This document shows positions 1-64,000 of a DNA stretch of 64,000 nt, in pieces (position 1 is the first letter of the stretch; each line of letters opens with the position of its first letter). The notes under the pieces are model-generated. The model was not told the origin of the DNA, did no database searches, and worked only from the letters and a program-made list of their open reading frames with translations. The position numbers and the translations under genes were made by a program. The DNA is from Asterella californica (taxonomy: Eukaryota > Streptophyta > Marchantiopsida > Marchantiales > Aytoniaceae), in NCBI GenBank assembly GCA_036924285.1, contig JAYKYS010000004.1, positions 30,474,001 to 30,538,000 of the forward strand, read 5' to 3'.

Positions 1-2547
1 GTAATGAATGGCTAAAAGATAAGTAGGATGCAATCCATCACGATGACGTACGTTGGAATACATCTGGCAGGGTATACAAGATGAAACAAACTGTACTACA
101 TCCTTATACATACCCTTCCACCAATACTTTTCCTTCATCTTGGCAAATGTAGCCCAAACTCCTCTATGACCAGCCCATAAACTCTCATGGAACTCCTTGA
201 TCAGCTTCTGCTGCAATTCCAAGTCACATACCACCCGCTGCGGTATACCTCCTTGTAGCTTAGGGCGCTTCCATAGATGTCCTCCATGTAAAAAGTACCC
301 ATAAGCTGTTCTACGGATCCTCCTGAAATCTGCATCAGACCAGCCTTCTTGCCTTTCCAGTGAACTCAAATAGCGCCCAAGATCCAACCACTCGCCATCA
401 TACATAGTTTCCTCAAAAAACTCCAACGAGACTGCAAAACAGCTTCTATCTCTTCTAGCAAGAGCACTAGAATAGAACTCTGTTCCCACATCCTCCTGAT
501 CATCTATCATTTCTTTCTCATCGTAATACCTAGCCCTTGATAACATATCTGCCACAGGATTATCCTTCCCTGCAATATGTCTAAACTCTGGGTTTAAGGA
601 CTTGATATATGCTATCCACCTCAACATAGCAATATCTGGAGTTGTACAGCTAGTGATCATTCCCAAGAGAGGTAAACAATCTGTCTCCACAACCACAGGT
701 GCTCCTATCAAGTATTCCTTGTCACTCTTCATCGCAGTAACTACTCCCCATAGCTCTCTCTTGACCTGAGGGTAGTCTCTCTGCCGTGAACTTAATACCT
801 TAGCACCAAACCGCACCACATATCTATTTCCATCCTCATCGTCTTGTCCTACAGCCCATCCAATGCCAATAGGACTAGTATCAACAGTAAGGATAACAGA
901 TCTGCCCAACTCATATGTTACCTTCCGTAGAGTTGGCGGTGAAGCCAAAAGATCCTTCAACTTCCTCATAGACTCGCTTTGCTCCTCTTGCCACTGAAAT
1001 CTTTGCCCCTTCCTCAGCAGCTTATACAACGGATCTGCTACATGTGCAAAGTGTGGAATCCATATATGATAAAACACACATGCACCTAGAAACCTTCTCA
1101 CCTCAGTAACTGATTCACATGTCTCCTTCATCCTTCGAATGGCATCAACCTTGTTTGGACAAGGTTTCCGACCATAAGACCCACATAGGTGTCCCACTAT
1201 TAACACCTCTTGTACTCCAAACACAGACTTGGCTCCTGATAAAGTCAAATGAACCTCTTCCAGTCGACTCAGTATCTTATCACAATCAGCTATGTGATCT
1301 GCTACAAACTTACGGCACCCCCTCTGATCCATTACCTCATTCTTCTCCTCCTCAGCACATCCTTTGATCGGCACATCATCAAGGAATGGCATAGTTTTTT
1401 CAGGAATGAAGTCCCTCAAAACTTTGTTCATGCCATTCATCATATGTGCTACAGAATTGGTAGCACCTTGCGGCAAGGTGCACATCCTTAGTAACCCCAA
1501 AGGTGTCCTCATTGTAGTCAAGTCTCTACTCTCAGAGGATAATTGAAACTGGTCATAACCTGAATATAAGTCTCCCATGGAATAGATAGCACGACCAGCA
1601 AAAGCCTCTGCAAACTCGTCTACAATAGGTCCTATACTCATATTCCTGATAGTCACCTTGTTAACTGGCTGCATATCTTGGATAAATCTCAAAGCTCCAC
1701 TCTTCTTCGGAACAGTAAACCATCTGCTAGAATAGGGAGCTATAGATGGTTCCAAGATACCCATCCTAATCCTCTCATTGAGCAAGTCTATTAGCTTTGG
1801 CAGATGAGCTCTAGGCACAGGGATAGGACGTAGATTCCAAGGCACATGCGGTATAGTAAAGATTACCATAGGTGCTACTACACTTGGATCTACACATCCT
1901 ACTTCATGTGACTCAAACGCGAACGCCTTACCATGCTTAGATAGCATCTCCCTGAAGCTCTTCTTCTCTTGCTCGGTAAGAAATCCATCACCTCCAATCT
2001 TCAGCTCCTTCAGTGTTGTTTCTGTGAACTGGTGCCCAATTCTTCTCGGTCCTCTGAGCGTCGGTTCTCGTGCAGCTTGCTCCATCTTCTGATTGTAATC
2101 GAGTGGTAAAGGCAAAGCCACTGGTTTGACTTTCTTTGCCACTGACTTGTACTTGGTCTCCACATACACCTCTTGCCGATCTATAAACTTATCAATTACA
2201 TCATAAAGCTCCTTGGAGCTCACTCTCACCACTCTATCTACACCATCTATAGAACTTTCTACTATAGATTTCAACTCCCCTATAACATCTACCAAATACT
2301 GCTCTTCAAACACTCCAGATATGTATTCGTCTCCTGCTAACTCTCCACTGTCCCACAAAGACTGTTGTACACACTTCACATGTTGCCTCTCAAACCTCTT
2401 CAGATTCTCAACCTTCCTATAACACACTGATCCGCATGATGTCAATCCTAAGAAGCCAGTGGATAAAGCCTCATGCTCTACTGGATCAGGCGAGAATCCT
2501 AGCTCTACTGTACCGTTGAAGTCTCGCTCTTCAATGGTACTCTGCCA
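1..2547 (-). CDS. pol: Pol polyprotein of element A (RT, RNase H, start of integrase), partial
   Basis: Reading frame open from the frameshift site to the left edge, about 849 codons. It has no frameshift: the codons at 60-58 and at 2547 are in register. Order seen: linker; reverse transcriptase with GALRFIQD, TLPQGATNS and active site FLDD (about 1369-1388), where most Ty3 elements have YIDD or YVDD; RNase H with LTVDTSP and VETDCLPLLG; then the integrase zinc-binding HHCC module (EFHESLWAGHRG, then CIPCQ near 95). The DDE core lies outside the window. The product would copy and integrate the element. It overlaps the end of gag by about 40 bases in the -1 frame and has no start codon of its own, so it is probably made as a Gag-Pol fusion. 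It is colinear with the element B pol but lacks B's stop codon. Confidence 0.88.
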
Positions 2548-4877
2548 AAACCCCTAGACTCTCTAAACTCCTGAGTAATCTTAGGTAGTGGACGGTCTCT
2601 CAAGCTATCACGATTCCTCTCATGTTCTGCAGCAACGGTCAAAAACTGAACAGCTCTTTTGCCGTCTCTACTACGTATCCTAGCATAAGCTGAACCATCA
2701 TCCATAACTCGTGTCTCCATTCTAACAGCAGTAATGTAAGGCTGCCCTAGAATGATAGGATAGGTTGACATGTCTTGTACAAAGAAATTCTGAACATCAC
2801 TGATGTCACCCACAGTTACCTTGATGTTGGGGCAAGCACCATAGAGTTCTCCCCGCTGGTTGTTGGCAGCACGGATAAGCCATCCATGGTCAGTGTCTAT
2901 GGGCCACCTCCCACGCTTGTACAGCTCCTTAGACATCAGATTAATCTCTGAGCCGTGATCAATCAATGCCACCACAGGTTCCTCCAGATCTCCCAGCTTC
3001 ACTAAGGTCTCTGTGGTTGCTCTCGCCCAATGGTTGTGAGAATAATGGCTCTTCTGCGATGCTTCCACCTCATCTTCAAACCTCACGTGCTGATCTGATC
3101 TTCCCTCTGATACTTGAGAGCAGTAACCAGCAATCTCATCCTCCTCATCCTCCGACAGTTTGGTCCCTAGAGCGTTAAGCGTAGCTGCTTCACCCAAAAT
3201 CTGACGTTTCCTCTTGATGATATCTATGATAACCTCATGGAACTCACGCTTTGCAATCCCAAGAATCTCACCCAAGGTAAACTCAACCTTCCCATTCAAG
3301 ATACGGTTCTCTAACACCTGCTTCAAGTCTGTAGCAATCTCAATGTCAGACTGAAGTTTGTATGCAGGCATCTTACCCTTCTCCTTGCTTCTCTCCTTCT
3401 CCTTTGGTGTTGTAGATGGTAGATCCTCCATAGTCTCCTCCCGAGTAGGTGTTGTCTCCTGCCTTGCCTCTGGTCTAGCCCTTTCACTCCTTGTAGCAGG
3501 TCGTTTGGCGGTAGAAGCCTCACCTGCATCCTCCCTCCTGCGTTTTTCTTCTAGTAGAGCTTCATGCTGACTTCTTGCAACATAAGCATGCACTGACATA
3601 GTATCCACAGGGTCATTCCATCCTGTAGTTTCTCTAATTGAGTTGCCAACCCTTCGTAGCACATCCTTGTCTAGCTCTGTTCTAGCTACGGACCGCACTA
3701 CATCTGACCACAACCCAGTAGTCCCTTTCTCTCTCTCCATTTCCACTTTCACTCCACACGTAGCAGCATTCACAAGAGAAACAGCATGTGATGCTGATAT
3801 ATCATTCACAAGTCTCTTCATACCACCCTTGCCAAAGTTGGTTCCCAGCATCATCCCAGTCTCTCTCAAATGGATCTTACCATCTTTGAAGAAGATAAGA
3901 TCCTTCCTCAATGCATCTGAAAACTCCCCACAATCTCTTCTTACATGGTCTAGGCTATCACACCATATACAACGATGAACAAAGCCTTCTCTCATCTGAG
4001 GTCTCTGCATAGCAGGCTGTACATTCTGCTCCTTCTCTTCTAACCTAGTGAGCTTAAGCTTAAGCTCCTTCATACCCTTAATCAACTCATCAAGCGGTGA
4101 GTCTTCCTCTCTAGCAATTACCAAAGCGGGCTTAGTAGGCAACTGCTTGACAGGAATTATCAGAGGTGCTGCTTCACTTACCACCACCTTGTCCCTTCTT
4201 CTCTGTCTCTTGGTCAACAAAGAAACAGCCTCTTCGACCTCCTTCCAATCGGTCTTCAATCCTCTCTCCTCACTCTTGTCTTCCAGCAACAGCTCAAGCT
4301 TCTCCTGAATAGTCATGTCCGCTGCTTGTAGGAAAAGCTCGGTCTTCTCCACCTCTAGTGTAAGCTTTTCTGTCCTAGAAAGCTGAGCATACTGACGATC
4401 AAACTCCCTTAACAACTCATTTACAGACAAACCTTTGTTAGGTTTAACCACCCACTCCAAGAACGTTCTCTTGGTCACCCTCTCTGAATCTTCAGTGTAG
4501 TACTCCTCCTTCAAAGCTCGCATAAAGCTCTCCCAACTCTGTCCTTGCTGCTGCTTGAGCTCCTTCACACGCCCACGAATCTCAGGGACAACAGCAAGCT
4601 CAAAGTTCTCCACCATCTCCTTCTCAGGTACCTTGTTCACCTCCATCTCCCTAGCATAGTATCGCACATACTTGGAAATATCTGTCCCCTTGAACTGGTC
4701 CATCTGATGCACCACAGATTGCAACGCCTTGGTTGCTAATACCTCCTTCCTCTCTGTGCTCTGCTGCTGCTGCATAAACATGGAAAAAGCCTGGAACATC
4801 TTCATCGTAGCAGCATCAAACTGAATAGGTTGCTGAGCAGCAGCAGCACCCCCACTTGATGATCCTTGGTTGGCCAT
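2505..4877 (-). CDS. gag: Gag-protease polyprotein of element A
   Basis: 790 residues, intact, starting at ATG with MANQGSSSGG. Residues about 1-25 are low complexity (Ser/Gly/Ala/Gln). About 45-240 form a helical Gag core with EEYYTEDSERVTKRTFLEW, shared with element B. A CX2CX4HX4C zinc knuckle (CIWCDSLDHVRRDC) lies near residue 304. A charged, Glu/Lys-rich linker follows (about 430-510). A retroviral-type aspartic protease has DHGS (in ALIDHGSEIN) near residue 637, in place of DTG/DSG, and YPIILGQPYI near its C-terminus. Gag packages RNA and the protease matures the particle. The stop TAG at 2505-2507 lies just past the slippery site. His in the D-x-G triad is shared with B, so it is a family trait rather than damage. 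Confidence 0.9.
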   Translation of the reverse strand: MANQGSSSGGAAAAQQPIQFDAATMKMFQAFSMFMQQQQSTERKEVLATKALQSVVHQMDQFKGTDISKYVRYYAREMEVNKVPEKEMVENFELAVVPEIRGRVKELKQQQGQSWESFMRALKEEYYTEDSERVTKRTFLEWVVKPNKGLSVNELLREFDRQYAQLSRTEKLTLEVEKTELFLQAADMTIQEKLELLLEDKSEERGLKTDWKEVEEAVSLLTKRQRRRDKVVVSEAAPLIIPVKQLPTKPALVIAREEDSPLDELIKGMKELKLKLTRLEEKEQNVQPAMQRPQMREGFVHRCIWCDSLDHVRRDCGEFSDALRKDLIFFKDGKIHLRETGMMLGTNFGKGGMKRLVNDISASHAVSLVNAATCGVKVEMEREKGTTGLWSDVVRSVARTELDKDVLRRVGNSIRETTGWNDPVDTMSVHAYVARSQHEALLEEKRRREDAGEASTAKRPATRSERARPEARQETTPTREETMEDLPSTTPKEKERSKEKGKMPAYKLQSDIEIATDLKQVLENRILNGKVEFTLGEILGIAKREFHEVIIDIIKRKRQILGEAATLNALGTKLSEDEEDEIAGYCSQVSEGRSDQHVRFEDEVEASQKSHYSHNHWARATTETLVKLGDLEEPVVALIDHGSEINLMSKELYKRGRWPIDTDHGWLIRAANNQRGELYGACPNIKVTVGDISDVQNFFVQDMSTYPIILGQPYITAVRMETRVMDDGSAYARIRSRDGKRAVQFLTVAAEHERNRDSLRDRPLPKITQEFRESRGFGRVPLKSETSTVQ
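2547..2553 (-). promoter_or_regulatory. Probable -1 ribosomal frameshift site GGGTTTT, element A
   Basis: Minus-strand heptamer in the gag frame as AGG-GGT-TTT-GGC, matching the X XXY YYZ rule. A one-base slip back gives GGG-TTT-TGG-CAG, exactly the pol frame, and gag stops about 40 bases further on. The same heptamer sits at the same place in element B (47297-47303). A downstream pseudoknot was not tested. Confidence 0.72.
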
Positions 4878-4928
4878 GATATCTGATCCTGTAACACTCT
4901 CAAGAAAACTCCCACCCTAGGTGTTTCA

Positions 4929-6326
4929 CGTCGAGTTCACCAAAAAGAGAGTATGTCGGAGTGTGATCCGCTTACCTAGGAAAGCGCCGGGCTTCTGGCT
5001 GTGGTTGTTTACTCAAGAGGTTGGCTTTCAGGTCACAACAGGAGCTATAAACACTCACACAGGAGTGTAGGATCCTCTGATATGCTCAAAAAGCGAAATT
5101 TAGGTCTCACTGGTAGTAATAGGCTTAAGCGGTGAACTTTGACACTCAAAGAGAGGAAAACTATGAAGGTTTAGACCTCTAAACTTCCCCTACATGCAAA
5201 TGAGGTACTACTGAACTCACAGACGAAGTTTCAACCTGAGATCAAATTCTGACACGGAGATATGAACAGAAAAGTTCTGAATAAGAGAATTATGGCAATT
5301 TCTGGTACCTAGATAGCTATTCAGACATAGAACAGAGAATTGGCTCGATGAATTTCAAATCTTCTCACAGTATTTGAAGTCTACAGGATGCTTAACATCC
5401 CTGTGAAGTTGGGACTCCTGAATGTTTGTAGAACTCCAGATCTCCTTCTCTAAAGTCTCTGCTCTAGATTAAGAGCTTTTCAGACCCCCTCTGCTTCAGC
5501 GGCCGCCCTGAATTACTCAGTTACTCAAATGATTCGAAACTTTTTGGACAGTCGTAGCCCTCCTGACAGTGAACGCAACCACGAAGTTTTGAAGTGATTT
5601 CCTCAATTCTGCTGCAATTGGCACCGAACACCCCAAAATCAACAAAAGTGATGCAGTTTTGGCACAATCCGAACTTCAATTGGGCATAACTCCTTGTTTA
5701 TTGATCCAAATCGAGCAAAAATTTCACTGACAGTGCTTGGCACGACGAGCTCTCTCTTCCTGTGTTCTCAGATTTCGAAGATACCTCACCAATTGCTCGA
5801 ACTCTCCTCTAGAGCTCTGTTTCTAAACTTAGAGTTTTACAAAAGACAAAAATGGACCAATGGGAGTTCATAGCTCCACTTGACTGTCCTTTTGTGCCTT
5901 AAACTACCTGGTAACTTATCTACACTCATAGGCTACCACGTCAAGCCCCCTAGAGTGCCAGCGTAAAACTTAAACTACCTAAAATGACACATAGCCCTGA
6001 AAAATAACTTAAATTAGCTAGAAAGCGTGCATGGACGACAAGTAAGTACAACCCATGAGCTCAAACCACTATCAGCATGGAAACCCTAAGTTATGTACAT
6101 TGAACGTCATAGACTAGTAAGAAGTCACTTGCACAAGCGCACAAATGCTTGAACAAGATAACTAACATACTATCAGCCTACTAGGACTCAAAATAGTGCT
6201 AACACCGTATGCAAAGGTGTCAAACATATACATAAAAGACTAGAAGTAATATGAGCTAACTTCTAGAACTACCAAACCTAAGCGTCGGAGTAGAAGTCAA
6301 GCATGTAGCCGCCAAATGGTGCGACA
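4929..6326 (-). repeat. 5' LTR of element A
   Basis: About 1.4 kb. On the minus strand it starts TGTCGCACC at 6326 and ends near CTCGACG at 4929, compared with TGTCG...CGACA in element B. Scattered blocks match B's LTR, for example around 4981-5130. The first LTR base is next to CCGTGTA of the interrupted H sequence. The inner boundary is uncertain by a few bases because the terminal CA is not conserved. No protein gene is seen in it. Confidence 0.72.
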
Positions 6327-7114
6327 CCGTGTATACCCACTGTCCGAGAAGTCCCCACCAGAACCTCCCGAGAACTCCGTGATGAGAGAATCCCGCTAAC
6401 ACACTCCCCAACTGGAATGTCGCAATCCCCGTCACCACCGTAACCACCACTTGCCTAACCCCGCTCCTTCTGAGCTCACCTATCCCCTACTAGGACGGTC
6501 AAGGTAAGGGCAACCTGTACCTGCCATCACCACAGACAGCCTCTCACGGTCTATTGGTCGTCACTCCAACCGCACCGTGAGAGAGACAAAGATAGTCTGA
6601 CTGGTCCGCAACTCCAGTCTCACTATCGACAGCACACTGGAGTGAACTCACTCCGGAAATCAAGCGCCAACACAAGCAAACGCGGCGCACAAACAGGAAG
6701 TAGAATATGGAGGGATTCCAACCACAAGAAGTCCAAACGATAACCCTCCACACTCAAACATTCACATAAAGAGAAACCCAGCCCCACCCGGACTGACGTC
6801 TCCTCGTCGGTGACCACATGCACAATATATGGTCACCAACTGTCGTAACTGACACTAGAGGTCACTAACTAGATGTCCACACCTCTAGTAGCTCCAAAAA
6901 CATCCACGTGGTAGCTCTACTAGCTCACCCCAAGACAACTGCCACCAATTGTCTCTATACACGTCTCTACGGTATAGACAAGCACTACCACAACTATAGC
7001 TTATCCCTAATACTATGGGGTCGTCCTACCACTCGTCTAGGAACGTGCGAGAAGGCCTCCTACTACCTTAAACAAGTCCATAAGTACTTGCACGCATCCC
7101 TGTAGGACACCAAG

Positions 7115-7222
7115 AGCTATTGGTCTAGTGGTAAAGCCAAAGCTAAGACTACAGAGTTAGGAGTCCAGGTCCAAGAATAGTGTTGGGATGGGTGACCAGC
7201 TGGTTTTACCCTTCCCACACAA
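7115..7222 (+). other. 5S rRNA-like segment in the H LTR (left copy)
   Basis: The segment GTTGGGATGGGTGACCAGCTGG (about 7181-7203) matches the conserved 3' half of plant 5S rRNA (box C region, GGATGGGTGACC). It is preceded by a tRNA A-box-like TGGTCTAGTGG near 7120-7130. The match is on the strand opposite to the element's coding strand. This copy is more diverged than that at 16116-16169 (GAGTTAGGAGTCC against GAGTTAAGCGTCC). It is not a complete 5S gene. Confidence 0.55.
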
Positions 7223-7473
7223 CTGAAGCTTGGATACCTCTCTCACGCACGCCAGCAAGTTGGCTTGCGGCGGGCGCGGGCTCGGGCTCAGGCTCAGGCT
7301 CCGCTCCGCTCCGCCTCCACACTCTTGCATTCCGCTCTCACGCCTCCGCACTCACGCACCTCTGCTCCTCGAAGCGAAAACAGCTTACGGGTGCACACGG
7401 GTGACCAAAATCTTTTTGCACTTGCGGGTGTCACGGCAGCGAACTTCGACATGCCATAACTTCTTCAATCCTT

Positions 7474-7562
7474 TGTCGTGCGCATACACATCGCTGTCAA
7501 AGGAACACCACACATACACATAACACATGGACGATGTCATACACATACACAAGTGTACCACA
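7474..7562. repeat. Short repeat J, copy 1
   Basis: 89 bases from TGTCGTGCGC to GTGTACCACA, nearly the same as 7849-7954. The right H LTR has no J at the matching place (near 16918), so J is an insertion or an expanded block. It starts TG and ends CA. No clear target duplication. Confidence 0.6.
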
Positions 7563-7848
7563 ATGATAACAAGGTATGTACTCACTCCACCTGCCAACAG
7601 GCACTAGACAATCACTACAGTCGAGCCAAATCCACTCTGTGCTCGTAGAGAATCCAGATCTCACTCTCAAGACTACTCACCATAGCCAGGAGCTTGAAGG
7701 CTCAACTTGAAGAACTGAGGTCTCCAAGCCCCTACCTGCGAAGTATACCCCTTGTGAGCACTCTCACCAACTTGCCCTAACGGTCTTACCGAGGTCCGTC
7801 ACTTCGCACTCGGTCAACCTAGCCGAGTTACCAAACTGACGTGACAGC

Positions 7849-7954
7849 TGTCGTGCGCATACACATCGCTACACAACATACATCGCTGTCAAAGGAACAC
7901 CACACATACACATAACACATGGACGATGTCATACACATACACAAGTGTACCACA
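7849..7954. repeat. Short repeat J, copy 2
   Basis: 106 bases, the same unit as 7474-7562 plus an internal duplication of about 17 bases around ACATCGCT. It lies at the very edge of the 3' LTR. The right LTR has TGTGG joined directly to TGTCACGTCAG there (17868). Confidence 0.6.
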
Positions 7955-7968
7955 ATCGCCCCCCTAAC
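7955..7968 (-). other. Polypurine tract of element H
   Basis: Minus-strand AGTTAGGGGGGCGAT directly before LTR start TGTGG. Purine-rich tracts here prime plus-strand DNA synthesis in LTR elements. Confidence 0.6.
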
Positions 7969-8127
7969 TGGCAGTTAGGTCCCTCTAACTCCAGATAGCT
8001 CCATATCTCAACTACGTGATATACACCTTCATGGGTGCAAGGATCAGGAGGCCGGGTGCTACATTGCCCCATCGTTAGTCGCATGTCTGCAATCCATACC
8101 ACGCAAAGATCTAATCGGCTATCCCTG

Positions 8128-9357
8128 CTATATACATCGAGGACAAACCCACCGTCCAATAGGAATGACAGTGAGAGGTGGAGTCAAACGTGACATGTGT
8201 CAACCTCTCGAACAACCATCACACACCAACATACGAGCTGCTCCACCAGCAGACCCACACAACATACACCTCAAGCCTGCTCGTACAACTGCTAAGCTTG
8301 GGTCAACGGTACCATCGATGTTGGGAAGATGACATGGCGCGCAATTACGCACATGGTCCTTCCAAACAACACCATCACGGCCCTCTAACATGAGTACTCC
8401 AGAAGGTAACACCTCACGCACTCGTAAAATAGTGCGTCCTGCGGTCACATCCAACGTCGTCGGTGCAGTCAGCTGCAGATAGATATAATCGCCAGGATGA
8501 AACCTGCGAATCGATGGTCGATAACCTCCTCCTCGGATAGTTGCATATCGCAACGTGCCTCTATGCTGAGCAATCGCTAGATTCTCAAAAGCCATGGGCA
8601 TAACTCTCCGAAATGTCTCTGCTCGTTGAGAACATGCTCTCACCCACATATCCGGGTCATCAAGGTTCAGCACCTCAGCAGAATCACGACGAATGGCCGA
8701 AGGTAGATCTGGATATCGACCGTATAATAGAAAATACGGTGAGAAGGAAGCCAAAGACGCTTGTCGGCTAAAACGGTAGCCCATAGCCAACCATGGTAAC
8801 TGCACATCCCAGTCTCCCAAGTGGCCCTTCTGCAAGCCATACTTACGCAATCCTCTCTTCACCGTCTGAACTACCCTCTCCGCCAAACCATCCGCCTCAG
8901 GATGATCTCGAGACGTAGTTCGATGATCAATCAACGCCTGATCACACAAGGCCTGAAACTCACCAAGGAACTTTGTACCTTGGTCTGTCAGCACTTCAGC
9001 TGGTGCTCCAAAACGACTCAGCACTCGATCTAAGAACGCATACGCCGTCCCTTCACTCGCCTTGTCTGATAATGCCACCAACTCAATCCACTTGGAGAAG
9101 TGCTCCACCATCACCAATACATACCGATGATGACGTACCGTCAACGGTAAGGGTCCCGCAAAATCCAAACTCCAACGGTTATCCAACCCCATAATCGGTA
9201 AGGGGTGTAACTGTGGAGTAGGAGCATTAAACGATGCTCGTACTCGATCACAAACCACACATCGTGCAACAAATTTTTGCACATCGACGTGCATACCACG
9301 CCACCAATACTGTCCTTGGAGTAAGCTATGCGTGCGCTTCACTCCAAAATGTCCCAA
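8128..9357 (-). pseudogene. Integrase core plus C-terminal PHD finger of element H
   Basis: The open part (8200-9357) holds the integrase zinc module (GHFGVKRTHS, then CVVCDRV) and the catalytic core, with D in SLDFAGPL, D in LTDQGTKF and E in DGLAERVVQ. A C-terminal domain ending around DHVRNCAPCHLPN follows. Next comes CMLCG, then LVCDGC, a TGA at 8200-8202, and in the same frame H-x2-R and finally WVCPRC before a stop at 8128-8130. With the stop read as Trp and the Arg as Cys this spacing is a C4HC3 PHD finger, a module that often binds histone H3 tails. Ty3 chromoviruses usually have a chromodomain here. The integrase core is intact; the PHD is broken by W-to-stop and C-to-R. Confidence 0.8.
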
Positions 9358-9390
9358 CTCCTCATGAGCATGTCGTACTAACTGTGCTCT

Positions 9391-9787
9391 CTAGGATGGG
9401 TGTGGCACTATCCGTACTCTCCCATCATCCCACACTCGAAGTACATGTCGTCCTTCTCGTCGAAATCTCTTCGCTCGTTGAAGGACACGATCTCGCTCCT
9501 TGGCACTTACTGTGCCTACCACCACACCAGTATGTAGATACTCCATCACGGTCACATCGTCATGGATATCTCGCTGGTTTGGAACACCATCTCCACCCTC
9601 AGGATCTGGAGACTCGTCATCTACTCTCTCACTTGAGAAAGATACGACTTGGCCCTCCATACTAGAGTTCATGACCAACACACAAAGAAAGGCAGATGCA
9701 TGCCACCCTGGCACTATCTCCTCATCAACCTCGTCATGCCATCGAGCCCCAGTCTGATCCTGCTGACTCGTGCATGGGTTACGACTC
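9391..9787 (-). pseudogene. RNase H-integrase linker of element H
   Basis: Same frame as the integrase downstream and RT upstream. It holds the end of the RNase H connection and the N-terminal integrase linker with YLHTGVV and FRREGRHVLRVWDDG. It is bounded by TAG at 9787-9789 (just after DADG, where related elements have LSR) and TAG at 9391-9393, probably from CAG. No independent start; it is one piece of the broken polyprotein. Confidence 0.65.
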
Positions 9788-9861
9788 TACCCATCAGCAT
9801 CTAGGTTTGCAACTCCCGGTCTATGTACTACCTGGAAGTCATACTCTTGTAAGATCAGAGC

Positions 9862-11223
9862 TCATCGTGCAAGCTTCCCTGTAAGCTTGTCGGACTCCAT
9901 CAACCACTTGAGCGGCTGGTGATCAGTGATGAGAGTAAAAGGGTTCCCAAACAGATAACATCGGAAATGTGCAACAGCCCACACTGCAGCTAAACACTCC
10001 CCCTCGTATGAACTGTACCTCGCCTCCGCCGAATTGTTGGAGCGACTGACATACGCCACCACAAACTCCTTTTTCTCATCATCATGCTGAGTCAGCACTG
10101 CTCCAAGTCCCAACATACTCCAATCAGTGTGCAGTTGGAAAGGACGTCCCCTAACGGGTCTCCTCAAGATGGGAGCAGATGTCAACCTATCCTTGAGCTC
10201 CACGAAAGCTCGCTCTTGCTCATCTCCCCATTGCCACTCTTGGTCCACCTTCATCAGCTTGGTCAATGGCTTCACAATTGCACTAAATCCTTTCACGTAT
10301 CGACGATAAAAGTTCGCCAAACCAACAAATGCTCGAACTCGACTCACATCTGTGGGGCGTGGAATACGTGCAATGGCCTCGACCTTCGTTTGTTGAACAC
10401 CCAACCCGCCTGGGTAGATGGTGTGACCCAAATTCTCTACCAACTCCTGGAAGAACTTACATTTCCCAGGATGTAACTTCAATCCATGAGCTCTCAACCG
10501 CTCGAACACATCTCGCAAGTGTCTCTCGTGCTCCTCCACTGTACCACTATAGACCAAGATGTCGTCAATATAGCATCTGACAAAATCCAATCCTGCTAGG
10601 ATCCTATCCATCACTCTTTGGAATTCAGCAGAGGCGTTCTTCAACCCAAATGGTAAGAACCGCCATTGATACAAACAATCCTTGCCGTGAGAGTCAATCC
10701 CCCAGAATGCTGTCTTGGGCTTATCTTCTTCTCTCACTGGCAACTGATGATACCCTGCTCGAAGATCCAAAGTACTGAAGACCTTCACATGCCCCACTGC
10801 ATCAAAGATCTCCTTAGGTGTCGGCATGGCATACTTATCGGACTTTGTCTGTCGATTGATAGGACGATAGTCTCCACACATGCGCCTATCCGTGTAGTTG
10901 CCATACATATCCTTCTTTGCTGGCATAACTGTGGCAGATGCATACTCTCCATGCGACATCTCCACCAACCCAGCTTCCACCAAGTCTTGAGTCCTACTCT
11001 AGATCAAGGTTCTCTCCATGTCACTGTACCTGTAAGGACGTCGAAAGATTGGCGTGTCATTAGCCAAGTCGATCCGTATACCTGGTCCCTTCAAGGTACC
11101 CAAATCCTTCATACTAAAGGCAAAACAATTCCTGTAGCTCTTCAGGAATCTCTGAACTCTTTGTCTCTCCTCTTCTATAAGCTTGGGTCCAATCTCTGGC
11201 TCCCAAGTATCCTCTGTCACCAT
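9862..11223 (-). pseudogene. Reverse transcriptase and RNase H of element H
   Basis: Two open stretches (9862-10983 and 10999-11223) in one frame, separated by TAG at 10999-11001. RT motifs: RMCGDYRPIN, FSTLDLRAGYHQ, LPFGLKNASAEFQ, catalytic YIDD in RCYIDDILVYS (about 10555-10585), then LGHTI and the thumb. RNase H follows with LHTDWSMLGLGAVL (D) , SSYEGECLAAVWA (E) and LITDHQPLKWL (D). The frame stops at TGA 9862-9864, where relatives have Trp in LARWAL. All catalytic residues of RT are retained. YIDD differs from FLDD of elements A and B, so H is a separate Ty3 lineage. Confidence 0.88.
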
Positions 11224-11253
11224 GCTAGAGGTAGAAGACGAAGTCGTTGACTG

Positions 11254-12450
11254 CTATCTTGCAGCCTCTGGAGCAGTTTCCTTCTGCTCACCATCAACAA
11301 TCTTCCCCGCTACTGTGCGAAAAACTTCTGCAGTTCTAGCTGCAAGCTCCACACTCTCTCCTACGACATCCCATGATGTCCAAGGATGACGAACTCCACG
11401 TGCCTTGCCCCCAGCCTTTGCCTCCACCAACCCTGTAGGCAAAGAGCTCAAGAGTGTCTGAGCAGTAACACCCGTCAATTGCATACGACGCTGCTCAGCC
11501 AATCCAAGACTAACAATCCATGTCAAGCAGTTCAAGTCCATTGCTTGACCCAACACTTGACGACGTGAAGCCTCTGACACCGAAGCTACTGCAGTCGTAC
11601 CCGTAGGAAAACCCATCGCTCTCTCTCTCTCGTCGGCATTGGGCTCCACCAACTGTTGTAACCGAGCATCCCACACAAGCCCAGGTCCTCCATCTCTGTA
11701 AGCATGTGACGCTGGAAAGCTCACCAAAGTGGGTAACGCTGCCATAGGTTGTCTCACTAGGTTCACAACTGCCATGGGTGATCTATCGACGACTCTCACT
11801 ACTTGAGATCGTCGTCCTGCATCCAAGATGCCATCCACTGTGAGGTGCGTTGGTCGTCTCACTACATCGTGTGCGCGCTTGAGCACCTCTCTTGGTAACA
11901 AGTTCGTCCACCACAACCGTGGACGATGTGCACGAGATCCCACTCTCGCTGCATCTAACAACACTGCCGGTCCGACCCAAGACCGCACTTGGTGCACACT
12001 CGTCATCATATGTGCACGAGCATCACCCAACAAAGGAACGTTCTCCAAGATGTACGCTGGAGAATCCACCTCATGCATCTGGAGATGTCGTAAGATTCGT
12101 AACATCTCCCAGAACATCCTAGATCGCGGATCATGTAAACCCTGACCTCTCCCAGCACGCGTGTGACCTTGACATGGCCACCCGGCTATCACCAAGTGAA
12201 TGGTGCCAACAAACGTGAGATCCTACGCCCCCAGCAGCGAAATATCTGACGGTAATGCTTGCTGGTATCCTCTAACAGCTGATATAGGCAACAACTCAGG
12301 ATATCTCTGCACCAAACGCGCCACATGACGCAATGAGACACGTCTTGCGACCTCATCTCTCTCCACATACAAGTATCGATGTACTTGTATGCCTGCCTGC
12401 AATACCGCAGCCAAACCTGTGCTGATCCCTCCAAACAGCTCCAGCACACA
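11254..12450 (-). pseudogene. Cytosine-5 DNA methyltransferase domain of element H, DNMT3-like
   Basis: The domain starts in the preceding open stretch, with motif I (VLELFGGISTGLAAVLQAG, about 12390-12450) and GIQVHRYLYVE. After TAG at 12223-12225 it continues in the same frame. Motif IV follows with the catalytic PCQ (AGWPCQGHTRAGRGQG, about 12150-12185), then motif VI ENV (AYILENVP), motif VIII (RVGSRAHRPRLWWTN), and motifs IX-X (ERERAMGFP; RRQVLGQAMDLN). Motif order is canonical, not permuted as in DRM. The A-H-R-x-R-x-x-W-x-N block and the motif I neighbourhood look most like DNMT3. It would transfer methyl from S-adenosylmethionine to cytosine C5. The catalytic Cys survives; one stop between motifs I and IV, probably CAG to TAG, inactivates this copy. 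It lies between protease and RT, inside the polyprotein. Confidence 0.88.
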
Positions 12451-15372
12451 CACACCCTCTTTTGGATACTGCCATGCAATGAGAGTCGTATCCAATGGTG
12501 TTAAGATCACAGGGCCAGTAACAGGAACACCCCGATGTTCTTCTACTGGCGGTACAAAGGCTTCACTCCAAGCTTGCTGTACCAACCGATCGGCATATTG
12601 CTGCAACTCTCCACTCGAACTCCAGAGCGGAACATCCAAAGCAGATGGTACTAACATAGACATGCTAGGCATGTCCTCCACCTCCTCAAAGACCGGAGTA
12701 TCCTCCGCATGGGCATTGCCCTCTAACAACTCGTCTGGCCAAGTGATGACCGAACTGAAACCTGCAACGGATGCCATCGTCCCTGATGTAAGCTCCGTTG
12801 CCCCAATTCTAGCACTGAACCGCACTGGTAAGCGGCTCACTCGTCCCTCACCGGACTGCCAACCTGGTCTGTAAGATGCTGTCTCCGTCCAATAGTCGAT
12901 CACGAACCCCATAGGGTATAATACAGCACCTCCAACCAATACATCATAAGACTCCGCGGCCGTAACGATAGCCTTGGCCCTCACCATGGAACCATCCGTG
13001 GGATGATCTGGTCTAACTCTCACAGTCAGCAACTCGCGTGTCATGTGTAGAGTTGTACCTCCTGATCCTCCTAGAGATGTCTGTAGCTGGAATGGACATC
13101 TCTCTACTTCGGACTTCCTTAGGCCCAAACCGATACACGCCGCCTTCCCCAACATCAACGGTTGAGCTCCAGAGTCTAACAACACTTTCTGTGGTCGATA
13201 CACCTTCCCTGAAGGTGCCACCAAACAGAAGATACCACTTCTGTTGTCCAACAACACCACACCTGGTGTCAATCCAGCACGGTCAATTGCCGGCCTAGCT
13301 GGTAACTCATCTAGTCTGGCAGCCGCTGCTTGCCAAGTACCACTAGTAGCTGTCCTGATCTTCGACTCCATGGACACATCTACCGTCTCTTGCTGAACCA
13401 CCTCAGCACTAGAGGTAACCACATCCTCGTTCTCACTGAGCGTGGCTGCCAACTGGAACACTGGAGCCAAGCTGACTCCCAATGCCCTCATATCCGTGGC
13501 TGAAAATAGTGGGGCTCGCAAAACTACTGTAGCCGTCCCCAACATCGGATTCGACGTCGCATCCACAGACGTCGAAGGTTGACTCGCATTATCCCCACTC
13601 TTGGATGTCGATGTCTCCAACTCCACTGCACCATCGGTAGACCGTTTAGGAACCATAGAAGTGGTCCTCAATGCCTCTGATAGCGTGAACGATTGAGGAA
13701 GTCTGGTCTGTCTACCAGCCTCCCCGCGTTGTGGATCCAACTCCACTGACGCACCTCGTGGCTCAGAGATACGTACTGCACTTCGAGTCACTGCCGCAGA
13801 CGCCTCAATCTGCGCCACACCAGCCATGAAGTCGAAGTCACCTCCTTCTCCTCCATAAGACGTGGAAGCTTCTGTTCCACCAGATCTCCGCTGAGCCATA
13901 GCCATACTAGCTATCCTCTGCTCCAACTGCTCAATCCGAGCAGCCATACTTGCTTCTGACGTCGTAGCAGACGGTGGACCAACTGGTCCTCTCCCAGGTG
14001 CTGGACCTCTACCTCCAGCTCGACCACCACGGCCTCCTTGAGCTCCTCCGCCTCGTCCACGATCAGTCTTCCCGTGCCGTAGCTCCGGATGGAGATCAAA
14101 ACAACGGTCACTACTGTGACCTGGTCGCTCGCAGTGCTCACACTGCCTAGGCACCGCTTGAGACGTCCCAGATGTCTCATAACTACCTCTCCTTTGTGGA
14201 CAATCCTTCTGCTGATGAGGACCATCACACGTCCAGCAAGGACCTGCTTGCTGCTGACTAGAGAAGGACGGCATGGGCTTCTGCCCACCAGATCCTCCAG
14301 CACCTCCATGGGATCGTGAGTGCTCAGCACGATCTTTACCACCACCACCACCACCTCGCTGTTGCGTAGCTTGTGATCCTCGAGAAAAGGAGGTTGCCCC
14401 ATGTGATGCGTCTCTGCTGAACCCTGCAGTCACCACCCTCTCCTCTATCATGTTGAGCTCAATCCGCTCAGCCAAACCAAAGACAACCATCAATGTCGGA
14501 GCGGTGTCTCTAAGGAGAGTGGCATCTCTGACTCTCCTACGCAGCTCCCGGTCTAGTATCCCATACCAGAACTGGACTGCCTGTGCTTCCGTCACTCCTT
14601 GAGTAACGCTGATCAACCGCCTCATGCGAGTAAATGCCTCGCGTAGGCTCTCTCCAGTCTTCCGCTGGAACTCCTGCAGACTCTTCAACTTGTCGGTCCG
14701 CACACCCTGATAATTCTTCCTCAAACAGTGGAAGAACTGAACCACAGGGTTAAACTCTGGTGGTATCCCGCTCGCACTACCACCTGCTCCACTACTAGTG
14801 GATGCATCGCTGGTAGTAGGGACTCCGCCACCCGTGGATGTACCACTACTACTGGCACCTGACCTCGAAGGTGCTACGCCTCCCGAAACTGCACCAGTAG
14901 TGATAGAAACGTAGTTGGGAGACCAATGTTGTCTCCACAACTCAATCTCAACACCGTAGTCTCGTCTGAACTCGTGGTAATCGTCCATCGGCGGTCCCTC
15001 CAAGTGCTGAAACAAACCCTTCCACGCCATGAAAGGTGTGAACAATTGTGGGTTCCGCATCTGTTGCAGATCGCACCAACTGTCGAACTCCTGGATAAAG
15101 TCATCCAGCTCAATGGTACCCACCGTACCCGAGTAAAGTCGAGGTCACTTTGTGGTCCCATAGATCTCGTCCATGTCCCACAACAACGATGTGATGATAC
15201 TAGACTCACCACCAGAAAACGCACTATCTGCGTCTGACTCGTCCTCTGGAACAACCAACGGCAATGGTGTAGGTAGTCGGTACCTCACCCCACTCCGTGT
15301 ATACCCACTATCCGAGAAGTCCCCACCAGAACCTCCCGAGAACTCCGTGGTGATAGAATCTCGCGAACACAA
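12223..15372 (-). pseudogene. Gag and protease (plus methyltransferase N-terminus) of element H
   Basis: One frame from ATG at 15372 (MCSRDSITTEF), interrupted once by TGA at 15145-15147 (perhaps from CGA). The long open stretch (12223-15123, 966 codons) begins GTIELDDFIQEFD. Gag capsid-like helices lie around residues 1-240, with a Gly/Ser/Thr-rich insert near 80-115. Two zinc knuckles follow: CWTCDGPHQQKDC (CX2CX3HX4C) and CEHCERPGHSSDRC (CX2CX4HX4C). Then come a Gly/Arg-rich patch, a Thr/Ser-rich linker, the aspartic protease with DSGA (KVLLDSGAQPLML, about 13164-13190), and DNMT motif I from about residue 885. Gag, protease and methyltransferase are fused with no frameshift between them, unlike elements A and B. 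Confidence 0.85.
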
Positions 15373-16082
15373 TCTCTAACCCGAATGTCGAAATCCCCGT
15401 CACCACCGTAACTACAACTTGCCTATCCCCGCTCCTACTGAGCTCACCTATCCCTTACTAGGACAGTCAAGGTAAGGGCAACCTGTACCTGCCATCACCA
15501 CAAGTAGCCTCTCACGGTTTGTTGGTCGTCACTCCAACTGCACCGTGAGAGAAACAAAGGTAGTCTGACTGGTCATCACTCTAGCCTCACTACCGACAGC
15601 ACACTAGAGTGAACTCACTCTGGAAATCAAGCGCCAACACAAGCAAACGCGGCGCACAAACAGGAAGCAGAATATGGAGGGGTTCCAACCACAAGAAGTC
15701 CAAACGATAATCCTCCACACTCAAACATTCACATAAAGAGAAACCCAGCCCCACTCTGACTGACGCGTCTTCTTCGATGATCACATGCACAATATATGAT
15801 CACCGACTGTCATAACCTGCACCTAAGGTCACTAACTAGCCGTCCACACCTCTAGTAGCTCCAAAATATCAACGTGATAGCTCTACTAGCTCATCTAAGA
15901 CAACTGCCACCAATTGCCTCCATACGCGTCTTTACGGTATAAGCAAACACTACCACAACAGCAGCTTCCCCTTAGTACTCTGGGGTCGCCTTACCACTCC
16001 TCTAGGAACGTGCGAGCAGGTCTCCTACTACCTTAAACCAGCCCCTAAGTACTTGCACGCATCCTTGTAAGACACCAAGAGC

Positions 16083-16200
16083 TATTGATCTAGTGGTACA
16101 GCCAAAGTTGAGACTACAGAGTTAAGCGTCCAAGTCCAGAAATAGTGTTGGGATGGGTGACCTACTGGTTTTACACTTCCCACACAACTGAAACTTGGAT
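16083..16200 (+). other. 5S rRNA-like segment in the H LTR (right copy)
   Basis: GAGTTAAGCGTCCAAG (from 16118) and GGGATGGGTGACCTACTGG (about 16150-16168) match the intermediate element and box C of plant 5S rRNA in order and spacing. The 5' third of 5S is not recognisable; instead there is a tRNA A-box-like TGATCTAGTGG near 16086. Orientation is opposite to element coding. Cassandra-type TRIM elements carry 5S sequence in their LTRs; finding it in a coding Ty3 LTR is unusual. Confidence 0.65.
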
Positions 16201-16539
16201 ACCTCTCTCACGCACGCCAGCAAGCTGGCTTGCGGCGGGCGCGAGCTCGGGCTCCGCCTCCGCACTCTCGCACTCCGCTCTCACGCCTCCGCACTCACGC
16301 ACCTCTGCTCCTCGAAGCCTCTAAACGCCTCCTAACACACAACTCCACACCTCGACACTCCCGCTCCTCTCACTTGGTTGCGTTGGAATCGTCTTCCCGG
16401 CACGCACCTACTGCACTCCTCAGATCCAAAAATTATCGACCCAATCCAACCTGACACTCCCCGACGCACTTCGGCCGACCTAAAACCCGTCACCAAAACC
16501 CGTCATCAGAAATTCGACTTCCCATAACTCGCAAACGGC

Positions 16540-17868
16540 TCGACCAAACTTCGTGAATCTTCCTGCACTAGGACCGTCTTCCCAGCGCGCTTCCAACGAG
16601 CCCACATCGGCCTGACATTGTCGACTATTTCGTCTACCACGCCCAAATGCGCACTTCAGTCCGAAATTGGTCACTTCAACACATTCCGCGAAATTTCAGC
16701 AGCGCTTCCGCACTACCTCACCACCAAATCGGCCTCGAACAGGTTCAGACGACACCCATACACACAGCGATCACAACACCAAAACAAGCCACTCCACGCA
16801 CGCGCGCACTCGCAAATCGAAGATACCAACGATCTGCCAACTCCGGAGATACCACCGACAGCAATCTACGACCTGAAATCCCTAAACCAGACCTCTCAAT
16901 CCAAGTTCTTCAAGTGATAACAAGGTATGTACTCACTCCACCTGCCAACAGGCACTAGACAATCACTACAGTCGAGCCAAATCCACTCTGTGCTCGCAGA
17001 AAATCCAGATCTCGCTCTCAAGACTACTCACCATAGCCAGGAGCTTGAAGGCTCAACTTGAAGAACTGAGGTCTCCAAACCCCTACCTGCAAAGTATACC
17101 CCTTGTGGGCACTCTCACCAACTTGCCCTAACGGTCTTACCGGGGTCCGTCACTTCGCACTCGGTCAACCTAGTCGAGTTACCAAACTGACGTGACACCT
17201 TGGCTAAACTCCACGAAACTAGTGCACTAGATTCGTCTCTCCAATGCGCTTCCAAAGAGCCCACTCCGGCCCGACATTGACAAGTATTTCAGCTGCCATG
17301 CCCAAACGCGCAATCCGGCTCCAACAAGACACTTCAAGAACATTCCGCAAAATTTCTGCAGCGCTTCCGCATGACAGAAATCTCCACTCGACCCCAACAA
17401 CAGCAAATCGATCTGCGACCAGCAATGTAGCATGCACCCACACACCTCGATCACAGCTCCAACAATCAACCACGAACGACAACGCTCGAAGATACCAACG
17501 GACGATTTCAGATTTCAGATCAGCGAGCTCTTACTGAACTCCGCCTCGACTTGCACTCAGTTCTTCGAGTAATCTGTATATAGAAATTACCATCTCCAAC
17601 ACTACAACACTGATTACTCACAAATGGTCAAGCCACACCCACTCTAAACGCGAAGAGAATCCGGGTTACACTCAACTAGACTATCCACCATAGCCTGGAG
17701 GTTGAAGGCTCAACTCGAAGAACTAAGGCCTCCAAGCCCTACCTGCGAAGTTTACCCCTAGTGGGCTCTCTCACCAACTCGGTCTAACGGCACTAACGGC
17801 CTTACCGGGCTGCGCCACTTCGCACTCGGTCAACCTAGCCGAGGTGCCCAAACTGACGTGACACCACA
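16540..17868. repeat. Tandem duplication of about 660 bp in the right H LTR
   Basis: Blocks shared by both units include GCTTCCAA(C/A)GAGCCCAC, ATTTC(A/T)GCAGCGCTTCCGCA, CACCATAGCC(A/T)GGAG, GAAGGCTCAACT and CTTCGCACTCGGTCAACCTAG. Unit 1 is about 16540-17201, unit 2 about 17203-17868. The units are clearly diverged, so the duplication is old. Confidence 0.6.
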
Positions 17869-18120
17869 CATGATATAGTTTTTGACAAGAATCAGTTCTA
17901 CGTCTATCATACTAGCTAGCATATCCTCCAAGACCAGTTTTTGTTGGGAGAAAAGTTTATCTTCATGATCGAAAGACAAAGAAGGTTGACATCAAACTGT
18001 TGCACGATCAGCACATTATTATTAAAAATGTGCTACATGTACTCTCACTACACAAGAATATAATTTTTGCTCGCATGTTTGATTTTAAAGTGGTTGGTGT
18101 GTTATCGACAACCAAAACCT
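17869..18120 (+). pseudogene. Ty1/copia pol fragment (pre-integrase region)
   Basis: A plus-strand frame reads RKTKKVDIKLLHDQHIIIKN, then VLHVLSLHKN and RMFDFKVVG (about 17965-18105). This resembles the copia-type segment between protease and integrase with the pattern LKNVLYVPxLxKNLISV. No catalytic motif lies in the fragment; flanks are unrelated elements. A relic with no function expected. Confidence 0.5.
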
Positions 18121-18149
18121 CTTTCGTGTCTTTGCCACCCAAACATTGT

Positions 18150-18640
18150 AAAACAGATTCAAGAAAGAGATTAATAGACGTGAAGTGAAGTTTCAAGTAG
18201 ACGAAGAAGTATGATTGAGTACGAAGAACTTCATCATTCTTGAAGAAATATCGGCGAATTCTCATCAATGTTTGCAAGATCCTTTGTGATTGTAAAGAAT
18301 CCACACGAAGATGTCTATACTTTAGGTCTTCCTCCCGAGTGGCAGTTACATATGACCTTTCATGTTTCTTTATTAAAGAAATACTTCAAAGATGATTTGC
18401 GACTGGAGCGCAAACAAGTTCTCAAGCCTCAATGTGATGTCATGCGCGATGAAGCAAAATACGATGTGGAGATCATTTTGCGACTACGGCACAAATCTAA
18501 CCTAACGGAGTACTTGGTCAAATGACGTGGATATCATTCGAAAGAAGCAACTTGAGTGCTACAAGAAGATCTAGAACGTGCAAGCGAAGTATTGGATCTC
18601 TTCAAACGGTGACAAGGACAACAATTGCGTTAGCAAGACG
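18150..18640 (+). pseudogene. Chromovirus D integrase C-terminus and chromodomain (decayed)
   Basis: Closely parallel to element C (41790-42269) on the opposite strand. It has KFQVDEEV-stop-LSTKNF, then FVIVKNPHEDVYTL, FHVSLLKKYFKDDLR, and a chromodomain segment (YDVEIILRLRHKSNLTEYLVK, about 18455-18524). After a TGA at 18523 it reads GYHSKEAT and SEVLDLFK. Several stops and a frame change disable it. In chromoviruses this domain steers integration to particular chromatin. Confidence 0.8.
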
Positions 18641-18779
18641 AGGACATCTTCTTCCAGCGAGGAGTGAAGGAACTACGAATCATATGACTAGCAACTTGAT
18701 ACGATTTGGACCGATGGACTCTGTAGCTTTGACTTGTATTTTGTGGAAATAAATAATTTATTTCTTGGAAATTGTCTAA

Positions 18780-19757
18780 GTGTATTGGTAGTGCATAGCT
18801 ATGATAAGTTTTGATCAGATGCATAGGATGTTGTCAAGAGGAGGAACGAAGCACATTCAAAGGAAGCGAGTTGGTTTAGAAAAGCATCTAAATCAAGACC
18901 AAGTCTTGATGTCAAGACTTAGGTTTGCTTTAACGTTGGCAAAGTGAGTGTGAATGGTTTACACTTATCTTGGGGCTTGAAGTGATCTTATGTTGTGGTT
19001 TTCTAACTGCAAGGTAAACTTAACTGTGCGTCTGAATCAAATCAGGTTGCATCTAGAAAGTGAGCTTGGGGAGACTTAGTAAGTATGTGTGAATACTTAT
19101 AAGTTAGCAAGTTAGAGTCTTAAGTAGAATGTTTAAAAATTGTCAACTAATTAGTTTTGTTTAGGTATGACCAAAGAGGTTAGGCTTCTCAGAGACTAGT
19201 TGGAATTTTCTAAGTATTCTAGCGACAACTTAAGACCCAAGCCAAGAAGAGAATTGCATATTAGCTACCAGAACGCAATTCTGACAGCAAGGGGTTGGTT
19301 ATCCATTTTGAACTTGCCATTGCGAGTAGGACTTATCGGCTTGGCCGGATAGTCAAGAACATATGAACCCCAAGTGGTTCTCTGAATCAAAGTTGAAACA
19401 TTGGATTAAGACGTAGGGTCGTCTTTGGATAGGCTCCTAAGGCGACCCAGACAAATGTTAACTAAGGAGACAAGTTTGAAAACGGACCGAAATGCAAGTC
19501 TTAGACATGGGTCCGAGCGGATCGAGATATGGATATAACGCATATGGACTCTGGTCTGAACAACAAAGTCTCAATTTGGCGTTAGACCATGTTCTTCGAA
19601 ACAATACGAAGTGTTAGAGCTTCAATGGCATTTTGAGTCATGGACGGAGCTCTAGATAAGATCATGATGGGAGTAAGGTATCAGTGGAAAAGTCTCGATA
19701 AGAGCTTTTCAATGATACAAAGAACACCTCGAACTGACATTGAGTTTATGACGTAGG
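18780..19757 (+). repeat. 3' non-coding and partial LTR sequence of chromovirus D
   Basis: Matches the reverse complement of 41650-41110 (between the chromodomain and 3' LTR of element C) up to about 19320. From about 19345 it matches part of the C LTR (AAGTGGTTCTCTGAA, AGTGTTAGAGCTTCAA). It ends where element E is inserted at 19758. Confidence 0.7.
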
Positions 19758-20235
19758 TGTAATAAGTAGAGTTCTACTTATCGATTAGAGATGAAAATTG
19801 ATTTGGTATAACAATCAGTTACGACTAAGTCGGTCTGATAATACATGCAGCAAAAGAGTATTTCTACTAATAGACTAGAGCGTCAAAAGTTCACCATAAC
19901 TTTATGGAAGTAATTTGAGAGTCCAAATGATGTTATTTTTATTCAAAAACGGACCGCTAGAGGTAGGGCTTAAGACATGCCTAAAATGCACTGGTTTGTA
20001 CTCTTCGAGAGTTTTTCAACGAGCCTTTATTTGGCTCATTTTGAGCCCTCTAGATGTTATTTTGGAGTTCAGATCTAAAGGTGCATGTAAACCACGTCAG
20101 TGATCCGTGTGCTCACTTTGAGAGGTCAACATTGACTTGAATTTTATCATGTACTCCTTCTATCACTATAAAAAGTATGAGAATGTATCTCCAAGGACAT
20201 TCGAGTTTGAGTTCACTCTAGAGTCCCGTCTTACA
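19758..20235 (+). repeat. 5' LTR of element E
   Basis: 478 bases, diverged copy of 30002-30493. Shared blocks include AGAGTTCTACTTATCGATTAG, ATACATGCAGCAAAAGAGTA, TGCATGTAAACCACGTCAG and CATGTACTCCTTCTATCACTAT. The last contains a TATA-like stretch just before the end, a possible promoter. Confidence 0.82.
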
Positions 20236-20237
20236 AT

Positions 20238-20248
20238 GATATCAGAGT
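20238..20248 (+). other. Primer-binding site of element E (tRNA-iMet type)
   Basis: TGATATCAGAG lies two bases after the LTR. It differs by one base from the common plant PBS TGGTATCAGAG, complementary to the 3' end of initiator tRNA-Met. Confidence 0.65.
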
Positions 20249-20429
20249 AGAGAACTCTAAGAGAGCTGATTACCTTTCTTAGAAGGACCTTTGATCGAGG
20301 TACATGGTAATTAGAACTCTGAGTACGTCGAAAGGTTAGTCTCGAGTATAGAGAGTGTATAAGAGAGCTATGTGACGGACGGAGATAGATTTTCAACTCC
20401 AAAATTATCATTCTTGAATCCTTCCACAT

Positions 20430-21546
20430 TGTCGCGACTCTCAGTCTCAAGATCGGGCGCAGACGCGAACAATAAAACCCTGCGGACTTACGCTAGGTCG
20501 TGAACGCTGCGAGTAAGACTGAACGGCTTGACCGCGAAGTCGAGATCAGATGAACCTTAAGTGGTTCTCTGAACCAAGGTTGGAACATTGGGTTAGGACC
20601 TAAGGACCATCCCAAGATGATCCCAGACGAACGCTGACCTAAGGGAGCAAGTCTGAGAACGGACCAAAATATACGTCTGAGACATAAGTCTGAGATGTGA
20701 GTCCGAGACGTGAGATCGAGACGTGGGTCCGAGACGCAAATGGACGGTGGTTCAGACGTTGGTCCAAACCACAGGGTTCGAGTCTAGGTCTGGACCACAA
20801 GTTTCCGAAAAATGATCAAGTGTTGGAGCTCCAGTGACGTTTTAGGTCGTGGACAGAGCTCCACGTAAGATCTCGAGGCGAGTAAAGTATCATTGGAAAG
20901 GTCTCGGCGAGAGCTTTCAAGTGATATGTAGAACTCTTCGAACTGACCTCTGAGTTGAGAATTATGGCCGAACCACGATCAGATTGTGGTATAATTTTTA
21001 GGGAACAAAGAGGAGGGCGGGGCCGCCGATCTTCAGAAGTATATATAAGGGGAGCTCGATGCCTGGATGGACCAGGACGAGTCACCCGATCTCAGAGTTT
21101 GGCGGGCGGACTCTAGGGACATGAGGTGATGGTTGGGCCGGTTCCAAGGCACGTTCCGGTCTAGACTTAGGAACGATGTAAGGACTGGAGCAAGACTAGG
21201 GAACGAGTCGACGGATTAGATCATCGTTCGGGAGCCTAGACCCAGACAGACACCACGAGCGGTTGGGCCGCTAGGTGTGTTGGAGGCATCGTTTAAGACC
21301 ATAGACTTTATTGGAAGTCCGCCCCAAGTCATCTTGTGACTTGCTCATGTTTGGGAACGACCTAGACGAGTTTAGGTCGGGACTTAAGGAATGCTGAGCT
21401 TGATGATTAAGGAGACGGGCCGGCTCTGATCTAGACCAAACAGAGTTAAGGTAAGTGATGCATGGACGCTAGCTTGTGATTGTGGTTTGCAAGTTAGCGG
21501 TGTAAATTTTGTGACCTATTGAGCAAGAGCTTTCGCTGACGCAACA
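20430..21546 (+). repeat. LTR of the C/D chromovirus family inside element E
   Basis: 1,117 bases from TGTCGCGACTC to GACGCAACA, matching the C LTR (39966-41067, opposite strand) along its length. No element coding sequence belongs to it on either side, so it looks like a solo LTR inserted between the E primer site and E gag. Flanking duplications are not evident. Confidence 0.7.
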
Positions 21547-22129
21547 ATGAGGATTTCATGAGTCAAGTGATGAATTTGCCAGTCCCGGTGATTCTTCCAG
21601 TAGTGACTTATGCGATCAATTGAGATTTAACCATCTATATCTTGATTTAGTGAGCATGGATCTAAACCTACCCGCTCCTGTTCTTTTCAACACGTAGGTG
21701 GAGGTCCGCTATGTCTGTAGACCGAAATCGTTACTTAGAGATTTGTGATTAGAAATTTTGGTGAGGATTTCTATCGTGCGATAATCGATTCTCCCGTCCC
21801 TTTAGTGATACCTCTAGTGTATGAACGTTTTCGAGTGACCGTCATAACTCTATATTAGGAAAAATCTGAAACTTTCGGGTTTCCTTGGTGCAGCTTGCTC
21901 TCCCACCACTGATACGTCTTGAGAAGGTCCTCCACCTCCCACGTCTGTCCTACTTTGACCTTTGAGACTCAACATCTTGCTCTGTAATGCTTTGATTGTC
22001 ATCTTCATCTCTCAAAATTTGTTCAGCATGCCTTGCATCAATTCATACATCACCAACTCTGGGTTCGCAGGTTGCGGCTCCATGATCGCGCGCTCTCTCT
22101 CTCTAATAGTTGTGACATCTATCGTTAGA

Positions 22130-22627
22130 GCTCTAGTCGATGATGAAGGTGCGTTATTACTACGGATGAAAAAGACATGTAACATTGAACCGTACAAAGG
22201 TAAACGAGCCATGGGAGTAGTCAAGAATTAGATTTCTCGGATGAATAATTATTTGCGACTTTTCAGGATGCAAATCACTGATGACGTAGCGGAAATATTC
22301 GCGTGTGGATACTTCAACAATAAAGCTCTCACGTGGTATGATGCAGGAGAGAGATCAATGTTGACTGAAAGGAGAATAGTAACGTGGACTGCAATGCAAG
22401 AAGGTTTGTTACAGAATTTCCAATCTGTGGATTCTGTGCAAATGACTCGAACGAAGATGTGGAGATTGAAACAAAAGAGAAGCCTTCAAGAGTATGTAGA
22501 AGCGTTCCTCGACCTGCAAGTCGTAATCACAGATATGAGTCTAGCGGAGGCTCTTGACAGTTTCAAGAGAGGTTTAAAGGAACGAATCCGACAAGAGATA
22601 ATGGTGAAAATCCACGCATGGTTTTGA
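22130..22627 (+). pseudogene. Gag fragment of element E
   Basis: The frame reads PYKGKRAMGVVKN, a TAG at 22229-22231 where a Trp is expected, then the open stretch from about 22241 (MNNYLRLFRMQITDDV). Features are KALTWYDAG, TWTAMQEGLLQNFQ, KQKRSLQEYVEAFLDL and SFKRGLKERIRQEI. This is the Retrotrans_gag capsid pattern (ALTWW, W..F...F, L.Q...V..Y...F, F..GL). No zinc knuckle follows; after about 22650 the sequence jumps to integrase. Confidence 0.8.
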
Positions 22628-22739
22628 GGCCATCGCTTGCACTCAGAGAATTGCTGGAGCATGGTTTGACATTCCATGAAGAGAAGTTATGGATCCCGTA
22701 GAATACAGAACTACGTACCACCATACTAACATAATGTCA

Positions 22740-23364
22740 TGATTCAACAATTGCAAGACACATGGGAGTAGAAAAGACACTAGAAGCATCCCAACGAGTG
22801 TTCTATTGACCTGGGATGGCAGAGGATATTGCAGTATACACTTAGAGTTGTGCAATGTATCAACAAAATAAGGCTACAAACCAAACACCCTCCGGTCTTC
22901 TTCAACCCCTTCCGATTCTTTCCAAACGTTGAGAACATGTTAGTATGAACTTAGTGTATGAACTACCCATGACCAGTTCTGATTTTGACTCCATAGTCAT
23001 CTTTGTAGATAAGCTTAGCAAGATGATCCACATTCGACCAACAACAAAAGACGTCTCAGCCCCTCAACTTGTCTAGTTATACTTGAACGTCATTTTTGCT
23101 CATCATGGTTTGTCTCGGGTCCTTATAACAGATAAAGGTCCTCTATTTACTAGTCTATTTTGGAGAACCATATTTGATCTGTTCAAAACCAAACTTGCCA
23201 TGTATATTGTTTATCATCCACAGACCGATGGACAAACTGAAAGAGCCTATCGAACAATTGAAGACATGCTACGGGTCTTTACTTTAGAGAAGCAAGCGGA
23301 GTGAGACACCTTACTTCCTTTGATCAAATTTCTCTACAATAACTTCCTCAATGCATCTACTCGT
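22740..23364 (+). pseudogene. Integrase of element E, 5' part
   Basis: The zinc module reads HMGVEKTLEASQRVFYWPGM then SCAMYQQNK. The catalytic core has VSMNLVYELP (first Asp replaced by Asn), LITDKGPLF (second Asp kept) and HPQTDGQTERAYRTIED (Glu kept, about 23215-23265). In-frame stops occur near 22850, 22920, 23075 and 23302. The sequence breaks at 23364 in the NASTR segment, where element F is inserted, and resumes at 29319. Confidence 0.8.
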
Positions 23365-25378
23365 TGTGGTGCCCACAAATTACAGGATGCACGAATTTTT
23401 GAAATTTTTAAGAATAATGACTTGTTTGTATAACTGAAGAAGCGTTGTTACTTAAGGTTACGTCTTCCTTAACAGGAAGATGATCTTAAGAGCTGTTTGT
23501 AATAAGAAGTTGACTTCTTCAGAAGACGACCGTCTTCGGAAGATCGTCTTCTCAGTTGCGTCTTCAGAAGACGAGAAGACGGCGGAAGACACCTATCTTC
23601 CAGAAGACAGCGACCGCGAAGGACCAACCACGAGTTTTCGGGTAAGACAGTAGGTGTACCTACTGGAGCGCACCGAATAGGTAGGTAGGTCAGGAAGACA
23701 CCAAGGACGAGAACCCCTAATCTGCGGGGAAGATGCGTGAGGAAGCACATTAGGCACCTTCCAACTTCTCGCAGCATAGCGCGCCTGAAGAAGATCGATT
23801 GAGAGAGTGAGCTTCGCGAGCTAGCATTGAGAGAGGAATCAAGTGAGACATCGAGGTAGGAGAGAGTAAGTTGGCAGCTAGGCGAAAGGTGAGATCGAAT
23901 TGCGGGAGCACAAACAACAGAGAAAGCGAAGGCGTTTCGGTGGAGCTTCCGAGAAGCTGACAGTGAAGAGTGACGAGTAGAAGCAGAGGTGGAATCGAGG
24001 TGTGGACCGAAATTGACAGCAGGCGCAGTCGTGTGGAGTCGCATTGGAAGCTAGGACAAGAGCCAGAAGCGCGCGGAGGTCGAAGGCAACTCGGGGAGCC
24101 AAAGAAGAATGTAGAGGTTCTTCCCCCTGTTCTTTTCCCCTCCCATTTCTTCTCGCCTTTTCTTGGTACTCCCCGCGCTTCCTTGATTGTGTGCAGGCAG
24201 CTTGATCGATTACCCCACCCCCATTCTTTCTATTGAGACATTGGGCGCGGAAGCGCTGTCCAATTTCTGTCGAGACATCTCCTTGCTTCTTCCCGAGCTC
24301 AATTCGAGCTTCCCTACTCCTAGCCCTCAAATTGGAGACCCCAACTATCAATTTCCCTACCCCCCTACCTCTCTATCCCCGAAACTTGGAACAGAAGACG
24401 ATTCGGAAGATGGGAACATCTTCGGAAGACGCTTCTTGAACTTGACTGTCTTCGGAAGACTGTCTTCAGAAGACTGTCTTCAGAAGTCGACTGAACACAA
24501 TTCGTATCAAGAGTGGATTTGCTTTGCTTTTGTGTTTAGAGAGGCTTGGTACGAATCCTGAGTGGAGTGGTGAGTTGTTATGTTAATTCGAGAAGTTGGA
24601 AGTCGGGAACTAGGCCTGTGCCTCCCGGTCTTCCAAGCTTCTCAACTCCCCATCTTCCTAGAGAGACTAGAAGACTGGAAGGCTGGCAAAATGAGCGAGA
24701 AGACGCGAGGGTCCATTCGGGTCTCTTCTGTCCGATCCATAGCAGCCGTTCTTTCTTCTTCCCGAACTTAGAAAAGAGTTGTGAGAAGTCTTGCTGACAG
24801 AATCTGGAGGGAATGGTCGAGGGTCATGTCTTCCCATCATGCAGCAAGCTTCTTCTGACTGCGTATGAGAGGTGAGAAGTCAGAAGAACAGAGTGCAGTT
24901 GTCTTGAGTCCGTTGTGAGGATAGATTGCGTGTAGGAAGACGAAGACAGGTGAGACCAGTGAAGAGAAGTCTGACTTCGAGAAGTCTTCCGAGAAAGACA
25001 CTGAATCGGAAGCTGTCCCAAGTATCTTCCCAGAGGCCACTGTCACCGCAGGAGCCCGCAACCATCTTCTGAACCTTTCTCATACTCTACTTCTCGCATA
25101 TCTTGTATCTTCTGATAAGAAGTAGGATGTAATGCAAGGTGGGTTGTCTTCTTGGTAATCCATGCGAGGCCTTGCTTAGATAGGATTGTTTAGATATAGC
25201 TCGGAAGACGAGAGCTATCTAGGAAGTACTGTTAGAATCCCGGAAGACGGAGTAGTTGTCTTCTGGAAGACTAGTTTCGTCTTCTGAGAAGTAGAAGCTA
25301 GACTGTGGGCACTCGGGAAGAACTGAGCCTTCAGCTCATAGTAGGTGCTTGTGGTTTAGTGCAACAGATCTTCCAGGT

Positions 25379-25840
25379 ATGTCGATGCATCCGCGAGGCT
25401 TGGTGTTACCCACGGCAGAATTGGCCGAGGCCACTCCTTTCCTCAAGGAGTTGGGTCTCGACTTCTTCCTGTGGGATTGGAACCTCGCAGATCAAGGGCT
25501 TCTGGAGGAGGTGTGGGCCGCGTTACCACCGCGTAACCGTGTACCTGCGAAGGCAGGAGTAGCTTGGGAAAGACCGTCTTCCTGGACTAAAGACTGGTGG
25601 CGTAAGGCGTTTCACAGGCCTGAGACCGAGAACCGAGGATATTGGTACGAGAAGAAGATCTTGCCTAGGATTGTGAGTTCATGGCATGTGCCTGGGAGTA
25701 CCACCTGTCTTTTCGTGGAAGACAGACAGGGGAGGAACGGTTGGAAGATAGAGTCTTATCGGGAGCCGAAGAAGCGACTTCTGGCGAAGTTGTTTCTGCA
25801 TCTTTCCCCAAGGGAAAAGCGCAGAAGACAAGGTACTTAG
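25379..25840 (+). pseudogene. F family unknown protein, N-terminal part
   Basis: From ATG at 25379: MSMHPRGLVLPTAELAEATP, then KELGLDFFLWDWNLADQGLL, AALPPRNRVPAK, WWRKAFHRPE and LFVEDRQGRNGWKIESYRE. The frame ends at TAG 25838-25840. The third frame carries on with FPKGKAQKTRYLGDQD and reaches a TGA near 25873, so a frameshift and a stop separate this from the downstream part. The same segment in a second copy (63798-64000, minus) shows it is a conserved family domain. I do not recognise the fold; it is Trp-rich and could be a Gag-like or plant-mobile-domain-like module. An intron here was considered but not supported. Confidence 0.5.
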
Positions 25841-25884
25841 GAGATCAGGACGTGGAGTTCCTGGAATCAGTGTGAGATGACAGA

Positions 25885-27690
25885 GTGCCAATCTACTGGG
25901 GCGCGTACATCCACAACTATGTACAGACGGAGCTAGCATACTTGGGTACCCCGGCGGGAGGACATCTGACGCCCTTCTTCTGCTACTTGTATGTAGCCAT
26001 GGGGGATCTGAGGGAAGATCAGCTGGCAGTGTATGGGCCAACGGAGCTACAGGAGGTGAAGGAGGAGACCTCGGAAGATGATGACCGAGAGACAACAGCA
26101 ACGCCCCCTCTCACTCTGATGCCACAGCTGAGACCCGGCTCTCACCAGAAGACGCTTCTGGTGAGGGAAGACGAGTCTAGTGGGTCGGAAGACGCCACGC
26201 CAGTGAGGAAGATGGGTCACAGAAGTGTACCGAGGACATCCATCTCCCTCATTCATTCAGGATCGGAGTCGGACTCGGAGGAAGACTTGCTGAGTACCCG
26301 ATCGGAGCAGAAGACAGCTTCTGTAACACTTGGGAGTATACCGAAGACTCCAGAAGACGAAGGATGGATGGGCGCTCCTACTGCGATGCGAGGAAGCGCA
26401 AAGAGGAGAGCCGCTCCTGCCACGAGGAGTCTTCCACCCCGGAAGATGAGAAGAGTAGCTTCTTCTCGTGCGCAGAAGATGAAGGCCGTAGTGGTGGAAG
26501 AGGCTTCCTTGCCTCTAGAAGACAAGGTCGACACCTCCGAGCGAGTGGTGAGGATGAACTTGTCTTCCGCAGGAAGACGACTGGAGGAGTTCAGTGCCTA
26601 CTTCCAGAAGGAGATCCAGCCCGCTATGGAGTTGCTGGAGAGGAGAGCAAGGGCACAGGAGAAGCCCTTACAACCTGCATTCGGCATGCGCACCTTGCTG
26701 CGACAGGAAAACAGCCAGCAGAAGACGGAGTCGCTGGAAGCTAGTCTCCGCACCACGGAGAAGCTTGCAGCCAGGTACAAGGCGGAAGCAGCCGCTTCTG
26801 CCAAGGAGTCGATGCAACTTCGGAAGAGCAACCAGGAGTTGCAGGCGCAAGTACAGCAACGCGATCAGGAAGTTCTCCGAGTGCGGGAGAAGATCACTGC
26901 CCTCGCAGAAGAGCAGACCACTTGGAAGATGCAGCGAGAAGCCGCAGAAGCGCGAGCTGCAGTGGAGAAGACGCAGAGGGAAGCAGCGGAGGCTCGTGCG
27001 CAGAAGATGCTAGCTCAGTCGGTAGAAGCGCTTCGGAAGAAGTTCAACTTCACCGCGGGTAAGAAGTTACTTATCTTAGCTAGGGAATGGGACAGCGGGT
27101 CCAAGACGAGGTTGGTGGAATGCAGAAATAGCATGTTCAGGTACCTGGATAGACAGATAGAAGGAGTGAAGACACTTTATGGTCTTCCCTCACTTCCGAC
27201 ACCTGCAACCGCATCTTCCCAAGCCCCAGCACCCTCGACTGGGTCCGGAATGGAGAAGGAGGAGTTCGATCTCGCTGTACACTTGGTGGTGACAGCGTTG
27301 GAAGACGAGAAGACTCCAGAAGATGCCCCGGAAGACATGATGTCTTCTGGAAGACAGGAAGACGAGCCGTCTTCCCAGGTATTCCGCGTGGAGGAAGCGA
27401 CTTCCCCGGACCCCTATGAGGTCGCCATGGTCCCTAGTACTGCATCTGTGCCTCAGAAGACCGAAGACGCACCATTCGACTCGTCTTCCCAGAAGACCAT
27501 TCCGTCTTCCGAAGTCGAAGCCGAGGAAGACGCAGCCGCAGAAACAGCAGGGCCAGCGAAGAGCGAGGAGAGGGAAGCTACCTCAGTGGTACCCGAGGTA
27601 AGTGCAGGGCTTCCCATCCCATCAGAAGTCGAGGTAGTAGCTCCGGTAGGAGCAGATCATGTGGAGATTGCCACCGAGCAATCAGAGTAG
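25885..27690 (+). CDS. F family unknown protein, coiled-coil part
   Basis: About 600 codons open to TAG at 27688; the region is entered in frame from before 25885 (GTG there is not a convincing start). Order: HNYVQTELAYLGTPAGGHL and FFCYLYVAMGDL (end of a globular domain); an acidic Ser/Glu/Asp stretch (residues about 45-150); basic, possible nuclear-targeting clusters (KRRAAPATR, PPRKMRRV, near 170-190); a long heptad-rich coiled coil from about 225 to 385; a compact segment (KKLLILAREWDSGSKTRLVE); and a Glu/Ser/Pro-rich tail. No enzyme motif. It may be a captured host gene or the element's structural protein. Many codons are built from the GAAGAC word that fills the whole insertion. Confidence 0.5.
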   Translation: MPIYWGAYIHNYVQTELAYLGTPAGGHLTPFFCYLYVAMGDLREDQLAVYGPTELQEVKEETSEDDDRETTATPPLTLMPQLRPGSHQKTLLVREDESSGSEDATPVRKMGHRSVPRTSISLIHSGSESDSEEDLLSTRSEQKTASVTLGSIPKTPEDEGWMGAPTAMRGSAKRRAAPATRSLPPRKMRRVASSRAQKMKAVVVEEASLPLEDKVDTSERVVRMNLSSAGRRLEEFSAYFQKEIQPAMELLERRARAQEKPLQPAFGMRTLLRQENSQQKTESLEASLRTTEKLAARYKAEAAASAKESMQLRKSNQELQAQVQQRDQEVLRVREKITALAEEQTTWKMQREAAEARAAVEKTQREAAEARAQKMLAQSVEALRKKFNFTAGKKLLILAREWDSGSKTRLVECRNSMFRYLDRQIEGVKTLYGLPSLPTPATASSQAPAPSTGSGMEKEEFDLAVHLVVTALEDEKTPEDAPEDMMSSGRQEDEPSSQVFRVEEATSPDPYEVAMVPSTASVPQKTEDAPFDSSSQKTIPSSEVEAEEDAAAETAGPAKSEEREATSVVPEVSAGLPIPSEVEVVAPVGADHVEIATEQSE

Positions 27691-29318
27691 TTAGCAAACT
27701 CAATCAACACTTCCAGATTTAGTAGGATCGGACATGCTATCTTAAGGGTGGCAGTTTTCCATGTAAAAATAGTTAGGACTCCATGTGGCAGCATAGGTAG
27801 CGTAGGAGTAACACAGTGGAGGGCTAATTGGGAAGAGGGACCGCATGCATGTGAGGTGACAACCTCTTGTCAGCGCCTCTCTCTCTCTCCCTGGTGGTCG
27901 CCTCCCCTGACTCTCGAGGCAGATGGTTAAGTAGGATCGTAGAGTAGGAAATGGAGCTCTGCCAGTTCTGCCAGTTCTGTAGTAATTGAACATACACACC
28001 GATTCTACAGGCAGGCAGGCGAGACACATTAGAGCAGAGACAGTCTTAGCGCACTACACCCGTTGTTGGAAACATACGAATAGTCTTGGAATATACAGGA
28101 GGGGTCTGCATACTCGCACCAGCAGTGGTTCGAAGATGTAGATAGAAGTAGTGGACAGTCTAGGAACAGGGAACGGCATCCTCGTGCAGTCCTGTTAGCT
28201 AGGCTGGTGTGTCGAGGAGTAGACGCAGGAAGTAGCGGGAGTGAGCTTCCCAATGCCATTGTGACTTCTTCTCGGGGAATAGATTGTGGATTTGAGTGCA
28301 GCAGCTTCGCTCATGTCTTCTGGGTGGTGGAATGTATTGAATTCGCTCCCAGTTGTGCATGGGAAGTGTTCTTCTTGAATGGCGGTGAATGTCAACAGTT
28401 GTGGAGTGTAGCTTGACTCGTTCAGTAGAGCACTTGGGATCTACGTACGAAAGGTCTTCTGGGTAAGGGATCCCAGAAGACAGAGCAGTCAGAGCAGCGA
28501 AGTGAAGAAGAAAGAAGCCTTCTTCTCGCAACAGAAGACGACATCCTCGAGTAGAAGACGGTGCTACAGTACTCACGTTTGTTGTCTTCCTCCCCAAACT
28601 ATTACAAGCAGGGATGGCTTGTTAGTCAGGATCCGGACTAGAAGCCTGTCGGAATCTTAATTGCCCTTTTTCATCTTGTTTTCTCTTGTTTGGATTTCTT
28701 CTTCTTCCCATCTTCCCTCATCTTCCCCATCTTCTTATCTTCTCTAGTGAGCTTCCGAGACTTCTATTGAGCTTCCGTGAAGGTGAATGTCGTTGTAGTG
28801 CTGCAGGAAGACAACTTCCGTAGGCAGAAGCATGGGAAGGCTACAAGGGACATACACCCTGTGATTTATCCAACCCCGTTGGAATGTGAGTGTGAGAGTA
28901 AGGTGTAACGACTGTTACTAGTCGACTTTTGCGAAGCCGGACAGCCTTCTGGAGGTGTGAGAAGACGAGCTAAACCCCCAGAAGACGAGAATCGCTTCGA
29001 GAAGACGGTATCGAGAAGACCGGAAGAAGCAACCTGGAAGCAGGAAGATCGTCTTCCCGAGCTTCTCTGTGAATAGTTGTATGATATTGTAATTGGTAGT
29101 TGTTTGTTTGGGTCCAGAGCACCATTTGGCGTGTCTGGAAGACGTGTTGTTTTGTGTAGGTTTTGTGAGAAGACGGGATTTCTAGGCAAAACCCGTGTGT
29201 TTGTGTGTTTGAACAGATCTTAGAACTTAGAGCAGCGTTACTTGTGCAAATCCTCTGTGTGAACGATATCTTGTATACTAAATGGGCAAAAGGAGAAATC
29301 CTACGTCACTACACTCGT

Positions 29319-29960
29319 GAAACTCTTTTTTATCTTATGTATGGAGAACATCCTCTCACACCAGCAAGCTTTACATGATTCGATACGTCACCGTCAATCA
29401 ACATCAAAGTGGATGCTCAAGATCGCAGAATTCGTTGCACGAATTCAGCAAGGAGTGAAAAAAGCTAAGGTGAAACTGTAAATTGCTCAAAATCAACAAA
29501 AGCTATATGCTGATCGACACCGTCGACATGAAGAGTTCACGATTGATGATCGAGTATGGTTATCCACAACCAACCTTACATTGGTCGATAGTCATAAATT
29601 CAACCCTCGCTTCATCAGACTTTTTTCTATTGTTCGCAAAATAGGAGCAGTTGCATATCAACTAGAACTTCCATCTCACATGAAAATTCATCCGGTTTTT
29701 CATGTATCTTTATTACGATGATATGCACCACGACCTCAAAAATTTAGAAATTCGCACGAGTCACAACCTCTTTCTCAAATCGTCGATGACGAGGAAGAGT
29801 TTGAAGTAGAATACATCTTGAAGAAACGTGTTTGTGAGACTCGTCATCAACGGATAGATTACTTGGTGAAATAGTAAAGATATCCATTACATGAAGTCAT
29901 ATGAGAACTTGCAACTAATCTTGCAAACGCACCACTCGTAGTGAAAGCTTTAGAATAGCA
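29319..29960 (+). pseudogene. Integrase C-terminus and chromodomain of element E, 3' part
   Basis: Resumes directly after F with ETLFYLMYGEHPLTPASF. Then DRHRRHEEFTIDDRVWLSTTNL, the GPY-like PRFIRLFSIVRKIGAVAYQL and HPVFHVSLLR, followed by a chromodomain-like EEEFEVEYILKKRV and RIDYLVK with two stops after it. At least five in-frame stops in total. Clearly the continuation of 22740-23364. Confidence 0.82.
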
Positions 29961-30001
29961 TTTGAGCAACGGGGACGTTGCTTCTTAAAAGGAAAGAGGT
30001 T

Positions 30002-30493
30002 TGTAATAAATAGAGTTCTACTTATCGATTAGAGGTGAAAATTAGTTTGGTAGAAGTCTTTGGTATAACAATCAGTTACGGCTAAGTCGGCTTGAGAATA
30101 CATGCAGCAAAAGAGTACTTCTACTAAAAGACGAGAGCACCTAAAGTTCACCAAAACTTTCAGGAAGGAATTTGAGAGTCCAACTGATGTTTTTTTTACC
30201 CAAAAATAAAGCACTAGAGATAGGGCTTAAGACATGCTTGAAATGCCATGGTTCATACTCTTCGAGAGCTTTTCAACGAGCTCTTATTTGGCTCATTCTG
30301 AACCATCTAGATGTTGTTTTGGAGTTTTAAATCTAAGGCTGCATGTAAACCACGTCAGCGATCTGTGTGCTCACTTTGGAAGATTAGCATCTGTATGAAT
30401 CTTATCATGTACTCCTTCTATCACTATATAAAGTATGAGAATGCACCTCCAAGGACATTCGAGTTTGAGTTCACTCTAGAGCCCCTTCTTACA
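30002..30493 (+). repeat. 3' LTR of element E
   Basis: 492 bases, TGTAATAAATAG to TTCTTACA, preceded by the purine-rich AAAAGGAAAGAGGTT (a polypurine tract). Copy of 19758-20235 with scattered differences and a short extra block (AGAAGTCTTTGG) near 30050. Confidence 0.82.
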
Positions 30494-30498
30494 ATAGG

Positions 30499-32117
30499 GC
30501 TTAGGTGTTCCAACAGAAGCTCTTGCTCAATAGATCACCAAACTCACAAGTATGATTTTAATTTATAAACAACGTCATGTTTTCTGACGATAGTCAAAAC
30601 TATCGTTTAGAAATTTTCATGGACACAAAAGATTTTCTTGAACAATCGTGAAAATTATGTCGAAACTCACATGAATGAAGGTGATGTATAGAGGTCAAAG
30701 ACAAATTGACTCCCTCAATAATTTTGCATTGTATAGTCAATCCGTTTAACACAAAAAGTTGGATCAGATATACGGAACATTGCACAAGCTATAATATATT
30801 TGGATGTCGAATGAAATGAAGAAAAGGTTTGAAATCTATTGTACTTGTAGGGTAAAAAGTTTCTTGACTTGTGTAAAATTTTTTATTACGTATTTTGGTT
30901 CAAAATGTGACAAGGCATAACATCTTTTAGAAAGCATAATTTTTGACATCTTAGTAGCGTTCGATAGTAATTTTTATAACATTTCCTATTGGTAGTGTCC
31001 ATGTGAAGAGTCCTTTTCTAAATTCTAGAGGAAATGTCTAAGAACTTGCATAGGGTTCTTGGAAACGAAACTAAATTTTGATAAGTTTGGATAGATCATA
31101 GCAGTATTTTCAGAAATCTGATTGACGTGTTTCTAGTATAGTTGACGAGCTGGTCTACAGGACTGTCTGGTACAACAAAACTCACACGCATTGAAAATCT
31201 TATGGAGAAATTGCCCGAATCTACTTTTTTCTAAGTTGCTCTATCTTAGAACCATTCTTTTTCGTCTGACAAGTTCTTGTACAAGCATCAAAGTTCTTGT
31301 ACAGAGCTTTAAAAAGTTATTTCTTTTCCAAGATAGTTCCAGATTTCTTGATGGAATGTTTGTACATTTTATGTAAGCTCTGATATCGTCTCACACTTTA
31401 AACGTTTATTGTCCCCCCGTTATAAGTGTAAAAGCTTAAAATCTAATTACATTGATTTTCAGAGGCTGAAGTTGAGACCCTCAGTTAATATATGGAATAT
31501 ATGAGGTACAAACATGGGGCGCATTGAACGTGTGAGATCGAATCCTCCTAGACTGACAAGATGTTACAGCAAAGAGGAGCACATTTGGCGTACCGTTTCT
31601 CACATTCGCCGAGAAGACGAAACAGATTCCATGCGATTCAAATGCACGCAAGGACAAATTGACTGGTTCGAACACTGCACAGTGCAGTGAAAAACGAACG
31701 ACTGCGCAAGGAGTTTCGAGGAAAGAAGCATTCTTTCCAAGAGGCTTTGCATCGCCTGCTGCTGTTATCATCGTGATGGGAAGAGGTCGGGCCCCGCTTC
31801 TAAGCGGTAACTGTTATCCTCTTTAGTTTTCAACGCACTCCGGTCCTCAAGGATCAAAGGTACAATTTCTGAGTTCGGTTGTTCATTCGAGATCCGAAGG
31901 ATGCGCTTGTTGTTTTTAATATGCCGCAATTGAGGTGCCGAATGTAGGTCCCCTAATCGGCTCTTCTTGTGAATAATTCTGGAACACTGTAGGTGTTCAG
32001 ATAGATGTGTCTCAGGTTGATCCAGGTTTGCATTTCGGATGTAGTCAGTTTTAGGGTACTTTGCGGAACTTGTAACGTTGCGGGGTAGAAATTGAGTCTT
32101 TGTCGATGTCCTGTAGA
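30499..32117. other. Intergenic stretch upstream of MRS2
   Basis: 30508-30550 resembles the outer end of a C-type LTR (GAAGCTCTTGCTCAATAGATC). The rest is AT-rich with no convincing coding frame or family match. The open frame at 31481-31771 (minus) has no recognised motif. The promoter and 5' leader of MRS2 probably lie here, but no core promoter could be assigned. Confidence 0.4.
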
Positions 32118-32199
32118 TGGTTCCGAGTTGGGTCCCGGCATCTCCAACGATAGGATCCAGGATATCTCGTACCGGGAGAGCCAGTACAGTGACATCTTT
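32118..32199 (+). repeat. Partial copy of MRS2 exon 6 upstream of the MRS2 start
   Basis: About 82 bases matching 35158-35240 in the same orientation, sharing CATCTCCAACGATAGGATCC and GAGCCAGTACAGTGACATCTT. It is not in the exon 6 frame relative to the MRS2 ATG at 32218. The region is open in frame with exon 1, but only from a TTG. Confidence 0.8.
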
Positions 32200-32217
32200 G
32201 CTGCAGGGTTGGGAGGC

Positions 32218-35200
32218 ATGCCGAAGACCATCATGCCTCTAGTTTTACCGGATCAGCATCTTGAAAAGAAGAAGGCAGCATCTCGTAGTTGGCTGCTCCT
32301 GGATGCCAATGGGGACTCAATGATGCTAGAAGTCGACAAGTATGCTATAATGCACAGAGTTGGAATACATGCTCGAGATCTTCGCATCCTTGACCCCTTA
32401 TTATCGTACCCATCCACGATCCTGGGGCGTGAACGTGCAATCGTTCTTAATCTTGAGGTAATTATCTGTTTCTTACTGCTATCTTCGTGGCATATCTTTG
32501 AGCTCGTGTGGCCCCTCAAGCCGGATGAAATGTCATCCAAACGGAACTCGCGAATCCGAGTTCTCTACTATTCTTGGACCACTGAACATATTCTGCGTAT
32601 CAGTGCATCCTGTACGTGTAATTAAGTTCGCAGACTTCTTGGTTGCGTTCATCCTGGCATTTTACTTGGGGGTAGCCGCCTTGTCATTTTTAATCAGGAC
32701 TTTGTGTTGTTTTGCAGCACATCAAAGCCATTATCACCGCGGAAGAGGTACTGTATTCATTTGGCTTGCTTTTATTGTGTGTCCGCACTAGTATTCCCCG
32801 TGCAATGTATAGCTGTTTTCGGGCCACATGAAGTATTTCATAATTTTTTTGGCCTCTCTAAGCGATATATCCATCCATGCAGGTGTTGTTACGCAATCCG
32901 CATGATGAGTATGTTATCCCGATAGTGGAAGAGCTTTGCCGCCGATTACCTCCTAAGAGTGGAAGAAAGCATATGAATGCTTCTGCCCTTGCTGGTTATG
33001 ATGAGATTAATAAGAACGACGACAATGATGGGTCATCATGGGATCCGCAAAACGAGAATCAAGACTCCTGTGCAGATGGTGCGTTGTCTGATGTTCAGCG
33101 TCCGCTAAAATGCAGATTTGACTTTCCGTGAACCACTCTCCCTTCCCCTTTCTACACCCGCTTCTTGAAGCGCCGGAGAGAAGAGAATTTGACAGTTGCA
33201 CACGCCTTCCTTTTGCATCAGTGCCGCCATTTGAATTTCGAGCCTTGGAAGTCGCTTTGGAAGCCATATGCAGTTTCTTGGACGCACGAACAACTGAGTT
33301 GGAGACGAACGCGTATCCGGCCTTGGACGAGCTTACCAAAAAGGTGATAACAGATATTTGAGGAGTTATTGTTATTATCGAAATACTCGTTCCTAGGACC
33401 AAAGGGCATAAAGATCTTCAACAAGGGCAAGTGCACGTGTTCTCCGTCAGTCGTTGGTACAGTTCTGTGTACTCCTCTTTTGTGCAGTGTTCGACCACAT
33501 GAAAAAGTAAAATTTGCGAATGTGGTTACAGATTAGTAGCCGTAATCTTGACCGTGTAAGGAAGTTGAAGAGCGGCATGACCAGACTTACAGCTCGAATA
33601 CAGAAGGTAATGTTGGTTTCAAATAGGGCAGTTGTTGGGTGTTCCTGACTAAAATTTAGCTTTCCGAACAACTTCAGCTCATTGTACTTCTCTTGCTCAG
33701 TTTTCAAGTCAGGAATGGGGTGCTGAACTGGACCTTAACGAATGATCCTCATGAACCTCTGACTGACTGCTAAGATGAACGACTATGACTCCATATGCCA
33801 GGAGTGAGTTGGTTTCATTCTTCGCCCTTTCCTTTCTGTCTCGACTATCTAATATCATTTGGTCATTACTGATGATCCTTATGACGCCAAGCTGATCTGA
33901 TCAGCTGCTCGTCTGTGCTCCTTTTGGCCTCTTGGGTAAACGGTTGGGCCTGCCACAGCATGCAAGGAAAAAGCAAGCAGTTGGTCTTATGCTCCCCACG
34001 GTATTTAGCTTGATCCTCAACCCTTGATGCGTCACCTTGCTGACCCACAATGACTTATCGACTTGACGATCGCTCTGTGATTTCAGCACCGCCCTCGCTC
34101 TCACAGGCGATGTTTGCGGACTTTGGACCAACAACTTAACCATCAGGACTTTCCTCAAAAAGAAGCATTTTGCTCCTGCTCTTTTTGCAATAAGGACTTC
34201 ATGTAAGTTGAACTACACGGTGACGCTGGTTCTACATGCTGTTACTCAGTTCTCACTTCGGCCCCTTTTCTTTTGGTTTCGCAGAAGACACAACGTAGGA
34301 AGCTAGTCACGCAGCCCTCAATTCTCCTCTCCTCCATTACACTTCAACTGTTTTCTATCCTGGCGGCAAAGCGAACCTGCTAGCTGTTACTGTTCACATG
34401 TTTAACGACGAGCTCGACCTTAAACTCTTCTTTGGGGTGACTGTTTACTCTTTCTGTTCCAGCAACTGAACCGGATGGTAGTTCTTTAGTATTAGCCTAA
34501 ACACATTGGTTGGAGCTGATGATGTCGTTCCTGAATTTTGAGTAGTCGGCATTATGAATTGTTGTATGCTAGGGACGGGTTCGAACTTCCAAAGAGTTTA
34601 CGCGGACAGACTGTCTAGATATGACATCACGGCTCTCATGTGTATACAATGCTTCATTCCTCGGTGTAGACGTGTTTTCTTCGCGCTGTTAGTCAGATAT
34701 GTTTTGTAGGAACTTTTAACATTTTATTCTTTACTTCTTGAGTACCGTTATCTGGCGCTGATGAATCGTAAAATAATTGCCCTCCTACTGTTGTTTTCCA
34801 TTTCTGCTAGATGGGAGCATTACTCGCACCTGTCCTTGAATTTGCCACCTCACTACTGCATTGATTTCTCAACAACCCTACCATGCTATCATGGTCGTTA
34901 AAGCAATGGCGGCGACGAGAGCTACTACCCGGAAAAACTTAGGCCGGAGTAACCACAATCGACCTCCAAAGAGAGTAGTACATTCAGTCGTGGGACTTAA
35001 GCCTTTAATACGAGGTCACACGTGAATCCTCGCCTAAGATCTTCTCCTTGTGCAGGTAAGGGATGAGCTTGAACAATTGTTGGATGACGATGAAGATATG
35101 GCTGATCTTTTCCTGACAAGGAAATTGGTTGGATCTGGTTCTCCCACCGCGCCATCAGTGGTTCAGAGTTGGGTGCCAGCATCTCCAACGATAGGATCCC

Positions 35201-36507
35201 GTATATCTCGTGCCAGCAGAGCCAGTACAGTGACATCTTATGGGCATGGATCAGATGATGTGGAAGAACTTGAGATGCTCCTAGAGGTACTTTTCTCTGA
35301 CCCAGCCAATTTTCCCCCAACTGATCACAGTAGAAATAAACCTTACGTTTTTTCCGTTCAACTTTTCACCGTAAGAAAATTGTTTGAAACTTTCTTCCTC
35401 AAAAATGTCGCTCGTTCTGTTCTGTGCAGGCTTACTTCATGCAGATTGATGGTACCTTGAACAAAGTTACCACAGTTAAGTCTGCTCATCCTGTTACCTA
35501 AGCCGTTCTTGTCCGGCATAGAGTCTGACCTTAATGGAATTCTAACTTAATCGCGAACACGCCAACTAAGTAAGTTGCTCATCATTCATTCTTTTCTGGA
35601 TTCCTGCAGCTTCGGGAGTACATTGATGACACGGAAGATTACATTAACATCCAGGTCTGTACGCTTACTTCTCCTTTTATCCATTCCAGCTGTCTGCTGA
35701 CAACTAACAGCCCTGGGATGGCTCGTAAGTTGCCGGGATAGATGTAAAATACGAACTTAGATATGGAAGGGTTCTTTAGTGTTGACGTTCTCCATGGCTT
35801 TCACATTCTTCGGTTAGATGCATCATATTCTCTTTCGTTGGCGTCTGGATTTTAATATACAGGAGGATAAGGTCTGCATGTCACCGATGATAATGCAGAC
35901 GCTGTCTTCCATACTCTTCTTGGTTTAGTAGCTAAATGAGAAAACCTTTGTTTCATTTTTGGCGGGCTCGTTCTTTGCAGTTGGATAATCACCGGAATCG
36001 CCTCATCCAGGTCACATTCATTTCCCCGCTGCGATGTGTGATGCAAGGACATGACTGAGATGTTAGACTAGACCAAAATCTTTTCCCCGCGTAACTTAGT
36101 ATGTGTTAACTAACTCTATATGCACTCAGTTGAAGCAGTAGTTGAAGCAGTTGTCACATAGGTCTGACACCAGGTTGTTGTGCCCAGCTGGAGCTTATTC
36201 TAAGTTCGGCAACGGTCGTCATGACAATCTACTCACTAGTCGCCGCGGTATTCGGAATGAATCTTCCGTATAAATGGAATGAAGGCTACGGTTATGTCTT
36301 CAAATGGGTACGTACCAGGCAGTAACCATTTTGCTTCCAGTTTTCTACCTCTGCTCTACCATATTTCGTTCGAGTGTGTCGTGTGCAGTCTGGAACTTAT
36401 TGCCTTGCTTCTGGGAGCAGGTTGTGATCATTGGTGGTGTAGGGTGCTTGACAATCTTTCTCATGGTGTTGGGTTATGCTCGCTATAAACGACTGATCGG
36501 GACCTGA
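32218..36507 (+). CDS. MRS2: MRS2/MGT-type magnesium transporter, 11 exons
   Basis: Exons by conserved protein and GT-AG junctions: 32218-32457, 32718-32747, 32883-33078, 33222-33343, 33532-33606, 35056-35286, 35430-35474, 35610-35654, 35981-36010, 36188-36307, 36421-36507; 1,221 nt, 406 residues, usual for the family. Start: first in-frame ATG ([10 protein letters not shown]). Landmarks are [10 protein letters not shown] and [20 protein letters not shown] (N-domain); [20 protein letters not shown] and [20 protein letters not shown] (long stalk helices); [33 protein letters not shown]1 ending in the Mg2+-selectivity motif GMN ([18 protein letters not shown]); TM2 [20 protein letters not shown]; and a basic tail. 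It forms a pentameric Mg2+ channel in an organelle or vacuolar membrane; which one is not evident. No damage is seen. It is the only intact host gene here. Exon 6 has a partial copy upstream. Confidence 0.92.
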
Positions 36508-37439
36508 ACAAGGATGTCAGTGTTCGAATTGGGGATGGAGCTCTCAGTACTCAAACAGACTCTTAAGCAACTGGAGCCTTGTTACGATTATTTCACAATG
36601 TACCGCATTCAAATGCGTAGATTGTAGACGTCACATAATTTATCGGTACCTTGTCTTCAACATTCAATTTAGCTGTGGAAGTCAGCTTTCATCATTCAAT
36701 CAAGAGATTAGGTTCATATTGGAAATTTAAAGTTACTATTTACTTTGAGTTTCCTTTCTGTGGGGTCGAGTACCCCAATAGATTCTTGTGGGAGACGATC
36801 GTCTTTCTTGTCAACTCAGTAGTATTCGTAGCTCGATTGATTTAACCTCTGTGGGTGGTTATGCCTCGCGTAACTACCACAGCAGTTTATCACAACCTCT
36901 GTCTAAGTCATATACATCTACCACACACACTGTAGTCATCAGTAAGCGAAACTAAGGTCCGTATCAGCCGTAGAACTTAAGAGAGGCTGTGTATTATTAC
37001 GAGTACTGCGTCAAAGAGAAATACAAAATGAGAACCGATTGCGAACGTGATGGGTTGTGCCAACTAGTGTAAGTAGGTATACTGAGTAAGTGAACACGTG
37101 CATGACTGAGCTCATGAGACTCCCTCAGTTTCCGGCGCGTTTCATGAAACCATTTGAGGCTTATGCCGAGCGAAGCCACTCGACGAAGCAAGAGCGTGTC
37201 GCTCTCTGGACTTCCGGGAATATTCCCGGGTTTGGATTTTATGTTGTTATAGGCCGTAAGCAGCACTTCCGGTTTAGACTAAGGTCTCGGCTAAAGCCAA
37301 TTTCTACTTTTTTGATTTTCTGCCCCCTTTGTATCTCGGTGCTCGACATCGCCGAGGTCGTACACACTGCAATAACTCGGTCAGTTGTCCATTAACCCGA
37401 TGGTCACGGGCTTATTTTCAACGTGAGAAAACTCTGTAA
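36508..37439. other. 3' flank of MRS2 and unassigned DNA
   Basis: 36508 to about 36850 is the likely 3' UTR and flank of MRS2. 37080-37400 is GC-richer, with a palindromic CCGGGAATATTCCCGG (37217-37232). It may already be organelle-derived like the next segment, but no gene was recognised. Confidence 0.35.
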
Positions 37440-37680
37440 AGGGGACGATACCAGCGGCCCTAAGGGCCGGAAAATTGTTTTGTCTGACAGTGCCTGGCCC
37501 TGTCAGACAAAAAAAGGGACGATTCTGATTAGTTTTCGCGCCCGCGGTGGCCCTCAAGTCCTTTGACAGCGAACTGTAGTTCTGTCTTTGGAGGGATCCG
37601 CTGAAGGAGTTCGCGCGCCGGAGGGATCGACATTTCTTAACGCCAAGCTTCTAATCCTTGCGGGCAACCGCCCACCGATT

Positions 37681-37863
37681 AGTACTTTAGGTTCATTTGT
37701 GGCGTATAGTGTCAATTTTGTGGTGAATCCATTCATTTTCGCTTTGAAAATTAGTATTTTTGGTAATCGACTATATTGCTTTTTCAATAAGCGTTGGTTT
37801 TTCGATAAAGTTTTTAACGACTTTTTAGCTAGATCGTTTTTGCGTTTTGGATATGAAGTCTCA
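37681..37863 (+). pseudogene. nad5: Mitochondrial nad5 fragment (NUMT)
   Basis: About 61 codons, from [12 protein letters not shown] through [16 protein letters not shown] to RFGYEVS, matching the late part of NADH dehydrogenase subunit 5 of green-plant mitochondria. The match starts and stops abruptly; the continuation expected after EVS (FKALDKG in relatives) is missing. So it is either one exon flanked by mitochondrial intron or a cut fragment. Flanking DNA with structured GC blocks (37455-37560) looks organellar. As a nuclear copy it would not be functional. If the window came from a mis-joined assembly it could be real mitochondrial DNA, but MRS2 introns and LTRs flank it. Confidence 0.8.
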
Positions 37864-38518
37864 TCGCCCGGGGACATCCGGAATTGTGGGCCTGATATAA
37901 GGTCTGAGGACGAAGGAAAGACAAAGTCTAGACCCGCGGCTAGGTTCGAATCCTAACAGTTCTTATTACGCGGGAGCTGTGGTAGAGGCGAGTCTTATAA
38001 AGAAAAAAGTGGTTTTAAACGTTACAGTTCAAATTGATGCGTCGGTCACCGCTCACGCACAGATTCATATGTATCCCTTTATTCGAACAGAGTCTTGCTA
38101 TTATACTGATACGGAATCTGCAGTGACGAACCCGGGGAAGACTGGTTTACGGAGACCAGCATAAGTTTGAATAAGGGAATCTATAATTACCAACTAGCCG
38201 GAAAAGTTGGCATACCGGGCGAGCGCCGCCCCCTTACTATAGCATCTTCCCATCAATACGCACATTGTTTCAAAATTGCCCTATACTCTTTTTCTCTTCT
38301 AAAAGCGGAAACGGTCGAAAAAACTAACTTTTGTATCATAAAGATGTTGACAAAAATCTACCAATAACTTATATTGCTCGGAGTTGGATAATCTATCAAA
38401 TGATTGTTAAGTGTAGAAAATATCGGTTGTTTAAGAATCGACAGTTGTCTTGCCTTCGTGCTTTTTTTTGCGTATCATGGTAACTTTGTGTTCTTCATGA
38501 TTGACGTCATACATCATG

Positions 38519-38765
38519 GGTCCTTACGATGTTTACGACCGATTGGATTTTGACGTACCAGTAGGTAGCAGAAGAGATTGCTATGACCGTTATTGTATTC
38601 GTATGGAAGAGATGCAACAAAGTATTCGAATCATTATTATGCAATGTCTTAATCAAATGCCTAGTGGCATGATTAAAGTCGATGATCGTAAACTAGGTCC
38701 TCCATCACGATCTCGAATGAAAGAATCCATGGAATCTTTCATTCATCATTTTAAACTCTGCCAAA
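38519..38765 (+). pseudogene. nad7: Mitochondrial nad7 fragment (NUMT)
   Basis: About 80 codons from [17 protein letters not shown] through [18 protein letters not shown] and [20 protein letters not shown] to [11 protein letters not shown], matching NADH dehydrogenase subunit 7 (49-kDa subunit). It has one inserted residue in the RIII-MQCL part and a Cys-to-Gly change in RKLCPPS. Similarity ends in QNLFDSH, followed by a stop at 38798. The real gene is several times longer. It lies 0.7 kb from the nad5 fragment in the same orientation. Confidence 0.82.
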
Positions 38766-38799
38766 ATCTCTTCGATTCCCACATGAATATGCTAGAATA

Positions 38800-39515
38800 A
38801 CAAGATATTTAGCAGAATCAAAGTGGATACATTTGCTATAAGAATGGTAGGGATTAAAAAAGCAGCAGTAATTCTTTGAGAAGCCAATGCCCTAAGGTTT
38901 CTCTATGAGTTTTCATTGCTTTCATCTTTTTTTTCGAGCCGCGAAATTTTTCGGGGCGCTCGGCTCGAGGAAGTCCTGAGCAGAGAGACCTCGGGCAAGA
39001 TGGTCAAATACGTTCAAGGTCAGTTCGCGGCCGCAGGCAGAGGAGGAGGAAAGGCCTCCGAACCATACGTGCCAGTTTCTCGGCATATGGCTCTCCCTGT
39101 CACTAACTAATCAAGATGTCTTTTGTTCCTTGCGAGTATTCGTTCCAGCCTCATTCCGTTGTATTCCCCTCTATGAATCTTCCTATGACAGTGACGGCAG
39201 ACCGGGAGTTCAGTGACTAGTGGTTTCGAAGTGCAAGAGTAGACGGCTCGCTGATGACTTGATATATTGAAACCTGCAACATTTGCCGCGATGAGAGAAA
39301 GAAGTGTTGCTGTCAAAGCAGTCATTGTAGGTACGGTAAGATGTGTCACGGATAAGCTTCTGTTTCTTTTCGAGGTTACCGATGTTAGATATCTGTCTCT
39401 GTAGTACTTTGCGGAGTATGGTATGGTACGGACCGGTTGTGAAACCGAAATAAACAGCGAAATTACTTTATGTTTTCTGAAAGTGTAAATGGAAGTCTAC
39501 ATGAAAGTAAGTTGT
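38800..39515. other. Unassigned DNA between organelle-derived fragments
   Basis: GC-richer 38930-39115 holds a short frame (MVKYVQGQFAAAGRGGGK at 38999) without recognised homology. 39107-39349 is open on the minus strand with a hydrophobic N-terminus, also unrecognised. No support for a gene. Confidence 0.3.
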
Positions 39516-39617
39516 GCATTAGAGTATGCAACTGTAGATGCTGAAATTGCGAATTCTCTTGCTACATCGCTATATCTTGCTCCTTATACCGGAGCCGCTT
39601 TAGCTGAATACTTTATG
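39516..39617 (+). pseudogene. atpA: Plastid atpA fragment (NUPT)
   Basis: 34 codons: [14 protein letters not shown] then [16 protein letters not shown], matching the plastid ATP synthase alpha subunit (ALEYTIVVAETADSPA then [17 protein letters not shown]). The plastid rather than mitochondrial form is indicated by [11 protein letters not shown]. It joins the psaB fragment directly. Confidence 0.8.
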
Positions 39618-39619
39618 TT

Positions 39620-39752
39620 GGCCCTGGACGTGGTGGTACTTGTGATATTTCTGCTGGGATGCTTTGTATTTAGATGTTAAATACTATTGGATGGGTTGGG
39701 TTACTTTTTACTGGCCTGGAAACACATTACATTATGGCAAGGAAATTCAGCG
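39620..39752 (+). pseudogene. psaB: Plastid psaB fragment (NUPT)
   Basis: The start reads [12 protein letters not shown], then after small indels [18 protein letters not shown] and NS. This is the photosystem I P700 apoprotein A2 region around the Fe-S cluster loop ([17 protein letters not shown] in plants). At least two single-base indels and a stop break it. It starts at the next base or two after atpA sequence. Confidence 0.78.
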
Positions 39753-39965
39753 GATGAAGGTGATGTATCAGTTTTAAGAAACGATCGTTTAATGTCGATA
39801 AAAGGTATATAAAAGGTTAGATTAAAATAATGTAAACTATATTTTGAAATTATTATATATTATCTAAATTATCGAACAAGTAACTAATATGGCAAGTCCA
39901 CTCACTTGCACTTCCAAAGTACAAGTCTGGATCTTGATACAACACTTTTCACGCACCTATCGCTT

Positions 39966-41067
39966 TGTTGCGCCAGTCGAAGCTCTAGCTCAGTAGGTCG
40001 CAAACTTTACACCGCTAACCTGCAAACACAATCACAAGTTAGCGTCCATGCACCACTTACTTTAGTTCTGTTTGGTCCGGACCGGAGCCGGACCGTCTCC
40101 CTAACCATCAAGCTCAGGAATCCTAAGTCCCGACTTAGATCCGCCTAAGTCGATCCCAAACATGAGCAAGTCACAATGTGACTTGGGGCGGACTTCCCAT
40201 AAAGTCCAAGGTCCTAAACGGTGCCTCCAGCACACCTAGCGGCCCAACCGTCCGTGATGTCCGTCTGGGTCTAGGCTCCCGAACGGTGGTCTAACCCGCC
40301 GACTCGTTCCCTAGTCTTGCCCCAGCCCTTACATCGTTCCTAAGTCCAGACGTCCAAGTCTGGATCGGAACGTGCCTTGGAACCGGCCCAGCCATCACCT
40401 CATGCCCCCAGAGTCCGTCCGCCGAACCCTTGGGTCGGGTGACTCGTCCTGGCCCACCCAGGCATCGAGCCCCCCTCATATAGACTTCTGGGGATCGCGG
40501 CCCCGCCCTCCTCTTTGGTCCCTGAAAATTAAACCACAACCCGATTGTGGTTCGGCCATAACTTCCAGCTCGAAGGTCAGATTGAGGCGTGTTATATATC
40601 ATTGGAAAGCTCTCGACGAGACCAATGATACCTCACTCGCTTCGAGATCTTCTGTGGAACTCTGTCCACGACCTAAAACGTCGCTGGAGCTCCAACACTT
40701 AGTCATTTTTCCGAAAACCTGTGGTCTAGATCCAGACTCGAACCCTGTGATTCGTCTGCGTCTCGGACCCAAGTCTCGGTCCCAAGTCTCGGTCCCACGT
40801 CTCAGACTTATGTCTGAGACTCATGTTTCAGCCCATTCCCAGACTCGCCCCCTTAGGTCAACGTTCGTCTGGGGTCCTCTTGGGGTAGGCTCTTATGTCC
40901 TAACCCAAGGTTCCAATCTTGGTTCAGAGAACCACTTAGGGTTCATCTGATCCCGACTTCCCGGCCAAGCCGTTAAGTCTTACTCGCAGCGTTCACAACC
41001 TAGCGCAAGTCCGCTAGGGTTCTGTTGTTCGCGTTTGCGTCTGATCTTGAGAATGAGGGGCGCGACA
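39966..41067 (-). repeat. 3' LTR of chromovirus C
   Basis: 1,102 bases. On the minus strand it runs from TGTCGCGCCCCTC at 41067 to GGCGCAACA at 39966. It matches 20430-21546. A polypurine tract (AAAGTGAGGGTGAG, 41068-41081) precedes it. It contains repeated words of the type GTCCGAGACG(T/C) in the middle. Confidence 0.78.
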
Positions 41068-41789
41068 CTCACCCTCACTTTGGAGGTTGATGCCCTCATC
41101 AACAATGATCCTTTAAGTTAACACCAAGTTCAAAATGGGTAGCCAACCCCTTGGCGTCAGAATTGCGTTCTGGTAGCTAATCCGCAATTCCCTTCTTGGC
41201 TTGAGTCTTAAGTTGTCGCTAGAACACTTAGAAAATTCCAACTAGTCTTGGGAAAAGCCTTACCTTTTTGGCTTACCCTAAACAAAACTAGTTGGCAACT
41301 TCTAAACATTCTACTTAAGACTCTAACTTGATAACTATAAGTATTCACACCTACTTACAAGGTCCCCCGAAACTCACTTTCCGGTCGCAATCTGATTTGA
41401 CTTAGACGCGAGACTAAGTTTACTTTGTAGAAAATCACAAAGCAAGATCACCCCAAGCCCCAAGACAAGTATGAAATTTCATACTTGCTTTGCCAACGCT
41501 ACGGCAAACCTAAGTCTTGACATCAAGATTTAGTCTTGATTTAGATGCTTATCCAAACCAGCTCGCTTCCTTTGAGTGTGCTTCGTTCCTCCTCTCGACA
41601 ACATCCTAGGCATCTGATCAGAACTAGTCATAGTCATGCACTACAAATACACTTAGACAAATTTTCAAGAAACAAAATATTTATTTCCAAATTCAAGTAC
41701 AAAGTCCATCGGTCCAAATCGCCTCAAGTTGCTACTCGTATGGTTCGTCGTTTCTTCACCCCTCGCTGGAAGGAGATGTCCTCATCTTG

Positions 41790-42269
41790 CTAACGCCCTT
41801 GTTGTCCTTGTCTCTGTTTGAATAGGTCCAATACTTCGCTCGCATGTGCGAGATCTTCCTCTGGCACCCAAGTTGCTTCCTTCAAATGGTAACCATGCCA
41901 TTTGATCAAGTACTCCATCCGGTTTGATTTGCGCCGAGATCGCAAAATGGACTCCACCTCATATTTTGTTTCGCCTTGCACGACATCAGGTTGAGGCCTG
42001 AGTACTTGTTTGCGCTCCGGCCGCAAATCATCCTTGAAGTATTTCTTTAATAAAAAAACATGGAAAGTCGGATGCAACTGCCACTCGCGAGGAAGGTCTA
42101 ATGTATAGACATCTTCATGTGGATTCTTGACAACGACAAAAGGTCCCGCGAACTTCGATGCAAACTTCGCCGATATTTCCTTCGGAAGTGTGAAGTTTTT
42201 CGTACTTAACCATACTTCTTCGCCCACTTGAAACTTCACTTGCCGCCGATGCTTGTTTACCTGCTCCGT
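41790..42269 (-). pseudogene. Chromovirus C integrase C-terminus and chromodomain
   Basis: Open to 41790 with VKFQVGEEVWLSTKNFTLP, FAGPFVVVKNPHEDVYTLDL, HPTFHVFLLKKYFKDDLRPE, and a chromodomain (KYEVESILRSRRKSNRMEYL, IKWHGYHLKEATWVPEEDL). The chromodomain aromatic cage candidates Y, W and W are present, so this domain is intact. It is separated from the integrase core (51229-52135) by insertion of element B; its first codons join those at 51229 in frame when B and one CCGT are removed. Confidence 0.87.
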
Positions 42270-43597
42270 TGTCGAGTTGAGAGTTTTCCTGGGAAGGGCG
42301 GAACCTTCTGGCTGTGATAGATCTTGAAGGTTGTGTTTAGTCTACTTAGGGAAGCGTCGGACTTCAGGCTATGGCTTCTTACTATACAGAGGTAGGCTTC
42401 AGATCAAAAGGGAACTGTATAAACACTCACTCAGGTCGAATGGACCCTCCAGTATGTTCAAGAAGCGAAGATCAGATCAGACTAGCAGTAATAAGGTCAG
42501 AAAGCGAACTTTAACGGTCCAGAATCAGAAACATACGATGGTTCAGACTTCAGAATTCCTTCTACATGTAAATGAGGCCCTACTGACCATACATACGAAG
42601 TTTCAGCTTGAGTTCAGATCAGAGTGTCGAGATATGGGCAAAAACGTTCTGAGCAGAGAAATTACGATAATTTCTGGTACCCAGACAGCTATTTCGACCT
42701 AGAACAGAGAATTGGCTCGATCACTTTCGAAGATTCTTAAAGGATTTGCAGTAAACAGCTTGCTGAACACTCTTGTGAAGTTGGGCCTCCTGATTGTACA
42801 CAGAACTCCAGATCTCGCTCTCTGAAGTTGATGCTCTAGATTGAGAGCTTTTCGGACCCCCTCTGCTTCAGCGGTCGCCCTGAATTACTCACAATTTCAA
42901 CTGACATGAAAATTTGGGGACAGTCGTAGCCCTGCTGCCAATGAAAGAGACCTCGAAGGTTTGAAGCAATTTTCTCAAATCTACTGCGATTGACACTGAA
43001 AACCCCAAAATCAACAGAAGTGCTGCAATTCTGGCACAAATCGAACTTCAATCAGCCATAACTCTTTCTTTATTGCTCCAAATCGATCAAAAATTTCGCT
43101 GACAGTGCTTGGCACGACGAACCCTATCTCCCTGTGCTCTCAGATTTCGAAGATCCCCCACCAAATGCTCGAACTCCTCTTAAGACCCCTACTACTAAGT
43201 TTAGCAGTACACAAAGACAAAATTGGACCAATGGGAGTTCATAGCTTCACTCCCCTGTCCTTTTGTGTCCCAAACCATGTGGTGACTTGAATGTGCACAT
43301 AGGCTACCACGTCAAGCCCCTAAAGTGCCAGCATAGACCCTAAACTACATGCGAAGACATGTAAAACGACGCGTAATCTCGAAAGATAACCTAACGTCGC
43401 TAGGAAGCATACATGGGTGACACGTAATTACAACCCATGAGCTTAACTCCATCTACATGGTAATCAACCTACTAAGACTCAAAAATATATAACATCCTCC
43501 AGTATCGACTTTTCTGAGGTCCTAATTTCACTCAGAGAGACTAACGCTTGACAGAGAGGTGAATTATTTACAATGTAAAATGATTCACATCACGACA
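42270..43597 (-). repeat. 3' LTR of element B
   Basis: 1,328 bases, TGTCGAGTTGAG to CACGACA on the plus strand, the same length as 49901-51228. The short open frame at 42836-43051 recurs in the other LTR only because the LTRs are copies. Confidence 0.92.
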
Positions 43598-43610
43598 TCC
43601 ACCCCCTCCA
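43598..43610 (-). other. Polypurine tract of element B
   Basis: Minus-strand TGGAGGGGGTGGA immediately before LTR start TGTCGTGATG. Confidence 0.7.
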
Positions 43611-43643
43611 AACCTGCACATCCTCTGGCATGTGCCAACCTGT

Positions 43644-46600
43644 TCAGTCTTCTGTTTGTATATCATCATCATCACTCTCCTCCGCCTCAACCTCTTCAGT
43701 AGTCGAGACGTCGTCATCTCTTGTTATCCTCTGCTCAGACTCCAGAAAGTTGAACAAATCTACTGATCCTCCACGTTGTTTGAACAACTTCACTCGTTTG
43801 CCAGCCACAGATAGTTTCAAAGGAGTACCATCTAGCTCTCGTAAACTATAAGTGGCATTCTCGTAAACATCTAACACAACATAAGGTCCGAACCATCTTC
43901 GCGAGAACTTACGAAGTGTAGAATGTTGGTTCTCCAGCGTGCTATCATACACCAGAACCCAATCACCAACACGTATTGGCTTTGGTCGTAGTCGGTGAGT
44001 CTTGTCAAAACGCTCTTTGTTTCTGACTCGAGCCACCTTCAGTTTCTCTTGCGCCTCAGCAAGATCCTCCTCCCTTCGCTCCAACTGCCTAGTTCGTAAA
44101 ACAAGGAATGAAGTATGATCTATACCATCTTCCCACGGTAGCGTAGTCCACGTAGGGAAGTCCTCCTCAGCAGGCATGATTGGCTTCTGTCCCAGCATAA
44201 GCTCAACTGGCATATAGCCAGTCGTGGTACAGTGTGTAGTTCTATCAGCCCATAAAGCAAATGGAAGTAGTCTCGACCATTCTCTAGGCCTACCATCACA
44301 TGCTTTTACTAAAGCGTGAACTATAGAAGGGTGTCCTCGTTCACTCTTACCAATCCCTTCTGGATTCATGGCAGTAGTAAGCCGAAGCTTTACTCCATAA
44401 CGAGCAAAGAACTCCTTCGCTTCTGCACCTCTCAGCTCGCCCCTATCTGCTCGTAGTCTTCCAACAGATCCATAACGACAGATAATATCTTCCAGCACGA
44501 ATCTACATATGTTCTCTGTAGTCTTCGTTCGCAGTGCTCGTCCCTCCACGTAGTTGGAGAGATCTTCCCGAGCTAACACCAAGTAGCGCATCCCCCACAG
44601 TCCCGGTGGCATCATCACAAGATCAAGGACCCACGAAAAATGAATACTAGGTGGGTAGGTAGGTACAAGTCCATCTCTGTAGCGAACCTTGGAGTAGAAC
44701 TGACAGTGCAGACACGACCCAACAAAATCCACCACGTCTTGATACAAGCCCTTCCACCAGTATCGCTCCTTCATCTTCGTGTATGTAGCCCAAACTCCAC
44801 GGTGTCCAGCCCACAAGGTGTCATGAAACTCCTTCAGCAGATTCAACTTCGTCGGTTGATCATCCACCACTCTAGCCAGCATCCCATCTCTTCTCTTCGG
44901 ACGTTTCCACAGATAACCTTCACGTAGAAGATAACCGTACGCTTTTCTTCTAATCTCCTTAAACTCTGCATCACTCCAACCCTCTCGTCTGCATAATAAA
45001 CTCAGATAGTATCCGATATTGCGGAACTTCTCCGTGTAGAACTCCTCGTAGAACGGCAGTGGTTCCAAGTCTGAAGTCTGTTGACCAACTTGGCACCAAA
45101 CGTCTCTCTTCTCTTCATCTTCAACTTCTGCAAACATCTCTTCCTCATCTGTATAACAAGCCCTAGATAACATGTCTGCAACAGGATTATCCTTTCCTGC
45201 TATATGCTTCAGCTCAGGGTTCATACTCCGGATATAAGCAATCCATCGTAGCATTGCTATGTCTGGAGTATTACAGTTTGCTATCATACCTAGCAAAGGC
45301 AAACAGTCTGTTTCTAGTATCACACGTGCACCTATCAAGAACTCTCGGTCTACCTTCATAGCAGTAACAGCTCCTCACAACTCACGCTTCACTTGAGGGT
45401 AGTTACGTTGTCTATCTGTTAAGATCCGAGCTCCAAACCTTGAAACAAACCGCACGCCTTCTGCATCTTCTTGACCGACTGCCCATCCAATCGCCTTTGG
45501 ACTCGTGTCAACAGTCAGTATGATAGGTCTTCCGCTCTCGTAGCTAAGTCTCCTTAGTACAGGTGGAGACTTCAGAATCTCCTTCAGCTGCTCCATCGTC
45601 TCGTGATGTTCTTGCCGCCAAGTAAACCTCTTCCCCTTTCTCAGAAGTGCATACAGAGGCTCGGCAATGTGTGCATAATGAGGAATACTCACACGAAAGA
45701 ACACACAAGCTCCTAAGAATCGTCGAACCTCAGTGATGTTGGTACAGTCTGCTATCCTTGCTATAGCATCTACCTTCTCTGGGTTCGGTCGTCTTCCAAA
45801 AGTACCGCATAAGTGACCCACCACTATGATCTCTGACATTCCAAAACGAGATTTGGTACCTGACAGAGTGAGGTGTACCTCTTCCAAGCGCATCAGAATC
45901 TTCTCCACATCTCGGATGTGGTCTGCAACGAACTTTCTGCAACCATCAGCAGTCATAGTCTCGTCCTTGTCCTCCACCGGACAGCCTTTCATGGGGATAT
46001 CATCAAGAAATGGGATAGTAACCTCAGGTACAAACTCTCGTAACACCTTATGCATCGCGTTTTGCATATGAGCTACTGAGTTTGTCGCACCCTGAGGAAG
46101 AGTACACATCCGCATCAACCCCAAAGGTGTACGCATGGTAGTCAAGTCTCTACTCTCCAAAGCAAGCTGAAACTGATCATAACCTGAAAACAGATCTCCA
46201 ATAGAATAGATAGATCTTCCAGCAAATGCCTCGGCTACTTCATCAACCATAGGTCCTGTTCCAACATTTCGAATCGTGATGTTGTTAGCAGGCTGTAAGT
46301 CTTGGATGAAGCGTAAAGCTCCTGTCTTCTTAGGTACTGTGAACCATCGGCTAGAGTACGGAGCCATAGATGGTTCAAGAATACCCATCCGCATCCTCTC
46401 CTTCAGTAAGTCAATAACCTTCGGTAGCAAGGCACGAGGGACTGGAATCGGTTTCAAGTCCCAAGGTACGTGAGGAACTGTGAAGATAACCATCGGAGCT
46501 ATCACACTAGGATCCACACAACCAATCTCTCCAGCTGAGAAAGAAAATGCCTTACCATGGCTAACTATCATCTGCTCAAAAGCTCGTTTCTCCACTTCAG

Positions 46601-47303
46601 TCAAGAAGCCACCCCCTCCTATCTGGAGCTGCTCGAGTGTCTCTTGAGTAAACTCGTGTCCTATTTGTTTAGGATCTCTCAGTACAGGCTCAGCGGCCGC
46701 TAACTCCATCTGCTGTTGTGAGTCAACAGGTAATTGAGTCGCCACTGGTTTCACCTTCTTCGCTATAGTTTTGTATTTGGTGTGAACCTCTACTTCTTCA
46801 CGAGAGCGACACCAGCAGATTGCATCCCTCCATCCACTCTCCAGTCTCGGATGAGGACGAGATTGCAAGCACGAGGCAATCTCCTCATAGACCTTACGAG
46901 AGTGGATAGGGATCACCACCCTTCCTCCCATCTGCTCCATCAACCTATCTACATCATCCAGCCAACGAACAAAAGACTGTACACCTACAAACTCCTCGTA
47001 AACACCAGAAATCATCTCACCTTCCTTCAGAACTCCTGTACAGCGTAAATTTTTTGCATACTTCTCCATCTGCCTCCTACTCTTCTCAGTCAGATCCTCT
47101 ACTCGTGTGAACTCACTCCAATCATCAGAACTGAAAGCCATCAAACCAGATTTCCAACTATGTACAGTGTAACTACTCTCAGAATCTTGAGCAACCTCTT
47201 CATCAGTCTGTTGTGATCCCACAGGCTGCTCAAGCGGGATCATAGTAGTATCAGATCCATCACTCTTGGTATCCCGACCTACAAGAGTGGTTTCAGAAAA
47301 CCC
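43644..47303 (-). pseudogene. pol: Pol polyprotein of element B (RT, RNase H, integrase)
   Basis: One frame from the slippery site (47303) to 43644, broken only at TGA 45372-45374 (REL-stop-GAV, where element A has Trp). RT has GALRFIQD, LPQGATNSVAH and active site FLDD (IPFLDDIPMKG). RNase H has LTVDTSPKAIGWAVG and LETDCLPLLG. Integrase has the zinc module (EFHDTLWAGHRG, CLHCQFY), core D in WVLDLVMMP, D in LRADRGELRG and E in GIGKSERGHPS. The C-terminal GPY/F-like module is RRWFGPYVVLDVYENATYSL, and the end is an acidic tail with no chromodomain. Product role as for element A. The FLDD variant is shared with A. The single stop lies late in RNase H. Confidence 0.87.
47297..47303 (-). promoter_or_regulatory. 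Probable -1 ribosomal frameshift site GGGTTTT, element B
   Basis: Minus-strand AAG-GGT-TTT-CTG in the gag frame. A -1 slip gives GGG-TTT-TCT-GAA, which is in register with the pol frame through the Met at 47243. Same heptamer and place as in element A. Confidence 0.68.
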
Positions 47304-47395
47304 TTACTCCTACAAATAGGAGAATCTCTCAAAGTCTATCTGTTTCGTTCGTGGTTCGTACGAACGATCAGAAACTGCACAGAACGTCTATCATC

Positions 47396-49864
47396 CTAAC
47401 TACGGATCCTAGCATAGTGAGATCCGTCATCCATTACCTTCGTCTCCATTCGAACTGCAGTGATATAAGGCTGACCCAGAATCACAAGATAAGAAGCAGA
47501 AGACTGCACGAAGAAGTGCTGATCTATCTCCACATCACCCAGCTTCACTCTCACGTTGGGACAAGCGCCGTATAACTCACCCTTCTGGTTGTTTGCAGCT
47601 CGTAGCACCCAACCATGGTTTAGTTCGATAGGCCACTGTCCTCTCTCGTACACTTCTCGTGACATGATGTTGATCTCCGAACCGTGATCAACCAACGCAG
47701 CAACAGGTTCAAGACTTCCGAGACGAACTCGTGTAGCCGTCGTAGCACGAGCCCAGTGTCTCTTCCTGAAGTCACTATCAGCAGCTGGACTCTCATTGCC
47801 AGCTTCATCATCATCGAATTCAGCAGTGTTGGTACCAGCAACTAACGCTTCTTGCTGGTACTCTGTATCATCAGCCTCCTGAAAATGCACCTTGCCGAAT
47901 TCTGCATCATTAACAGAAGCTCCTACTACATCTATCATCTGACTTTCAACTTGCTCGGACATCACCTGTCTCTTCCGCTTGATGATGTCGATGATCAGTT
48001 CGTGAAACTCCCTCTTGGCAATACCAAGAACCTCCCGAAGAGAAAACTCGATTCGCGCGTCAAGTATTCTCTACTCCAAGATGCTCTTGAGATCAGTTGA
48101 AGTTTCAATATCAGCTGCTAACTTATAAGTCGGTCCCTTCCCTTTCTCTTGGGCAGTAAACCGTCTACCAGCAGTCGTTGGCTCCTGCTGGGATCTCTGC
48201 ACGTCCTCCATCGGACCTGGTGCAGGTGGAGGAGCTGCAGAAGTAGATGGGACGTCTTCTGGAGGGGCTGCTCGCCTCCTTGTGACCCTCCGTCTATCTC
48301 CAGTCTCCTCTGGAACTCCAGTATCAAGTTCAGAGGCTTCTCGCCGCCTCTTCTCCTCCACAGAAGCATCCTGCCAGTGAACGTGTCTATCCACGTCCAA
48401 GAATGCTTTGATAGACGCAGCATCAACAGGATCTCCCCACCCGGTGACCCTACGGATAGTTTCTGCTCCTCTCTTCAATACTTCAGAAGGAACTTGGACA
48501 GGTCTCTTCTCAATAGTCCTATCTTGCAACGTAGGACTAGAAGAAACTTCAATGTGACCGGCATATACATCAGGATTTACCGGTGGTGCCATCAGCGCTT
48601 GTACAGTTGCAGCAGCTGTAATCTGAGGTAGACTCCTCATGCCTCCTCTTCCAAACTGCGTGCTTAGCGGCTCTCCAGTAGAAGAAAGGTGCAGCCTACC
48701 GTTCTGGTAGCGAACCACACCATCTCGCAGAGCAGCCATGAGCTCTTGACAGTCCCCTCGGAAATGATCTTGACTGTCACACCAGATACATCTACGAACA
48801 GGAGCACCTCCTGGACGTGCAGCAGCAGGCGCCGGTGGCTGCTCTCTCTGCAGACCAGCTAACTCCACCTTCAGTTCTTTCATCTGTCGAATCAAATCCT
48901 CGATCTGGTTCTGCTGTCCATGGTTCTCTGCAGGTCTCTGAACCGGTGCCCTTTGTGCAGGAACTGACACCACTGGTACCAAAGATACTGCAGTCGGTAC
49001 AACAGGTCTAGGAGCCGGAGTCGGAGCCGGAGGTTGCTGTACTTGAGGAGCAGTGCGAGGTTGAGCGGTCACTTCTGCAAGCGGACGTCCTCCCACCGCC
49101 ACTCTTCCACGTCTTTGTCTCGTCAATACAGCAACAGCATCCTCAACTCTCCCCCAATCAGTAGTAACTCCTCCTTCAGCCGATCGGTCAGCCAACATAA
49201 AGCATAACCGATCTGTCGTAGCATCATCGGTAGCTTGCATGAAAAGCTCGGTTTTCCTAGCATCTAAGGTTATCCTCTCAAGAGTTGAGAGTTGTCGGTA
49301 TCTCCGATCAAACTCTCTCAGCATCTCATTCAGGTTCATCATACGACCAGGTTGCTGCTCAACCCAGTCCAGAAACGTTCTTCTAGTGACTCTCTCTGAA
49401 TCTTCTTCGAGAAACTCCTCTCGAAGAGATCGTTCGAAACTCATCCAGACACCTAGATTTCTTCTCTGTACATCCCTAACCTGGTCCCGCAACTCAGGGA
49501 TTACAGCTAACTCGAAACTCCCTATCATCTCAGCATCAGTAACTCTAACTAGTTCCATCTCTCCTCTGTATTCACGCAGATATCTAGAAATATCTCTACC
49601 TTCAAATCTACCGCATCTATTCACAATTGCTTGCAAAGCCTTGGTAGACTTCAACTCACCCCCTCCAATGATCGGATGTTGTTGGACCAGGGCCGCAAGT
49701 GTCTTCAGAATCTCAGCCGTATCTAGACCAGGTGCAGATATCGCTGTAGCCGCTGGTGTAACAGAAGGAGCTGCAGTAGACGTAGATGCAGCAGACGTAG
49801 AAGTAGCAGCAGCAGCACCCTTGCGATCCATCTCTTCTCCTTGTAGTGAACTCAACCTTCTCAA
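47396..49864 (-). pseudogene. gag: Gag-protease of element B
   Basis: One frame with two stops: TAG just left of 48071 (after SILE, where element A has LENRIL) and TAG at 47396-47398 (after YARIRS, where A continues). Gag (48071-49864): Ala/Thr-rich start, capsid-like core with EDSERVTRRTFLDWVE, a Pro/Ala/Val-rich linker, and zinc knuckle CIWCDSQDHFRGDC near residue 363. Protease: ALVDHGSEINIMS with DHGS, LVILGQPYITAV near the end. Layout equals element A; B has a longer Pro-rich linker. Confidence 0.87.
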
Positions 49865-49880
49865 TCAATCACCCCAAGAG

Positions 49881-49898
49881 CTCTCAGTGGAAGCACCA
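49881..49898 (-). other. Candidate primer-binding site of element B
   Basis: Minus-strand TGGTGCTTCCACTGAGAG, two bases inside the 5' LTR. It begins TGG as needed to pair with a tRNA 3' CCA. The implied tRNA ends GGAAGCACCA, so it is not the usual initiator tRNA-Met. Confidence 0.5.
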
Positions 49899-49900
49899 GA

Positions 49901-51228
49901 TGTCGAGTTGAGAGTTTTCCTGGGAAGGACGGAACCTTCTGGCTGTGATAGATCTTGAAGGTTGTGTTTAGTCTACTTAGGGAAGCGTCGGACTTCAGGC
50001 TATGGCTTCTTACTATACAGAGGTAGGCTTCAGATCAAAAGGGAACTGTATAAACACTCACTCAGGTCGAATGGACCCTCCAGTATGTTCAGGAAGCGAA
50101 GATCAGATCAGACTAGCAGTAATAAGGTCAGAAAGTGAACTTTAACGGTCCAGAATCAGAAACATACGATGGTTCAGACTTCAGAATTCCTTCTACATGT
50201 AAATGAGGCCCTACTGACCATACATACGAAGTTTCAGCTTGAGTTCAGATCAGAGTGTCGAGATATGGGCAAAAACGTTCTCAGCAGAGAAATTACGGCA
50301 ATTTCTGGTACCCAGACAGCTATTTCGACCTAGAACAGAGAATTGGCTCGATCACTTTCGAAGATTCTTAAAGGATTTGCAGTAAACAGCTTGCTGAACA
50401 CTCCTGTGAAGTTGGGACTCCTGATTGTACACAGAACTCCAGATCTCGCTCTCTGAAGTTGATGCTCTAGATTGAGAGCTTTTCGGACCCCCTCTGCTTC
50501 AGCGGTCGCCCTGAATTACTCACAATTTCAACTGACATGAAAATTTGGGGACAGTCGTAGCCCTGCTGCCAATGAACGAGACCTCGAAGGTTTGAAGCAA
50601 TTTTCTCAAATCTACTGCGATTGACACTGAAAACCCCAAAATCAACAGAAGTGCTGCAATTCTGGCACAAATCGAACTTCAATCAGCCATAACTCCTTCT
50701 TTATTGCTCCAAATCGATCAAAAATTTCGCTGACAGTGCTTGGCACGACGAACCCTATCTCCCTGTGCTCTCAGATTTCGAAGATCCCCCACCAAATGCT
50801 CGAACTCCTCTTAAGACCCCTACTACTAAGTTTAGCAGTACACAAAGACAAAATTGGACCAATGGGAGTTCATAGCTTCACTCCCCTGTCCTTTTGTGTC
50901 CCAAACCACGTGGTGACTTGAATGTGCACATAGGCTACCACGTCAAGCCCCTAAAGTGCCAGCATAGACCCTAAACTACATGCGAAGACATGTAAAACGA
51001 CACGTAATCTCGAAAGATAACCTAACCTCGCTAGGAAGCATACATGGGTGACATGTAATTACAACCCATGAGCTTAACTCCATCTACATGGTAATCAACC
51101 TACTAAGACTCAAAAATATATAACATCCTCCAGTATCGACTTTTCTGAGGTCTTAATTTCACTCAGAGAGACTAACGCTTGACAGAGAGGTGAATTATTT
51201 ACAATGTAAAATGATTCACATCACGACA
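49901..51228 (-). repeat. 5' LTR of element B
   Basis: 1,328 bases, almost identical to 42270-43597. Its outer edge abuts CCGTGTACC of the interrupted integrase gene. Confidence 0.92.
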
Positions 51229-52135
51229 CCGTGTACCGTTGCTGCGCCTTCTCGAGGTTGCTCTTTACTTGCTCCTCGCGCCGCTGCATTACCGCCACCA
51301 ACTCTTCAGCTGATGTTTGCCGTGTTCTTGGTCGTGCCGATGTAGAACTCCCTGCAAGAGTCAAGTCAAGAGGCCATTCTGGCTCACGTCCGTAAGCCAG
51401 CAAGAAAGGTGATTCGCCGGTTGCCGAATGCTTCGTGGAATTGTAGCAATACTCCGCAAGACTGAGCCACTCCGTCCAATCACTTTGGTCCGCGCTCACA
51501 TAATTCCTCAAGTATTGATTCAGAACCGAGTTAACTCGTTCCGTTTGCCCATCTGTTTCCGGATGAAAGGCGGTACTAAATTTTAACTTAGTCCCCAATT
51601 TTTGGAACAAGTGTTTCCAAAAGGCACTTGTGAACTTAGAGTCTCGATCTGAAATAATACTCCGAGGTAATCCATGTGAACGCCACCAAGTATCTAGGAA
51701 TAAGCGAGAAGTCGTGAACGCTGTTGCAGTGTCCAAGGTCAGAGCAAACTTCGCTAGTTTGCTAAACCGATCAACTATCACACAAATCGCGTTGTATCCA
51801 TTCGAGTCAGACAGAGAGGTAATGAAGTCCATGCTAATGCTTTCCCAAGGTCTGGCTGGAATCGGCAAAGGATGAAGCAATCCTTGTTTCTTCTCATAAG
51901 AAACGCGATTCGCTTGACAGATTATGCATGTTTTCACAAAGTGGGAAACATCGTCTTTCATGTGGGGTCAATAAAACTTTTTAGCGATTACTGCTAAAGT
52001 GGACTTTTCTCCTTTATGGCCTGATAAGGGCACATCGTGAGATTCTTTTAACAACTTGGTCCTAAGTTTTCCTTGTCCCACATAAACCCGACTTTGTTTG
52101 AACATGAGTAAATCATGTCTTAGCTGCATGTCTTA
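51229..52135 (-). pseudogene. Chromovirus C integrase zinc module and DDE core
   Basis: From the truncated 5' side: LRHDLLMFKQSRVYVGQGKL, ESHDVPLSGHKGEKST (HH of the zinc module), FY-stop-PHM (TGG to TGA at 51967-51969), CIICQANR (CC), then the catalytic core. Core residues are D in SISMDFITSL, D in IISDRDSKF and E in HPETDGQTERVNSVL. The end is QQRYT at 51233. RT and gag are missing: at about 52140 the sequence switches to unrelated AT-rich DNA. Confidence 0.87.
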
Positions 52136-52254
52136 GTCATGGTTTAATTTAACATTTGTTTTTTTTTCTTTTATATCATATGCATGTAACGGTTTACATG
52201 CATATGTAAATCGTTACAAAATGTACATTATGTAACATCATTTTCAGATCAAAT

Positions 52255-52560
52255 GACACATATATATATAACATATATACGATGTTATATACATACACAA
52301 GTGTATCACGATCTGTGCATTTCGAAGATATCATTGACAAAATGTCATGTCTTGAAATATTGAAACTCTTACCTTGCAATTTACTTCTTCAAGTATTATT
52401 TTTATTGAATTATACTGAAATGTCAATCGAAAACATAAAAGTCACTCTAGTCAAGTCAAACCTATTATGTGCATCAAAGAATCAATGTTTACACTCATTC
52501 ATTTCATCTACCATAGCCAACAACTTGAAAAAAGTGAAATCTATGAGTCTGTATCATGCA
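52255..52560. repeat. Highly decayed H-type LTR fragment
   Basis: CATACACAAGTGTATCACGATC (52280-52312) resembles the end of repeat J. CACTCTAGTCAAGTCAAACC (52443-52462) and CTACCATAGCCAACAACTTG (52508-52527) follow the order of ACTACAGTCGAGCCAAATCC and CTCACCATAGCCAGGAGCTTG in the H LTR. Differences are mostly C-to-T or G-to-A. Confidence 0.5.
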
Positions 52561-53853
52561 CTATACTCCAAAAAGGATCAGAATGAAGATCTTCTCCTAA
52601 CAGCATGAACGGTCTTAATGGGATTAGCTACAGTGCACTCTGCTAACTAGCAAAGCCACTACACATGACATGACATTTAACAAAAAATGAAGTATAATAA
52701 ATCCTTGCATATTGTCAATCAGGAGAGGGAAGAGGTGAAATCTGTAAAGAAGTTAGACTTTCAACCATCAACACATCAACGTACTACTACTTCCGATAGT
52801 TGGGTAAATTTCAGTAAAAATTTCACTATCACGGTATGATTTGGAATGAGAAAATTTTTCTTTTTCAACCTCTACTAAACCCCTAGTATGAATATACATA
52901 TTTTGTGACATTCCAGTTCACCATCTGGAGAGTTTTGAAGAACTCTTCAGAGAATCTCTTGTTAAGCATTTTGGAAACTCTTTTGATGGATCTTGTCGAT
53001 TGATTCAAAGAGTAATCAGTAATATCTAGGATGAAACTTATGTAGAGAGAGAAATCTATGTACATTAGGGAAAGCAAAAGAAGAAAGTAAAATTCGTCTC
53101 ATTCATAAGGGAGAAAAAACCTCACAGAAGCATCTCTATCAAAATAGCCCTTGATCTTCCACTCAACCACGAAAAAAGTTGCATGTCCTGAAGTAAGCAC
53201 CGCTTGACAAACATAGAAATCAGCCATCGGATCCGCAATACCACATACGTCACATGCGTCATCTCCTCATCATCGAGAAAGATCTATGGAGAAGGAGAGA
53301 AAGAGACCCATAACCTCCTTTCTCACATGAAGCTCATGAGAGAAAGTACAATGTGTCATCCTCAAAAATGATTTCCTCTCCATATGTACATAGGAAAATA
53401 TACCCTCGTGTAAAAAAGAAGCTTGGCGATAACCCTCGAGATATTTGCAATAAGAGGTTAAAAGACGATCCAATCAAAGACGTATCACTACAATGTAAGA
53501 TGAAAGTGCAATGCTTAGACCAGGAGAGGAAGACTTGGTAGAAAACCAAGCACCCGCACTCAGATCCACGCAAGAATTAAGACGAGCTATATCATCTTTC
53601 GCACTACGCATTCACATACATCATGTTCCACTGTTGCAGGAGTTTGTTCGGCATATAGGGATGGGTCCTCCTTGCATGTAGCATTACATTAGTGTAGAGA
53701 TGATTTACCTACTTCAACTCAGTCTCTCTTATCTCTTTCTGATATCCTTGATAGAGATGAGATGTCTTCACTCTAGATGACACTCAGCTATAGTTTCTAT
53801 TCGCATCTTGTTCTTCTTGTCTCCAGTCATATAGATTTTCATATCCAACAACT
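52561..53853. other. AT-rich DNA without recognised genes
   Basis: No coding frame with motif support on either strand. The open frames at 53270-53573 overlap each other in several frames and are not supported. Confidence 0.4.
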
Positions 53854-54243
53854 CTAAGAAAATGATGTCTCTCCAAAGCCAGTTGGATGCATTCTCCGCA
53901 TCTGTATGTAAAACCACCCAATCATACTAAAGCTCCATGGATGCACGAAGCGTATGCACGACGGTATCACTTCTGACGAGCACTCCGTACTGATAAGACT
54001 GCACATGTTGTGCAATGTATCTTTGTGTTGTAGCACCATAGCACGTTTGACAAGCTTGAGAAGGACCTCTCCCACTGCTAGAGGTCGTACACCTTCGTCG
54101 TCCGTGTTCATGACGAACAACCTATCCGCCGCCAGAACATGAATGATGCATAGATGTACCATATCATGGGCTAAAGCAAAGCACACTGTGAAAATCTGAG
54201 TTAACCCACTCGCAGAATTTCCCGGATTCAAGCACTGTCGCAA
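53854..54243 (-). pseudogene. Possible reverse transcriptase relic (non-LTR type)
   Basis: The frame contains FALAHDMVHLC, LAADRLFVMNTDDEGVRPLA and VGEVLLKLVKRAM. The pattern L-R-L-x-x-x-K-x-x-G-G-V-R-P-I-A-V-G-E-V-L-R-R-L is typical of the first RT motifs in non-LTR and related elements. The rest (CSLISTECSSEVIP, HPTGFGETSFS) is not clear, and no catalytic DD is seen. Reading is tentative: a single motif and no neighbours of the same element. Confidence 0.4.
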
Positions 54244-55274
54244 GTATTTAGATTGCGTATCTGAGAGACCACCAGTTGTTAGACTATGAACGCTAATGAA
54301 ATCACGAATAGAAGAGTCTCTATATCTAGAACGAAAGACTCTAACGGTTGAAAAGATAAAATCTCAAGGAAAAGTGGTGAATAACGCATGCATAGAACGT
54401 CCGTGTACTCTTGGACGAAGTAGTAACACCCCACGTGTACTAAGAATTGTTAGGGAGATTCTATATTGACATCATAAAAGTGATACAATGGATTTGTATC
54501 ACTTCTTTGAATCAAGATTTTGTTGTCCAAATGAGCTCTATTGAGAATGTCACTTCTTGCTTTGAGAATCCACATGATGGAGGTATGTATATTCGATGGA
54601 GTTAGTTTATCTCCATTGGAAGGATATTCACCTCTTCCATCTTCAACAAATAGGGATAAACATGCAAAAATAAAAGATTTTTAATTTATAATTAAACTTT
54701 TCTTGATGAAAAATTTCATGAATCAATAATAAAATTCTTCATTTGTAAACAAAGGTTTTATAATCCACACAGAGTATTGTCTCTTTTATGTATTTAGTTT
54801 CATCCTAATGGTCAAGTGTAATCTAAACAAACTCGGACTGTAGACGTGGAATTTTTAGACTTTTTGGACAAACAAAATATCAACTTTTAAATAATCCGTT
54901 TTTAGACTTCCATGGACGTAAGGAAGCATATTTCAATTTTCCATCTCTGATTTCATAGGGGTTGTCCACTCGGCATGTAAATTATAAAATATAACTCGTA
55001 ACATGTAAAGTCTCGACGTAAAAATATTTAAATGTTTGATAGTCTCAATATCAAGAGTATGAATATAATTTTAGTCTTGTTTTCTTCTCGGTCCAGTGAA
55101 GCGCTGCAACAACAGAAAGAAAGAAGTGCTCTACATACGATGATCGAGACATCCATGGATGTAAACCAAAAAGAAAATAGTCAAGAAAATCTTAGTTGGA
55201 ATGATATTCAATCTGTCGTACATCGAGAGATCAAAGAGCTTGGAGTATTGTTGGAGAGTCGGTCGAACCTTGGA
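54244..55274. other. AT-rich DNA without recognised genes
   Basis: Poly-A/T runs near 54660-54720. The frame at 55032-55295 leads into the tandem repeats downstream and has no recognised motif. Confidence 0.4.
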
Positions 55275-55544
55275 GTAAGTCAAATGTGGCAGTGATGTTT
55301 ATCCCACTGTTCGTTCATGGGTGAGTAACGAGACTAGAAGAAATAAGCAAATTCCGGAACTCAGGAGTAGATCAAATCTGACTGCTGATGTTTATCCCAC
55401 CTTTCGTGGATGGATAACGAGACTAGAGGGAATAAGCAAACTCCCAACCCTCCGAGTAGGTCCAATCTGACAGCTGATGTTTATTTCACTCTCGTGAGTG
55501 AGTTATGAGACTGGAAGAAATAAGCAAACTCTCGATCCTCGGGA
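55275..55544. repeat. Three-copy tandem repeat, period about 90 bp
   Basis: Units start near 55275, 55367 and 55456 and share GTAGxTCAAATCTGAC, GCTGATGTTTATCCCAC, ACGAGACTAGAAGAAATAAGCAAA and a CTC...GGGAG end. The next GTAGAT at 55545 is the start of the fold-back element below. Confidence 0.75.
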
Positions 55545-55700
55545 GTAGATTAATAGTAAGTAAGAGCATGTAAGAACTACCTTTAGCACTAAAAAAATCT
55601 TGGCATAGAAATATTTTGTTAGTTTTGGAGTTGGACAACTAAAGATAGTTCTTATCTGCTCTTACATGTTGTTAATCTACTCTCGATCATCGAGAGTTTA
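55541..55700. mobile_element. Fold-back (MITE-like) element
   Basis: Arms of about 45 bases: GAGTAGATTAATAGTAAG and AAGAGCATGTAAGAACTACC on the left are answered by the inverted TAGTTCTTATCTGCTCTTAC and ATGTTGTTAATCTACTCTC on the right, around a loop of about 60 bases. No coding capacity. Further CTCTCGAT/ATCGAGAG inverted words follow to 55735 and recur near 56085-56130. Confidence 0.68.
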
Positions 55701-55739
55701 CCTTGAAAAAAAAAAACTCTCGATAGTCGAGAGTTATAG

Positions 55740-57240
55740 GAAAATAATCAAAGTTCAGCTCAAAGACTTTTCGTGTCATCAACATCAGTGGTCAAAAGAC
55801 TTTCTCTAGTCATCACCATCAATGGTCAAAAGGATTGGTTATGTACCTTCTCCCACCTCGAGTTTGTTTTCGATGGTTGACATTTTGTCTTACAAGGAAA
55901 AGCTACAATTATCATCAGTGGGGTGACGCTTTAAACAATATTTTCTATACTAGTCTCTTCCATGGACAAATAAGAAGCCGAAGAAAATGTTTTACTTGTT
56001 TTACTAATTTTATCCATAAAAACTTCAATGTCATTACTTCTCATCTTACCAAGAGTTAGAAATCTAATTCTAACCGCCGGCATCGAGAGTATATCGAGAG
56101 TTTTGTGTTCTATCGAGAGTTGATCGAGACTTTACATGTCACGCATTACTTGTCTATATTTTACATGCCGACTGGACGACCTCTGATTTCATCAGTTTCA
56201 GGTTTTTCTCTTACTCACAAATATGTTGAAGTAGTTCTTTATCATTCCAGCATTCTGCGTATATCATCCTCTGGCTCCTGAAGAGAAATATATGACCTGC
56301 TGTCGATAACGACGCAAATCATCCAACCTATTAGCACTTATGTCCATGTACCACGTGCATATTCACTCTCGTCCAAGTTAAGAAGATAAGAAATATGCAT
56401 GTCCTTTAATTTATGTTCTCTTGGAAAGGTTAGGTTATAAACTGAAGGTTATAGATTTATTACTTTTGATGAAATGCTTTTATGATAATGTAAGAATACA
56501 TGAGGTATTTCACTTATGGGTTTTCTCCTTTCCGTAACAAGTGTATCATTGCTGTATAGAAAGAATGTTTTTATTAAGATAATTTAAATATAATAATTTA
56601 AATTATAAAGTTTATCTTTTACTTCTTTGTTAGTTTAGGTGTTTTGTTCTAAAATTTACGTTTAGTTCTGTTTTCAGTTTACGTGTTTGTTCTAAAAGTC
56701 TGTAAATTATTCCATATTCTTTAATGTATTTTTCACAAAATATTTTTGAATCCAATTATCAGCCAATAGTATATGATAAATCTTGGTGTGTTTTTCTTCT
56801 TCTTCTACTCCAATTGATTATATGAACTAAAATTCTCTCGCACATGACTTGTCCTCTTCCTTCTCTCTGACCAGAAGCTAAGGTTGCATGCATATTTTTC
56901 TGTTCTCTTGTAGAAAGGAACGTCTTTCGTTCCTGTTCATATGCATATTCAGTATAGTTAACTTTTACTAAACCCCTCCATGAGACTCAACCATGTCTTT
57001 TTGATGGAGTTCAGCCTATAGTTAACAGTTTGATTTTTAGTTCACATTCCATGGTCAACGAGAAACATGAAAGTCGGAGCTTGAGTTATCAAAATGGATG
57101 AGACTTGGTAATCCATGTTCAGGAAAGTCTTGCATAGAACTTTGAAATCATTTATTTTCTAACACGTATTAGGGTCTCTGCCCACTATAGGTTTAACAAG
57201 GTTATCAGGTAAAGTCACATAGTATTGGTAATTGTTTCCA
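55740..57240. other. AT-rich DNA, partial hairpin-repeat copy
   Basis: 56505-56525 carries CACTTATGGGTTTTC, the conserved word of the G repeat, without its hairpin. No gene recognised. Confidence 0.35.
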
Positions 57241-57249
57241 GTCTATTCA

Positions 57250-57570
57250 GTTGCTTATTCACCTCTTCCATCTGAAGATGGAAGAGGGCTGCCACCTTAA
57301 TTTATTACCTAACTCTTCCGACGGGAAGGGTAATAAATTAATGTCTTTATGAACGGTTCAATTTAGTGCTGCACCCTCTAAAGCGCAGAGTCCCAAACTC
57401 CACTTATGGGTTTTTTAAGAAGGTTTTCAACGTTTTTTGAGCAATTAACATTTAATATATTATTTTGATTTTATTTAATCTATAATACTTATATAATATT
57501 TATATTATTTCTGATATCTTAAAGAGAACAAAAGTACCGAAGTTGATAGAGCATGCTATTGTGTAGTCTT
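57250..57570 (+). repeat. Hairpin repeat G, copy 1
   Basis: Hairpin 1 (57262-57287): CTCTTCCATC-tgaa-GATGGAAGAG. Hairpin 2 (57300-57340): TTTATTACC...TTCC/GGAAGGGTAATAAA. Then CACTTATGGGTTTT (57401-57414), AT-rich DNA, and ACCGAAGTTGATAGAGCATGC (57536-57556). Order is shared by the other copies. Confidence 0.75.
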
Positions 57571-58924
57571 CCCACCATAAGTTCTTTTCCGCAACAGTTA
57601 GAATATTCAAGAGAAATAAAACATTCCATGATTTTGGGATGAAGGTTCCTGAATCAGACGTTTCCAGATTTTTCGCTGACAACTTCTGGCTCACATTTGC
57701 ATCGCAACTCACATAAAAAGAGACACGCGACGCAATGAATAGCCAACTGATGGAAAGACCTTATCGAGTCATACAAGAGAAAGAAGGACCAGAAAAGCCA
57801 AGCAAATAACGCCCCAAAGGAAAAAACACCAGGGCTAATCCCCGCTATCAGTAGCACATGAAACCATCTGGGCTTGTCATGCTGACGTGACCAGCTTCGC
57901 AGGAACTCTGCACGCGTGATGGTATTCCGAATACCATGTAAATGGTTCGCAGTGTATGCACAAGTGGAATTCACATGCAACATTCACACGTATCAGCTCA
58001 CGGAAGTAGGTGAAAAACCAGATACGGTGGGAAAAATACACTTTCACCGCATGCACATTGGTAAAAAATTTGCAGGTGAATATACAAACGAGTAAACAAC
58101 GAGATATACAAACAAGTAAACAACTCGTTGTTTAATCGTTTGTATATTCACCTGCGTCTAGTTCGTTCATTGTATTTGGATCTCATACGTGATTTATTTT
58201 TTATTTTGAACCAATTGTGTGCTCAGTAGATGGCTGTAGTGAAAGATAAATAATAAATGGACTCTTCTAAACACTCTGAAATTCTTTTTTCTCTTCATAT
58301 GGCTGTAGTGAAATATAAGTAATAAATGAACTCTTCTAAGAGAATAATCCGAGATAATTTGCTTTGTACCCTAGAGTTAACGATAGGACTCTGATGTACA
58401 GAGGTGAATTCGAACCGGGTCGGTCACGTCTCTAGACTTAAGCTATTGCCACTGCACTAATGATGTTTTATAAACAGAGTCTCCTTACTTAACCTTACAA
58501 ACACCTACAGCCCGGTATAGACAAGTTAACTATTGTAGTTTGGTCCGCTCCAGGGCACTCCAACGAGATGTATACGGAGTTCTCAGTAACTTCTTTAGAT
58601 TTGCTGCCTACCACAGTAGTACCCTTCACTAGGTACACACTATAGACAACCTTTCAATAAGTTTCATTTTAAGGCATCTGCATTACGTCTGCAGCCTCTC
58701 CATTTTCTGTCATGGTCCATTCTTACGGCACTTCTATAATGTTAGAAGGTACGTTTAATCTTTTCACAACCAGTTACAAGTTCAGATTCACCTCCCACTT
58801 TACGAGGTTGTCCTTTCCCCCTCCTCGGCCGAAATCACACTTGGGATGTATATTATTTGCATGGCAGGACCTTCAAGTTCGAATAACTGGAATGCACACT
58901 AGCTAATACTTTAAGCATGCATAA
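57571..58924. other. Gene-poor DNA between G repeats
   Basis: A minus-strand open frame at 57654-57983 has two hydrophobic stretches (FHVLLIAGISPGVFSFGALF, FAWLFWSFFLLY) but no recognised family. An inverted repeat lies at 58085-58150 (AAACGAGTAAACAACGAG against CTCGTTGTTTAATCGTTTG). No gene can be claimed. Confidence 0.35.
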
Positions 58925-59235
58925 ATTAACCCTCTTCCATCTTTCGATGGAAGAGGGCTGCAAGCTTAATTTATTACCTAACCCTTCCGTCGAGAAGGTT
59001 AGTAATAAACTAAAGTATTAATACTTTGTTACATTCGAGAACCGGCCAGAATTATACAGTTGGAGGTACATTGCTATAGACTTCACTTATGGGTTTTCAG
59101 GTACGTCTTGGTAGTTCTCTGTATGGATAACATTTAACACTTAAACATTAATTTTAATTTTCAATAGAGTTTAGTATACAATTTTTATGTTATAATTACA
59201 GCTTTTCTGATAACAAATACCGAACAAAAGTTACC
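58925..59235 (+). repeat. Hairpin repeat G, copy 2
   Basis: Hairpin 1 (58930-58958): CCCTCTTCCATC-tttc-GATGGAAGAGGG, a 12-bp perfect stem. Hairpin 2 (58966-59012): TTTATTACCTAACCCTTCC...GAAGGTTAGTAATAAA. Then ACTTCACTTATGGGTTTTC (59079-59097) and TACCGAACAAAAGTTACC. Confidence 0.75.
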
Positions 59236-60630
59236 CAAAGGTGGTTGAACATACATTTTGTGCGTGTTTGTTTCTTCTTGTGCTTCTTTCCCATAGAAAC
59301 GATTGGGATGCATATGCATCTTTATGTATAGCGCAGAGTACTAAACCACTCCCCAGAGGTAGAAATACGACGAGGGGATCTTCAGGACTGAGAAGCCACA
59401 ACATAGATAGTTAAATAAGCATCAATTTTCTAGAATTTTTACGAAAATATTGTGCATATAAGTGCTAAGAAATGATATGCGAACTCATTAACCATGTATA
59501 TTTGTCCTAAGCATGCAGCTACATATATGTTACTATATTATATCTTTCTGTTCCATGGGGTTAGACAATTCATTAGCACAATAGTATCCACGGTTGGGGC
59601 ATACTGGCAAAAACTTTGATACTATATTGAAGTCGAGCCTCCACTGAGATCTTAGCTTGAGCTATAGCACTCCACGGAAATAAGAAAATATAGTTGTCTT
59701 CCACTATTATATTTAGTGTAAACAAACATGTCGCTTTATATACTATCTTATACTGCTTAGAAGGATTTAAGTGCATACACTAATAATAATAAAGGTCCAC
59801 CAAAGAATTCATTCAAAAAGTTTTAAAAAGACTTTCTACTCTAAAATCTGAATTAAAGTAATATCGTTATCCAATTTGCAATTCAACTGTATTATCATAA
59901 CATCAGTCGTCCTTTCGTCTTCTAGAAAGGGAAAGATGTTATTCATAAATGATTCACACTATAGGAAATAACAATTCTTCTTCGTCTTTTAACCATAGAT
60001 TATTTTCTATTGTATTGCTTCGGGAATATGTTCTCTCTCTTATAAATTAAAACATTTTTCTCTAGATATCGCTGATTATTCCTCAATTTCTACTAAATCA
60101 AATCAATAGCTTCAAGGATACATCTATAATCTTTACTTAACTTTAGATACGAAACACTTGCAGACTGCTTCATAGTTCAATTATCTTTGGCAAACCTCAA
60201 TTTATTGATTTCGATCAACTGTAAAGGTTCATTCGTAAGATTTCCATCGAGATGTCCATTATTCGACCACTACTACTATGTATTTACTACATTGTTCGAG
60301 GATCTTGTATTTTAATATTTGTATGAAAGACCTTCTAAAAAGAATATAAGATACATTCTCTTGCAAATGGTCTGCAGCGAAAGAAATATTTGTAAGTAAT
60401 GTTATAATAACTATAGGAATGAAAAATAAATATTTGTAACCTGTAATTATCTAAACTCTAAACTTTCACAGATGGACAAACCGTGGCAATGGTTAACCCA
60501 CTTCTTACGCAATTCACATCGTGCTAAGGTTAACAGTAATATCGTTCGTAATTTTGATTAATCATATTATTATTGCATCTTTACTGTGAACTACGTATAA
60601 AAACAAGTTTCGCTTCAAACATTTATAGGT
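59236..60630. other. AT-rich DNA without recognised genes
   Basis: No coding, RNA-gene or element signal found by eye on either strand. Confidence 0.35.
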
Positions 60631-60639
60631 AAAGGCAAG

Positions 60640-60980
60640 TCACCTGTCTTCAAGCTTAGTAACAGTTTACTACGCAAGTCTTGTGTGCGGTTGTCATCAG
60701 AGTTCACAAAACAAACATGAATCAGCATTCTTGATCTAACTTCGGTATCTTTTGTTATCTTTATGTAATAATAAATATAATAAATATTATATAGATATTC
60801 TTGATTAAGTTTAAAAATAATTCAAATAATAAATATTAGTTGTTCCAATCACAGCGGAAACGTCATTAAGAAACCCATAAGTGAAGTGAAGAACTATTCT
60901 CTTCAGAGGTACAAATGCGAGAGCTTACTGGGAGCCCTCTTCCATCTTCAGATGGAAGAGGTGAATAAGCAACATGAATG
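60640..60980 (-). repeat. Hairpin repeat G, copy 3 (inverted)
   Basis: Plus-strand CCTCTTCCATC-ttca-GATGGAAGAGG at 60938-60963, preceded by AAACCCATAAGTGAAGTG (60869-60886). On the minus strand GTTGCTTATTCACCTCTTCC equals copy 1. Hairpin 2 is missing here. Confidence 0.72.
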
Positions 60981-63540
60981 ATCCCCTGCATGCTAAGCTT
61001 TATTATCGATCCGAAATACATTATTTTCAGATCATAGGAATATTGAAAAACATGTGGCATGTATATGTTGAGGTTGTCGTATCTCAAAGTCTACTGCATT
61101 ACATGATGTCCGACCTCTGTTAAATTGTCGTCGTTGGTGGATGACAATAATCGATTTATTATTATTAGTAGTTCACAGTCAGAACATACTTCCACCATGT
61201 GATAAGAAAATAAATATTAAACCAGTTATAAATACAATTAATAAACTAAAAATGAAGATATATTATGGTAAAATAGTACTTTCATATCCCCAAAAATTTA
61301 TGAATTTCTCATTTTATAGAAATAACCAAAAGACAAAATGAAGTATGAATATACTTTGGTATAGTTAAAACCATAAGAATTGCGGATCAAGGAGTGTGTT
61401 CTGGGAGAAATTGAGACGCAGAGAAAGATTTGGAGTGCTTCAATGACCTGTGAAGAAGAGTTGGACCGTTCAGACCGTTCCGGAGTCCAAACTTAATGTC
61501 CTTGGATCCATCGTGATCGAAACACCGAGGTCTAGAGCAAATTGAAGACGATATGAAGTTTCATCGGACGGTTTGGGAGTTCCGAGTGAAATTGACTCGC
61601 AAGGAAGCACTTACGTCAATTTTTCATCGCATGCGACCTGAGATTAGGTTGCTCTTCGCGATCGGTGAGCCAAGCTCTTTGTTCTTGATGTCTATGCTAT
61701 CAGGGAGTCTTCATCTACGCATAAGAGAAGACTGTACGGGGATTGGATTGTTGGTTTGGATGTGGTGAGCGAGTTTGAGCCGCATGGAGTCGATTTACAT
61801 CAGTTTTTGCAACCTGCGACTAAATTTCTTGTGTGGTTTTGCAAGAGGAACTCCAAACTGCTTGTTTGGAGTCTCGTTGGATTCAAGGTTGCTAGATCTA
61901 CCTACATGAGAAGACGGATATCAGATCAAGCGATCCGTTTGGACAGTGTGCGGGGTTTTAAGCCGTAAGAAGAAGTTTTTGCAAGTTCGGCCACCTGCGA
62001 CTGAAAATCGCGATATCTCAGCTGTCAAGAGTCGGATCTGATAGTTCTTGAGACCACCAAAGTGAGGAAGGAAGGCCTTATCGACATCTGAAGTCTTTTT
62101 GGCGAAAAGAGAAAGTTCTCAAATAGACCTTTTTCGATTCCTTCGCTACAAGTTTCATCTTTTTGAGTTCGTTGGAGTTCTAGTTGGTTATGTACAACTT
62201 GTGGTAGCTAGCTTTAGCTAAGAGCTTGTACATGAACGTTGTTTGGACTTGGGTTTGAATCTGTGATACTGGAGTTACGCTTCGATAGTTTTGGATCTAG
62301 GTTGAGATTCAATGACTCGTTTTAGGGGGTTTTGAAGCGGATTACAGACCGCTCGGATCTATTTCTTAGTTTTGTGTTGTTAGGGAGAAAGAACCGACAG
62401 TGTATGTATATTGGGAGTTGGTATATATTGCGACACTCATTTTCGTGCTTTTTTGTCTCTTTTTTGTCTCTGTTCAGCACACTACATCTCCACAGTCAAG
62501 AACCTCACGTTTTCCTGGACATCCTTCACGCAAAATCTGACACGATATCGGTGGTGAACTCGACGTGAAGGTCTGGGGTGGAGATTTTTTCTGTGTTTGA
62601 ACTTTGAAGAGGAGATTGGAGGCGGATTATTGCAGATGCACAAATTCTATTAAAATTTGTGCATGTGAATCATCTATTTATCGCTATATTTATGATGTGG
62701 CTCTCTTACTAATCATTATTCACAATTAACAAGGTTCTATTCTACAATTCTAAATCTCACCAAATTGTGTCTATTTATAACTTTGTGATATAGTGTCAAA
62801 ATTTAATTCAGGATGAGAGTATTTCAATACCTATAGTTTGATCTCTTGATCTCTTGATCTCTTGGATTAAACACTGGACGGTTGAGTTGTCAAGAAGAAT
62901 ATCTAGATAATATGATTGGTTATCACATAATATTTAAAATCCAAATTCTAAAAAATTATATTCTTAAAAGATTAGGTGTTTATCCGTAGTACAAGATACA
63001 TTCTTTTATCAACAAAAACAATTCTTTATAAAATCTTTCAAACAACAATTCAATACAATGTTTCTCAAGACTTCCCTGCAGCACGTCAAAACGAGCTAGA
63101 AAATGAAGAGCATAGGAAATCGAGATTTATATCCTACTACAGATTCTACACGATGAATATTTCTATGCTGTTTTTCCTTTTTAATTTATGATTTAATACC
63201 TTTTTCGCTCAAGAGTGAGGTTCAGCGCTTTGAGTCTGGCGCATTTTCAATGGACATTTTCGTATTGTATACCTAAGTTAACAATAGATACGTTATAGAG
63301 AAGCACATATCAAACAAAAGAGAGGGAGATGATACAAGAATCTTCAAAGACGAGACAATAGGGGTGTCAAAGTTTTAAGTTTAAAAGATTTTAAGAAGAC
63401 ACCGTTCACTTCCTATTGGCGGTCATTTTTATGAGTTGAAAGTACTAGTTTGTAATAAAAAATAGGACTCGCTGTAATTTTGTAATATTCTCTCTTCTAA
63501 AACTTAGAAACATTACATTCAGCATTAAACTTCACTACTG
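60981..63540. other. Gene-poor DNA with a GC-richer island
   Basis: 61380-62640 is less AT-rich than its surroundings, with two related words near 61800 and 61977 (TTTTTGCAA...CCACCTGCGACT). This may be a decayed LTR, but no element genes flank it. No convincing coding frame. Confidence 0.35.
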
Positions 63541-63544
63541 CCAA

Positions 63545-63770
63545 ACCTCATGACAGAAACAAGTGAAAGGCAAATAAGCATGCTCGATCAACTTCGGTAT
63601 GTTTTGTTCTTTTTATGTTACAAGAAATATTATAATTTTTATATAGATATTCTAGATTAAATATAAAAATTAATTATTAATTATTCCAAACAAATGAAAA
63701 TGGTGTTAGAAAACCATAAGTGGTGTGAGGTCTACGCGCTTCAGAGGGTACAAGTGCGAGAGCCTACTAG
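63545..63770 (-). repeat. Hairpin repeat G, copy 4 (inverted, no hairpin 1)
   Basis: Minus strand: TCTCGCACTTGTACCCTCTG, CCACTTATGGTTTTC, AT-rich, then ACCGAAGTTGATCGAGCATG (63579-63599). The hairpin end is replaced by the F fragment that starts at 63798. Confidence 0.65.
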
Positions 63771-63797
63771 GCTAAAATGATACATTAATTTCTGTGC

Positions 63798-64000
63798 CAC
63801 CAATCTTCGGTCCAAGAAGATGATCTTCCTCGAGCTACTCCTACCTTCGCAGGTACACGGTTGCGAGGCGGTAATGCTGCCCAAACCTCCTCCAGAAGAC
63901 CCTAGTCGGCGAGGTTCCAGTCCCACAAGAAGAAGTCGAGACCCAACTCCTTGATGAAGGGTTTGACCTTGGCCAACTCTGTTGCTGGTAACACCAACCC
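63798..64000 (-). pseudogene. Second copy of the F family N-terminal domain
   Basis: Minus-strand frame: GLVLPATELAKVKPF, KELGLDFFLWDWNLAD, TAG, GLLEEVWAALPPRNRVPAK, SSSWTEDWW, matching 25391-25600. One in-frame stop; homology ends just after DWW at about 63798. The upstream (N-terminal) side continues beyond the right edge. Confidence 0.8.

Follow-up and report, generated by a model that had tools for sequence, protein, structure and literature searches.

Asterella californica carries a retrotransposon family, of Ty3/Gypsy type by its sequence, that encodes a DNMT3-type cytosine methyltransferase (DNMT). One copy lies on the minus strand of the window (the whole 64,000-nt stretch of DNA analysed) at 7474..17197 (9,724 bp, ends and flanks read); copies of the element number in the hundreds, and the terminal repeats of some are identical. 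We consider it nearly certain that the domain is a real DNMT3-type enzyme kept by selection. We lean towards an overall explanation in which a self-priming Ty3/Gypsy-type element would package this selected enzyme and insert from a circle. The preliminary description had proposed a Ty3 element encoding a DNMT3-like enzyme, as known from charophyte algae; in this it was supported, an element of this kind having been published for the charophyte Klebsormidium nitens. Retrotransposon-borne DNMTs, previously a matter of dinoflagellates and one charophyte, now extend to land plants.

Element anatomy and the methyltransferase domain

All features of the element lie on the minus strand. ORF1 encodes gag, zinc knuckles, protease and the DNMT, and ORF2, in the same frame, encodes reverse transcriptase (RT), RNase H, integrase and a PHD finger. 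In the window the first piece of ORF1 (12226..15144) runs from gag through the zinc knuckles and protease to DNMT motif I. The gag family PF03732 reached only E 0.052 in the Pfam search of this copy, under the cut-off, and the protease active site LLDSGA (13165..13182) was recognized by inspection and through its homology with relatives that match PF13650/PF13975. The DNMT domain with its C-terminal tail occupies 11257..12447, up to the end of ORF1. RT and RNase H follow (9865..10998; PF00078 E 1e-30, PF17917, PF17919), then the integrase (H2C2 and DDE core; 8203..9390, up to the broken PHD finger; PF17921 E 6e-17, PF00665 E 9e-14) and the C-terminal PHD finger (8131..8268), split in this copy by a stop at 8202-8200. 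By the order RT-RNase H-integrase and an RT closest to Ty3 (E 1.1e-65), the element is Ty3/Gypsy-type. No Chromo family, the mark of a chromovirus, was matched up to E 0.1 in window 9390-8203, and ORF2 ends in a PHD finger; the intact 48-aa finger of another copy matched PHD fingers in the PDB (E 1e-15), and the PHD end was complete in three of six longer downstream stretches. The DIRS order is defined by a tyrosine recombinase and no target duplication, whereas here an rve integrase and 4-bp duplications are present.

All C5-methyltransferase motifs named in the preliminary description (I, IV with PCQ, VI ENV, VIII, IX and X) were located on the minus strand, including motif I (VLELFGGI, 12447-12424), IV (GWPCQ, 12183-12169), VI (LENV, 12048-12037), VIII (SRAHRPR, 11937-11917), ERAMGF (11625-11608) and X (GQAMD, 11550-11536). 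They sit between the protease LLDSGA (13182-13165) and the RT YIDDI (10572-10558), which confirmed the placement of the DNMT between protease and RT. The profile search proposed as a check matched Pfam PF00145 above its cut-off of 22 bits on window piece 12222-11257 (E 4.4e-9, 36.7 bits), and two other copies scored 39.4 and 40.3 bits. At the sequence level the alignment is partial, reaching from 62 to 119 of the 324 profile positions, and the fold match spans nearly all of the domain, in the predicted structure of the Calypogeia relative P0002, which stands in for the window copy (mean pLDDT 69.2, DNMT part mostly 84-96). The domain was closest to DNMT3 by sequence, fold and tree. The rearranged DRM-type order (VI-X ahead of I-IV) was not found, the motif order being canonical, unlike that of the host DRMs L002, L050 and L051. 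GWPCQ, LENV and GQAMD were present in all 16 copies with an open ORF1; a motif I variant, VVELFGGI, occurred in one open copy only, and the motif VIII pattern was missed in one copy.

The window copy itself is broken, since a premature TAG (12223..12225) interrupts its DNMT and further stops lie in the RT-integrase-PHD part (11001, 9864, 9789, 9393, 8202). The TAG is absent from the 16 copies with an open ORF1. Of the earlier statement that the motifs lie in frame between protease and RT, the order protease-DNMT-RT therefore stood and the open frame did not, because of the TAG at 12225-12223; nor is 15372-8128, proposed for translation as one frame, a single open frame in this copy, which has internal stops.

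Other sequences were observed around the element. A stretch at 7375-6324, directly adjoining its right end, is 88% identical to its leader and gag start (16318-15292) and was for this reason taken as a piece of another copy; these repeats (D2-D4 and D8) had at first been read as LTRs of about 1.05 kb, a reading dropped when young copies showed the terminal repeats to be A and B. A second A repeat begins upstream of the element at 17863 and runs downward on the minus strand, with its own primer site in a third covarying version. The minus strand also holds a 790-aa ORF at 4877-2505 with a weak DUF4100 match (E 1.3e-6), and a Gypsy-type element without a DNMT match at 47243-43644, whose two ORFs cover RT, RNase H and integrase (RT ORF 47243-45375).

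Copies, selection and relatives

The genome searched comprised 516.7 Mb in 773 contigs. A pattern covering the DNMT end, in which the stop codon position was unconstrained, occurred at 745 places genome-wide, and its reversed control at 0. Among 123 scored PF00145 places, 16 fall within open frames of 1,360 aa or more; since only 123 of 1250 candidate places were scored, the PF00145 count is a lower bound. A few of the scored places are host genes: the DNMT3 gene L001 and the DRM genes L002, L050 and L051. L050 and L051 (contig C526, about 31 kb apart) are near-identical host DRM-type genes with rearranged motifs, in opposite orientation. Twenty copies, selected for long frames, were fetched; ORF1 was open in 16, in 10 of which ORF2 was open as well (835-836 codons examined), so intact reading frames exist. 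A1 and A2 were identical in 6 of 15 copies measured, indicating recent insertion.

Median dN/dS of the DNMT was 0.165 (56 pairs, range 0.05-0.335), for pairs with dS >0.05 among 16 copies chosen for open ORF1, and by this measure the domain is under purifying selection. Medians for the other parts were 0.17 for gag (42 pairs), 0.27 for the protease region (45 pairs) and 0.114 for RT-RNase H (106 pairs). The stronger constraint on RT-RNase H counts against our best explanation; the 50-aa tail behind the DNMT showed no measurable constraint in the same test. Unique transitions per site and copy, counted within this family for 20 of 21 rows including the window copy (L018 being left out for length), were 0.0070 at CG, 0.0091 at CHG, 0.0050 at CHH and 0.0010 at A:T, so that C:G transitions occurred at 4.8 to 8.8 times the A:T rate (p <1e-18 each). 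Such an excess at CG, CHG and CHH would be the decay expected of methylated, deaminating insertions. The suggestion that the element may hide from silencing thus found no support in copies that decay in this way, an argument which is not decisive.

Relatives of the DNMT were 65-77% identical in elements of Marchantia and Calypogeia (70-77% in Marchantia polymorpha) and 53-61% in Sphagnum, holding the same place in all of these elements. In the zygnematophyte Closterium sp. NIES-53, the relative P0193 has the order protease-DNMT-RT at 35% identity. No K. nitens protein was named among the DNMT relatives in the protein searches. Environmental contigs showed two architectures, one with the DNMT ahead of the RT (P0187, P0188, P0045) and the other with RT-RNase H-DNMT-integrase-PHD (P0192), to which P0191 adds a Tudor domain. 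A position between RNase H and integrase, mostly with a PHD finger, was seen in P0190, P0191, P0192, P0052, P0056, P0062 and P0063, from which it follows that the DNMT changed place in the polyprotein. Viral contigs at 18 loci (L052-L069) encode distant retro-DNMT relatives of 24-44% identity over part of the sequence.

In the DNMT tree, all 33 retro-DNMTs formed one clade of their own (100/100, starred) outside the plant DNMT3 clade (100/98, starred), so the enzyme does not derive from a liverwort DNMT3 gene of the sampled kind. The stem of the retro-DNMT clade is long (1.57 and 1.91 changes per column), and its position as sister to plant DNMT3 had 92/78, not starred. The bryophyte retro-DNMTs grouped together at 100/99, starred, which upheld the earlier idea of a distinct lineage. 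Type II was one clade in the smaller tree (99/80, starred), and with more rows one of its nine members, P0057, fell outside; the RT tree split type I from type II at 79/97 on 13 rows poor in DNMT-less references. The host gene L001 is multi-exon; its joined catalytic part shares 70% of its residues with Marchantia paleacea, 66% with MpDNMT3b and 61% with Riccia fluitans, and it grouped beside Marchantia proteins (99/87, starred, and 99/79 in the larger tree). By this one gene the host would most likely be a marchantiopsid liverwort other than Marchantia or Riccia, and not an alga. The best explanation is an element of the green lineage that gained its DNMT3-type methyltransferase long ago and has retained it.

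The ORF1 stop and the split terminal repeats

ORF1 ends in TAG-CAG-TCA (11248..11256), a match to UAG-CAR-YYA, the motif of type I readthrough known from tobamoviruses (PMC3542737). Among the 18 fetched copies reaching the site, the stop was TAG in 17 and TAA in one, followed by CAGTCA in all 18; at 100 listed places of the 745 it was TAG at 96, TAA at two and AAG at two, CAGTCA having been part of that search pattern and the stop codon free. Because TAG-CAGTCA is kept across copies, the TAG at 11256-11254, at the boundary of DNMT and RT, is not damage. Readthrough at UAG-CAG-UCA would fit the type I motif. The DNMT had been placed within one pol frame, which was not borne out; it ends ORF1 ahead of a leaky-type stop. 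The Marchantia proteins P0001 and P0003 likewise stop soon after the DNMT and, judged from proteins by themselves, this ORF1 end is probably common to Marchantia elements.

The element begins with A1 (16915..17197; 283 bp, 294 bp in the commoner subfamily), which starts TGTCACG and differs from A2 at 8 of 283 positions. Directly after it lies a 12-nt self-primer binding site, ACTTGAAGAACT (16904..16915), complementary to AGTTCTTCAAGT inside A and sharing its first base with the last base of A1. Of the 19 fetched copies in which A was located, 18 have such a complement of an A-internal segment right after A1, and primer and site covary in three versions (TTTGAG/CTCAAA, TTCGAG/CTCGAA, TTCAAG/CTTGAA). 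Self-priming of the Tf1 type, for which a covarying self-complement is expected, is therefore predicted; tRNA priming was set aside once the self-complement had been found. At the right end, a polypurine tract, CCAGTTAGGGGGGCGA (7956..7971), precedes B1 (7849..7955, 107 bp) and not A2; B1 is followed by GC and A2 (7564..7846), forming the palindrome GACAGCTGTC, and B2 (7474..7563; 90 bp here and 107 bp in most copies) closes the element with ...GCGCACGACA. Of the 17 fetched copies that contain any B, 16 have B1-A2-B2, as does the copy in the window, and one has B1 only; 3 of 20 downstream stretches (L030, L034, L041) were without B. Copies begin TGTC and end GACA. Flanking the window copy is the target duplication AAGG (4 bp; 17201-17198 and 7473-7470), and the 4-bp duplication was perfect in 15 of 17 copies (probability by chance 1e-34), three of the four letters agreeing in the other two.

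With self-priming after A1 and a polypurine tract ahead of B1, the cDNA should carry B-A repeats, and an end-joined circle cut at B|A would give exactly the layout A1...B1-A2-B2. The two joints differ, B1|A2 being GC in 16 of 16 copies and A2|B2 exact in 11 of 15 resolved copies (L035 being excluded as unresolvable), with one extra A in two and a filler of 12 and 23 nt in two more. The split repeats, 4-bp duplications, self-primer and A2|B2 filler together point, in our view with reasonable probability, to a circular cDNA opened by the DDE integrase. Copy L023 (with L045) has A1...B1 and a perfect CCTC duplication without A2-B2, which fits a one-repeat circle or later recombination between B1 and B2. 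An unlikely but serious alternative would dispense with the circle: the split repeats would be rearranged LTRs that have been copied faithfully since a founder gained B at its right end. That 16 of 17 copies, nearly every one with a 3' end, show the layout agrees with such a founder. Yet a faithfully copied junction would not vary as A2|B2 does: filler of 1, 12 or 23 nt interrupts it in 4 of 15 resolved copies, whereas B1|A2 never changes. The position of the polypurine tract, ahead of B1 and not of A2, also counts against a founder. The founder is for this reason disfavoured and insertion from a circle preferred. The split repeats and the filler at a single junction make integration from a DNA circle a checkable prediction; this route has long been considered a dead end for elements with an integrase.

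Proposed mechanism and comparison with known systems

Our best guess for the target of the DNMT, unproven and slightly favoured, would be the element's own cDNA. Termination at the UAG would yield Gag-PR-DNMT in quantity and readthrough a minority of Gag-PR-DNMT-RT-IN-PHD; as the main termination product, Gag-PR-DNMT would be packaged at the level of Gag, and this placement ahead of a readthrough stop predicts the enzyme to be a major component of the particle. The RNA would prime its own reverse transcription through the 12-nt 5' segment, the cDNA with its B-A repeats would be joined end to end into a circle, and the DNMT would methylate it before insertion, most likely at CG. The integrase would cut the circle at the B|A palindrome and insert it, and the PHD finger would direct it to chromatin with a particular histone H3 tail state. 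What the element gains would most likely be new DNA that passes for that of the host or is protected from attack, and not escape from later silencing. Against this explanation, the same genome holds Gypsy elements without a DNMT, so the enzyme is not required for transposition. The fullest version of the model, which we put forward tentatively, would be a DDE retrotransposon integrating from a two-repeat circle opened at the palindrome GACA-GC-TGTC, with a Gag-level de novo methyltransferase marking the circle before insertion, in an old green-lineage clade (liverworts, Sphagnum, Closterium and unnamed algae or plants) whose DNMT shifted between two places in the polyprotein.

Why transposons should carry an enzyme that usually silences them is the question posed by such elements, and other roles for the DNMT were weighed. 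Its target in trans may be the host genome or sister copies, the effect being self-limitation or silencing of competitors and not protection of the cDNA, an option raised by the authors of PMC5890265. This would suit the strong transition excess at CG, CHG and CHH sites of the copies, and abundant copies, many of them recent, would fit an element that restrains itself and is tolerated. However, a gene that only lowers transposition should decay in the copies that win, yet dN/dS is 0.165, and the CHG and CHH parts of the footprint are explained by the host's plant-type enzymes; we regard action in trans as improbable. A little less probable still would be methylation of RNA, or a nucleic-acid binding or structural part in the particle with catalysis secondary. 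The domain does lie on the Gag side of the stop, and RNA methylation is suggested for the dinoflagellate LINE DNMT in PMC5890265, but the catalytic Cys and Glu motifs are kept in 16 of 16 open copies and the best match is of DNMT3 and not DNMT2 type. Chance insertion of a host methyltransferase gene into a single retrotransposon copy, at which the broken window copy could have hinted, is refuted by copy number and conservation and retains a negligible probability: the DNMT-end pattern occurs at 745 places (reversed control 0), homologues occupy the same position in Marchantia, Calypogeia and Sphagnum elements, and in the tree the host DNMT3b gene stands apart from the retro-DNMT clade. Methylation of the element's own cDNA remains the preferred reading, and relatives at 70-77% identity in the genetic model M. 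polymorpha open the question to laboratory testing.

DIRS/Ngaro/PAT-type elements have split direct repeats of the form A1...B1-A2-B2 and a circular intermediate. The liverwort element shares the split repeats with them and differs in having a DDE integrase and target duplications, with no tyrosine recombinase found. With vertebrate DNMT3A/3B and plant DNMT3 (MpDNMT3a/b) its enzyme shares the catalytic fold and motif order, without a PWWP/ADD or DUF3444 partner. Tf1/Sushi and the plant Tcn1 resemble it in predicted self-priming by the 5' region of the RNA, but these chromoviruses have plain LTRs and a chromodomain, whereas the liverwort element has a PHD finger and split repeats (PMC6317226); 'methyltransferase', 'PHD' and 'Marchantia' were not found in the available portion of that survey. 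According to PMC12344493, the DNMT3s found in retrotransposons of streptophytes and dinoflagellates include those of 'LTR Copia and DIRS'. No description of a bryophyte DNMT-bearing Gypsy element was found in the open-access literature searched, as far as its text was available.

The nearest described systems are those of de Mendoza et al. 2018 (PMC5890265). SymbioDIRS-Dnmt3 and SymbioLINE-Dnmt of Symbiodinium are likewise retroelements carrying a cytosine methyltransferase; SymbioDIRS has a tyrosine recombinase and SymbioLINE no integrase, in contrast to the DDE integrase and 4-bp duplications found here. The SymbioDIRS enzymes methylate CG in yeast, and self-methylation of cDNA was proposed for the dinoflagellate elements. 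KnitGypsy-Dnmt3 of K. nitens is a Gypsy-type element with a DNMT3-type domain (Ka/Ks <0.2), which gave no methylation in yeast, a result its authors call inconclusive; the term 'PHD' was not found in the main text, so far as accessible. By its published description it resembles the liverwort element in its Gypsy-type domains, an unrearranged DNMT3-type domain, purifying selection and, according to the paper's legend, a DIRS-like repeat layout. Its DNMT lies in the ORF of the Pol polyprotein, whereas that of the liverwort element ends the gag-protease ORF, and the present element differs further in its liverwort host, where copies occur at no fewer than 745 places.
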